A stretch of DNA of 64,000 bases from Antedon bifida (Eukaryota; Echinodermata; Crinoidea; Comatulida; Antedonidae), in assembly GCA_963402885.1 (NCBI GenBank), contig OY727099.1, positions 19,921,001 through 19,985,000 on the forward strand, read 5' to 3'. How positions within the stretch are numbered: the stretch's first letter is position 1; each line of letters starts with the position of its first letter. Below the pieces are notes generated by a model. It was not told where the DNA came from. It saw only the letters and a program-made list of their open reading frames with translations, and searched no databases. A program made the position numbers and the translations under genes. Below, in pieces: positions 1-64,000 of the stretch.

Positions 1-199
1 ACCCTACTGCCTCACTGAAGTGAGTGAAAAGTACTGTATTGTGAGATTTTTTCTTTTGTTAATACTTACATCCTTTAATTTATTTTTAGCGAAGTTGCTA
101 AATTTAGGTGGGTATTTGTTCAGCATGGAAAGCTACTGAAAGTGTGTACAGTACCATATCAATTCGGAAATTACTCCCTCCCTGGGAAAAAGGCTTAGT
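1..199 (+). CDS. possible last two exons of an unidentified gene (partial)
   Basis: The first 19 bases end at a good splice donor (GTGAGT at 20), and a pyrimidine-rich acceptor ends at 89, giving an intron of only 70 bp. Reading on in phase from 90 gives about 36 codons, including KFRWVFVQHGKLLKV, and a stop near 197-199. Canonical AATAAA occurs about 270 bp further on. If real, this is the 3' end of a gene whose body lies left of the window. I do not recognise the peptide, and the open stretch is short enough to be chance. Confidence 0.2.
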
Positions 200-973
200 C
201 TAAATTCGTTTTAAGTCTTCCCTGTCACCTCAGGGAAGAGAATTTCACACTTCGTTGGCAAACTGGACTGCATTTAAGTGGTTAACATCAGCGCGAAAGA
301 TGTAGAAGTATAATATTATTATGCGCGATTGAGATTTGTAAATTTAGATAGAGCCAATATATTAAATCTGTAGGATGTTTTATTTTGGTATATTAATTGG
401 AATATCGGTTCATTTTATTATTAGATCGAATAGTTTGAATTTGATTCAAATTGGATCAATTGTTTAAAATAAATTCAATTCGTTTTAAGTTTAATTATAG
501 TTTAGTAAGAAAATATTGACGAAAAACAATGAAATAATCTGACCACAAAAATCACCATTTCGATGCTTTTACATATAAGCAGTTCAGATTGAGTGCTTTG
601 TGTTTAAGTTATCAAAAATTGAGTATGACGCAGACAATTTCGTGCGAAAGTAAATAGCAACACTTTGCAATTTGCCGACTTACGTCAGAAGACAAAGCAT
701 TGTAAAAAAAATGGTTCAATCAAGTAAGGTGTCTTAACTTATAAATCTATAATACGAGAAGTTGTGGACATATTTATTTCCTGAACAAAGGTGGATTGTA
801 CTGTGTGATCATTGTTCTAAAGATAATAGTAATTATTGATGATGGATCAAACGTATTAATAACAAATATGATGATTGTATAAATGGCGCATTTTATAAAA
901 TCATTGAATTTGACGCAATAGTTAAAATTAAGAGACAGAAACAGACATATTATTTATATTGTTGTATTCGGGC

Positions 974-1374
974 CTACCGTAAATCTTCTAATAGTAACCC
1001 ACACTCTAATAGTAACCCACCTTATAAGTCAATCTATAATAACAACCCACTACTCTAATAGTAACCCATGAGGGGTAACTATTTGACAAAATAACATTAT
1101 GAAGACTGGTCGTTTATGATGCGCCGTATTTTGAAAATAAGGAGATAATATAATGCATGTTAATCTCGGGAGCTAGTTGGGGAGGATTGACTGTTTTTTT
1201 GCTATGAGCTGCTGACCGGAAAAGTTGGGGGTGGGTTACTATTTTCTGGTGCCTAATTTAAGATTAGTAATAGTAACCCACTACTCTAATAGTAACCCCC
1301 TTCTAATAGTAACCCACCCTTAAAAACAATCACAGAACAATAACCCAGGGTTACAATTAGAAGATTTACGGTAT
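974..1374. mobile_element. short non-autonomous TIR element with internal AGTAACCCAC repeats
   Basis: The ends are inverted copies of each other: TACCGTAAATCTTCTAAT on the left and ATTAGAAGATTTACGGTA on the right. The subterminal DNA repeats the motif TCTAATAGTAACCCAC several times near the left end (about 990-1070) and again near 1265-1320. There is no coding capacity. About 400 bp with clustered subterminal repeats fits a MITE. I cannot name the superfamily. Confidence 0.6.
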
Positions 1375-1516
1375 GTATATAATAAATTTAATGAAAGAAA
1401 GACATTATTAATAATTCATGTTTCGATCTACTGTAATATGATCATTTTCAAGAATCTAATGAGCATGACTCACCTGTTTCCAGATACATTTATAAATTAT
1501 TTACAAAAAGATAACC

Positions 1517-1525
<9 letters not shown>

Positions 1526-1557
<32 letters not shown>

Positions 1558-1586
1558 ATATATAGATATATATATATATCTGTGAC
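1526..1586. repeat. GATA and TA microsatellite
   Basis: A run of about eight GATA units is followed by a TA-rich run. It abuts the dispersed repeat that starts near 1583, as microsatellites often do at the tails of retroposed copies. Confidence 0.8.
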
Positions 1587-1775
1587 GTTATCCAAATTCC
1601 TTCACTTGCACTGATGAAGGGCTAGTGTTGCCCGAAAGCTCTGCTAACTTTTCTGGCTGTTTTACTTATCGTTTTGATTTAGCTTTTCGCTTTTTTTGTA
1701 TCTCCATTGAGATCCAGCCACTGATACCCACAGCATTGTCATTTTTTCAGTAATTTGCCTTTGTATTTATATATA
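1583..1775 (+). repeat. dispersed repeat with a hammerhead-like stem-loop
   Basis: About 190 bp, with another long copy at 9047-9222 (minus) and partial copies at 27180-27360 and 31715-31830. It contains CTGATGA (1611-1617), a GGGC/GCCC hairpin with a 7-base loop (1619-1633) and GAAA (1634-1637). This order recalls the hammerhead ribozyme core found in Penelope-like retroelements. The copies share the right end, reading CAGTAATTTGCCTTTG. No reverse transcriptase remains here. The family assignment is inference. Confidence 0.55.
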
Positions 1776-2249
1776 TATATTTTATACACCAAAGACTTTC
1801 GAAAACATCACATTTTTTACATACACGTAAACAATTCCATCATGGAAGAATATAACGAGATGCAATTGCATGTTTTACAAAGAAATATTCCTCAATAAGG
1901 AAGATTAGATTACATTTACTTTTGCTATACAGAAAACGAGTCCAAACGTTACGAAAAAAATGATTTTATTGGATCGTTTAGTATCACAAATGAATAACAA
2001 CTGTCTTACAAATAAAATATAATTATGGTAAATAAATTTAAAATGACCTTTAAGTAAAGATCAACAGAAATATTATTCATAAAAAATATATTCATTTTAT
2101 TATCACATAAACATATAGAACATGCGTTCAACAGCACTGTGTAGTTTTATAATAAGTTGTTTTAACTACTTTGCAACTAATGCAACTAATATGCAATATT
2201 GATGGAAAAAGAGAAAACTTCACAAGATTAACGCTGAAAAAGAGTCAAA

Positions 2250-2990
2250 CCAAGTACCGGGTTCAGGTCGTCCCGGGTGTCGATTCAGGACACCTCGAGT
2301 ATCGACTCAAAGTCACTACGAGTATATGTTCAGGGTCGCCTTGGGTGTCGGTTCAGGGCGCTCTGAGTATCGGTTCACGTCGCTCTGAGTATCGCTTCTG
2401 GTCGCTCCGAGTATCGGTTTAGGTCGACCCGAGTCTCGAATCAGGTCACCCGAGTATCTATTCAGGTCACCCGAGTATCTATTCAGGTCACCCGAGTATT
2501 TGTCTCAAAGTTACTACGAGTATCGGTTCAGCCCGCTGAGTATCCCTTCTGGTCGCTTCGAGTATCGGGTTAGGTCACCCGAGTATTTATTCAGGTCACC
2601 CGAGTATCTATTCAGGTCACCCGAGTATTTGTCTCAAAGTTACTACGAGTATCGGTTCAGCCCGCTGATTATCCCTTCTGGTCGCTTCGAGTATCGGTTT
2701 TGGTCGACCCGAGTGTCGATTCAGACACCTCGAGTATCGACTCGGGTCGCTACGAGTATCGGTTCATGTCGCCCCGAGTATCGGTTTAGGTCGACCCGAG
2801 TGTCGATTCAGGTCACCCGAGTATCGATTCAGGTCACCCGAGTATTTGTCTCAAAGTTACTTCGAGTATCGGTTCAGCCCGCTAAGTATCCCTTCTGGTC
2901 GCTTCGAGTATCGGTTTAGGTCGACCCGAGTGTCGATTCAGACACCTCGAGTATCGACTCGGGTCGCTTCGAGTATCGGTTCAGGTTCCC
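2250..2990 (+). repeat. 21-bp minisatellite, about 35 units, open in frame
   Basis: The unit is about 21 bp (core CGAGTATCGGTTCAGGTC plus three bases). Because 21 is a multiple of three, the array stays open and would encode a 7-residue repeat (for example RSPEYLF or VSIQVTR) over as many as 139 codons. A longer block beginning GTCTCAAAGTTACTACGAG recurs at about 2501, 2629 and 2846, so there is a higher-order period. There is no splice context, start context or recognisable domain, so I read the open frames as a by-product of the unit length. Confidence 0.8.
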
Positions 2991-3700
2991 GAGATCATTT
3001 AATGTTGAAATTACTACTAATGTGTGTATACTATTATATTTGGTGCAATTGCGGTCCAACATGAAAAAAAAAACATTTTAAAGATTTTATTTTTATTCTA
3101 TAATGGGATAAAGCACGTTGTTTTTGGAAATCTTTTTCCAAATTTTAAAATGTGCCGCTAAGTAGTTGTTGTGATACAGAATGACCAGCAATGTTGCAAC
3201 AACACCCTCCCACGCCTTTACAAAAAGCAGATTTTATTCATTTTTTTCCATGTGTTGGAGTTACTTTTACATTTAAGTATATGTATGCTTTCCTGTGATT
3301 GGCCAGAAATACAACGTCTCTGATTGGTCAATAGTTTCAATACTACCAAATTATAGTCACTGATAAATTTTTGAAAAAAAAAACATTTTCGTCATTTAAT
3401 AAAAAGGTAAACGTCAGATGAGATACTCCGGAGAGCAGGACAGTTGTAAATATATGTATGACATCAGTAAATGAATACCGTCAATAAAATTGTTAGAATG
3501 AAAAAATATGAAAAGCTTTGCACAAACATAATTCAGAAAAATATATATATATTTTCAAAACAGAAATTAAAATCGATGCTTAGGCCTAAATTATTAGTAT
3601 TTTGCGATTTGATGGAGTGAACCATTGCGGAATTTCACAAAAGCTTCAAATTTCTGGTTTAAATCTGATGGCATCCTTTTTATTTGTCACCAAATCGCAA
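2991..3700. other. non-coding DNA, nothing recognised
   Basis: AT-rich sequence without an open frame of note or a repeat I can link to other places in the window. Confidence 0.5.
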
Positions 3701-3706
3701 GACCCT

Positions 3707-4182
3707 CCTTAAGCTTGGTTCCCACTAGCGACGCAACGTAACGCAAATGCCCTTCCAATAACTGTGTTTGCCCCCGCCTGCGTGAAATCAAACCTGCGAT
3801 TTTTGCAGAACTGTTGCGTCGTCGGTTCCCACTTGTGATTACGCAATACATCACTTTGCGTCAATACGTCGCTGCGTTGCGTTCTAGTGGGAACCACACT
3901 TAAGAGTTTGTATAGGCCTACATTATGTGCTATTCGTGTCCTTTGAACGGATTGCCAGCTATTAAAGCGTGGTTCCCACTGGAACGCAACGCAGCGACGT
4001 ATCGACGCAAAGTGATGAATTGCGTAATCACAAATGGGAGTATATATACACACAATAGAGTGCTGCAAACATCGCAGGTTTGATTTAACGCAAGCGGGGG
4101 CAAACACAATTATTAGAAGGGCATTTGCTTACGTTGCGTAGATTGCGTTACGTTGCGTCGCTAGTGGGAACCAAGCCTTAGA
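3707..4182. mobile_element. fold-back MITE pair, GGTTCCCACTAGCGACGC family
   Basis: The outer ends are inverted: AGCTTGGTTCCCACTAGCG at 3712 and CGCTAGTGGGAACCAAGC ending near 4177. Inside, a second inverted pair (near 3885-3895 and 3967-3980) carries the same motif, so two roughly 200-bp elements lie head-to-head around a short spacer. The subterminal DNA is full of ACGCAACG-type words. Relatives occur at 36186-36655 and 44585-44735. There is no coding content. Confidence 0.7.
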
Positions 4183-4433
4183 CAGCAATTCGCAACAATA
4201 CGCTCTCAAAGGAATATTTTAAAAATAAGATAAGAACAAATAATATAAGAGAATATAATTAAAAAATAAACTATTCATAAATGTGAAGTGCCCAGTGATC
4301 AAATTACTTGATTAGGGCGGTAATAATCTCAATTAACTACGTAACAGAATGAATTAACACTATAATGTAAATACTACATGTATATAACGACATTGTCACA
4401 CTTACATCATCATAATTGTGTATTTTATCACTT

Positions 4434-4750
4434 TATAAAGAGCGTCAGTTTCGTCAACATCGATGTGACGTCAACGTAATCAACTGATTGTATAACGTTC
4501 ACCTGCCTGCCGTTCCGCCTACACTTTGGAATACTATTCCTGTACAGAATTCAACACTCGGTGTAACTTTTACTTCCATTATCGGAAACTATACCTGTAC
4601 AGAATTCAACACTCTTGTTTCCATTAACGGAAACTATGCGCTTTTGCGATTAGTTCCACTGAAACGTGTCATATTGCTAACAGTTGGCCGTTTGCTTGTT
4701 TTATTTATATTTATCTTGGTTGATATTCTTATTATGGAGTTATTGTAGAC
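4434..4750. repeat. short internal direct repeats, no gene
   Basis: CTGTACAGAATTCAACACTC occurs twice (about 4541 and 4592), each followed by a TTCCATTA(A)CGGAAAC-like palindrome. An 86-codon open frame crosses this stretch but shows no domain, splice context or codon bias that I can support. Confidence 0.45.
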
Positions 4751-4812
4751 ACATAAGGCGTAATTAAGGTTCTTATATATATCATGGATGTCTTTCAAAT
4801 CAGGGTAGAGAG

Positions 4813-5150
4813 CTAAAGGCCAATTTACACAGTAACGGTAATAACAAATATAGAATCTATGTTATTCCTTATGACCATTTACATTCAGCGCGGAGCGGAC
4901 AGGTGGTTTCCGCTCACGATAGATTCAGACTCTAGGTGGGACAAGCTACACGGTTTTCCGCTTACTGTTACCGCTCGTCTGTGTAAATTGGCCTTTACAC
5001 AGACGAGCGGTAACGGTAATAACAATATAGAATCAATGTTATTCCTTATGACCATTAACACATAACGCGGAGCGGACGACGGGCGGTTTCCGCTCACGAT
5101 AGATTCAGACTCTAGGTGGGAAAAGCTACGCGGTTTTCCGCTTAATAGGT
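4813..5150. mobile_element. dimeric MITE, GGCCAATTTACACAG family
   Basis: AAAGGCCAATTTACACAG starts near 4815 and its inverted form CTGTGTAAATTGGCCTTT lies at 4979-4996. A second, nearly identical copy follows at once, starting TTTACACAGACGAGCGG, and fades out near 5150. The shared body includes GATAGATTCAGACTCTAGG in both halves. The copies are so alike that the duplication should be recent. Confidence 0.7.
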
Positions 5151-5635
5151 TCGTATGAAGATAAAAAAATACAGTACAAGACATTAGTGATTGTATTTAA
5201 AAACTAAAAAATGAGAAATAGAATACTTTATTTCACAAGTACCGTACGATGCAAATCAACTTCAACCCTGCTTATGGCAATACACTGTGATCAGAAGATA
5301 TCCAAGAAAATCAAGGCTGTGAGAAATAATATTTCGTGATAGACACAGCTAGTACATATATGATCATCTGTATTAGTTTTAGCTATGTAGTATACAGAAA
5401 TCCGTTGTAATTTTGATTTAACAAAAAAAAACTAAATATATAAGTATGCTCTTTAAGAACATGACATGTTGACAAATGCATCCCAGTACAAACATATATA
5501 ATTAAAAGATTACCTATTTCCTCAAATAATGACATTTTCTGACCTTTTCATTTGCTTACGAATATAAACCCATTACAGTCCTCTGTGGAACACAAACCTA
5601 GTTCTAGCTAAGCAGAGAAACAGTTTTTATTACTT

Positions 5636-5641
5636 TATAAC
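5636..5641 (-). terminator. candidate poly(A) signal of GTF2H1
   Basis: TTTATT on the plus strand reads AATAAA on the minus strand, about 90 bases beyond the GTF2H1 stop codon. That would give a short 3' UTR. This is the nearest canonical hexamer downstream of the stop. Confidence 0.5.
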
Positions 5642-5729
5642 TTTCCTGTATTTCTTTAACACCTATCTATGGTACATTATTGCATTTGAGTTGCCTGTGA
5701 ATTTTCCTGACATTTTTAGGAGCAGGGGG

Positions 5730-8700
5730 TCACCTTCTCAATCCACCAGACATTTTCTTAGCTTGCCACAAATTAAACTTGCTAAAAGCCCTTTCCAATA
5801 AAGCATCTAAATGTAGAGTAAGCTATAAAGAAACACAAAATACTTTTATTAGAAATTAAATATTAAAAATCATAATTTAAATTTTTTTTAGTTACTATTT
5901 TTCAAAACTTATTTTGAGTTTAATAAGCCTACAGTACTAAAAGTTTACATTTATGTTTCATTTAATTTTCTTATAATACTGTCTACAGCTCTGTCTACAC
6001 TATCAAACTTTATGTGACAAAAAATGTGATGTGCCCAAATATGGTAGTGATATGACATCATCATGTCCATATATGGGCACATCACATTTTTTTTGTCAAA
6101 TAAAGTTTGATAGTGTAGACAGCTTAATAAATTACATTTTTACATTACATATTTCCATATACAATATGACCCCTCCATTGACCCTCCCCTCCATTGACCC
6201 TCCCCTCCATTGACCCTCCCCTCCATTGACCCTCCCCTCAAGTTCAGGAGAAACTGTCCAATAAACATGAACGAGGGGAAATATGTGTACACTACTACCA
6301 ATCTCTATTCAGGAGACACCTCTATTAAGGGGAAATGTTTTGTGTCCTAAGGGTGTCTCCTTCATGTACACTATTGGCTTTTATACTTTTCCTATGTATC
6401 ATTATTTAAATAAATATATTAAAAAGATATAAATAGAAAGAATTCCTGAATATGTTTCAGTAATTGGTGAAATCACATTATTACAAAAGAGCCACAGCAA
6501 TAACTGAGGTGTTACATTTATACAAAAATTTGGATAGCAATAAAATAGAACGATCAACCAAACACACAAAGTAGATGATTCCCTTTGGGATTACTAAAAC
6601 CACAGGAACAAAACAAAATGCCGCATGGCATCGGAAATCACTTACGTTTCCACCAATATGTTGTCTTGCCAAATCTATTTTAAACGGATTTAATTTCTTC
6701 TCTTTGAATTGTTCCAAATTGGCTTTCATGCGGCATAGCCGGTCTTCTAGCATTTTATTGGTAACCGGGAAACAAGCCCAGAAGTGTCGCAGAAGCTCCG
6801 AGAGGCTGGTGTACAGACGTTTCATCTCTCGTTGGATGTCTTGAGTGTAGAGAGCTAAAAATTAATTTTTGTTAATAGATATAATAATAATATCACATTT
6901 CTATAGAGCCCTTTCCAGGAATAATTATACACAAAAGCTCTTTACATAGCACATTATTACCCCGGTCATTCTTTGGATTAAACATGTACTCTCATAATGC
7001 AGCTAGTAATCAGCGCAAAGTTGTGCCTTGCCTAACTGGTACCCATTTATACACCTGGGTGAAGAAAGGCAAATGTAAGTAAAGTGCCTTGCCTAAGGAT
7101 ACAAGCAATGCGGCGATAGTTGGATTCGAACCAAAATCTCACAATCAGTAATCCAGCGTCCAACACACTGTGCCACACGCCCTCACATAAATCTTAATCA
7201 AGGGTACTGTTAGAATAAGTCGGTTATTTGAGTTTTTTTAATAGAAACAAACCATAGAATAAAACGAGGTCATCGGGCAAAAATAAGTAAAACAATTTTT
7301 TCAATAGTAGTAACATACAATGCAATGGTTTCTGTGCGCTGGATGCCATTAACAGGCCTCCTGGGGTCAGCTCACTCATAACTGAACTTGACAAATTGCT
7401 TGGAACAACCTGCAAGTAAAAATAACAACAACAGAATATATCGTAAATCAAGTAATTTTACTTTTACAAATTTGTACAGCGTAAATTTATTGTAATTTAT
7501 TTATTTTTATGTTGAAAATACAACATTTGGTTTTCCAAAATTAAATACCTCATGAGAGAAGAATAAATATAATTTAATATAAAAATATAATTTTAAACAT
7601 AAAACCAAAATAATTTCAAAGAACTTATATATACAGTATATAAAAAAAATTAAATTAAAGTTTAATCAATTTGTTTTTCTACATTCTTTTTCCCAGTCAG
7701 GTGGAATCTTAAGCAGATTTTACAAATTAAATGGTTTAAAATATCTGTTTAAATTAATTTCTGATTTCATTAGCAATAAATGTTAATAATGCAATGATCC
7801 CTTTGCAGATCATAATGAGGCTATAATGGGATTGAGGACAAGTGAAGCATCACAACCAAAATGTGCAAAAACATATTAATGTACAATCACTTTTCGTCCA
7901 CATTTCATATTTTTGTTGCCTTTTCTTTATTTTTTTATCATTGGAAAAAAATGTCAGCTTAAGATAATATTTGTAAGACCTTTATGTAAGAATTGTGTGT
8001 AACAGATCTCAGGACAATTTAAAACTATAATAATTTCCAGTACAAGCATTTAAATTTTTATCTTAATATAGTGACAGAAATTGTACCCTAGTGGAACCTA
8101 TAAATGTTGGATGAACACATCACAATGAAGATAAACTATTCATTAGAGTATTATGCATCAAGTGTAGATACTCCCAACTGACTGTAATAGCCACACATTA
8201 CGTAAGGTTGGATGACAGGGGCAGAGAAAATGTTAAGTGCTTTAAGCTATTCAACGTGGAATGCAATAAATAAAATTGAATATCATTAATGTCTATATTG
8301 GATGAAAGTAGAGAGCCGATAGGAAAGGATGAAGAATTGAGGGGTATCAGTTATATAGCTATAAATAATATCATTGATATTCTAATGTATACTCATATTT
8401 GTCTATTGCCCTGGGTGAAATGATACTACATTATAAGCTATGCTGTCTACTATCTCAAAACTAGACATAGTAGAGAGCTTTTGATTTGCGTACAGTTTTT
8501 GTGCTGACGATCAACTCCTAGAATCTGCCAAAACTGTCCCGATGAATCAAGTGAGGAAGCACATCTCAATGTCATTTATGCGCACAATACATTAAAATGG
8601 TGAAACTATTTCGTTGGTCCTATGTTCTCCCACCCAATGTCCCCACCAACACCCCTGTCCCACCCTGTCCCAAAATCAGCCCTTTTTTCGCGGGTTACAA

Positions 8701-11700
8701 ATGTCCCAAATTCGTTTAATTCAGGGGCGGATGCATGTGGCCCAGCTGGCCCAGGACACCCCGCAAATTGTAATGCAAAAGATATGACATCAAATTAATC
8801 TCAGCCCTACATTTCACCATTTTTAAGCCCTGGGGCTCCCTCCTCCTATTTCAAAAACCTGGATCTACCACTGTAATTTTGTTCAAAACAATAAAATAAT
8901 AGAAATACAATGGGTGGATTAAGAGGTGGTGCCCAGCTGGCTCCAGCCCCTCCTTTGAAAAATGTAAGGGTTTGTAAGAAAATATGTTATGGCTGTCCCC
9001 AAGTTTTTCAAAATGTTCCCCTTCAATCTTCCATATACATGATGTTTATATTAATCCAAAGGCAAATTACTGAAAAAATGACAATGCTGTGGGTATCAGT
9101 GGCTGGATCTCAATGGAGATACAAAAAAAAAAAAAGCGAAAGGCTAAATCAAAACGATAAAGTAAACAGCCAGAAAAGTTAGCAGAGCTTTTGGGCAACA
9201 CTAGCCCTTCATCAGTGCAAGTGTTATGTTTATATTATATATATATTTTTTCATTATTGGTCTGTTTATATTTCTTTCTTGTTAATCTTATCATTTTTGT
9301 TTTTTAAGTTATGAGGCCCGCATGCACGTTAGCCTCGGCTGTTTTAATGTCAATAAACAAAGTTTAACAAAGAAAAAAAAATCAGCCTTTTCCTCAGATC
9401 CTGTATGCACACTTGATCTGAATTCAAAACTATACTTACTCCAATTAAATTAGACCTGAGAGGCACCGCCATTTCAGCTTGCATAGCAGAAGTTGCTTGA
9501 ACAACATCGTCCGTAGTCTCATAACTAACATTAGTAAGTGGCATAGGTCCATGATAATACCTCTCCGTCCTTTCAAGACGTAATGATACAGGGCGCGCTG
9601 ATTCTTGCGTAGATAAGTCCTCGTAGGTTGTGGAAGCTTTTAATCGGATGCGTTTAACAGCCGACTGATCTGTAGTGGAATTATTTTTGGAATGATTTGG
9701 TTCATTGCTATTGTCTTTTGATTTTTCTTTGTTGGTTTGTTTTGCTAAAATGGACGTTTCAGATCTGTAGGAACAAAAAAAAAACAGAATAGAAAAACAT
9801 ATATATAAATATACCATAGACAAAAATTACATAAATGTATCTTCAGGTCATCAGAGTGCCTAAAATCAAAGGATCCTAATGAAATACCCCAAAAAAACTG
9901 CAGTAAAAATGGTTAATACATTTTACAAAATTATTATAGTATTAATAGAATAATAATAATCTAGGCTTATATAGCACATTATGCAAAGCAGTAATGCGCT
10001 TAACAGTAAAACTAGAAATAGCAAAGTGCAAATGAGTGCTGAGAATAGATCTATAGCACAACAAACATCTATATTAGAACGCTTCTCATTGGACAACAAA
10101 AGGCCTCCCATGGACTATACAGTGTACAATCGTAGCCTGCAATAATTGATTTCACCCTCAGATAGCAAAAGCTGTAAACTTGGCCTAGGTTGTCTTAGGC
10201 CAACTTTTTGTAGACAAACCATGACCTTTCGGATCTGACAAGCAATGAAGTGTGACAGGAGCTCAAATAGCTGCTACACAAATGCCAGAAAATTCTGAGC
10301 CAAAAAATCGAGTTTTGAAAAGAATTCTGTTCTTTTCTACTATATAGAAATAAAACATTAGCAAAATAGAGATAGGTAGCTTACTCTGTGACGCTTAGTA
10401 CCCTAGTGCTGTGGTGGTTGAACCTTTTGATGAGGGCGGCATCTACAGATGTGCTTGTTGAGGGTTGCTTATCAACTGAACTTCCATAGCCCTGGAACAA
10501 TAATAAAGTATTGTGATCACTGAATTGACTTGAGAGAGTCATATGGCTGTTAAGGCAGGTGGGCCGCTTACCGTACAAAGAAGTCATCAATATCGGCATG
10601 GGTTCGAGACCGACTCGCTTCTAATTCTGGTGGTGGAACAAGTCTTCTTGGATAAGGACTTTAAAAGTAGGTCAAGTTTACAGTTTACTTGTATACACTT
10701 AAAAGAACTCAATTCATCATTCGAAATGTGTAGAGGGTTACTCCGGTGAACGGAATTCACAAAATAACCCCTGTATCAGAGAGATTACCACTTATCTGAT
10801 TAATTTACTATTGGTAATCCTTGGCCACATAAAAGACATAAAATAAAATATGAAAAAAAAAAATTAAAATAATAAAATTTTTCACTTACAGGTACGTGTG
10901 TTATATCTTCCATTCTATCAATATTCAATAACGGGTCATTTATCTGATGCTCTATGTCATGTTGCATCTCTAAAAAAAATGTGTTAAAAATTGTGTTTTA
11001 ATTTTTCTTTAAATCCTTTTTTAGAAGAACCCAGGTGGTAGTTGCTAGCTAGCCTGTAATTTGATTGTCACAAAGCAAATGTTATTTATATAAGAGGGCT
11101 GGCATTAATTTGTCCAGCTGGAAGGGTTACCCTCTATAAATAGAGTTGAAATAAAATAAATAAAACAAACCTCTTTCATCACTCTTAGCACACTCAGCAA
11201 ACAAATCTTTGCTTCCTGTGTTAATCCGATCGCGGTGGAAATAATGTGATTGAAAGAACCGCTTCCAGAACTCAACTTCACTGATCTCACCTGGCACCTT
11301 CTCCATGTGTGTCTTTTTGACTATCAAAAAAAAAATCACAAAATTATCTACAAGAAAAAAACTAGTAATATCATTTGATTTATATTAAAATACAACGATA
11401 TTTAATAAAGTAGGACCATTATTTATGGGACAACTTTGGGATCCAACAAAGTGGCTGTAGTGTTGACACATATAGGGGTGTCCCCTGAATAGAGGCATTT
11501 GCTGTAGTGTTAGAACATGTGTAGTGTTGACACATATAGGGGTGTCCCCTGAATAGAGGCATTTGCTGTAGTGTTAGAACAGGAGTAGTGTGGACACATA
11601 TAGGGGTGTCCCCTGAATAGACGCATTGCCGTAGTGTTAGAACATGTGTAGTGTGGACACATATAGGGGTGTTCCCTGAATAGACGCATTTGCTGTAGTG

Positions 11701-14700
11701 TTAGAACATGTGTAGTGTGGACACATATAGGGGTGTCCCCTGAATAGAGGCATTTGCTGTAGTGTTAGAACAGGTGTAGTGTGGACACATATAGGGGTGT
11801 CCCCTGAATAGAGGCATTTGCTGTAGTGTTAGAACAGGAGTAGTGTTGACACATATAGGGGTGTCCCCTGAATAGACGCATTTGCTGTAGTGTTAGAACA
11901 TGTGTAGTGTGGACACATATAGGGGTGTCCCCTGAATAGAGGCATTGCCGTAGTGTTAGAACAGGAGTAGTGTTGACACATATAGGGGTGTCCCCTGAAT
12001 AGACACATTTGCCGTAGTGTTAGAACATGTGTAGTGTGGACACATATAGGGGTGTCCCCTGAATAGAGGCATTGCCGTAGTGTTAGAACATGTGTAGTGT
12101 GGACACATATAGGGGTGTCCCCTGAATAGACACATTTGCTTTAGTGTTAGAACATGTGTAGTGTGGACACATATAGGGGTGTCCCCTGAATAGACGCATT
12201 TGCTGTAGTGTTAGAACATGTGTAGAGTTGACACATATAGGGGTGTCCCCTGAATAGACGCATTTGCTGTAGTGTTAGAACATGTGTAGAGTTGACACAT
12301 ATAGGGGTGTCCCCTGAATAGACGCATTTGCTGTAGTGTTAGAACATGTGTAGAGTTGACACATATAGGGGTGTCCCCTGAATAGACGCATTTAACATAG
12401 TGTTAGAACATGTGTAGTGTGGACACATATAGGGGTGTCCCCTGAATAGACGCATTTGCTGTAGTGTTAGAACATGTGTAGAGTTGACACATATAGGGGT
12501 GTCCCCTGAATAGACGCATTTGATGTAGTGTTAGAACATGTGTAGTGTGGACACATATAGGGGTGTCCCCTGAATAGACGCATTTGCTGTAGTGTTAGAA
12601 CATGTGTAGTGTGGACACATATAGGGGTGTCCCCTGAATAGAGGCATTTGCTGTAGTGTTAGAACAGGAGTAGTGTTGACACATATAGGGGTGTCCCCTG
12701 AATAGACGCATTTGCTGTAGTGTTAGAACATGTGTAGTGTGGACACATATAGGGGTGTCCCCTGAATAGACGCATTTGCTGTAGTGTTAGAACATGTGTA
12801 GTGTGGACACATATAGGGGTGTCCCCTGAATAGACGCATTTGCTGTAGTGTTAGAACATGTGTAGAGTTGACACATATAGGGGTGTCCCCTGAATAGACG
12901 CATTTGCTGTAGTGTTAGAACATGTGTAGAGTTGACACATATAGGGGTGTCCCCTGAATAGACGCATTTGCTGTAGTGTTAGAACATGTGTAGAGTTGAC
13001 ACATATAGGGGTGTCCCCTGAATAGACGCATTTAACATAGTGTTAGAACATGTGTAGTGTGGACACATATAGGGGTGTCCCCTGAATAGACGCATTTGCT
13101 GTAGTGTTAGAACATGTGTAGAGTTGACACATATAGGGGTGTCCCCTGAATAGACGCATTTGCTGTAGTGTTAGAACATGTGTAGTGTGGACACATATAG
13201 GGGTGTCCCCTGAATAGACGCATTTGCTGTAGTGTTAGAACATGTGTAGTGTGGACACATATAGGGGTGTCCCCTAAATAGAGGCATTTGCTGTAGTGTT
13301 AGAACAGGAGTAGTGTTGACACATATAGGGGTGTCCCCTGAATAGACGCATTTGCTGTAGTGTTAGAACATGTGTAGTGTGGACACATATAGGGGTGTCC
13401 CCTGAATAGACGCATTTGCTGTAGTGTTAGAACATGTGTAGTGTGGACACATATAGGGGTGTCCCCTGAATAGAGTCATTTGACATGGTGTTAGAACATG
13501 TGTAGTGTGGACACATATAGGTGTGTCCCCTGAATAGAGTAATTTGACATAGTGTTATAGAACATGTGTAGAGTTGACACATATAGGGGTGTCCCCTGAA
13601 TAGAGGCATTGCTGTAGTGTTAGAACAGGAGTAGTTTTGACACATATAGGGGTGTCCCCTGAATAGAGGCATTTGCCGTAGTGTTAGAACAGGTGTAGTA
13701 TTGACACATATAGGGGTGTCTCCTGAATAGAGGCATTTTCTGTAGTGTTAGAACAGGTATAGTGTTGACACATATAGGGGCGTGTTAGAGGTGTTTGTCA
13801 TAGTGTTAAAACATATATTTCCCCTTGTTCATCTTAAATGAAAGTATCCACTGGGTGTCCCAAAAGAGGGGTTCTACTGTACCCATTTTTTATAACTAAT
13901 TCTATGGAATCTCACCAGCTGGGTATGTTTTGAATATAGCCTGAATGTCATCAACTGTCAGATTATATTTCACCCCATTGCATCCATCTGCCTGTGGTTT
14001 GATGTCAGCTAAGAACGCTGCTGATACACCAACTTGTTGGTTATTTTTCATTCCTTCAACTTGCTACAAGAAAAAACCAATTTCAACTGTTCTTATATAT
14101 AATACCTTATTTATTTTATTATTAGTATTTTATTATTAGTATTTCTTTATACTGGGTAGCCTCTGAGGGCCCAGTTATGATCAGTGGCTGTGTGCGTACT
14201 AGTAACCCCCTACTTGCCTCGAAAGTTGTACACTGGACCTACGGTTTAAAGTCCTTATCCGAAAAGATAAGATCTGTTATAACAGATATGCGCTTTTAAA
14301 CTTTTTTTGGGTGTATGGTCGACATGACTATTGATTGAACAGAGCTGGACAACAACTTGGACAAATTATGTAATGCATAATTTATGCCGTAGATCATAGG
14401 TCACTTTAAATAGAAAGCTCCATATCAATGTAAATGAACCTACTTCTTTTCTTGATGACCAAAACTCTTCAGCAGTTATCACGCCACTTACTACTAAATC
14501 TTTGTATAGATTATATAGTTTAGGATCTTCTTTTAGCATTCTATAAAATAAGTGATTTATTTTTTTTAATTAAGTAATTTTATTGCAATCATATTACAAT
14601 GACAATGTTTTGTTTACCTTAAATAATGTGCACAAATAACAACAAAAAGAGAATAAATAAAATATACCTTTTTTCTTAAATTTCTGAAAAGAATTTTTTA

Positions 14701-15760
14701 AATTTCATAAATCAAACTTGATGAGACAAAAAATGTGATGTGCCAATATATGGACATGATGATGTTGATTTCACTACCATATTTGGACATATCACTGCCA
14801 TATTTGGACATATCACTGTCATATTTGGGCACATCATACTTTTGTCAAAGTAGTTTTATAGTGTAGACAGATCTTAAGACCTGTAAATCGTACTTGCTAA
14901 TTAAAATTGTTCTACCAACCTGTTTTTCTCTTCTAATTCTTTATTTGTTTTATTCTTGAACCTTGGTAGAATTTGTTGAAGTAACTCTTTGACTGAATTT
15001 CGATCTTGTAGCTGTGCACTCTGACCTTCTCGGTTGTTGAACAGAAACGTGGCTGCCTTGTCATCATGCAGTACTATCTGTAACTGAATCTTGGGCTTGC
15101 CTTCTGGGCTTATCTTTTGCTCTGTGAAACAAAAAAGCATCAAAGTATATTTTTCATATACAAATTTAAAAATCAGACATTTTAGAATAGAACTATTGAA
15201 ACAAAGGGCACACATGGAAAGAGTTATGGGGTTAAAGTTTAGGGTTGTCGTATTATGGTTAAATCTGAACCAAAAATTGTTTTATCCTTTAATACATTAT
15301 GTTAAATGTATTTATTCGTCCTCAAGGTTAAATGGAGACTGAGGAAATTTGGGTTAAACCCTCCATGGACCCACGGCAGCCAGCAGTGCAGAGCCTACCA
15401 GATCAACACACTGGGAGACTACTCGTTTCGAATAGTGTACCAAGTTCTTTAACGTGCAATTTGAAATTGCGCAATAATTTTCTTGTACAATCGTTGAACA
15501 CAATATAATATTAATAACATGAAATGCAATAGGCCTAGGCATAAAAGGGAAGCCCCATATTCACTTATCGGCACTCCTCAGCAACGTTTTGGAAAATTTT
15601 GAGACTTACGTCGTATATCTGCGTAGAGGTAGCTGATAGCAAAATGATCAGCATGTTGGCCTTGCCATGCTAATCGTTCTGCCATTAAATAAAGACTTCC
15701 GTCAGTTTTCTTGTGTTTCACTTGACTCACAATCAACAGTACATCTTCAGATGATGTCAT
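5730..15760 (-). CDS. GTF2H1: general transcription factor IIH subunit 1 (p62)
   Basis: p62 is a core subunit of TFIIH. It anchors XPD and p34/p44 and serves as the docking surface for XPC, TFIIE and activators, in both transcription initiation and nucleotide excision repair. Coding exons, 5' to 3': 15760-15610, 15121-14920, 14540-14444, 14063-13916, 11320-11171, 10969-10890, 10491-10385, 9764-9440, 7409-7319, 6854-6646, 5822-5730. All have GT/AG ends, and phases join to exactly 1653 bp (550 aa; human is 548). Residues 1-105 are the PH-like domain (start [18 protein letters not shown]). BSD-domain cores follow: AEEFWSSR (about 140) and [18 protein letters not shown] (about 215). RYYHGPMPL lies near 385, [12 protein letters not shown] near 465, and the end is [15 protein letters not shown]. 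An acceptor (AG at 15762-15763, followed by G then ATG) implies an upstream non-coding exon, probably near 16.3 kb. Introns hold SINEs, the 64-bp array and MITEs. Confidence 0.97.
5987..6126. mobile_element. MITE, AGCTCTGTCTACACTATCAAAC family
   Basis: Inverted ends AGCTCTGTCTACACTATC and GATAGTGTAGACAGCT enclose a body with GTGATGTGCCCAAATATGG and its near-inverse. Other copies are at 14710-14877, 18414-18728, 22624-22745, 27025-27169, 36656-36771, 40080-40239, 40815-40970, 45521-45641, 46061-46312 and 55755-56144. Many copies are flanked by TTAA, which would fit a piggyBac-type target site, but that is inference. Confidence 0.85.
6166..6238. repeat. 17-bp tandem repeat, about 4 copies
   Basis: The unit CCCTCCCCTCCATTGAC is repeated with almost no divergence. 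It abuts a small repeat at 6239-6385 whose sequence resembles the 64-bp array in GTF2H1 intron 4. Confidence 0.8.
6239..6385. mobile_element. MITE related to the 64-bp satellite unit
   Basis: It contains CTATTCAGGAGACACCTCTATTAAGGGG-like sequence and GGGTGTCTCC, the same vocabulary as the array at 11450-13790 (GGGGTGTCCCCTGAATAGA) and the repeat at 49930-50095. No tandem expansion is present here. Confidence 0.5.
6885..7192 (-). repeat. tRNA-derived SINE, minus strand, in GTF2H1 intron 9
   Basis: Read on the minus strand, the head starts GGGCGTGTGGCACAGTG and has a B box GGTTCGAATCC, as in a degraded tRNA. The body (plus-strand reading CACATTATTACCCCGGTCAT) recurs at 19800-20025 and in part at 40366-40440. 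It does not fold as a functional tRNA because the acceptor half is missing. Confidence 0.65.
8725..8880. mobile_element. degraded GGATCCAGGATTTTGAA-type element
   Basis: GGGGCGGATGCATGTGG at the left and CCTGGATCTACCACTG at the right are eroded inverted ends. Similar pieces occur at 21741-21840, 26393-26518 and 59648-59725, where the end reads GGATCCAGGATTTTGAA. Non-coding. Confidence 0.45.
9047..9222 (-). repeat. dispersed hammerhead-like repeat, second copy
   Basis: This is a reverse-strand copy of the repeat at 1583-1775, with the same right end (CAAAGGCAAATTACTG on the plus strand) and the same hairpin. The GAAA of the first copy is altered here. It lies in GTF2H1 intron 8. Confidence 0.6.
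10540..10810 (+). repeat. tRNA-derived SINE (GGTTCGAG family), diverged copy
   Basis: GGGTTCGAGACC is a recognisable B box. It is followed by the family's shared body (GGTGGTGGAACAAGTCTTCT, then GAGGGTTACTCCGGTG). The best copy is at 23640-23978. It lies in GTF2H1 intron 6. A tail-only fragment with ACCCTCTATAAATAGAG lies at 11075-11155. Confidence 0.6.
11450..13795. repeat. 64-bp minisatellite, about 36 units, in GTF2H1 intron 4
   Basis: The unit is 64 bp, built around GACACATATAGGGGTGTCCC, then CTGAATAGACGCATTTGC and TAGTGTTAGAACATG. Units differ at a few positions (GTGTGGACAC or GAGTTGACAC; GAGGC or GACGC). The rare variant TTTAACATAG occurs at 12391 and 13031, exactly 640 bp apart, and neighbouring variants repeat with the same spacing, so ten units were duplicated as a block. 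Flanks (11425-11450 and 13795-13885) match MITE-like sequence found elsewhere in the window. Confidence 0.95.
14146..14285 (-). repeat. tRNA-derived SINE fragment (GGTTCGAG family), minus strand
   Basis: It contains GTAACCCCCTACTTGCCTCG and ACACTGGACCTACGGTTTA, both reverse-strand matches to the SINE at 23640-23978. Only the body survives. It lies in GTF2H1 intron 3. Confidence 0.6.
14710..14877. mobile_element. MITE copy, AGCTCTGTCTACACTATC family (eroded)
   Basis: The body GTGATGTGCC...TATGG, repeated CATATTTGGACATATCACT words and the right end TAGTGTAGACAGAT match the family. The left end is eroded. It lies in GTF2H1 intron 2. Confidence 0.65.
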
Positions 15761-15821
15761 CCTATTATGTAACAGAAATCCAAATATTAATAATATGTAG
15801 GCCTAGGGCCTAATTATTTAT

Positions 15822-16085
15822 CTAAAGATGTATTGCCACCTTCTGTAGAAAAATAACAAATTAATGTTTTCACTTTAATAAAGACAAAATAAATGGTTAA
15901 ATTCAACCAAAAAAATACCTATTATTCCAGTAAATTTGACTATCTTTTTGCTTTAAATTACAGTTTTTCAGGTAATTAATTTTTTTTGTCAACGATTAGG
16001 CCTATGTGACATTAAAATGCCATATTCAACAAAAAAAGTTTTAAAATAAAAAAAAAATATTTTTTCAGGACAATTATTAGGCTTT
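15822..16085. mobile_element. eroded MITE, TTAAAGATGTATTGTCCC family
   Basis: It starts AAAGATGTATTGCC, contains TTTGACTATCTTTTTGC and GTGACATTAAAATGCCATATTC, and ends near GGACAATTATTAG. Better copies are at 34296-34640 and 39158-39452. It lies just upstream of the GTF2H1 start codon, in the inferred 5' UTR intron. Confidence 0.5.
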
Positions 16086-16259
16086 AGTCTAGGCTATCTG
16101 TATTTACTAACTAGGCCTAGGCCTAGCCTATTACTAGTATATACTAAACTAAAACATATTTGCAAAACAAAAAAATGTGCAATAAATATTAAACATAATA
16201 CTAAAAATTAACTAAATAAAAGTAAAATTAACTTAAGTTCAAGCTAATTAATATAAGGC

Positions 16260-16996
16260 ACAAACCTCTTTGATCGTATTTCTACCTAGGCCTACCTTTT
16301 AGGCCAGAGGAAGACGGAGCAAGTTGAGTCGAGCAGGGGGAATAAGTGGGAGAGGAACTTGAAAGCGACACTCACTCCAACAACGAGTAGCCTAGCCTAG
16401 CAAGGCTGGCCTGAAAGTAGTATTATTTAACAGGGTTGTATCGCCCTTTATCTGATGAAATACTTAACGCATAGAAAAGTAACATTGACAGTCTATAATT
16501 ATGTTTTGAATAATAAATGAAACCTAGGATATTTCAATCACTAAGCCTTCCTTCCTGATCGATTTTCGTCACACAACTTTCATGATGAGCGCTGACATGT
16601 TTTTTTTTCTTCATCTAGTCTTTCAATTCCAGTCCACATGCATTTCCTATATCATTGTCTGGTTTAAAAGGCTAGACCCTTTCTCAACAAAATATTCCTA
16701 ACAACCACTAAACTCTAATATATTTATTTCAAAAATAAATATTTGTGTATATAGATAAATAATAATTTAGTATTTTGATTTAAACCTAAATAAATAGCTT
16801 GATAATTTGTTTATATCTAATTTTATTTTTATGTATAATGAGAGAGCTATATAAGAGCGTAAGCCGTCGCTATGGCAATGGACATCAATAATAAGCATCG
16901 ACTTAAAGTCCTTACACAATGAGAAGTTATAATAAAGAGTAAAGAACTAGCAAAAGAATCGCAATAATCTTTTAGGAGGCCTACATTTTTAACGGT
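16260..16996. promoter_or_regulatory. divergent intergenic region between GTF2H1 and PIFO
   Basis: The two genes point away from each other across this stretch. The part at 16300-16420 is locally GC-richer and is the likely GTF2H1 start region. The part nearest PIFO carries an X-box (16866-16879). No open frame of note was found. TAGGCCTA palindromes lie at 16110-16140, just outside. Confidence 0.55.
16866..16879 (+). promoter_or_regulatory. RFX X-box in the PIFO promoter
   Basis: GTCGCTATGGCAAT fits the X-box form GTNNCY-AT-RGNAAC except for the last base. It lies 118 bp upstream of the PIFO start codon. RFX factors drive ciliary genes through such sites, usually within about 200 bp of the start, and pitchfork is a ciliary protein. 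The match is from reading, without a scored matrix. Confidence 0.6.
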
Positions 16997-19169
16997 ATGG
17001 CTTCAACAACTCTTCCATCTCTCGAGGGTAAGTTATATAACGTAATTGTGTATGAGGCTGGTTTTGTTGTTTCAATTAATTAAGTACAACTACAAGAATA
17101 AGCTAGTCTAGGCCTAGGTCTTCTCGAATCTAGTACTACTAGGCCTAGTAGCCTGTCGGCATAGATATGCCTACAACACTAAATTATTGTATAGTTTTAG
17201 TAGTCCACTTAATATTCCTACTGGGATGTTTTGAAAAAAAATTTTTTATTGTATATAATTATTTTTATCTTAAAATATTTTACAATGAACACAAACTATC
17301 TAATATTTGTCATATAATAAAAATGTATTTTTCTTTTAATCAACAGCTCTTCTTGGAAGAGAAAAGAAAAGCAATGTATCATTTGGAACTACTCAACAAA
17401 GACCACTGTTCCCTGGAAATTTACCACCGAACCGTATGGGGGCTGAATTAGGGTTAGAAGAAGCACCACATCGGGCGCCAGGGACTTATGACAATGCAGA
17501 GGTAATAACAGTCATGCGTTTTTTAACATATTATGCGCATATAATTGAATACATTATATTAGATGTATCATCTTGTTCCTCAGTTTTTCTACCCTCCTCT
17601 TGTAATTTTATTCATTTTTTATAAATGCATTTATTTATATTTTTGGAGATAAATAAAAATACTGTATTATAATATAAATTATATTTATGTTGATAAATAC
17701 ATTTTTACATTATTCTTAATTAAATTTAGGGAAGATTCAAGATGATGGACACATATAAATAAATACATTGTAGAAAAAAAAATACTGAAAATTGGTAACA
17801 TGTTATTTTATTCTCCACAGAAAACTACGTTCCTGTATGAAATTGATAAACAAGTAACAAGTAAACAAGGGTATTCAATGGGTGCAAGAACAAATCCAAG
17901 GTTTAACAAAGAATTTCAGGTAAGAAATTAATTAAACATGTAAATAATTTACTATTTGTATAATAAAATATTAATAGTATTAATATGTATATCACTATCA
18001 GGAGTTTATGAAATTGGCAACAAAATAGTGGGTGGGATTATTATTCGAATTGCAATTGACTTATGTCTTTACTAGTCTAAATAAGTGGATGGGTTTATAT
18101 TAAAACATAGGATTATTGCTTACACTATATGCCACCTAAAGAAAAAAAATACTAATGTTTTATATTTTATTTATCTGTGTTTCTTTTAAAGTTGTTTTTA
18201 ATGTGTTATATTTAAAAAAAAATGATTTTAAATGTTTTAGACTGTCACACCTTGTCCAACAACTTATCAGAAGTCGACCACCTTGCCAAGGACGTTCAAA
18301 CCAGCTTTCAAATCATTCCATGTTGGTGGTGACAGATTTTTTCGCAAGCAAATAGACCCAGAGTTAACACCTGGGTAAGATATATATACTGTACTTACTG
18401 CTATACTTGTTTAAAACTCTGTCTACTCTATCAAACCAGTTTGATAAAAAAAAAAGGGTGATGTGCCCAAATATGATAGTGATTATATGCCCAAATATGG
18501 TAGTGATATCACATCATCAAGGCAAATTAGATTTTCTTGTCATAGTGTAAACAGGGCTTAAAATACTGTTTTGATGCTATACATAAAAGAAACAATAAAC
18601 GTCCTTGACAAAATAGGGTGATGTGCCCAAATATGGTAGTGATTATATGCCCAAATATGGTAGTGATATTACATCATGTCCATATATAGGCAAATCACAT
18701 TTTTTTTTCATAGTGTAGACAGAGCTTAAAATACTCTTTTGATGCTATACATAAAAGAAACAATAAATGTCCTTGACATTAGGGGGCAAGAAATGTAACC
18801 CTATCGACGTTCAAAATACGATTGGATAAGCATTGACATGATAAGGTGTTTAAAAAGGCTCAGCCTAGAAACCACTGTTTAAACTGTGAGTGTAAGAGAA
18901 CTTCAGTCCTAATCATTAAGTGCTAAGGTTTACATTATAAATTTATTTGTTTTTTCAGAGCTGGAACGTACGAACATGATGTTCCAAAAAACAGAAAAGT
19001 AGCTTATCACGGGACATTTGGCGGACCTCAACATCTCAAAATTCAACCAGATGACTCGATATTACTGCCAGAGCACTGTAAAGGAACTACAACAAAGAGT
19101 CGTTTAATGTCGTATAAAGATAAACGAAAATTCGCCATACGTGAAGCATATTTAAGTCTATACTATTAA
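16997..19169 (+). CDS. PIFO: pitchfork, ciliary microtubule-associated protein 3
   Basis: Pitchfork acts at the basal body and cilium, where it is linked to Aurora A activation during cilium disassembly. Exons: 16997-17027, 17347-17501, 17821-17919, 18241-18374, 18959-19169. All have GT/AG ends and sum to 630 bp (209 aa; human is about 191). Diagnostic matches to the vertebrate protein are FGTTQQRPLFPGNLPPNRMG (human FGTCQQRKLFPHFHPPNLIG), APHRAPGTYDNAE, KQGYSMGARTNPRF, and the C terminus REAYLSLYY (human RVAYLSLYYN). Several P-G-x-Y steps recall the inner-surface microtubule proteins of axonemes. The start was chosen because it is in phase with exon 2 and follows an X-box. Exon 4 is followed by a tandemly duplicated MITE in the last intron. 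Confidence 0.93.
18414..18778. mobile_element. tandemly duplicated MITE piece plus flank, PIFO intron 4
   Basis: A full but eroded copy of the AGCTCTGTCTACACTATC family (18414-18560) is followed by a second copy of its right two thirds. The duplicated unit of about 166 bp (18447-18612 and 18613-18778) also carries non-MITE flank (GATGCTATACATAAAAGAAA in both). The event therefore followed insertion and involved host flank. Confidence 0.7.
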
Positions 19170-19267
19170 TTTAATTTATGTATATTAATTTGCCATATTG
19201 TAAATAATTTGTATACTTTGGTGATGATATGATCAATTTATTTTACTGTAATCATGAGAAGATTATA

Positions 19268-19273
19268 AATAAA
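19268..19273 (+). terminator. poly(A) signal of PIFO
   Basis: AATAAA lies about 100 bases after the PIFO stop codon and is the first canonical hexamer. CALU runs towards it from the other strand, so the two genes are convergent with about 0.9 kb between their likely ends. Confidence 0.65.
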
Positions 19274-19799
19274 GTATCAACACCCAAAGATTTAATATGT
19301 AGTACCGTATTTTAGTTTTTTCTCTATCCAGTAGAACTAACTCAATTTCTGCCATATACAATACAAAGAAAAAGACAAAACAAAAAATAAAAGGCAAGGA
19401 AAGACCAAACAGGTGGTAAACACTTATGCTAGTTGGTCAACCCAGAACAGTGCACAGAAATAAACAAACTAATTACGTTCTACAATTAAAGCATTTACAA
19501 GAAAGTGACCAACTAAAAACATTTTCAACATCAAAATTATTTTAAAAATAAGTATTGAGATAATAATAATTTGGTTTTAAAAAAACTAACAGAGATATCT
19601 AAGTTACGAATTCAACCGGATAAGTTGTTCAAAATTCTGGTAACACGTGGGATATATGATTGAAAAGAAGATTCTGTTCTGCAGCGACGAATATCAAAAA
19701 TAGTACCAACAGAAGGGCTATGAGTAACACGTTAAATAAATTGTCAGTTTTACCAGTAATCGGTAAAATTAAAGTCCAATTCCGCTAACTAATATCATT

Positions 19800-20025
19800 C
19801 TTATATAGCGCTTAACAAAGCGTCTAAGCGCTTCACATTATTACCCCGGTCATTTGTTTGGATCAAACATGTATGAAAACACTCTCAGAATTTTGTGCTA
19901 GTAATCGGTGCAGTGTGTTGAACTTACCAGGTATCCATTTGTACACCTGGACATAAATAGGCAAATGTAAGTAAAGGATACAAGCAACGCATAATCAGTA
20001 GTCCAACACAATACTGTTAAGTTTT
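19800..20025 (-). repeat. SINE-like repeat, second copy of the 6885-7192 family
   Basis: It contains TTATATAGCGCTTAACAAAGC, CACATTATTACCCCGGTCAT, GGTATCCATTTGTACACCTGG and GGCAAATGTAAGTAAAGGATACA in the same order as at 6885-7192. The tRNA-like head is mostly lost. It lies between PIFO and CALU. Confidence 0.6.
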
Positions 20026-20158
20026 GGTAACACTAACAAACGAGTATCCATGGCATTAAAGTTAAGTGTTTAAATTTACCATTTTTCAAGTAAGTGATGA
20101 TCAAGGATAAACATTAAAATGAAGAAATATATAGAAATATTGTTTTGTGCTAAGCAAA

Positions 20159-20164
20159 TTTATT
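20159..20164 (-). terminator. candidate poly(A) signal of CALU
   Basis: TTTATT on the plus strand (AATAAA on minus) lies about 1.07 kb beyond the CALU stop. The stretch between is AT-rich and repeat-poor, consistent with a long 3' UTR. Other hexamers closer to the stop cannot be excluded. Confidence 0.35.
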
Positions 20165-21226
20165 TGATAAATAAAAAACCTAGCATCAGTCGCTAGAACT
20201 TATAAAATTAAAATCACAACAAAATGATTCACTTGCATAACATCATTACTAAACGCAATTTCCCAACCCGCCCCAGATACTTATCCTATATAGTACAATA
20301 TATTGCATGTTTGTATGTTTGTTTCATAAAATAAGCAATAAAACTAAACTGTTGCTAGCATGGTAAAAATGTTATAAGGTATCCCTCAAAAAACAACCAT
20401 TTTTGGCATGAGACTCAAATTCCTGTATAAAGTACTGTATAAACACCAGCCTTCAATTATAGACCACATGGGCACTGGTATTTTTACTTGAAATTAATGT
20501 TTGGTCTTTGCTTGTCCACATCTATAATTTTAGTACTAACTAACCTCCTGGCCAAACAAGCCATCTATCCTTTGGTATTTGGTTGAATAAAACATAAAAA
20601 AAATGTCCGTCAGACATCAATTTCTTAGACAAATTTGTTTTAGAAAATGTTATCCACGATATATTCGAACATGTATTGTTTTGTTAATAATTTGCATTTT
20701 TTCTCCTACTCTACACTCAAAAAATAAATTTCATGCAATCATCTATGTAATCTATGATACTATTTACTAAATAAGAACTAAACATAAAAAAATTAAAAAC
20801 TGCATAATTTGGCAACTGTAACAAAAATAATGTATTAAGCTTTATACATGCACTGTAATAGCTTGGTTTCATCATAAAATCATATAAATATCAAATGTAC
20901 AAAAATACAATTTATTTAAGCTAAACAACTGACTAACTCTAGAAAAAAATCACAAAACAATTGGTTTTAGAATAAAAAAATTACCGATACAAAATAATCA
21001 ATATTTTGTGAATAAAGTGGGATAAATAAATAAACAAAAACCTGATAATTCTCCCACAAATACAATCATTTTACTGGGATGTTACTAAATTTTTGTTTGT
21101 TTATCTCTACACAGAAAAAGCTAACTTATTTGACTAAAACACATCATAACGTATAATTAAACTAATTATCAACAGTTGTAAAATAATAGCACCACAAAAA
21201 ATAATAGATTCAGTGTTTGACATAAT

Positions 21227-24200
21227 TTAAAACTCATCGTGCTTGATAAGAGCTTCTCCAAAATCTGTGACTTGGCTGCCGACAAAAAGATCATACTGAT
21301 CCATAATTTCTTGTTTGGTAAGTTTCTTATCCTGGAAATAAACAAAAGTGAACCAATAAATGCACTGATTATGTTCCAATAATGAGAGAGAAGACTATTG
21401 TGTTTATTCTTAGTATGCAGTAGAAAATGTATGGGGTTGTACAGTAGTTCCAACATATATGGTGCAAAACCACTACTAAAGCCAGAGCCATAGCCAGCAC
21501 GAGGCAGACGAGGCGCTCAATTTTCACCTCCCATCCCCAATTCAACAGCACAGATTGTCATATTTTATAATTATATTTAGACCATCTTTGCCTCGTCTGT
21601 TTTTAACCTCTCACTACGACCTTGAAAGCATTTGCGAAGGAACCAAACCTGTGTCAACTGGCTAGTATGGTCGCCTGTCTTTAATTTGACACCCTTCAGA
21701 TGGACTGTTAAGCCTTTGGTCTTAGAATCATAAAGTACAGTAGCCGATCCAGGATTTTGAAATAAGGCCTAATAATTGTTAAAAGTGATATGTCCTGTCT
21801 TTTGTATTGAAATTATCTAAATTTAGTGAGGGGAGTGGTGTGGTGTCTGCCTATGAAGTGTGCATAATATAATCAAAAAAGAAAAACACAAGACAACAAT
21901 AAGCAATGTCGTAGCCACGAGAATTAAATTGGTGCAGTGGTCGCAACAAGAGGGAACAAGCACCTGTGTGGGCCACAGGGTTGTGAATGGCCTTGAAGTA
22001 AAAAAGTGGTCCGTTCGAAACCGTACCAACTGTACTGGTGGTGAGAAGAGTTTTTACTTGGGGTACCTGAGTCTATGACTTACTCATCTTCTCCTCTTCT
22101 TCCATCTGGACACTATTGAGTAAAAAGTGCGATTTATAAAGTACTACTCCTCCCTTATTCGTTGTAATATTGAGCTGGGATTTGGCATGAATATACTACA
22201 AGGACATGTATTTGGTAGCGAGGTTATTGATGTGTATGTGACGTTACATCCCGTCTTATGACGTCATTACAGCTTCTTTTGCTGTACCCCGAGTATCGCA
22301 CATTCGTGCTTGTTTACACTGGTGATGAATTGATAAATATTGGTGCAACAAGACTTACATTATCTTTGTCTGACTCATGTACTAAATGCCTTGCTTCTGC
22401 TTCGGCATGGTCGTAGTCTCTGGGCATAATCCAGTCACCAACTTCGGCCCTGTCCATGATTCCATCATTGTTCTTGTCACGGTACTCGCCAAATTGTTCA
22501 CGTTCTGTCTTTACCCAATCTGGTTCATCTTCTCCGTTTTGAGACACAAACATATCGCCTGTTGGTCATAGAATATATTAATGTGTTTTTACACCACAAA
22601 ATAAAAAGGTGAAATGCGGTGTTAAGCTCTGTCTACACTATCAAACTAGTTTGACAAAAAAAGTGTAATGTGCCCAAATATGGTAATGATATGACATCAT
22701 CATATCCATATATGGGCACATCAGATTGTTTTGATAGTGTAGACATTGGTGACCATTAGTAACTGGTAGCTGAAAATAATCTGTAGCAGAACATTTTAAA
22801 GGGAAGAAAGTCTTACCAATATATTCTTCAAGTGAGACATATCCATCTTTGTCTTTATCAATATCATCCATTGTCTCATCAATGACAACATCTCGCATGT
22901 GATCAAACTCCTCAGGATGAAGGAATGCAGAAAACTCTTCTTTGTCTAAGCTTCCGTCCCTACTGGTATCAGCGCCAACCCATCTCCTTTTGTCTCTTTT
23001 GATCATTTCTCTGAAGTCAATCTGCTCGGCTTCATCAAGTTTTAATAGTTCTTCCTCTGTTAAAAGTAAAACAACCTTCTCGTCAATACTATACAGTATA
23101 CATGTTTATTATGATACATCAACATTTTCATTTTCACACTTGTGCTAAACAGCGCATAGAGACTATTTGTATTTTGCCCTATATAAATTTAAAACCATTA
23201 ACCATTAAATTTTCTATATAGGAAAAGGTGTACCTGAAGTATTTCCTCTGTTAATTTAATTAATCTATTTATATCAATTCTTAAAAAAACAAAACACAGA
23301 ATTGAAACAGTATATCTTAAGTTGGCAGAGGCTGTCCATTTGAGGATCACATGACTTTACTGTAGAACATGTAATCATCCAGTAACACAACTTTACCTAA
23401 ACAGTGGAAAACTTGGGAGTTTACCAGGTAAAAGGCTTAATAATAGTAATAAACACATTTAAACAATTTAAGCTTTAAAAATAATTGTTCTTACCAGGTA
23501 AGCCACTGTATGATGTTTTGTTATATTCATCAAATGTAATTATATCATCCCCATCTACATTGTGGCCTGCCCATTGTGCGTCAACATCTTTAAATACATA
23601 TGATTTCTGAAATAAATGATAATTGAATAATAATTAATACCGTAGCGAGTGGCTAAGCGGTTAAGACAGTGGAACTGTAATATCTATCCATAACATCAAC
23701 AGAGGTTCGAGCCTCACTCGCTCCATGGTCCTGGTGGTAGAATGAGTCTTCTCAGGTAAGGACTATAAACCGTAGGTCCAGTGTACACATCTAGCTCATG
23801 TGCACTTTAAAGAACCTACTACATTTTTCGAGAGGAGTAGGGGGTTACCCCGGTGTACTAGTATACACACAGCCACTGTCACAGACAGACACCTTTCATA
23901 ACTCATCATGAGGGCCCCTTGATTGTCAGCATATGCTGATTATGGTCACCCTCTATAAATAAGGTTAGATAAAAATAATCACATGTTTATTCATTGATTG
24001 AATATAATATGAAAAGGACCTAACAAACTGATCTAAAGTTTGGTTCACACTAGGATTCAACACACCCATGATAAAATTCCAGTTTAATTATAATTTGAAT
24101 ATTGTACCTGTTGCTTTTCAATCCATATTTTCAATTCTTGGACATCCAACTTGCCATCACCATCATTATCAATTTTTTCAACAATTTTACTGAAGTGAAA

Positions 24201-27200
24201 ACGACGTTTACTGATAAAATTAGCAACTTTATGATTATAATACATAAAAAATATACAAAAATAAATATAAATGAAAAATATTTTATATCAATCTGGTTTT
24301 ACCTTTAATATTTATTATATAGTATTTTGTATGTAATAATTCTTATAAAATAAATTGAAAATTCTTTTTGAAAAACAAATTATTTATTTTTAAAAACAAA
24401 CACCATATACCGTGTTTTATTGAGTTTACAGTACATGGCTATACTGCTTTTTCAAATAATGTAAAATTTAATTCAACTATTTTACTGTAGTATAGTAGTT
24501 TTTCACATGAGATTATATTTTCAGTATCAGTTCAAATTTGTTTTGAATTCATATTTCATAAAAAATATATTAAAACTAGAATTTAATTCGTCACTTTGAC
24601 GAATTATAGGTGATCATTTTTATCATTTTACTGAAATTAATTTTTTTTAAACATGCACGTACGTTAACATACGATCGGAAAATGTTGATGTATGCCATCC
24701 TATTATATGCTTATAGTGCTGAGTTGTGCCTATATGCCATATACAATATGTACAGTATATACTGTATATCTATATACAGTGTAGCATAGGTGAAATTACG
24801 GGACACACATGTTCTAATTTTTTGGCATGATGACGTTATCAAACTAAACTTTAAGATGACAATTTCGAAAGATAATTAATTGAGCAAAAAAATATAAGAT
24901 TTGGAAAAAAATTTGGCACGTAGAAGCGCTGTGCGCGCTCTTTGAATTGTGTATAACTTTGACGAAAAATATGAAAAAACTACTTTTTCACTTCAACTGG
25001 CCATATGTTAACGTCACAACATCCGATAGGCTTAATTTTTATATGAATTAATATCTACATTTCATCAGCTTTCATAATAAATTATAATCATCAAGGTAAC
25101 CTTCAATTCTGAAGAGCTGTAAGATATTCAAATTTACTGCGAAGGTGAAATTACACGGCCTACGTAATTCAAGTTTTTACGCGTGATGACGTCATTAAAA
25201 TGAAGATAGTGTCAACTCATGATAAAGATTTATAATTAATTAAGCAAGCACATACTGAAAGTTGTGCGAAATTCGAGCATACATAACCAAGATGCGCTCT
25301 GTTGAATGTGATAATCTACACAAAAAGATAACAAATCCTAATTTTTAAATTCAAGTGGCCATTTGATGACGTCAAAACATTTTGTACGTAAAATGTGTAC
25401 ATGAATTCATATCTACAACTCAATGGCTTCCAGAATAAGTTAAAAAAATCGGGGGTCATCTTGCATTCTGAAGAATTATTTTCATTTTAAAAAAGACCTA
25501 TTTTTCACCATTTTCAGAACTTTTGTAAAATTAATGTGCGCATTTTGTCATTTTTAACGTGCTCGTATAGCGTTATTTTAAGTCGGAACTGACTCAAATT
25601 TGGTGAATGTACTAAGGATGGTGAGTAGAATGAGATTTGTAAAAAAAATTCATGTTTTTTACGCTTTTTAAGTATCGCGCGCGCAAAAACGCATTTTTGC
25701 ACAGTAATTTTTTGAAACACGCAAATGGCCTAATTCATGCTCTAAATTGATCAAAACTTAATTTTGAGCGTTTCAAATTTTTAACGCGCGATATCACGCG
25801 CATGAACCTACGTGCGGGTGCGTTTTTATTTGCTAATATTTTTACCCTTGATCTGAAGTTTACGTGTAGTGAATTTCATTAATATGTGATCTGATAATGA
25901 ATTATGGAGATATGATTGATAATGTGATTTCGCAAAATGGCGTATAAATGTCGTCACGGATGAGTGATCACGCTGGAAAGCTTATTAGGATTAAGTTATA
26001 TTATTTGAAAGATATTCTGAAATTTTTGTAATCATTGACATTAAACTTTTTGAGATAATTGTTACACAAAATAGTGTACAGAAACAATAAAAAGAAAAAA
26101 AAAAAAAATAATAATAAAGATTTTATACAATAACAATAGGTGATCATTTTATTCTAAATGATCACCTAATTATTAAGTGGATGCTTGCATAGATCACATA
26201 AATAATCTCTTTTTGTGTCATATTAAGCTACTTTACTCAACTGCCTTACTGCAGTAGTTTTCCAGATTAGAATGATAGTATCAGTTGAAATTTGTTTTGA
26301 ATTCTTCTAATTTCATTAAAAAATATATGATTATTAAACTACATGTGTATGCTTGCATAAATTAACTAAATAAAAATTCTCTTTCTGTTTTCAGCGCCGG
26401 ATCCAGGATTTTGAAGGGGGCCTAAAAATGGTGAAATGGCCTGAGCTTAATTTGATGTCCTATCTTTTGCATTACAATTTGCGACAATTAGGGGCTTCCT
26501 TGGATCCACCTCTGGTTTTATATTAAGCTTTATTTAGCAGACAACTGATGAGAGATTGTCTTTCCATCATTAAACAGTCTGTAGCATGGAGACTATAAAA
26601 TAATTACCTTTATTTTCTAATTTTATACCTCCATGGTCTATAATGTGCAATATTATAATTTTATTTTAACTCATTTATTTAAGATTATTTACTATAATAT
26701 TATTATCTTTTCTTTATTATACACAATTGTATTACCAGTACCTTCTGCTTGTGCAGAAATTAAACTACCTTCTACTGTTTCCTCAGCAGCCAACGTGGCA
26801 AAATCTTTAAGGCATTAAAAGTGACCTGCAACACGGGAAATTAGATCACTGTGTAACCATAGCAACAATAGTTTGATTGGTTGATACAATAGGTGGGTGT
26901 ACAGGTTTATTATTACTGTACTTTCCTCAAAGCAAACCATTTTATTTTGTTTATGCAAAATGAATGATGCAATTTAAATTATTTTATACCATTTAATTAA
27001 AAAATAGCTTGCACTGTGAAAGAGTTAAGTTCTGTCTACAGTATCAAACTAGTTTGACAAAAAAAGTGTGATGTGCCCAAATATCGTAGTGACATCATGT
27101 CCATATTATATGGTTACATCATATTTTTTGTCACAGAAAGTTTGATACAGTAGTGTAGACAGAGCTTTAGTGCTCTGTAATTTTTTTTCTGGCTCTTTTA

Positions 27201-28331
27201 TTTTATCAACTTGATTTTGCTTTTTGCTTATTTTAGTTGTATCTCCATAGATCCAGCCACAGATAGCCACAGTATTGACATTTTTATATCTCCTCCATTG
27301 AGATACAGCCACTGATACCCATAGTATTGACATTTTTTCAGCAATTTGCCTTTTGAATTATTATAAAAAATAATATATTTATATAACATTTTCTGTTGAT
27401 TGTTCAGCCCATGTTCGGAGCCATGCATTTTAAGCTACATTATTATTATATAGTTCAGTTGTATATTTCAGCTTTTGTTTATGGTTTAACAACATGCATT
27501 ATATGAATAATTATGCAGAATCAGGTAGCATATGTTTTCCATGCAGAATAACTTTTCTGTTTAATTATGTAAATTAGTTAATTACAATTCATTTACATAC
27601 TTATATTGTTTTTTTATTTATTCATGAATGCTATTTTAAATCTATTATTTTTTTTTTATAGATTTTATATCCATGCAACAATATTTAAATGTGGAGAAAG
27701 TATAATACAAGATTATTAATTTCTTGGTGTAAAAATTATTTAACGTCATTCCCAAGTAGAAATTATGAACAAATGAAATTAAATGATTAATGATGAATAT
27801 GAATGTAGAACTTGTTTAAATACCCGTAAACAATAAACAAATATATCTTTATGAAGTTAAAGAGTTCAATCAACATGTTTGATTATATAATGGCATAAAT
27901 GCTTTCAATTCAACTGAACTGTGATGATGGGCACTCATCCATAACCATCATTCATTAAGTACAAACAAATAATAATACTACATTTGGTTGGTTAATGTGA
28001 TAAATAATGCTATATAAGATGTGACATGCTACAGTATAATATCAATTATTATTAGTAATATTAATACTAGTTATTATTAATATTAGTAGTAGCAAACATA
28101 CCCAAGTCTGGCTTTGCTTTCTTCTGGGCTGAGGTCTTCAAATGTTCTTGCCTCTTCTTCTCCTAAAAATGCATCGTGATCATAATCATTATTGTGACCA
28201 TCACCACCAAAATGATCTTCAGGACTTAATTTAGGGTCTTTAACACGTTCTTTACCATGATTGTCTGCAGGCTTGGCTGCAACCATCCCAACTAGAAGGC
28301 AGGCTAGGCTGAGGTGAATGATCCTCTTCAT
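21227..28331 (-). CDS. CALU: calumenin, CREC-family EF-hand protein of the secretory pathway
   Basis: Calumenin is a low-affinity Ca2+-binding protein of the ER and Golgi lumen, linked to control of vitamin-K-dependent carboxylation and SERCA2. Coding exons: 28331-28102, 24189-24108, 23606-23495, 23056-22817, 22558-22359, 21331-21227. Phases join to 969 bp (322 aa; human is 315). A signal peptide starts [15 protein letters not shown] and ends near AAKP. Then comes the family signature [13 protein letters not shown]. Six EF-hands follow, with loops such as [36 protein letters not shown] and [12 protein letters not shown]. The last loop, [12 protein letters not shown], has lysine where glycine is usual. 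The C terminus HDEF is the ER-retrieval signal typical of calumenin (reticulocalbin has HDEL). An in-frame ATG at 28358 would put nine residues before the signal peptide, so 28331 is preferred. Reticulocalbin is the main alternative. Confidence 0.95.
21741..21840. mobile_element. fragment of the GATCCAGGATTTTGAA-type element
   Basis: It starts GCCGATCCAGGATTTTGAAA and runs about 100 bp in the same order as the copy at 26393-26518. It lies in the last CALU intron. Confidence 0.5.
21895..22075 (+). repeat. possible tRNA-derived SINE remnant
   Basis: AGTGGTCGC and a B-box-like CCGTTCGAAACC, followed by ACTGGTGGTGAGAAGAG, resemble the head of the local SINE family. There is no second copy in this window, so the call is weak. 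Confidence 0.3.
22624..22745. mobile_element. MITE copy, AGCTCTGTCTACACTATC family
   Basis: Starts TTAAGCTCTGTCTACACTATC and ends TGATAGTGTAGAC. It lies in CALU intron 4. Confidence 0.85.
23640..23978 (+). repeat. tRNA-derived SINE, best copy in the window
   Basis: The A box GTGGCTAAGCGG and B box GGTTCGAGCCTC sit at tRNA spacing in the head (23650-23715). The body carries CGTAGGTCCAGTGTACAC, GGGGTTACCCCGGTG and ATGAGGGCCCCTTGATTG. The tail is ACCCTCTATAAATAAGG followed by GATAAAA. Other copies are at 10540, 14146 (minus) and 42363 (minus). It lies in CALU intron 2, on the strand opposite to the gene. Confidence 0.8.
24605..26168. mobile_element. 1.5-kb non-coding element with a duplicated 354-bp unit
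   Basis: AGGTGATCATTTTTATC at 24608 recurs near the right end as AGGTGATCATTTTATTC followed by AATGATCACCT, an inverted terminal motif. Inside, GGTGAAATTAC starts two diverged copies at 24791 and 25145. Both continue with ATGATGACGT-like, AATTAATTAAGCAA-like and CTTCAATTCTGAAGA-like words in the same order. No usable open frame. It lies in CALU intron 1. Confidence 0.5.
26393..26518. mobile_element. short element with GGATCCAGGATTTTGAA end
   Basis: It starts GCGCCGGATCCAGGATTTTG and ends TTGGATCCACCTCTGG, giving short inverted GGATCCA ends around about 125 bp with no coding content. It lies in CALU intron 1. Confidence 0.55.
27025..27169. mobile_element. MITE copy, AGCTCTGTCTACACTATC family
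   Basis: Starts TTAAGTTCTGTCTACAGTATC and ends GTGTAGACAGAGCTTTAG. It lies in CALU intron 1. A partial hammerhead-like repeat follows directly at 27180-27360. Confidence 0.8.
27180..27360 (+). repeat. partial hammerhead-like dispersed repeat
   Basis: It contains GTATCTCCAT...AGATCCAGCCACAGATA twice in tandem and ends CAGCAATTTGCCTTTTG, as in the copies at 1583 and 9047. The hairpin part is missing. Confidence 0.55.
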
Positions 28332-28399
28332 CTTTCTTGATTGTTGTAGGGAGGACAAATCGATCGAACCAACTTGATAATGATTGAGATGTCAATTAT

Positions 28400-30989
28400 T
28401 TTGCTCTCTGTGACTGAGTGAGGCGAGCCTGCAGAAACTGTATCTGTCAACGAATTTGAGGAAGTCTTTACACTATTGGAATAGTTGTTAGGATTGTTAC
28501 AGAACAACTTCCAGTATATATCTTCTTGCCTACTTATTTTTACAGTCTAATTTTATATAGGAAGATAAACATCGTACTTACCAATTTCTGTATACGTGTG
28601 TATACTTCGTGTCAATGTGCCAGCGTGGAAAAATAATTGACTAATCGCAAGAGATAAGCTGAGCCACGTGTAAACTGATAGCAAATCAGCTGCAAGGTTC
28701 TACAATGCTTGTTCTGGGCAAACAGAAACCAACTGTTTATATAACAAAGGTTTTTATTGGTCAGATATTGGAGAGTTGACAGCGAAGTGTACTCAAGCGT
28801 TTTGATTGGTCTATTCTAGCCACGTATCAATCTCCCAGGGAGTTGTATAATCAATCTTTGCAGGCGCGGGAGGAAATTATAAAAGACAAACGTGGGTCAT
28901 GTAATAATAGTTGAATTGATTGAAGATATATGTATACTTCCGGTATTACTTTATTATTACGAATAAAAAGCAGACCTTTGTTCCATCGGAAATAAGTGGT
29001 AATTCTTTTGATAGATCAAAAGAACAATTAGATATGAACTTATATTATAATATATATATATATAATAATGTTTTAAGAATTTTAATTATCAGATTTTGAA
29101 TAGGCCATTGTGCAGTTTTAATCAAGTTATTTACTTCTCTGTAGAAGAAAAAATCAATAAAAATAATGATTTGATAGACAATTTTGTATTTTTTTATATT
29201 TTCCTTCGATCCAGTTTTTGGTCAAAGTAAATAAATATTATGTGACATAAAAATGGTATATTCAACAAAACAATTTTTAAAAATTATTTTTTTAGGGGGA
29301 CAATATATCTTTTACCATTAGAATAATATACTTCCGATCCGGGCCTCTATTATATAGGCCTTATATAGGCGATAACATTGATCATAATTATTTCCCCTAC
29401 CTACCATATGTAGCCTGGTGATCATCCTTTTTCTATATACGCATCCAACAGCGAGTAACTCACCAAGATGGATAAAACATATGGAGTTATAATACCCCCA
29501 TGGATAAACTATTCTATTCTATATAATCTTGTTTTGTAGGGCCTAAAAAGGAGTATAAGCGCTTATAATTTGAAATATGAAACAAAAATTATAAATTAAG
29601 AGGCTCCAAAGTACCAGTCCCACCATCTGTCATCACGGAAAGGGCAAAACAAAATATTATAAGTATACAGAACCAGCCCACCCTGGTTTATATAGATCTG
29701 CTACCCCAGAAAATGCACTAACATCCAAATGTTATATGGATATATAGCAAACAATTATGATTAATCCAAATGTTATATGGATATATACTTCCGGAATCAT
29801 TTGACAAGGAGCTTTTCTCTACTAGTCCAAGAGCATTAGTTCATAAGTATAGGCAGACCCGGACATTTCTGGTAACAAGCTAATTTTTTCAGGAAAGGTC
29901 CAGAACTATGATTAGAACATCATACTAAAAGTCCCGAAAAATCCTCCTTGTGCTCTCCGAGAAATCCAAGATGGCGTCCAAAATGGCTGCCATTTTAATT
30001 AGTCTATAACTTTGTAACCGCTTGTCATAGAGTATTGGTTTTGGGAAGTAAGTTAATTTATTGAAAATTTAAAAAATCAAAGAGCTGCATAGGCAGAGTA
30101 TATGAATACTGTAGATAAAATCAAAATCTTGACAGGCAGCTGTTTGACGCAACTTTGGACTTTTATATGCAAGTAAATCAAGGAAAGAAATAAAATTCAT
30201 AGAGGCCTATTCATGTTTGTCTTCACCAAATCTCTATATTTGCCAATGATACATGGTATCAAAACGGATAAAATAAAAAGACCATGTTGTAAGTTGTACA
30301 TTGATTAAATATTTCTTTGTATTGTAGGGATACATTATTAAAATATTATCGACATAATATTAATTATTGTTAGGCCATATGTTTTGTTTATTATGATTTA
30401 ACTGACAATGTTCCACCACCTTACTGGGTAGGCGCCTAATAGTTTCCGAGTTATTTCGTTTTGGGTGTTATTTATTTTCTATGGATGTTATGAGCATTAT
30501 AGAATAATTCCGAAATAAAAAGGTGCCATGCAAATGATTCTACAGTAGTTTCTCGTGTTCTATGAAGCATGAAATGATAACCTATTATACTGACCTTTCG
30601 TTTTGCTCCTATTGGTTGATTGATTCCCGGTTTTCCCAATTACAGATTTTAAACCGCTCGTTTATGAACAAATCTGTCGCGAAGGATACTGTAATTTGTC
30701 GGTTATTTATGTTTTTTTAGATAATATAGGTTTGTATGATTATAGATTATAATTTACCAATAACTGTTTTATGAAAATATGAGCTATATTTTAAAGTAAT
30801 AACTGATAAATAGGTAGCAATGTGTTATTTTGTCAATTCATTTCCTTTATCGGGGCTTTTAGGCCTAAACTAGCCTAGGCCTCGTGTTTCCCCTTTGTTC
30901 GTATTGTTTTTGTCTTGTGCTGGGCGGCGAGTGTTTGTGGTGATATCCTGTACAGTTGTGTATAGTTAGGCTAGCCTACGCATCAGCAT

Positions 30990-31023
<34 letters not shown>

Positions 31024-31382
31024 CCTCCTACTCAGTCTCTCAGATTTTGTGGGCCTACATAAAACTAATAATTATAATATAATAAATAAGTTTAAGTTTT
31101 TCTAATTTAAACTGAAAAAAAAAGAGTTTAGTTAGTAATTTGGTTGTAACACACAGCAGAGCAACAACAGTACTACTACTGTTTAATGTAATAGAATATT
31201 GTATAATAATTAATATATGCCATACTGCTGGCTAGCTAGGATTTTATGAATTATTCTAGCCTGGGTAGTGTCGAACAAACAATCGGAATAAATTAGGTGG
31301 TATAATTTCCTACTTTAATACTACAGACAGTAAGTTCATAAACAGTTTTAATTTTTTTTTGTAGGCAAAATATCAATTCATA
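28400..31382. other. CALU promoter side and intergenic DNA, no gene seen
   Basis: The first 0.5 kb should hold the CALU start site; ATAAAAG lies at 28879 but no core promoter is clear. At 29095-29310 there is a partial TTAAAGATGTATTGTCCC-family MITE (right end GGACAATATATCTTT). A (TA)n run lies at 30992-31022. GC-richer sequence at 30880-30960 (GGGCGGCGAGTG) may be the promoter of the gene starting at 31383. Confidence 0.45.
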
Positions 31383-33493
31383 ATGCCAATATCAGATTTA
31401 GGAGGATGGATGTTACCATCACAACCATGTTTCCAAGTATATGGTACAAAGAGGAAAAACACAGAAAACGAAGATGAAATGACAGCTGTAGTACAACAAG
31501 AACCATTGGTAGGATTTGGTGATGTCATAATAAGTTGGTATTTCAAACGACAATGTATAGCTATAATAATATACCCAATTCACCCCAAAGCAAATGTAAT
31601 TCTAATTCAATTAAACAGTAGTACATTTATTGAATAAATTCTACTCTAATAATATTTTATAATATTGACTGGAATTATTTTGTCCAGTTGAAAGCCAGGG
31701 TTACCATATATATATATGTGTATTTACTTTATCGTTCTGATAGCTTTTTGCGTATTTTATTTGTATCTCCAATTGAGATCCAGCCACTGATATCCACAGA
31801 ATTGTCATTTTGTTAGTAATTTGCCTTTGGATTTTTATTTGATATATAATTCATTTCTATGTACATTATTAGTACTGTATTCATAAATTATAAATTATGT
31901 TTTAAAATTGCAGGTATTTCCATTTGCTAAAAGAAGGTGCTTTTTACCAAACCAAAATCAACAAGAAGTAAATACAGACACGTCATTCACAAATAACCTA
32001 GAAATGATGGATAATACAGTAGATATGGAAGCAACTTCAATAGAACATCAACAACCAAGTTTTCAACAATTTGAAATGTGTCCACAAAAAGAATTAGAAT
32101 CTCAGGAATTTGGACGACAAAGAGAACTTCTCATCAAACGTACAGAAAAGTTAGAAGAACAACTAAAATTTATACAAGTACGACTTCCTTGTTAGCTAAA
32201 ATGTTCATGTTTTGTTTATTTTATTCACTTCAACTTTAGTTACTAGTTACTGCAAGGCAATCTAACAACAGGATGCTGAGCTCTGGAGATCAAAGGGTTT
32301 ATCTGTGGCTGTGACATGATCAGTTCCACTCTCCTTGACAGACACTGCACGACGTGCAGAATATGTACATAGTACAGTATTGTTGGTATTTGTTGCAGCC
32401 AGACATAAGATCAAAGGACTGTTACAAGTTCCTATCTTGGCAAGGCGAGCTCAGTGTCCTGTTGTTAGATTACCTTGATTATTGTTATCGCAGTATGTAT
32501 TTGAATTTCATTTTTACTATTATTGTTATTGTTAATCTTCTTGGAGCTTTAAACTACTACTGTACCATATTTAATACAGTATTGCAATCTCTCCAGGGGC
32601 CAGGCTGTTACTCTTTTCCTGGGCTCTTTTTGTCATGTACTGTACTATTATTTTGTTGTACAATTTTTGTTATGGTGACTTAAAAAATCAGTATAGCGCC
32701 CTCTATTCTGTCGTGAAGAAATCAATAGTACTACTGTATTAAACTGTCTATCAATTTCCAACATAAAATAAAATAAAACAATTTCTTTACAATTTATGAA
32801 AACTATTCAACTAAAATATAGTATTACTCTACTTTTAGTTGATTGAAAAGGCTAATTATTTATCCTATTTTTTTGCAGGAGCAAGAGGTAGAGAGTAATG
32901 ATTATTGGGCAGCACCATCTGATAGTCAGCTTACAATGCAAGATGAATTAGAACAAGCCAGGATACAGATGGAATCAGACTTTGCCCCTGACCCATATCA
33001 GTATAGCCAAGCTGGACCAGATACACTGCCAATGATGGGGTAAGGGCGATCTATCTTATTGTGTTAAAACCCTTTAGGGCACAACATTTTTAAGGACAGC
33101 ACATTATAGTATACAGTGTTTTTTTTTTTTATTATAGGATAAAATGATTATTTGAGAAATGAATTCTGTTACGATTGGTACTGTAATCTAACTTTTACAT
33201 TATTTCAATTTTGCAATTTTATTTTATCAACAATCATCATTTTGCAATATAATTTATGCGATATGTTTTTTTTTTCAAATCACTTTTTTTTCTGTTATCT
33301 TGTTATGTGTATGTTTTGAAATGATATAAAATTAAAATAAAAGAAAACTTTTACATTATTTATTTTATAGTTTTGATACCTTCACATATTCTAAATTGTT
33401 TTTTTTTCTTTTAGATATGATGTTAGAACCAAAGTACGGTGCTACTGCAAACCAACGTGGGAGGGCGTCATGAATCAAAACTGCTACATTTGA
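31383..33493 (+). CDS. unrecognised 209-aa acidic, glutamine-rich protein
   Basis: Four coding exons, 31383-31508, 31914-32177, 32879-33039 and 33415-33493, have GT/AG ends and join in phase to 630 bp. The protein starts MPISDLGGWMLPSQPCFQVY and has a basic patch TKRK. A second basic patch is FAKRRCFLP. Then come a Gln/Glu/Met-rich stretch, a predicted coiled coil (about 105-130, with ELLIKRTEKLEEQLKFIQ), an acidic segment with DYWAAPSDS and DELEQARIQMESDFAPDPY, and a Cys-containing end VRCYCKPTWEGVMNQNCYI. There is no signal peptide or membrane segment. The basic patches suggest a nuclear protein, but I have no family for it. A splice acceptor at 31364 implies a 5' non-coding exon. Perfect phase closure over four exons supports a real gene. 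Confidence 0.75.
31715..31830 (+). repeat. partial hammerhead-like dispersed repeat
   Basis: TTTACTTTATCGTTCTGAT, then GAGATCCAGCCACTGATA and TAGTAATTTGCCTTTGG, follow the order seen at 1583-1775 without the hairpin part. It lies in intron 1 of the unnamed gene. Confidence 0.55.
32253..32477. mobile_element. MITE, CAAGGCAATCTAACAACAGG family
   Basis: Left end CAAGGCAATCTAACAACAGG and right end CCTGTTGTTAGATTACCTTG are almost perfect inverted repeats around a 225-bp body with GATCAAAGGGTTTATCTGTGG and ACATAAGATCAAAGGACTG. Three more copies lie within 5.5 kb (33606, 35378 and 37544). It lies in intron 2 of the unnamed gene. Confidence 0.85.
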
Positions 33494-33605
33494 TGATATT
33501 TCAAAGTATTAAATTATTTGTTTATGGTTGTTGCGAGCATCTTAGGTGGATCTGGAGGGTTCCCCTTTTGAAAGATGGAAAATGGTTTTTAAGAATTTAT
33601 CAAAC

Positions 33606-33812
33606 CAAGGCAATCTAACAACAGGATGCTGAGTTCCGGAGATAAAAGGGTTTTCTGTAGCTGCGACACAATCAGTTCCACGCCCCTTAACGGACACTGC
33701 GCACCACAGAGAGCATGTACATTGTACAGTATTGTTGCTATTTGTCGCATGCCAGATCAAAGGACTGTTAAAAATTCTTGTTTGGCAAGTGTCCTGTTGT
33801 TAGATTGCCTTG
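33606..33812. mobile_element. MITE copy, CAAGGCAATCTAACAACAGG family
   Basis: Same ends and body as 32253-32477. It begins 113 bp after the stop codon of the unnamed gene, so it may lie in its 3' UTR. Confidence 0.85.
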
Positions 33813-34295
33813 ATCACATGTCAGCAATGATAATGCTTGTGTGCTCTGTTGCATGTGAGTCTCAGTTTAATATTGTGAAATTACTTTGGCTACCTCAATT
33901 ACAAGAAATTACATTGATTTTGTGTGTAGAACAAAATTACTTTATCTGTTAAAAAAATGTAAAGAATAGATACTGTAAAAGATTGAATGTTTAAAAGAAA
34001 TCAGTTGGAATGACACTCATAACAGAATGTATCTATGGTATACTGGACACATTATAGGTACAGTATTGAGTACAATTGTAATTTGTAAAAAAAAAAGAAG
34101 AAAAAACATGTCGGATACTATTATATAATTCCATATTTTGAAAAAAATTATATACATTTGCATAATATGTTTTTTTTTACAATTTTATGGTGTTTTTTTA
34201 CAAAATATTTTGTATGACTATTAACACATTGCTGCATAATTTCATTCATAAAGAATTTTGAAACTCTCATATTTTCACATGCTAGAAGCATGCTG

Positions 34296-34640
34296 TTAAA
34301 AATGTATTGTCCCCAAAAAACATTTAAAAAAAATTAAGATTAATTAAATCAGACTTTGAATAGGTTATTTTGTAGTTTTCATAAAGTTCTGTAAAAAAAC
34401 GTAACAAAATTATGTTTTCTCATCGAAAATGACAAAATAAATGGTCAAATTTAACCAAAAACCCTGTGTCTGGCAGCCAATTTGACTATTTTTTTGCTTT
34501 AATTTACAGTTTTTTCAGTTAAATACAATTTTTTTTGATCCAATTTTTGTTCAAAGTAGATAACTATTATGTGACATTTAAATGGCATATTTAACAATAA
34601 AAATACGTTAATAATTGTTCAAGGGGACAAAGAATTAAAG
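34296..34640. mobile_element. MITE, TTAAAGATGTATTGTCCC family
   Basis: AATGTATTGTCCCCAAAAAAC at the left, AAGGGGACAAAGAATTAAAG at the right, and inside GGCAGCCAATTTGACTATT and GTGACATTTAAATGGCATAT. The same words in the same order occur at 39158-39452. Confidence 0.65.
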
Positions 34641-35377
34641 AAATATTTTAATTATTTTATAAGACATTACTAGTTTGTATAACTGTAAAGAGTGATTGGT
34701 TAGGCCTCATTTATTTAAGAACACCATTCTTACCTTGATTTACGTTTAAGAAATACAAAATAATTGTAATTATGTTTTCATTTAGGTTATAAACCTATTT
34801 TATGTTATGTATAAGATGTGGTTATATGTTTGATTTTGAAACTAAAATGTGATTTAGTTAATATAAAACCATAAAAGTAATTTCATACGTGCTCAACAAT
34901 GCAAAAATAAAAAAAAATTATTAATGGTATAATAATTCATGTTATTAGACTTAAATTACAAGAATTGGAACGGTTTCCATATAAGGTAGTGTTAACTATT
35001 TTTATAATTATTAATGTGTGTGTTGTTATAATATTCATTATTGTTATGATTTATTGTTGCTTCTGTTATATTATTGTGTGTTTTAGTCATTATTGCAGAC
35101 GACTGCTTGTAAATACATTTTTAGTTTAAATATGCATTTTGTTTGCTCTAAGCCATGATATGTTGTTTGTTTTGTTAGTTTTTAGTACAGTAGTACTTAG
35201 AATGGGTTTGTGTATATTTTTAGCTACAGCATACATTGCATTGCTGGACAACGCCTGTAGTTTTGTAATACCTTTTTTATTTGTATTTTTATATGATTTA
35301 GACATATTTTGTACGTATAATTTGATCTGTGGTGTTATGTTTTGGAGCAGGTGGGAATGACCATTGTTTGACTGTAG

Positions 35378-35555
35378 CAAGGCAATCTAACAACAGGACA
35401 CTGAACGCGCCTTCCCAAGATAGGAACTCGATCGATCTTATGTCTGGCTGTGACAAATATAACAGTTTTCTCCGCAGCGCGCGTGGAAATGATCGTGTCG
35501 CAGCCACAGATAACCCTTTGATCTCCGGAGCTCAGCGTCGTGTTAGATTGCCTTG
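35378..35555. mobile_element. MITE copy, CAAGGCAATCTAACAACAGG family, short form
   Basis: Both inverted ends are kept (GCAATCTAACAACAGGACAC and CGTGTTAGATTGCCTTG), but the body is about 50 bp shorter than in the other three. Confidence 0.8.
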
Positions 35556-36185
35556 ATTGTAGTGAGAAGCGTTGTAGTCAATTGTGTACAGTGAGGGCTT
35601 AACGGCCACTGTATTTAGTGAGGTTATGTGTTACTCTATGGTTGTAAAAAGTGATAAAGTACGAATAAATAGGGAAAGCTATTGCTTCTGGAAAGTGAAC
35701 TGACATATTGTTTCTGTCTTTTTTAAACAAATTTCTAACTTACTCAAACAAATTGAGGTTTGAAAAACATGATTTTAAAATTGAACATTTTAATTAAATA
35801 ACGGAATGTAAAATATGAAGGAACACTGTTTCATAAAATGGGAACTTAAAATAAAAATAAATATCAATTCAGAATAAAAATTCGAAATGATGCTTGCATA
35901 CATTGTTAATTCAAGGAATGTAAAATTTAAATATATAAAAACAACAGTAATTCAAAAGAATAAATAGAGAAACTTGGCTTGCGAATTTATCATATAAATG
36001 TGTTCAATTTAAACTAGGCCTACATAGCAAGTATAGATTTCATTTGCACAATTGTCATAATATTTACTTTAAATCAGGGAACCGTGCTTTACATATGTAT
36101 AATATTATGTACTGTAATTATTTTGTTTACCTTTCTAAAGCTGGTAATAAAAACTGAGAATAATTTATTAAAAATATATTAACGA

Positions 36186-36655
36186 GCTTAAGTTTGGTTC
36201 CCACTTGGACTCAATGCAATGACGTAAGCCCACCGTAAAGTTTGGTTCTCACTTGGACTCAATGCAATGACGTAAGCCCACCGTAAAGTTTGGTTCTCAC
36301 TTGGACTCAATGCAATGACGTAAGCCCACCGTAAAGCGTGGTTCTCACTAGCGACGCAACGCAAGGACGTAACGCAACGCAAGTGAATTGACCAATCACA
36401 AGCGATGGCTTATTCGCTTGTGATTGCTAACTGTCTATAACTTCGCTTGTCATTGGTTAAAACGCTTGCGTTGCGTTTACGTCCTTGCGTTACGTTCTAG
36501 TGGGAACCAAGCTTTAGGATCAATGTCGTTGCGCTACGTCCAAATAGGAACCAAGCTTTTAAGTAATTTGACCAATCATGACTCGATGGATCATAACAAT
36601 TGTCGCTTGCGATTGGTCAACTCACGTTTTGCTTCCAAGTAAGAACCAAGCTTTA
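36186..36655. mobile_element. GGTTCCCACTAGCGACGC-family MITE with a 48-bp triplication
   Basis: It begins AAGTTTGGTTCCCACTTGG. The next stretch, including ACTCAATGCAATGACGTAAG, is repeated three times with a 48-bp period, which gives a false 16-residue repeat on the minus strand. The typical fold-back core follows (GCGACGCAACGCAAGGACG and CGTTCTAGTGGGAACCAAGC). Another partial inverted copy ends near 36655. Confidence 0.65.
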
Positions 36656-36771
36656 GCTCTAGCTCTGTCTACACTCATGATGTGATGTAATGACGTCATA
36701 TCACTACCATATTTGGGTAGATCACATTCTTTTTTTGTCAAACTAGTTTGATAATGTAGACAGAGTTTAAG
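36656..36771. mobile_element. MITE copy, AGCTCTGTCTACACTATC family
   Basis: Starts AGCTCTGTCTACACTCATG and ends TAATGTAGACAGAGTTTAA. It is shorter than the usual copy and directly abuts the previous element. Confidence 0.75.
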
Positions 36772-37543
36772 GATAAACATAACCATCATCATCAATTTAC
36801 TACGCCAGAACAAGCCTATGAAAAGACTTTTGACAGCATTGTTGCTTTAACTCACTCTATATACAAACTTCATTATTAAATAATCGAATACTGGATAATC
36901 TAATAAAGGATTTAAAGTTAAGCTAAATGTTATAGTGCCTGCAGCGATACGTAATGTTATGATTTAATCAATTTCACGTTGAGCTCAAGAGCGTGAGCTA
37001 ATTCAATGTTAATTGCCTTCAGATACGCATGGTTTGGCATAATAATTACCTGATTCTCCATAAACCTGACTCGTAATAAGATAATGTTCGGTATTTATCA
37101 ATATTTGTTTTTGGATTTCTTAGTAGAGTGCATATTACGGTAAGCTACGACTCAAATCAAATAAAATGTTAATAAATTGAAATGTAAAAAGAGAAAAATA
37201 TTGATCATAAAAATGTATTGAAAATTTAAAAAAAAAATGCTAAATATTATTTCAATATTACAATTACCACTTCTGCCTTTCTTTGGTTTTATCATCTAAT
37301 TCTATATTTAAAATATCTACAATCCACATGAGATAGGCCTATCGTACTAATAACATCTAAGGCCTATTTCTGATCTTAAGTAAGCTAGCTATTATCAAAA
37401 ACAAGTCTATAAGTTAAGCCTATCCGAAAAGAGAGAAACTCGCCCAGAGATGATACTACAGTCTGATAAAAGTTGAGACTGTATCTCTTATACTATGCAT
37501 GGAGAAATGTTTTTTTCCCATGCTTACTCTTCCCTGTGTATAC

Positions 37544-37771
37544 CAAGGCAATCTAACAACAGGACACTGAGCTCGCCTGGCCAAGATAGGAACTCATAAC
37601 AGTCCTTTGATCTTATGTCTGGCTACGACAAATGCCTAACAGTACTACTGTACTATGTACATATTCTCCACGGTGCGCGGTGTCTGTTAAGGGGCGTGAA
37701 CTGATTATGTCGCAGCCACAGATAAACCCTTTGATCTCCGGAGCTCAGCATCCTGTTGTTAGATTGCCTTG
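37544..37771. mobile_element. MITE copy, CAAGGCAATCTAACAACAGG family
   Basis: Full-length copy with 20-base near-perfect inverted ends. It lies 96 bp beyond the stop codon of the minus-strand hydrolase gene, so it is probably inside its 3' UTR or at its polyadenylation region. Confidence 0.85.
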
Positions 37772-37867
37772 CTTGTACTTAGGGCAAACACAAAAAGATA
37801 CAGCGATATTTTCTTCAACAAAATAGGACGGTCGTCATATGAATAGAGAGACACACGGAAAATGATA

Positions 37868-40800
37868 CTAAACAACAAAGAAATCCTTCTTTTTATATTC
37901 CCGTGTAATTTTGTCATAGGCGTAATTGCTCCAGTCACATTGTGCATTACAATCATATTTGTCTTGGCAGTCTATTTGCCTAGCATGAGGGTTAACATTA
38001 GCCGCAAAATACCAATCGTGGAACGCCTCTTGAGGAGACTGATCATTAAACACTGCTTGATTCCATTTATGGTCACATTGAGACTGATCTTCCACAAAGC
38101 AAGACGTCACATACATGCCGTCTTTCTTTGACGCCTGTACTGGTGAAATGAGGTTAATAAATTCGCTTTGATATCGATTGATATTTGACTGTTCTGCCTT
38201 GCATTTGGACGGATGACATCTTGTGTTGAGAATGTACCACAGGGACCAGGAGTTATGCATCGAATCCAGGATGAATATCTTTGATTTTATGTGAGGGTAG
38301 ACGAACTCTGGGAAGAAGCATTGCCATTGTGCTTCACTTTGAACCTTTGACGCAAGACATGCCTTGTTAAGTGATCCTGTGAAAACATAAAGGTTTTATA
38401 ATGTTGTCATAATAATAGTAACTTTGTGGTTATGCTAGGCTTCCAATCCCAAGGCCCAGGGTTGTAACTCATCAGTCGGACTAATTCTACTCTACTCCTT
38501 TAGGCTCAAATAAGACTAGTTTATAAACATAATAGTAACAGTTGCCATCCTGTAATTGGCGTGTTTCTTTGTTGGATGCGTATATTATGACATTTTTAAA
38601 AAGACCTAATTCGCCACTTAATTGACTATTCTATTTTCTTTTGTTTAAATTGCAAATATAGTTGGGAAGATCGGACTTTCAGTATAGCTGGACCTAGGCT
38701 CTGAAACCACCTACATTTTGAACAAACATCATTATTGAGCACCTTTAAATCACTATTCAAAACTCACATTTTCTGATATTATAGGCCTATGAATCGAACG
38801 ATTGATTGATTGCGTAGCCTAATTACTTGAATTATGGCAAAGTCAAAATATTTCTTTTAGTATTATTGACGCACTTTCAAAAGATGTTGCTAATTAAGAT
38901 GTTTAAAAAAATGAATATTTATATTATGTTTGATTGGATAAAACAACAGCATCGGATTAACGAGAGGTCGTGCACGTAACTTCTGTAAGCCTTAACTATG
39001 ATGCATTACTTGGTAAGGTAATCTTGTTGAAAATGCTGATGAAACGAGCGAATTCAGGAACATAAATATGTCTATGACGTATTGCCTGACGTGCTAGCCG
39101 AGTCTATATTGGTAATTCCAAATAGCCGACGTACAAATCGAAAAGTTGTTTCCCTTAAAGATGTATTGTCCCCCAAAAACATGATTAATTAAATCAGACT
39201 TTGAATAGGTTATTTTGTATTTAATAAAGTTAATCACTTCCGTAGAAGAAGAACGAAAATAAATCATGTTTACACTTATAAAATGAACAAAATTAATGGC
39301 TGGCAGCCAATTTGACTATTTTTTTCAGGTAAATAATTTTTTTCGATACAATTTTTTGGTCAAAGTGGATAACTATTAGGCCTATGTGACATTAAAATTG
39401 CATATTCAACAAAACATTTTTAAAGAACTATTTTTTTAAACAATACATCTTTAAGCTTGGCCTAATTATTACCTGTTAAAACTTGGTGTAAATTGTAAAC
39501 TCTTTGTAAAGATACCATAAAGTTCTGATAGTTTGATGTGTTGCGTATCATTGGTAGGAATCCACCGTCTGCAAGAGCATGGAACTTAACACTCGGATCG
39601 AACATGTTCCGAACGTGATCCGAATGGGCAAATACTGCTAAGCCGCCACCTAATATAAATATGATAATACAATGATAATATATAAATTCTTATTTTAAAA
39701 TAATTACATTTTGAATAAGAAATGACATGCATAATAATACATTAATTAATAAGAAAATTCAATTCAGTATGGAATAATTATAATTTCGTTAGGCCTATTC
39801 TCCAAGATTATTATTTATTTCGAAATTGAATTAACCGATTCAACATTCTATAAAAGCAGACACAGTGGAAGGATGGAATATTACAACATACGACGACAAT
39901 GCATTTTTCTTTATATTGTTGTTGATTTAATATTCTTAATTAAATTAATTCAGGTAAAAACTTATCTAGTGGTAGGTTATGCCATGATTGCCTTGGTTTG
40001 GCCTAGCCATTAAAACATAGACAGAGCAGGCAAAGGTTATGTTTTGTCAATTGTATGGACAAAGTACAATATTACCTGGTTAAGCTCTGTCTACACTATC
40101 AAACTAGTTTGACAAAAAAGTGTGATATGCCCAAATATCCTAGTGATATGTCAAAATATGGTAGTGCTATGACATTATATGCCTAAATCACATTTTTTTG
40201 TCACATATGTTACAGTTTGATAGTGTAGACAGAGCTTTATATAGTAGGCCTATCAATAATTCGGTACTTAAATTGCCGGAATTCATTCCTGGTATAGATC
40301 AAAACACAACTGCAACGTCATGGTAGTATGTTTCCATGCGGGTTTGATACAACTCCCTATTTGATCCAAACAAGTGACTAGGGTAATAATGTGAAGCGCT
40401 AAGAGGCTTTGTGCATTAAGCGCCATACAAGATCGACGTACTATAACTATTATTATTAGTGGGAGAACACTGATACAGGTATTAATTATAAAATGAATTA
40501 CTTGATGCGCCGCCGAATATCACCCTTGTTGCCGAGTCAAGACCTTCGGTGTCCTTCAGGTGCTTCATTACTGTATCTAGTATCCTTATTCCTCGTAAGT
40601 ACAAGTTCTTATTTTTGTAATTTACTGGAAATGATAGATTGCCTAAGGAAAAAATACATATTGTGTTAGTGAAGGTAAAGCATAAGTGACAAAGATTAGT
40701 GATAGGATATGATGACACGTACTGTTATATTCATAAATAAGAATATCATAAATCAAACGCGCAGGAACTGAGCGAAATACAAATGCAGAGAGCTATTTTT

Positions 40801-43008
40801 ATGTAGTTGACGACTTAAGCTCTGTCTACGCTATCAAAAAAAAAGTGTGATGTGCCCAAATATGGTAGTAATATGTTTAAATATGATAGTGATATGACAT
40901 CATCATATCCATATATGGCCACATCACATTTTTTTGTCACATAAAGTTTGATAGTGTAGACAGAGCTTTAGAAAACCATGATAGTAAGTATGTAGGCATA
41001 CTTGGCAAATGCTTGACAGATGATTAGCAAATTGCTTAAATGCCCAAATAATAATTAGACTGCACTTACCAGAAAATGAACCACCATCACAATATTTAAT
41101 CAATACAGCATTCCAGTTGTAAAAATCTGGATTTACAAGTCTATCATTCGACAGTATACCGTTAAAGTCCACTTTATCAGGACCGTAGGTAGTGGAGCCT
41201 AATGTAGTGAGACTTCGTTCATAGCAATCTGTAACATTCCAACACCAATCTCCACCTTCTAAAATGATCACCCACGATTTTTCGTCTTCTTCTCCAGCTG
41301 AAATTATTAGATGATAGCATATTTAACGTATAGGTACAAGGTACAATTGTCTACGATTTTAAATAGGGATAATAGTAGCATAATGAAAGTCAAGACCCAT
41401 CCACTCCATAGTATTTATCAATGGTTATGATCTTGAAGGCGATTGAGGACTGTTCGAAGTATAAAACAAAACGCTTCTATCTTTTGTTCCACATTCAATA
41501 TCAGGCTTTTTAATCAGTTAATAAGTTAATTTCATTGTTTATCAGAGTAATATTGTAGCTCTGTTGTATTTTTCAAATATTTTTGTCTTTTTCTGTATTA
41601 CTAACCTTCAACTAATTTTCAGCAATTGTATGTCAACGTGAATTTCCTTTTGGACAATAAATAAATGTTCTGATCTAGGTCCAAAGGTAGGTAGAGGTGT
41701 AAGTCTACCCGTGCAAGTACATTTATCATGGTGTTCACATGGACGTTTGAGTTTCTCTTACAGGAGTGCTCCTTTAATATTATTAGACCATGTTTATTTG
41801 TTGGCCGTTTAAAAATATGTACTAATTATATTTTCTACACTCTCTGTGTCCCACAATTCATTATTTTAACATGTTAGGACTGCTTTTAATAAGACATTTT
41901 TAAAAACATCAAAAAAAAACATTTTAATGGTTAAATCATCGTGTCCAGCAGAATAGCTATCTAATTATAATGATGCAAATAGAGACATCAGTTGTCAAAG
42001 AGAAGAGTGGACGGACGCAAGCACTTATAAATCATGGTCAATTAGAAGTCAGCTAATTAAAACGAACGTGACTTCATTAAGAGTACTATCCATCAATATA
42101 GAAAGAGTACATTTGCTATCTTATGGAATTCTTTGATTGTACAAGTTCAGTTAGAAAGTGATGGGTGTTATATCTCAAGATCATATACAAATTGACAATT
42201 GTAATCAGATGAGACCCTGTGAGAACACCGTGAGAGGTATAAATTTCGCCAAAATGGTTAGAATTGGCAATAACTGATGAATTAAGATGAAAAAGATGAA
42301 TTAATGAAAAATTTGGGAGGTTTCAATTTACGACGACCTGACATTAGGAACGAATACGTTATTTTATTCAACCCTATTTATAGAGGGTGACCCTGAACAG
42401 TGTATGCTGACAATCAAGCGGCCCTCATGATGAGTTATGACAATTGTATGTGTGTGACAGTGGCTGTGTATGTATGCCTACACCGGGGAAAACCCCCTAC
42501 TCGTCTCGAAAGATATACTAGGTTCTTTAAAGTGCACATGAGCTAGATGTGTACACTGGACCTACGGTTTATAGTCTTTATCCTCTAGAAGACTTGTTCT
42601 ACCACCACCTCAGCACAGTTCTGGTGGATTCTATGTCCGGGCGTGTCCAACGGCACAATAGGTCATGCAAATTAAAAGCTCCCTAACGTAATAATGAGTA
42701 GGCTTAATACCTTTTCTTATATAGTAACCAGGCGGAGATCCATCAAGACAGAAAGCACCTCGACGATTGGCCACTTCCATCGGCAACGTCACCAGTTCCC
42801 CGTGCTTCTCTACGTCACTTATTGCGTATATCCACAACACGAACCAGATAACCCAACAGACAATGATGGCAGTGGCCATAGTATACGGGCTGCAGAAACA
42901 TCTTCGACATTTAAACTTCATCTTCTTATTCCTTAGTGACTTCGCTGCGTTTTTATTCCTATCTAGTTTTACATAGCCTTCCTCAACAGCACGGATATGT
43001 GGAGCCAT
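37868..43008 (-). CDS. membrane-anchored Notum/pectin-acetylesterase-like hydrolase
   Basis: This belongs to the alpha/beta-hydrolase family that includes animal Notum (a Wnt carboxylesterase) and plant pectin acetylesterases. Coding exons are 43008-42711, 41297-41070, 40642-40502, 39649-39473 and 38376-37868, joining in phase to 1353 bp (450 aa). A basic cytosolic head is followed by one membrane helix (about residues 45-68, with IIVCWVIWFVLWIYAI), so it looks like a type II membrane protein. Catalytic features are WVIILEGGDWCWN (oxyanion region), FGGASSGG (nucleophile Ser, cf. Notum GSSAGG), LADGGFL (Asp) and FHDWYF (His). Many cysteines lie near the C terminus. A signal-anchor and the different Ser motif argue against true Notum. 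The substrate is unknown. An acceptor just before 43047 implies a 5' UTR exon, perhaps ending at 47623 (donor GTGAGC). Confidence 0.88.
39158..39452. mobile_element. MITE, TTAAAGATGTATTGTCCC family
   Basis: Starts TTAAAGATGTATTGTCCCCC and ends ACAATACATCTTTAA, clear inverted ends. It contains GGCAGCCAATTTGACTATT. It sits in the last intron of the hydrolase gene, about 20 bp beyond exon 4's donor. Confidence 0.75.
40080..40239. mobile_element. MITE copy, AGCTCTGTCTACACTATC family
   Basis: Starts TTAAGCTCTGTCTACACTATC and ends GATAGTGTAGACAGAGCTTTA. It lies in intron 3 of the hydrolase gene. Confidence 0.85.
40366..40440 (-). repeat. fragment of the 6885-type SINE-like repeat
   Basis: AGGGTAATAATGTGAAGCGC and GGCTTTGTGCATTAAGCGCC are the reverse strand of the conserved body seen at 19800-20025. 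Confidence 0.5.
40815..40970. mobile_element. MITE copy, AGCTCTGTCTACACTATC family
   Basis: Starts TTAAGCTCTGTCTACGCTATC and ends GATAGTGTAGACAGAGCTTTA. It lies in intron 2 of the hydrolase gene, under 0.6 kb from the copy at 40080. Confidence 0.85.
42363..42610 (-). repeat. tRNA-derived SINE, minus strand, head lost
   Basis: On the plus strand, CCCTATTTATAGAGGGTGACC, GGCCCTCATGATGAG, GGGGAAAACCCCCTACTCG and CACTGGACCTACGGTTTATAG are the reverse of the body at 23640-23978. The part that would hold the A and B boxes is not recognisable. It lies in hydrolase intron 1. Confidence 0.65.
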
Positions 43009-44584
43009 GGTATGCCTTCACAAAATGTGTCTAAAACGTAGTCACCTGTAAAGATCATTAAATATGAGCGTTATTCATAAGCATTTTCCAATATTTGTCA
43101 TTGTAAATTGTACCCTGGTAGCCTGTATATGGACATTGTATTATTGCATGAGTCTTTGTGAATTGCCTATTATAGCTTTTGTTACGAGCAATAACCATTT
43201 TCATATAATTATCCTTAATCTTCTTTTCTTTTCATCATCGCTTTATTATAGTATTAACATCAATACAACGTGAATTGGTTATTGGTGTTTTGTGGTGATA
43301 ACCATATATGATTTAGATACTGATAATGATCAAGAACATTGGCATGATAATTATGAGTAATCTTTATAAGCCTACTTCAATATCATAAATCCGATCCTCG
43401 TTACTGTATAACAGTATCACAGGCAAATTCTGTGATACAGTGTCATATGTATCACATGATTCGCCTGTATCATAATGTCATACGCCTAATCTAACCTTAA
43501 CAATAATACAGGCGCCATATATGATAATGTTACACTGTATTACAGAAATTGGCTGAATATACTGTAACATAATGCCATTATTGAGATACAGTAGGTCTCT
43601 GTACACAGAATCGGGTGTTCATTAACGATATAAAAATGATTATGATGAAGTATATTTATACATTAGGTTTCTTATATTCGTAAAAATAGATAAATATGAG
43701 ACAAATTAAATTCAGTAGACGTGATTTGTAAGAATATAGACAATCTGTAAACAGGAAAATGAAATCTTAAATTAAATATTGCCGTGTTATTTTCTATCAA
43801 GCTTCATTCGTACAAATAGACAGATTGGTAATAAACATTATTCAAACAATAAACATAATTTGTGATAAGCTATAGGTAATAAAAACATGAAAGCCGATAT
43901 AGAATTGTATGTACGTGATTTGTAAGCAATATAGAGAATCTGTAAACGAGATGTCCTTTTAGACTTACAACTTCATGATTGCTGAACAAATTATTCTCAT
44001 GAGTTTGGTAATTGGTCTACGTGTTTTTACATTATTTGGAGTGCAATTGTATAATGTAGTCTATAACCAGGTTCGTGTAGAATATCCGTATTAAGTCACG
44101 GCTGTGAATGTGATGTTTAGTCTAATATACTGTACTCCTTACTCAGTGTGTTTACATTCTTAGTGTGGACATGCAGTAAAGGAGTATGGTCTAGGATGTC
44201 GAGAAAACGAAAATTGTTTCTAATATACCAAAAAAATATCATATTGAGTTTTATGAAATTAATATGACTCAAGGGAGTTATAAAATGATGCATATTCAAA
44301 ATTTAATTTTGATTTAGATTATATGGTTGTTTGGTAAATTGACACAGTGAAAAATCAATATAGCATTTGACAATATCATATTATTTTTTTTGTTTACACA
44401 TTATTTGACGATTTTTTAAATAGGAAATGATAGTGTTAATAACACACATTGTGTATGAATGTCGGATGGGGGCGGGGGGAGGGGACTCTGGTTGGCGTTA
44501 TACCATCTGTTAATAATAACATAATAAACAAATAATAATTTGCATATTTTTATATATTCTTAATTCCCAGGACTTGTCAATGCT

Positions 44585-44735
44585 TGGTTGTTCCTGCGCT
44601 AGAGACGCATCGCAAGGACGTACGACGTAAATGATTTGACCAATTACGAGCGACGGATTATTCGAACTGGCGCTTGTCATTGGTCAACTACGTCTGCGTC
44701 TATACGTAATTGCGTTACGTCTCTGGGAACCAATC
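44585..44735. mobile_element. GGTTCCCACTAGCGACGC-family MITE, short copy
   Basis: GGTTGTTCCTGCGCTAGAGACGC and GTAATTGCGTTACGTCTCTGGGAACC-like ends surround a core with TTGACCAATTACGAGCGACG, as in the copy at 36186. Confidence 0.55.
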
Positions 44736-45149
44736 GTTTATACTGTTTATAGGGTAATCTTTCTCATTTATTGGACATTAAATATAAATAAATAAATTAC
44801 TATCATTAAACTAAAGGAAACGAGAGATGATATACGTCAGTATTTGTCTATTTGTGTAACGAAACAGGTGTATTTACTGCAGTAATGTACATTTAAACAG
44901 TGAATAATCTTGTTGACACTATAGTATTAGTAAGAATATTAATTGTGGTAAGGCACTATTTAGAACAGTAAACATAGATATATTTGAGACAGACTGGCTC
45001 CGGTATTCAGATTGGTATAAATGTACTCATGTTAAGACTTCCAATAATAGTTTTATATAATACATACTATACATTTTATAGGCCTACTCCCAAAATAACA
45101 ATAAACGTAACATTATATAAGTAATGTATATAAATATATAATCTGTATA

Positions 45150-45460
45150 GTAGTGAACTGTGGACAATGACAGTATCACTACCGCATGAAATCGATGTCT
45201 TTCAAAGAAAATTCCTCAAGAGAATAATAGGTGGACGGAGAAAATATAAATGAAGATTAAGCCTAATTTGTACAAAAGAACAGGAAAGATTGATTAGAGT
45301 AAGAATGTAAAGAAAAGAAGGCTGATATGGTATGGTCATGCTCCGATTAAATGAAAACACACCAAAAAATAAGATCGCACTCAGAGTGGATCAACGCGCG
45401 AAAGACCAAGATGAAGACCGAAAACAACATGGATGGCAAACATAAACAAGAAACAGAACT
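45150..45460 (+). mobile_element. LINE reverse-transcriptase C-terminal fragment
   Basis: Translation in shifting frames gives SELWTMTVSLPHEIDVFQRK, then FLKRIIGGRRKYK, followed by pieces matching the usual continuation (YGMVMLR, then a GH(V)LR / PKK / ALRV pattern). This is the RT tail common in RTE- and CR1-type LINEs (YGSETWTL...RKLDAFQRKCLRRI). At least two frame changes and a stop are present, so it is dead. It runs into the MITE at 45521. Confidence 0.65.
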
Positions 45461-45520
45461 TTTACATGCGGACCTATATACACATCCTTGCTCAAAAACG
45501 TACAGAGTGGCGAACACAAG

Positions 45521-45641
45521 TAAAGCCCTGTCTACACCATCAAACTTTATGTGACAAAAACATGTGATGTGCACTACCAAATTTGGGCACATCAAACTTG
45601 TTTTTGTCAAACTAATTTGAGACAGAGTGTAGACAGAGCTT
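45521..45641. mobile_element. MITE copy, AGCTCTGTCTACACTATC family
   Basis: Starts TAAAGCCCTGTCTACACCATC and ends AGTGTAGACAGAGCTTGAG, with GTGATGTGC in the body. Confidence 0.75.
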
Positions 45642-45713
45642 GAGACGCCTAATGTCTAACGACTTCTAGATGATGATACATTATATAATAGGAGAATTTA
45701 TAGTACCATGTAT

Positions 45714-45870
45714 TCAATTCAATTCAAGAAACATTTATTGACCAAAAATATTATATCATAACATTAACAATGGTTGGCATATAATATATATAGTCGAGAG
45801 ACTACAAAAGGCCCGATAAGGACATGGCATCGAATGATATTATTCTAGTATAAACTAGTGATATTGCGAT
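45714..45870 (-). repeat. 3' end of a LINE-like retroposon with an ATTGA-type tail
   Basis: Read on the minus strand it ends GTCAATAAATGTTTCTTG followed by AATTGAATTGAAT, a short tandem tail of the type that ends many CR1/L2-like LINEs. No protein remains. Confidence 0.45.
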
Positions 45871-46060
45871 TTTGTCTGATAACACCTAAAGGCTCACAAG
45901 TCATTAACTGAACAAAAATGCCATAGATTGCAATCTCGCCAGAAAATTAAGTTATGGTTGGTTTGATTTAAGATTGTAATGTTCATCTAGAATGTTTACA
46001 TGTTAGAAGCCCAGGCTGAAAAACTTCAATTAATCTTTCACAAACAAGGAAAATGTATTC

Positions 46061-46312
46061 TTAAGCTCTGTCTACACTATCAAACTAGTTTGACAAATAT
46101 GGTAGTGATATGCCCAAATATGGTAGTGATTTGACATCATCATGTCTATTATATGGGCACATCACATTTATATTATGTAGGTATTTATTCATAAAAACAC
46201 ATAAATAGTACAAACAGAAGGCAGCCAACGGCTGAAAAATTCTGCAAACAACGTACAAAGTAAAAATTCAAAAGAATCTAACAACAATATGTTTTTGTCA
46301 CATAAAATTTGT
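46061..46312. mobile_element. MITE interrupted by a 120-bp insertion
   Basis: The left part starts TTAAGCTCTGTCTACACTATC and runs to ATCACATTT near 46170. The expected continuation TTTTTGTCACATAAAATTT appears only at 46292. Between them lies about 120 bp of unrelated sequence (GTAGGTATTTATTCATAAAA to CAACAATATG). The right terminal repeat is lost. Confidence 0.7.
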
Positions 46313-49300
46313 ATAATTTTTGTTTTTGTTTTGATTCTTCTTATAACGTTTCTATCCCGGTTATAATTATTACTTATACTTTTATTATAAGTGAGTATAG
46401 GAGATTAGGCCTACTAGATACTACTATAGAGGTTTCACCAATGTGAAAATACAAACAATAAATGCTGGTTCAGACGTACTTTCACAACATGCTGTAGGCC
46501 TATCTCACTTACTGTACTGATATAAGAACCTATACTGCTATATTGCATTATTGATATTGCAATATCAAATGTACCGACACTCTATGAATATTAATAACAT
46601 GCTTACAATAAAGATAATATAATAAACTGCCTAGAGACACTTGTACTGTACTAAAACAAGCAATGAATTAATTCCCAGATCCTCCAAACAATTTTAATTT
46701 AGAGGCAAATTAAAATATTGTTGCAAGTTCCTAATTAATATTGTTGCAAGTTCCTAATTATTATTATTAATCAAACAAACTCACGCGGTAGGCTAATTTA
46801 ATAATTTAGTTTTGTAAAATATTTAAAAATATTCGACCCAATTTGTTGGAAAATGGCATGCAAAGAAGAGAGATGTGTAATTTAAGATGGATAGCAAAGG
46901 GTTATTTGAAAGGTGATTGGTGATTGGTCAATAACCAGACAGAGACTTAATGACGATAATTAAGACTTCATAATTTAGTATACCAATCTACTGTATATTA
47001 TTATTACTTTAAAATCGTTATCTTTTCATCATTACTTCATTTCGTATTAAAAGATATTATGATGATGATCAGATTCTCATATTACGTGTACATACTATCA
47101 GCTGAATAACCCCAAGACACTTTCCAATATCGGTTAAGTATCCCCCAAGATACTCAAATCAAATACGGTTAAGTCTCGCACTGTCAACACGAGTGAGTTG
47201 TAATCGTGTACGTCTACATTAGGCAATATACATATTTATATGAATATATAAATGTAAACGTAAAAATGTTATTATCTAATACGGTATGATATCATTAAAA
47301 CAGGTATATTAATGTATGTATTTATGTTGTTTTATATCGTTATCGAGTCATATAAGGGAAAATAATGCAAAACACCGCAGGACGCGCACGTACAAAAGTC
47401 GTGTATGTTTTATCAACGTCTGACTCGCGTGTCAAACGTTTTTTGACGATATATCAATTTAATCAACATACAACATCCCAATATATATATGCATTAATTG
47501 GCTCGTTTTTTGCTAAATCAAACATACATAATTTTGTTTAAAACAACTGGTGAATATAATAATTAGTTATACAAATCTTGCATGAAAATGTGAATATAGT
47601 TTACCTGTATGTTTATGCTCACCTTTCAGTATTTAATTCCAGTGGTGTCGGTGCTCCATAACAATCTGTATTGAAATAATTAGTCAGTTTATGTCGAGCA
47701 TAGAGTATAATAAATCCGTTTTGCATATGAAAGCCACGAAGACAATAGGTTTAGATGAGCTGATGACAGATGGTTAGATTTATACAAAAACCTGTTCACT
47801 GTTTGTACTCAAAAGTCTGCTGCATCACACAATCGATATTCAATCACTTACGCGCGCCTCTCTCATGTTCCGAAGTGATTGATCAACACAAGATGCACAG
47901 CTCGAAAGATCGATAAATTGAATGACGTCATTAATAGATAGCGCATGCAGAAATTCGAATTACTATATTGCCTTTTAACGACGCATAAAAGTGTCGATTA
48001 GGTGTTTACCGTCGTGTAACATCCAGAGCCTATATGGTCTTACTTTTATCTTGCCGACAGAAAAGTAAGACGCGCGCTGGAGCAATTTCAATGACTACTC
48101 ATACATCTTCATATGCTCATATTAGGTCACTCGTAAGTTTTTTTTTTAATTATTTGTTGAGCATGCGTAAACGGATAATCTGGATAGATTACAACGTTAT
48201 ATATCTGTCAAGTGTACGCATTTTCGACATGTAGCTAACAATCTACAAATTACTACGAGGTATTAGGGAAATTGCAATTTTAAACGATGCATGCAATTTA
48301 AAATGCAAGTTTGTGTTAGAGAATGTCTCTTTGGTTGTTCATTCATTTATTCATCCACGTATACCCATCTATACTTTTACACACACGCGCGCCGCCTATT
48401 TTATAAGGCAATCCCACCTCTCTGACAGTCACTGTAAATAATCCAGAGATATGTATCTATTTATATTAATTCATTTCGTCACCCATTCCCATGCATTGGA
48501 TCATCTACCCATTCCTCCTCCTTCTTTAATTTCGTTGATTCAATTTTTGTCTGTCTACTCGTGTGTTTCTAAATGTCCATCCATTCTAACTCGCATCCAT
48601 CATCCCGGCCAATACATTTCTTTATTATTCACATGTATTTCGGTCCAATTGTTGGCAAATATAATTTGTCTGTCTGTCCCCCATCCATAAAGCTGTCCTT
48701 TTCTTAAAAGACATGGTAGATATATTCAAGAACCTAGACGATTTATAAAAATTTGTTTTTAAAGTAGTTTTTCTCCTTACATTCAAAGGCCGATACGTTT
48801 TCCCTTGATTAATTAGTGTACCATAAAAATCGACTATTATCATTTAACACGTCGGTTAATAAAATGTTAAGTGGTTTTATATTTTGTGTAATTGATTCAT
48901 TTTCCGGCTGATTTAGCTCCTAAACGCCTTAATCAATCGATTACTCTGGGATCACCGGCGGTCGATCGAGAAGTAGCCTAGCTGCACGTGTTGGTATGTT
49001 TGCTGCCCCATGAGTAAAAACGATTCATTTGTAATCGTTGAGAAAATCATAAAGAATTTTGCCATGAATAAATAATCATATGCAGCTGCAATACATTGAA
49101 GAACCTCATTGCACGAGTTCAGTTTTAGATATTATGGAGTCTTAATTCTAGAACTTAATGTCTCGAAACGAAATTGGTATTGATTATACGTAGCTTCTAC
49201 AATAAACAAAGATGGAAATGGTTTAAGTGATTTTGACAAAGAATCATTAATCAAAACAAAAGGGTTGGTATATTCTATCCTTAAAACTTTCTTATCGCCT

Positions 49301-50415
49301 CCAGGACCCAAAGTTCAACTTTCATGCATTTGGGTCGATTTAGGTGTGTGGAAAACGAGGGTATCTTACACGACTTAACAGTGGTGAAATGAAGTGCAGA
49401 ACTTTTGCATTAAAATTTGTGAAATTTAGAGAGGTTCGGGCGGCTGGTTCCTTTGAATCCGCTCCTGTCTTATAAGGAATTCATAAGTTTGTTTTCATAA
49501 TCTAGTTTTCTAGACACCTCGATCTATTTTAACCTAAATTTAAAGCCAGGCCTGACGTAGGGCTATAATCAACTTATTGATGGGAAGTGTTTCCTTCTCC
49601 TTTCCAATCGATTCTTTACATCACACTACGCATCTTTCAATGTTTTAATATCCTTTTAATTTTATTTCACTACCACGTGAATTACATCTGTGCTGGTATT
49701 TTGCGAGAAGCTAATGAAGCATCGTTTCGTAGGCGGATATTCATTTAATGTTTCCTATATCAAGTACGTGATATTTCAATGAATGCTTACTGTATTAATA
49801 TTTATAATGTATATAGATATGATTATGCATACGAGAAAGATGAAATACAGATCGTTTACTATTTTTAGGGAACTGCAGTGACGTCAAATGATGTAATCTA
49901 TTTTATTATTTAAGGGTATGTTCATAGCATAGAAGGTTTACCCTATAGTATATTAGGACTCACCAAAATGTCCCATTAATAATAAGGATGTCCACAGAAT
50001 AGGGATTGAGTATATTACAGAAAAAAACCTCATCACAGGAAATTCTCTAGTTCTTAATAATAGTGGTGTCCCCAAAAGATTGATATATTGTATTTTGTTT
50101 TAAACTGTCTGTTACATTTTTTAATATATGCATATACTGTACAGGTATATATAGGGCTATAAATTATGTTTGTTGTGCGGATTTCAAAACTTGTCTTAAT
50201 TTCTCAAAAAGAAAACAAAATGAAACTGTGTATGTATCTTTAAAGTACTTTTACTGATAAATACTGTACAAATAAGGCTTTCAGTAAAAACAAATTAACA
50301 TAATTTTTGTAAACATTTTTTTACATTAATATAAAAAGTCTAAACATTATCATAAAAAAAATCTGATTTTTTGTAACACAAGCATTTTATATGTACAATC
50401 TTTCAAAGATAAAAA

Positions 50416-50421
50416 TTTATT
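50416..50421 (-). terminator. candidate poly(A) signal of MZT1
   Basis: TTTATT (AATAAA on minus) lies about 125 bases beyond the MZT1 stop proposed at 50546. Confidence 0.45.
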
Positions 50422-50545
50422 TTATCTTATTAACGTATCATATTATGTATAAACTGTACATGTAGGCCTACAGTATAATTACACTCTCTCAGGTATCCAT
50501 GACATGAAGGCTAATAGAGGTATGTAAACAAGACTTGGCAGTTCA

Positions 50546-51451
50546 TCAATTTGAATCTTCAGCCTAAAAAAGGTAAGTAAGTAAAAACAGTTACAAAAAT
50601 CAACATATCAGGACAGGCATTGACAAATGGTATTTTTGGATAAGAAGAGTAAGCTTAATAGTCTGATATTAACGATGACGATTAACATAATAAGGAGGTG
50701 AAAGATAATATGATGAGGATGAATGATGATGATGATGATGACATACATGAGGACAATATTCATGAAGAAGATGAAATTGATAATGATAATTGATGATAAG
50801 AAGAACGAACATAATGATGACATAATGATGATTATAGACCATTTTCCTCAGATTTATTTTTTGTTGTAAAAATATTAAATACACACTATAAAATCAATAT
50901 ATATTAAAACAATTATACTGGTATGTAGATTTAACTCATATGCTTACTCGAATACTGTTAACTTCTCTCCTTAATTCTGTTATAACAGCAGCCAATGCTT
51001 CTGGGTTTACTCCCTGTTCACAAAGCCTAACACAAATTGACAGTGTTTCTGCATCTAGACCAGTGTTAAGTAGGTTAGACATCTCCTGTAAACCTAAAAG
51101 AATAAACGTAATGTTCATCAATTCACAGATACCTCCCATTCTATCACACTTTCTTACCCATCCTTTATTTCAACTTCCTTTCTCTCGGCCTAGTCTATGC
51201 CTAGCATACCATTCTTGAGGCAACCTCAAGCCGGACAAAACAGCGACCGATCCTCTCTAGTAGTAGGCTAGCTGTCTAGGCCTAGCCAGGGCCTATAGTA
51301 GTGCCGTGAATCAATTAATCACACTAACCGAATATTTTGTTACAATAGACTTAATAAAATGTTACTTTTTATTTTGAATTTACAATTTTACACACTTACA
51401 ATCCATTGCCTGACGTGATGAATCAAAATTTACGTCTTTTTTATCCGCCAT
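50546..51451 (-). CDS. MZT1: mitotic-spindle organizing protein 1 (MOZART1)
   Basis: MZT1 is the small subunit of the gamma-tubulin ring complex. It binds the N termini of GCP3, GCP5 and GCP6 and is needed for gamma-tubulin recruitment to spindle poles. Coding exons are 51451-51400, 51093-50948 and 50563-50546, joining to 216 bp (71 aa; human is 82). The core, [20 protein letters not shown] then VNPEALAAVITELRRE, is almost identical to human ([35 protein letters not shown]). The N terminus MADKKDVNFDSS replaces the human alanine-rich start. The third exon (AEDSN-stop, 18 coding bases) is inferred from a good acceptor and phase, and recalls the human end AAENMTS. If that splice is not used, exon 2 reads on for three residues to a stop at 50939. 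BORA lies head-to-head. Confidence 0.93.
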
Positions 51452-51849
51452 ATTTCGGTGTAAATATAGACGTCTTTAGTAAATTTCATCAACATAATAA
51501 TATTCTTGATATTATAAATATTTTTAATCTTTTTTTAATACTCAAAATACTAAAAAATTTAATTTTTAAACCATAATATTTTGTTAGTACATAGCCTAAT
51601 CATTTATGCTAAATGTTAAATTAATAATAAATAATCAAAATACATTTTGCTAATGTCAACCTAATATCGTCTTCTGATTGGTTCGTCAATCAGTTTTGGC
51701 CTACTGCTGTATTTTTGGCGACATTTTTAAATGTGGTTACAATTGAGATGAGGTAAACAAAGTTTACCGCCACAAACCTTGTCCCTAATTAAACCTATTT
51801 TATTTGTATTGCGTATATGTATGTAGGTAAGTATATAAAATGTTTTTAG

Positions 51850-51990
51850 GACAGCAAGTAGGCCTAGGCTAGGCCTAAACTCACATAGTAGCTATCGATA
51901 TCTATCTAGGCCCTAGCTAGGCCTAGCTAGGCTAGGGCCTACGGCCAGGCCTAGCTAGTAGGCCTAGCAGTAGCTAGGCCTAGAGGCCTA
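51850..51990. repeat. cluster of CTAGGCCTAG-type palindromic words
   Basis: More than ten overlapping AGGCCTAG and CTAGGCC words occur within 140 bp. Smaller clusters lie at 16100-16140, 52860-53065 and 53210. No unit length is kept, so this is cryptic simple sequence and not a tandem array. Confidence 0.7.
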
Positions 51991-52114
51991 TCATTCAATC
52001 ATTATTCTTCTTCTTTTGGGTACTGCTTAACGATCCTTAAGGATCAAAACAAGCAGGGGTTTGTGCGCATGCGGGGTCTTTGATATTTAGTCTCTGATTT
52101 CAGGTGATATGTTT

Positions 52115-52790
52115 TTTTTATTATGTTCCTTTATTAATTAATGCTTCCTTGAAAGATTCACTTTCTTTAATGTTCTGTATATTTGGTACTTCGTTCCAGT
52201 CCCTAGTTGTTCTCGTCACATATGAGAACTTGTAAGTATCAGTGCGTGTTTGGTGTTGGATAAATGATTAGCTGGTTAAAGATTGACGGGTTTGCCTTTG
52301 AGCCGGCACCAGATGGAATGGAGTGGCAGAGCCAGATTGCCCCCCATGGCTTTATGTAAAGTAACAAGACATGATGTTTTTTGCCTTAAGGAAAGTGGTT
52401 CCCAATTCAGGTCTTTCATTAGTTCTGTTACGCTCTGTTGCCAATAATAGTTGTTATGGACCATTCTGGCTGCTCGCCGTTGAATTTTACCAATTTTTTG
52501 TGTGAGTTCAGTGGTGAATGGGTCCCAAAGCCCAGAACAATATTCCAAGGTTGGCCTTACAAGTGCAGTGTATGCAGTTGCTTATTACAGAAACTTAGGT
52601 TTCGGCGAACAAAACCCAAGAGTTTTATTGGCTGTGCTAATTATTAATGTGTGTGTTCCATTTCAGATTGTGAGCAATGTCAACACCTAAATAGGTGTGG
52701 GTGTGAGTCTCTTGCAGGATCGAATTTCCAAGTCTGTATTGTTCGGCAATTGGGTTTTTGATGCCGCAATTCTGAGGAGATTATTGTATT
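52115..52790 (-). mobile_element. LINE reverse-transcriptase 3' fragment (Jockey/CR1-like)
   Basis: On the minus strand the translation reads YRLGNSILQETHTHTYLGVD, then KWNTHINN, LGFVRRNL(S)FCNKQ and LEYCSGLWDPFTTEL. It continues IGKIQRRAARMV and finally DWNEVPNIQNIKESESFKEA. This is the standard C-terminal region of RT from non-LTR elements (YLGV..., ANKTLGFVRRNL, RP-LEY-S-VWDP, Q-RAARFV). Several frame breaks show it is dead. It is inserted in the inferred first intron of BORA. Confidence 0.8.
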
Positions 52791-53397
52791 GTTGCTAGCC
52801 CGCCTAGACTTGATAGATAGGGATATATTATTAGTAGTCTGGATGTACCACCATGGTCTAATGAAGGTCGTTTAGTAGTAGGCCTAGCTAGGCTAGGTAT
52901 AAGGTCTAGCTGTACTTCAGAGTGTCCTATGATGAGTATGATAGGCCTAGAACTGTAGCTGCCACCACCATATAGATATCGTCTAGGCCTAGTCTACCTG
53001 CCATATAATATACCAGATTATATACCCGGGCCTAGGCTAGTAGTATAGGGCCTAGCTAGGCCTACTAGTAATATTTAGTCAGCCTTACCTATATAATTTT
53101 AAACAAGTACTGTATTAAATACAGTAGGCCTAATGTTATTCAACTCAGCTGTTATTTTTGACTTTTATTAGTCGAACTACCAACGTCCTATCCTAGATAG
53201 CGAAGTACTGTAGTAGTAGGCCTACAGTACCTAACTCATTTTTGCCTGTAACTTGTATAATGCGATGATTGAATAAACCAGGTTCAACTCTCTTGTCGAA
53301 AAACCTTTATGAATAACTTTGTCCCACTATCAGCCAGTTGAATAAACACTTTTCTTTTTACAACAGAACAGAGTTAAGAAATGACCACTTAAGAACC

Positions 53398-56300
53398 ATG
53401 GATGAAAATAGTGTATCTTGTACAGATGTGTCAATCAACCCTTTTGAAGCTGAGAGCACTGATAGCCTTCACTTGTCCAAGTTTAGTCCATCTATTTTTA
53501 AAATAAAAACACCGTCATCTACAAAGGTAATGAACTTCAAATTGAATAAGAAAGAATGTTTGAGAAAACAATTTAATCGAAAGTTTAAAAACTTACTAAA
53601 AGTAAAATTCAAACTGATTTTCCTACTGTATAAAGTCTGTGTTTCCGCAGCCAAAGATTAACTGATAATTAACCCATAATAATTAACCAATAAACTGCCT
53701 GTGAAAACAGGGTTTAACCGATTCCGATCGAGACAAATTATCCGATAATTATCTGATTCAATCGGATATTTATCAGATAAATGCGTTGATTTTTAAAGAT
53801 GTATTGTCCCTTTGACTAATTCCAAAAAAATAAAAAATAACAGATTTCGAAAAAAGGTGGGTCATTTTGAAGTATCTTAATAGTTATTAACTATCACCAA
53901 GAATTTTTCGAAAAAAAAAATCATTTAACTGAAATACAGACGTTTTTTTGTTAAAAAAATAACTTTGACTTCCAGTCAAAGTTTTCGATCAAAACATATC
54001 CCATAATGAAACGCGCTTGTTTGGCTACTCTGTATGCATAATCATAAAACTTCCTCACGATCTGTGTGAAAATACCTTCTCAACCGTGACGAGTTGTAAA
54101 CAATCCTAATTAGCATATGCATAATGCGTACTTGTGGTTTGAAATCTTTGTTTACTTTTGTTGGCGACGATTTTCCAGATGAAATGTAATCAAACTAATT
54201 TACCTGTTAATTACGTAAACTTGTTGCTTTTGGCTGGAATTTTCGACTTAAAGTGAATAACTTTAATATTACTTTGATATTGCCAATTTAAATTTAGAAT
54301 ACTTTGACCTTCATTTTTTTGTGTTTCAAGGGACAATACATCTTTAACCTTTGACCTGAAGGACAAATTGTTGTTTTTTGATTGGGCACTTGGTTGTTTG
54401 GTAATGATTATGATTATTTTAAAATTAATTACCTGATGGGTTAAAACATTAACCGATAATTTTTGTTTTTGCTGCAGCCTTAGTCACACATAAATTAATT
54501 AATGAGATTGAGAGGTTTGAAATGTCTGATGTTTGATTTTAATTAACAAAATAATTTCATACAAAACATAACAATAAAGAAAAGAAGAGTTCAAAATCCA
54601 AATGACTGGTTAACCAAAAAGCAAAGTAAATCACTGTCAATCAAGTGGCTCACCAAATGAAAATGAAAAGAGATATACAATATAATTAAGCTAACAGTAC
54701 AATAAAATTATTAATAAATAATTTTAAATTGCTGATTTGTTTATGGATTGTAATTCTAAAATCATGGTGAAATTTCTTAAAATATATATATATATAAATA
54801 ACCTGAATTTTCTATTAAAGAAATCACCCAAGTTTCGGTGGTCAATCGATCAACTGGCTATTTTGAAACCAGCTGACATAGATGAAACCCCACAGCAGGA
54901 CACACACCTAGATCAAGACACTGAGCAACGTCTTCAGCAGGCTATTGACCAGGTATATTACACCATCATGCTTTATAACTTGATTGAGTGGTACCACGCC
55001 CTGCTTTCTTATTGTATAAAGGTCTTTTTCTTTAGTGACTCTTGCCCAAGCATAACTACTGTATATCCAATAGACAAAAGCAAAGCAAAGGATTTACGCC
55101 AACTGTATTGGCTAAATTCACTTTAGGATCTACAGGAAACTAGCATGAATAATTTAGGTCCTTTACAAGGAATCCATTTAATTTTTGAATCGGACAATCA
55201 CATACTGTACATAAGTATATATTTTTTGAAATTGAGAGGAACAATATGATTTTAAAAACAAAACAGAGGGCTTCCACCTTAAAAACATAATACTGTTCTA
55301 TGTTTAACAATAAAGTGTATTGTCTTAGTTTTTCAGTCAGAAACAAGTAGCTCCTTCGCCTTGGTCTTCTGGCAAACTTGTAAAACATGTTACGTTTTCA
55401 CCACATCCACCAAGTACAAACTGTAAGTATACAACTCAAAATATTTAAAGACATTACCCTAGATTGTACTTATACAATGTCTGTTAAATTGTGAAGAGGT
55501 ATAAAATAGATACCTCCATTGTTAAATAAGCTAACATACTGTTATACATTACAATAGTCTGCATTGATTTTATTTTTAGATTATGATGTTAAATCAGCTG
55601 ACAACTCTGGAGCTTCGTCATGTGACACATCCTTTACCAATAACAAACCAAATATGGTTGATGGTATGTTTATCACAATTTAGTGTTATTAATTCATTTT
55701 TCCTGTTTACTGTTTACTAATAATTCTAATGCAACTAAACTTTTTGACCATACATTAAGCTCTGTCTACACTATCAAACTTTATGTGACAAAAAAAAATG
55801 TGATATGCCCAAGTATGGACATGATGATGTCATATCCCTACCATACGTGGGCATATCATTACCATATTTGGGTACATCACACCTTTTTTCACCACATCCA
55901 CCAAGTACAAACTGTAAGTATACAACTCAAAATATTTAAATATCCCTACCATACGTGGGCATATCATTACCATATTTGGGTACATCACACCTTTTTTGTA
56001 AAACATGTTACGTTTTCACCACATCCACCAAGTACAAACTGTAAGTATACAACTCAAAATATTTAAAGACATTACCCTAGATTGTACTTATACAATGTCT
56101 GTTAAATTGTGACTTTTTTGTCAAACTAGTTTGATAGTGTAGACTTTTTCACACCCTTTTTTAGTTGCATTACTGTTTTGAATGTTTAACATGTAACAAT
56201 TTATTCTAGATCTAACACATTTTACAACTTAATTACAGTTCTGAATTAAATTTAACAATGTTATATAATTGTATTTTTAATGCTTTTTTTAAAAAATTTT

Positions 56301-58298
56301 GTCAATAGCATCTTCTCAAACTTGCTTAACACTGCCGTTGGATTTTGATCTACATGCGTTGCTTTGTAAGTAAATATTAACAATTTACAAGTTATTGTTT
56401 TACTGACACTGAATATATATTTCACACTGGAGTATAAAACCAGTGCGCCTTTGCACAAGTAAGACCAAATTGTCTAAAAATTGGTAGATACTGTAGGTCT
56501 AACAAACCTCACAAGTCTCCATATTACAAGTGATCCAGTCTCCCGCTGGTGCAATTTCTCCTAGTCGTTTAGGATATGAAAAAAAAAACAAAATGCGATA
56601 GTCCATAAATTTACCATAACCTACTACTAGGCCCATTTTGGTTGATTAAAGATGTATTGTCCCTTGAAACACAAAAAAATGAAGGTCAAAATATTCTAAA
56701 TTTAAATTGGCCACATCAAAGTAATATTAAAGTTATTCACTTTAAGTTGAAAATTTGAGCCAAAAACAACAAGTTTACGTAATTAACAGGTAAATTAATT
56801 TGATTACATTTCGTCTGGCTAATTAGGATTGTTTACAACTCGTCGCGATTGAGAAGGTGTTTTCACACAGATCGCGAGAAAGTTTTATGATTATGCATAC
56901 AGTGTAGCCAAACAAGCGCGTTGCATTATGAGATATGATTTGATTGAAAAAATTTCTGTATTTCAGTTAAATGATTTTTTTTTTGACTAATTTTTGGTGA
57001 AAAGTTAATAACTGTTATGATACTTTTAAAGGACCCACTTTTTTTCGAAATAAAAAAAATTTTTTTGGAATTAGTCAACTTTTTTGGCAATTCATTTGCC
57101 ACCTTTACGTATATAACAAACATACATAGCGTATTTAAAAAATGTCCATTGTTTTCCTAAGCTGATGCCTAAGGTTTTGTTAATAGTAGCACCCTCTATT
57201 TTTGGATGTATATTTAGCAAAACCTATAATGCCCTGAAATTTTATTTTGCTTTTAGATCAGCAGCACATATTTGTAAAAGAGAGTGCATTTAAATTTATT
57301 ATATTAAAACAATAAATTAAACTTAATATTAAAAATTACGAAATGAATGGTAATTAATTATTTGACTACATCGTTTTTTTTTCCATTTTGGTATACCTCC
57401 AATGCTAATTAAACTGATATTTCTCCTGAAGATGGTCGGATAGCATAACAACCAAATTGCCAATAAATTCTCAACCATACCTACCATTATTAGTTATTCA
57501 GACTAAATATGCATTTTAGTTGTCTGAAAGGTTCAAAATTCTTTCATCAGGCATTTTAGAAAACCAGAAATGTTTGGTGTTTTGTTTATGCCCCACGTCT
57601 CTTGTGAATGACAATGTCAATTAGTTTTACATTCATCTGAATAACGGATGAAACTAAGCCAGGACTGTTTAAAGCACCTTGATTGGTCCTAACATTGATC
57701 ATTGATCTCACCTTGACTAGAGGAAAGGCATGGGCCAATACATCTGAGGCAGATACTACGCCATCACACTCACAGGTCCTCATGTATTATTGTTGCTAGA
57801 GTGCGCCACCTTGCGCCATATCGAGAGACATTGTTTTCACTTAGTGTTAGTTGGTTCGTGTTATACTATAGACCTAGTGTCGGTTGATATTATATTTGTT
57901 TATATATTAAAGTGTTCATATCTACATTAAGTTGATGAGTCTTTATTGCCGCTAGAGGAAGAGGCTAAAATAACATGTTTGCTTTTTTTTTATTAGGTTA
58001 TATGCTTTATCATGCAGTATAACCATATTGTTTAATATTGTTCTCAGCATCCTTCTACAGTTACCAACAAGGCAGCATGAATGAGATTTTATCAACGTCA
58101 TCCCTCCGTCGTAAATTGTTTTTACCAGCGGGTTCAACAACTTCTGAATCTAGTCCTAGTATGAACTATATCCAGTCCAGCCAATGTGAAAGTGGCGTGT
58201 TTCCTGAAAAATTGTTATCGCTTTCGCCAATCAATTCAATTAAACAGAGAGCTACAGCTCCCGGTCGAGATACACCAAACACACCTGCTTCAGCTAAG
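53398..58298 (+). CDS. BORA: protein aurora borealis (BORA), 3' part not found
   Basis: Bora is the cofactor that lets Aurora A phosphorylate the PLK1 activation loop at mitotic entry. Exons are 53398-53526, 54821-54952, 55329-55422, 55580-55663, 56309-56365 and 58048-58298, all in phase (249 codons). Matches to human are VSINPFEAES (NPFESPSD), FSPSIFK (SPSVFK), KFRWSIDQLAILKPADID (KFRWSIDQLAVINPVEID), AIDQFFSQ...VAPSPW (AIEEFFTKDVIVPSPW), QTCLTLPLDFDLHALL (QTLLSLPVDFNLENIL) and STSSLRRKLFLPAG (SSSSLRRKLFLDG). RRKLFL is also a cyclin-docking RxL motif. The last exon seen ends at a donor (GTAAGA at 58299) after TPNTPASAK. Human BORA is 559 aa, so about half is still missing, either beyond 64000 or unrecognised. 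An acceptor at 53366 implies an upstream non-coding exon. Confidence 0.92.
53796..54350 (-). mobile_element. MITE, TTAAAGATGTATTGTCCC family, long form, BORA intron
   Basis: Starts TTAAAGATGTATTGTCCCTT and ends AAGGGACAATACATCTTTAA, perfect inverted ends about 550 bp apart. An inverted copy lies at 56646-57080. It lies in the BORA intron between the first two coding exons found. Confidence 0.8.
55755..56144. mobile_element. MITE carrying two copies of BORA exon 3 sequence
   Basis: The ends are those of the AGCTCTGTCTACACTATC family (start TTAAGCTCTGTCTACACTATC, end TTGATAGTGTAGAC). Inside, 55889-55941 repeats the end of the BORA exon, its GTAAGT donor and about 20 bp of intron. 55994-56112 repeats about 119 bp (the exon end from GTAAAACATG on, the donor and about 75 bp of intron) essentially without change. 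The MITE piece CATATCATTACCATATTTGGG is itself doubled. It lies in the BORA intron after exon 4. Confidence 0.85.
56646..57080 (+). mobile_element. MITE, TTAAAGATGTATTGTCCC family, inverted to 53796 copy
   Basis: Starts AAAGATGTATTGTCCCTTG and carries, in order, the reverse complement of the 53796-54350 body (AATTAACAGGTAAATTAATT, TTTGATTACATTTCG). The right end stops near GGAATTAGTCAAC without its terminal repeat. It lies in the BORA intron before the last exon found. Confidence 0.75.
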
Positions 58299-59647
58299 GT
58301 AAGATTTTAGAATTTTTCAGTTTCTTTTACTGTATAGCTTATAACAAATACAAAATAAATTTTTACATTAATATAGATTGTTGATTAAATATTTAAAAAA
58401 AATATTTATTTGAAATTGACATCAGATTCATTGACAGAAAATGTTAAATATTCGTACAAAATATATATGATCATCATCATTGCTGTGTAGAACGATGGCG
58501 AGATTCTGCAAACTAAGCTGCAGCCCAAATTTGGGCCACTTAACATTTTTGAAGGTCCACAAGGTTGGATTGAGCAGTGCAGCTTACAAAAAAGAATGAA
58601 ATGTCGAGATGATGAATGATGTTTGATGTTAGCCTATGGTTATGAGTTAGGCCTAATCTTGCCGAAAATGATTGTAAACTTACCAAACACAATTGATGTG
58701 TGGCTAAAATTTCGTTGACGTGCGAAACACTGAACTGTGCTGAATTTCGGTGTATCATCAGCGTGCAAGTTTACATTCCAAACCTACAGGTCCATATTCT
58801 TAAAAATTTTCTTATCTCAGCCTCACCATGGTGGGGCTGAGGCGGTAGACTATTTTGTTACGTTGATCCAGCTGAACCGGATTTTAGGATGCGAAATAAA
58901 TAGTTTGCAGAACATGGAGAACCTCTTTTTTTATTATTAGTCGCACATGTGCTTGTCACATTTGTGCAGCTAAGTTTCCAAAGTATTTTCTTAAATTTGT
59001 CATGTTTCATTTAAAAAAAAATGTTTCTACATGTTACTGTATGCTACTTTATGTAATTTTTACCAACTATATTTCCATGTTTAAAACCATTACAAATAGT
59101 ACTATTTTCATATAATTTAATATCACATTCTCAATAATTTTCAATTTGTAGATAGATAGATAGATAGATATGGAATGGAAATGTATTGTTAACCTGACTG
59201 TCCAATAGATGAAATTATTCTGCCCATTCAACTCAAAATATTCATTATTTGTCACTACTGTACTGTTCTAAAGTAAATTTTTTTTATTAATTGCCTGCTT
59301 CAATCTTGAATCAAATGTGTCAGATTTTGGCATAGAGCAGTGTTTTCAATCACGCATTAGTCGGTAACATACTATCGTACAAAGTTCTGATTGATGAGTG
59401 ATGTACTGTATGACTTGTTAGAAACACATTCTATAGCATGCATTTGTGGTTACAACATACAATAGCCATGTCCTTAAAAATTAAATTATAGTGTAGATTA
59501 AATGAAACATTTTCATGTTGCTTGTTATATTAATACCACAATACAGATTTTTATGAAGCAAATAAACGACACAGAAAAATAGTACATTTTTTAAATGTGT
59601 TTTAAAATATAATATGACTTTCTTTCTGACTTTATTTAAAACACTAA

Positions 59648-59725
59648 GCAGTGGCGTATCCAGGATTTTGAAGTTGGGGGGGCCCGGAATTGCCAATTTG
59701 CCGACAAAATTAGTGTCATTACCTG
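59648..59725. mobile_element. end of a GGATCCAGGATTTTGAA-type element
   Basis: GCAGTGGCGTATCCAGGATT followed by a G run and GCCCGG matches the left end seen at 26393. It stops just before the 3.5-kb TIR element. Confidence 0.5.
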
Positions 59726-59731
59726 TACATA

Positions 59732-62700
59732 GGGCCTGTAACGCCAAATGAAGTGACATTGCCAAATGAGGTGCGCGTGGTCTGTATCGCACAAGGCTAG
59801 GTCACTTAATTTGGCAGCACGTTTCTGGCGAGCTAATCGTGTTATTAAATATTGATATTATTTATTTCCAAATAAACACAAACTGAAAATTAATAACCTG
59901 AGTATTTCTAACCTAATAATCTTTATTCATTGTATGAAATTAAACCATTATAACTGAAACATACGACGAAAATTTACGATTTTAGTGTAAAAAACGAAAG
60001 GTACTGCCATCGAAAAATATAGAAAACTCGACATGCATGATGGGAAGCCTACCGACCCCTTTCTAAGCAGCTGGAAAAGAAGACTACTCGTTTTAGCGCC
60101 AAAGGGAAGTGTCTGAAGTCACGTCTGCATGTTATGCGGACATGGTCTGGGACAATTTGCCTTTAGCGCTAAAACGTTGATTGTTTGAGTTATGGGACGC
60201 CATTTCTGCATTATTTCCTAGTAATATTTTGATTTGACGTTCCTTTCGTCGGTACATTATTCCCGTTACTATTTTGTTCGTTTTTATGAATTTCTATGTT
60301 TATGTCAAATTAAAATGATTATTCGTTGAATATGAATGTATCCCGTTATTCTATTGATTATATTGTATATATTTTTTTGTTTAACATTGCTTAACTATAC
60401 AGTTTCCTAACCTTTTAGTTTCATTTTTAATCAATTCCGTTTTTTTAAAATGTATAATGTTATTTATGTTTTTTATTTATATGTTCTTTAAGAATATGAG
60501 TTACATGATCACATTTATTTCACTTATTATACCTACAGTATAACACTATATTTACTTTGATGTCTGAAACATTAAAACATAAATTCGGAATAATGGCGAA
60601 CCTAAGTCGCAAATTGTTAGTTAGATATTTGTTATAATTTCATCATCTCATTTGTTACACGTGTGTGTGTGACCTATAATAAATAAATAAGGGATGGCAG
60701 GCTACAGGTAGGCCTACTTCGAGGGGAAATTCATCAAATTGTTTCATCAAAACAATAACTCATAAGGTCGGAAACATTTAGAACATAAATAGATAATGAA
60801 ACCAAATTTTGAGATATTGCGTTGTTCTCTTTTGTTATCAATCTTTTCATGTCACGTACCGTAATAGAAGGTAACAGTTGAACATGCATATCACAATAAA
60901 TAAATAATGGTAATTAACTAATTAATTAACCAATCCTAATGGCATTTTCATCAAGTTTAACAATCTTTGATGTCGGAAACATTCCCAATAATAGAGACTA
61001 ATTTTGCAATATGTTAGATATTTTATTCAGCTGGTACTTTTTACCTTGATATCGGGAACATTTGAACATAAATTCGCAATAATGGATCATAATTGTGCAA
61101 TGAAGTCGTGTCATCTTGTTCATATGATGGGAAAAAACTTTGGATGAGATATGGGGTGAGCGAAATTCTAAGCAAGCTAAATACATGATACTTATTTTGA
61201 GGTTGGAAAAAAGCACGTGAATTCGCAAATAATTGAACCTAATTTTGCAATGAAGTCGTCATCTCATTTGTTCATATCGATGTGAGAAAATGTTTGGACG
61301 GGAATGTGGTGAGCGAAATTCTAAGCAAGCTAAATACATGAGTTATTTTAAGGTTGGGAACACAACGTGAATTCGCAAATAAAGTCGTTTGTTCAGATCA
61401 TATTACAATGTGAGAAAAAAGTTTGGATGGGAATTCTAACCAAGTATTACTTCGAAGTCGGGGGAACAACCTTAAATTCGCAATAATGCAATGGAACCTA
61501 ATTTTGCAATGAAGTCGGTCACCTTGTTTGATACGATGTTGGAAACACGTTTGGAGGGGTGGACGAAATTCTAGGAAGCTAAATACAGTTAGTTATAACA
61601 CTAATTATTTTGAGGTCGGGAATATTAGAATTTATACTTAAATGGAACCTAATTTTGCAATGGAGATTGCATGCGTTATTTTCATCTCGGTTGTTCGTTC
61701 CATCAATTATACGTCGTACATAATGTGGAACATGCATGCACTGTTATACTTTGTGGGGTGATGAGAGTGGGATGCTACTGTAATCAAGTTAATATATTAT
61801 TTATTGACATACAGTAATTTAATTAGCTATATCGATGGAATAGTAGATTAGGCCGATATTTACACATTTGCAGCCTTCACTATTTATAGAATAAATCAGC
61901 ATTAAATAAGCCAGTGGGTAAATTTTTATGGAATTCATTTAAAAGCAATATGCTATATAACATTGAATCACGGTGAAACATATAACAATAAAGAAACAAG
62001 TATAGAAAAATGGGTAGATTTAAGAAATACTATTATGCTAATATAATTTCTAATTTGCTACGATTATCAGAAAAGGAATTCTGTGATACGAGTTACAGGT
62101 GGTACTGATCTGATTTCGTTTCATCTTGTATATAAATTACATTGTATAATCCGGGTTGTAAAATGAAAACAAACAAATGAAAATCTCACAAATTCTTTAT
62201 GTGTAAAATATGTTAAAACGAGATATAGATGATAATGATGATCATTGTCAAGTGTATAGAAAAATATGAACATTAATGAAATAGGAGGTAATACGGAATT
62301 GATAAATGTAAAAATGTTACTGATGAATTGTAACGACATTGGGAATTAACAAATGTGTTAAATAATATGTTTGCGCCACAAAAGAGAGAAAAAAAGCTAT
62401 CGATGGAATGGTGGGTACGAAATCCATGATAATTTAGCTATTTAGCTGAAATAAATTCGACGGGAACCTGATTTCACAAGAGGACCTCTTATATGAGTTT
62501 GTGAGGACTCCGTTTATAGAGGACATCTTAATATCTGTTCTAAAAACTCCTTAATATCAGTTCCAGAATTAACCTTAATATCAGTTCTTTTCTAATGAAG
62601 AATCTGGGCAATTTACAATCAAGCAACAACACCACATAATTCTACGTGAATTCTACTGTACGTGAACTAGCCTTAATACCGCCTGATTACGGTATATAGG

Positions 62701-63198
62701 CCTACAGTATTAGCTTCAGAATAAATGACGACGCATTCTACAGATATTAAAAAAAATGAAAATATTAAATTGGCTTCGTCGAAATGACAGACCCCCAAGC
62801 ACAGGTAAATCCTCAGATTCTGCTTGATCACAGACAATCTGCACTGCAGCACAACTAAAAAGCAGTAAAAAGATTTTGGCACACAAGGCGTATCATATAA
62901 CTTGCGGACCATGACCGAAGCACTTCCGCTTCGATCTATTCGACGAAAATCAAAAAAGGATAACTATTTTCTGCTTTATATTTAATTTAATGTAATGGTG
63001 ATCTAATAACAGGCGTAACAACACATAATACATATTGTAGTTTAATACTGGCTTAAATATGATTGTTTTATATAAACTGTATTTTAAAAAATGACAATAG
63101 AACTTCATTTTGCAATAGTACCTAATTTGGCGCCTTAGACGCCAAATTAAGTGCGGTACCTCATTTGGCAGCGGTACCTCATTTGGCGTGACAGGGCC
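59732..63198. mobile_element. 3.5-kb non-autonomous TIR element with GCCAAAT arrays
   Basis: The left end GGGCCTGTAACGCCAAATGA (59732), continuing to GCCAAATGAGGT (59772), is the inverse of the right end ACCTCATTTGGC (63157) to GCGTGACAGGGCC (63198). Extra GCCAAAT words lie just inside each end (59800-59817 and 63121-63150). The interior has no supportable gene. It holds several diverged copies of a 130-190-bp unit between about 60760 and 61680 (AACCTAATTTTGCAATGAAG, GCGAAATTCTAAGCAAGC). Size, inverted ends and subterminal motif arrays fit a DNA transposon derivative of unknown superfamily. Confidence 0.65.
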
Positions 63199-64000
63199 TA
63201 CACCCCGATATACACCTGATCAATATATGTTCTAGGATTGCATAGTCATATGTTGTCTTATAGGGATAACGATGCAAAATTAAAACCAAATTAAACATTA
63301 TCTGTTAGTATGTTGTATTAATATTACAATAAAAAAAGAATTACGAAAATCTGACTTGTATTTTTCGAAATATAGGGTCTAAAACATCGCCGAAAAAGAT
63401 CGTTTTTAGCCACGAAAGAAGTAAAACCATTTGTGGCCGGCCTCAGTCGACAATTCTATTAACTACGCCATTTTTGGTTTAAATAATTACATATGATTAC
63501 ATTTTTAATAATTTATTTTATATATCACCCATTGGAAATATCAATAAAACATGTTATTAAATGCTTATAAAATATAAAAAGTTGTTTACTTAACGGAATT
63601 CGGACAAATTCATTGCTCTAACTTTGTGTATAACGAGAGACCATGTGAGTTCATGGTACTACTGTACACGCGCGAGAGAAAACATTCCGCTGCGGGTGAT
63701 TCGCATCCACCAATCAAATCAAATCAGCCAGAATCCAAAATCATTCAACCGTGACCAATGCCGATAATCACGGGAAAGCTTAGCTTTGATTGGCTAACGA
63801 TGACATCATATCACACAATGGTGGTTTTCTAGTTGAGCCTCACGAAATATTATGTTCCAAAAATTAAATACATGGATATTTTTTATGGTATGTGTGCTTT
63901 TTCTTTAAAAAATTTGAATAATAAAGGCCTCATATCGAGAAAAAAACGGGTTTTTGGCACTTATAATAAATATATCTTAGAGAAAAAAGCACATGGCATG
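63199..64000. other. AT-rich non-coding DNA to the window edge
   Basis: No exon recognised. A TA-type spacer follows the TIR element. CTAAAACATCGCCGAAAAAG-type sequence near 63380 and CACGCGCGAG near 63669 could belong to other repeats or a promoter, but I cannot support either. Confidence 0.4.

What the first reader, a model, noticed from the sequence alone, without database searches (positions are those of the whole stretch)
55755..56144. A MITE that holds two copies of the neighbouring BORA exon end and splice donor
The element keeps its family's two ends, yet contains about 119 bp identical to BORA 55377-55495 (exon end, GTAAGT donor, intron) plus a shorter 53-bp copy. This is a local gene-fragment capture, as in Pack-MITEs, some 0.5 kb from the source. 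It places two extra working-looking donors in the same gene and could cause odd splicing. The near-identity suggests it is recent.
Basis: seen in the sequence. Interest (0 to 1): 0.75.

Follow-up and report, generated by a model that had tools for sequence, protein, structure and literature searches.

The report
Mobile-element remnant filled with neighbouring gene
A short, dead mobile element inside an intron of a cell-division gene appears to have been patched, after it landed, with two copies of DNA from about half a kilobase away that include the end of an exon; it is a neat example of a known kind of repair accident rather than a new system.

Summary
A Tc1/mariner-like MITE (55755-56144) in a BORA intron holds two copies, both 100% identical, of DNA from 55378-55494: 117 bp (55996-56112) and 55 bp (55886-55940, counting shared junction bases). 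Each carries the ACT|GTAAGT donor. "Keeps its two ends" fails: the right end stops at GTAGAC, while 29 of 29 aligned relatives continue (consensus AGAGCTTTA).

The source region matches nothing in its own genome except itself and these two copies. The duplicated MITE segment carries two variants seen in 0 of 29 relatives, so copying followed insertion. Junction overlaps are 4, 1, 4 and 0 bp; three of four lie in one T-run of a strong hairpin. Best reading: in-situ, microhomology-guided template switching or gap filling, as published for single-copy Pack-TIRs (PMC8277862), not capture followed by transposition. One or several steps cannot be told apart. A second dispersed case (L071) and tandem duplications (L069, L087, window 18.4-18.8 kb) suggest that the process recurs. 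A splicing effect is untested; use of the copied donors would read into a stop. Modest interest; a known kind.

The parts
55336..55422 (+). BORA exon whose 3' end was copied (frame reads QKQVAPSPWSSGKLVKHVTFSPHPPSTN)
   Evidence: Open frame between TTTTTCAG and GTAAGT, continuing into exon 55580-55663; BORA_N hit just upstream
55378..55494 (+). Source of both copies: last 45 nt of the exon, donor GTAAGT at 55423, first 72 nt of the intron
55580..55663 (+). Next BORA exon, just upstream of the intron that holds the element
   Evidence: Frame and splice signals
55755..55889 (+). MITE, left end to T-run (left terminus TTA|AGCTCTGTCTAC intact)
   Evidence: Alignment with 29 relatives
55886..55940 (+). 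BORA copy 1 (55 bp, = 55395-55449), with donor GT at 55914; entered through 4 bp TTTT, left through 1 bp A
55940..55997 (+). Second copy of MITE segment 55832-55889 (58 bp, 100%), with the element's private variants
55996..56112 (+). BORA copy 2 (117 bp, = 55378-55494), with donor GT at 56041; entered through 4 bp TTGT, left with 0 bp overlap
56113..56144 (+). MITE right part from the T-run (CTTTTTTGTCAAACTAG...GTAGAC); outer terminus (consensus AGAGCTTTA) missing

Best explanation
An old, immobile Tc1/mariner-like MITE in a BORA intron was the site of a DNA synthesis accident. A break or stall at or near the T-run in one arm of its hairpin released the growing strand. The strand re-paired through a few matching bases (TTTT, TTGT) with DNA about 0.5-0.6 kb upstream, at the end of a BORA exon, copied it, and returned to the MITE, apparently twice: MITE - 55 bp BORA - 58 bp MITE again - 117 bp BORA - rest of MITE. 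Shown: identities, order, junction overlaps, hairpin potential, uniqueness of the insert, and that copying came after the element's private variants. Inferred: that synthesis-dependent gap filling or fork template switching did it, and that it was one multi-step event.
For: Only here: the source query finds itself and the two copies and nothing else. Copying is younger than the insertion: the 58-bp MITE repeat shares two variants present in 0 of 29 relatives and one in 2 of 29, and the MITE differs from the relatives' consensus at 8 of 150 sites while the captured copies have no mismatch. Junction overlaps 4, 1, 4, 0 bp: a summed overlap of 9 or more came up in 1.7% of random breakpoint sets (mean 3.1), two or more junctions of at least 4 bp in 0.4%. 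Three of four MITE breakpoints lie in the T-run CTTTTTTGT; chance of three of four within 9 nt is 3% under uniform breakpoints, a post-hoc test. The joined MITE folds to -40.8 kcal/mol against -13.3 for shuffles, z -10.3. Same picture as published single-copy Pack-TIRs: nearby source, microhomology, internal breakpoints, single copy (PMC8277862). A second element, L071, carries a 43-nt copy of its own left flank (38 nt, one mismatch and a 5-nt extra) beside its A-run and then repeats part of its own arm.
Against: J4 has no overlap with this element's own sequence (1 bp if the template had ACTTTTTT as in several relatives). J2 has only 1 bp. Four junctions are also explained by separate steps. 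No relative species or other haplotype is on hand to show the MITE without the insert. The genome-wide sample is thin: of 33 stretches with enlarged right arms, only 4 gave any local hit, and one of these (L061) is mainly a dispersed repeat.
Confidence: 0.78

Rival explanations
1. Separate ordinary events: one 117-bp templated insertion at the T-run, later a 127-bp tandem duplication of MITE plus BORA sequence, and a 19-bp deletion between two TTTT runs in the first copy.
For: Copy spacings are 127 (BORA) and 108 (MITE), a difference of 19 (arithmetic mine); the deletion end points share TTTT. It needs the same four junctions as the one-event reading. Tandem duplications inside or across these MITEs occur elsewhere (L069, L074, L077, L087, window 18.4-18.8 kb).
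Against: All copies are 100% identical, so all steps would have to be recent and close together.
Confidence: 0.35
2. Excision-triggered abortive gap repair: a transposase cut at the MITE and repair with nearby filler left the insert and the damaged right end.
For: The right terminus and its TA are missing; filler from nearby is expected (PMC8277862).
Against: No MITE sequence is lost inside the element and the breakpoints are internal, which PMC8277862 takes as a sign of breaks within the element rather than excision; the left end is intact. Whether the right-end loss belongs to the same event is unknown.
Confidence: 0.12
3. A true Pack-MITE: the fragment was captured elsewhere or earlier and moved here as cargo.
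For: The cargo lies between recognisable MITE arms.
Against: No second copy; right terminus missing; the duplicated MITE segment carries variants seen in no aligned relative; the source is only about 0.5-0.6 kb away in the same gene.
Confidence: 0.04
4. Assembly error in a repeat-rich stretch.
For: Short identical repeats 0.5 kb apart can mislead assemblers; no reads were available.
Against: The junctions carry short overlaps of the kind seen in real events, two differing copies are present, and the whole repeat is far shorter than a long read (inference).
Confidence: 0.05

Closest known systems
Single-copy Pack-TIRs of animals (Tan et al. 2021, PMC8277862; abstract and sections 7, 8, 14 read)
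   Same: TIR element, Tc/mariner type, holding nearby non-element DNA; single copy; source under 5 kb away; microhomology at breakpoints; internal breakpoints; capture after insertion.
   Different: Compound: two captures with a repeated piece of the element between them; right terminus missing; host element only about 158 bp long.
Microhomology-mediated break-induced replication / fork template switching (Hastings et al. 2009, PMC2621351; seen only in a search listing)
   Same: Several short templated pieces in series with 0-4 bp overlaps.
   Different: Very small scale (55-117 bp), confined to one palindromic element.
Abortive gap repair with filler DNA in plant and fly transposons (known to me by recall and from passages in PMC8277862)
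   Same: Nearby DNA used as filler in a transposon.
   Different: Here no interior of the element is lost, and a transposase cut is not shown.

Membership tests
Single-copy Pack-TIR (criteria of PMC8277862, section 14) | Both flanking TIRs reach the outer 10 bp of the consensus element | tested here: not met
   Left end met; right end stops at GTAGAC, outer part (consensus AGAGCTTTA) absent
Single-copy Pack-TIR (criteria of PMC8277862, section 14) | Internal non-element sequence over 100 bp with a unique parental copy at 90% identity or more | tested here: met
   117 bp at 100% to a single-copy source
Single-copy Pack-TIR (criteria of PMC8277862, section 14) | Length ratio of internal sequence to parental copy 80-120% | tested here: not met
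   About 223 bp (55890-56112, with the 58-bp MITE repeat) against 117 bp of parent
Single-copy Pack-TIR (criteria of PMC8277862, section 14) | Parental copy without an element in the 100 bp around it | tested here: met
   Nearest masked MITE segment in the window lists is the element itself, from 55750; only this MITE family was screened
Gap filling / template switching | Microhomology at breakpoints | tested here: met
   4, 1, 4 and 0 bp; sum of 9 or more in 1.7% of random sets
Gap filling / template switching | Same element without the insert in an outgroup | not testable with these tools
   The genome has no relatives here
Mobile Pack-MITE / multicopy Pack-TIR | Further copies with the same cargo at other sites | tested here: not met
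   Source query finds no other place
Tc1/mariner-like MITE | Short element, terminal inverted repeats, TA target site duplication | tested here: inconclusive
   Family members about 158 bp with inverted ends and flanking TA in most aligned copies by eye; the window copy has the left TA only; superfamily name is my inference from TA, no transposase was linked to it

The most novel reading that the evidence does not exclude
The A/T-run in the arms of this very common palindromic MITE is a recurrent hot spot at which synthesis leaves the element, copies nearby DNA and comes back, so that the family acts as a genome-wide source of short local duplications, now and then copying exon ends and splice donors into introns, as here in BORA.
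Probability: 0.15. Interest if true: 0.5.

Novelty: new variant of a known kind. Interest (0 to 1): 0.3.

Why it matters
It shows, base by base, how a non-coding palindromic element can acquire gene pieces without moving: the junctions, the repeated exit at one T-run, and the private variants fix the order of events. If the A/T-run proves to be a recurrent switch point over thousands of copies, this genome would offer a natural count of short template switches at hairpins in animals. For BORA itself no effect is shown.

Tried and rejected
L061 (98-nt stretch inside a MITE arm, with a CAG|GTAAGC-like motif) looked like another captured exon end; a search found it dispersed (44 matches, 40 candidates scored), so it is a nested repeat. 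Pattern search for enlarged right arms: gap 12-42, 151 matches, of which only the first part was listed; those listed looked, by eye, like the element's own 21-nt units or run slippage. Gap 101-161: 26 matches; gap 41-101: 8 matches. I analysed 33 stretches covering these 34 matches, the window included. Non-MITE runs of 12 nt or more inside: 10 of 33; with any local hit: 4 of 33 (window, L071, L087 and L061, the last only by 19- and 13-nt hits). Unexplained runs without local hit: L059, L062, L073, L076 (palindromic), L086, L093. Flanks were 1.5 kb for L058-L077 but only 0.6 kb for L084-L095, so farther parents would be missed there. Longer inserts and the left arm were not searched. A mask-and-self-compare run gave many non-MITE local repeats too, so local duplication is not special to MITEs in this genome; that run, with its score cut, did not list L071, which one search shows. 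Exonisation: no separate 3' splice-site search was run; by eye the only CAAG before each copied donor would leave an exon of 8 nt.

A survey of random 10-kb stretches was planned but not done. Literature: 'Pack-MITE' gave 0 papers; led to PMC8277862. No claim is made that this locus is absent from print.

Full report
Observation. The element at 55755-56144 was read directly. Repeat searches show 55996-56112 identical over 117 bp to 55378-55494, and a shorter copy identical over 55 bp (55886-55940 = 55395-55449, with junction bases shared). A third repeat, not in the finding, is a 58-bp MITE segment: 55832-55889 recurs without change at 55940-55997. The order is thus MITE - BORA 55 - MITE 58 - BORA 117 - MITE, all in direct orientation.

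Gene context. A BORA_N (PF15280) match lies at window 54818-54958, 41.4 bits against a cut-off of 27, the only match in the genome searched. Frames and splice signals give an exon at 55336-55422 (donor GT at 55423), the next at 55580-55663, and one starting near 56309 (limits judged by me). The copies therefore hold the last 45 nt of an exon with its donor, or part of it, and the element lies in the next intron. GTAAGT copies stand at 55914 and 56041. Reading on from exon 55580-55663 meets a stop a few codons into the intron (NMVDGMFITI*), so use of either copied donor from that exon would give a truncated product.

The MITE family. With the insert left out, the element finds many relatives of about 158 bp; 3871 candidates were seen at first look and 40 scored. 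I aligned 29 of these, those returned as loci L010-L038, which are the closest and so not a random sample. The family is palindromic: the joined element folds as DNA to -40.8 kcal/mol, shuffles -13.3 +/- 2.7, z -10.3. Ends are flanked by TA in most copies by eye, hence 'Tc1/mariner-like' (my inference). The window alone holds 15 masked segments of the family, roughly a dozen copies.

The right end. 21 of 29 relatives continue with AGAGC and 8 with a close variant (counted by eye); the window copy runs GTAGAC-TTTTTCACACCC. So one terminus is missing and the element should not be mobile. The left end is intact.

When the copying happened. In the duplicated 58-bp MITE segment the window copy has two variants seen in 0 of 29 relatives and a third in 2 of 29, and both copies carry them. 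The MITE differs from the relatives' consensus at 8 of 150 sites; the relatives differ at 2 to 8 of about 150. The BORA copies and the MITE repeat show no mismatch. Copying is therefore later than insertion and recent. Caveat: the relatives were chosen by similarity to this copy.

How it happened. Junction overlaps are 4 (TTTT), 1 (A), 4 (TTGT) and 0 bp (1 bp if the template had ACTTTTTT, as several relatives do). In 200,000 random sets of breakpoints the summed overlap reached 9 in 1.7% (mean 3.1), and two or more junctions had at least 4 bp in 0.4%. Three of four MITE breakpoints fall in the T-run CTTTTTTGT; three of four within 9 nt has a 3% chance under uniform breakpoints, a test made after seeing the data. 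Synthesis leaving the hairpin arm at the T-run, copying upstream DNA and returning, twice, accounts for the whole structure. A 117-bp insertion followed by a 127-bp tandem duplication and a 19-bp deletion between TTTT runs accounts for it with the same number of junctions; the data do not decide.

Is it mobile cargo? The source region as query finds itself and the two copies, nothing else (the tool warns that very common words are skipped). One search, with the whole element as query, likewise shows the insert only here, but scores only 40 of 3534 candidates. So there is no sign of transposed copies.

Does it recur? Pattern searches for this arm with enlarged spacing gave 151, 26 and 8 matches for gaps of 12-42, 101-161 and 41-101 nt. 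For the last two, 33 stretches (window included) were analysed: 10 have non-MITE runs of 12 nt or more, 4 have any local hit. L071 is a second dispersed case: its own left flank (38 nt) is copied as 43 nt, with one mismatch and a 5-nt extra, beside the A-run, followed by a repeat of part of the arm. L087 repeats flank with the MITE end (not studied further). L069 has a 113-bp near-perfect tandem repeat (99%) that leaves at the T-run and restarts in the left flank. In the window, 18.4-18.8 kb is a MITE-plus-flank tandem duplication (91% over the flank part) with its junction at the A-run. Against special status: one search lists many local repeats with no MITE nearby, and L061 turned out to be a dispersed repeat.

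Comparison. PMC8277862 (abstract and sections 7, 8 and 14 read) describes 370 Pack-TIRs in animals, mostly single copy, 56.9% of 281 unique ones within 15 kb of the source, microhomology in 67.6% (median 2 bp), Tc/mariner among the two main groups, breakpoints inside the element, and 91 of 97 primate cases with the empty element in outgroups. The present case works like these. It fails two of that paper's own sorting criteria (outer 10 bp at both ends; length ratio 80-120%), so I do not file it as a member; I call it a compound variant of the same kind.

Verdict. Real (subject to reads), recent, of a known kind, with a compound twist. Interest 0.3.

Noticed in passing
55727-55739 and 56160-56172: A 13-bp perfect inverted repeat (TAATGCAACTAAA / TTTAGTTGCATTA) flanks the element on both sides. 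Flank pairs with 13 bp or more: 5 of 3000 random placements in the window (after the fact). It may mark an older palindrome, or a further template switch that also removed the right terminus.
   Followed up: partly
18414-18778: MITE plus flank in tandem duplication (flank part 91%, MITE part 96%), with the junction at the A-run.
   Followed up: partly
L069:1407-1627: 113-bp, 99% tandem repeat inside a MITE that includes a few bases of left flank and is joined at the T-run.
   Followed up: partly
L064:1356-2281: Array of about 118-bp units made of MITE right end plus flank, about 95% alike: a MITE-derived minisatellite.
   Followed up: no
11307-13780: Long array of 64-bp units in the window.
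   Followed up: no
L042 (mitochondrial contig C27): COX1 has AAA where animals usually have Asn and AAG at usual Lys sites, as in the echinoderm/flatworm mitochondrial code; the host is probably an echinoderm (inference, conserved sites from recall).
   Followed up: partly
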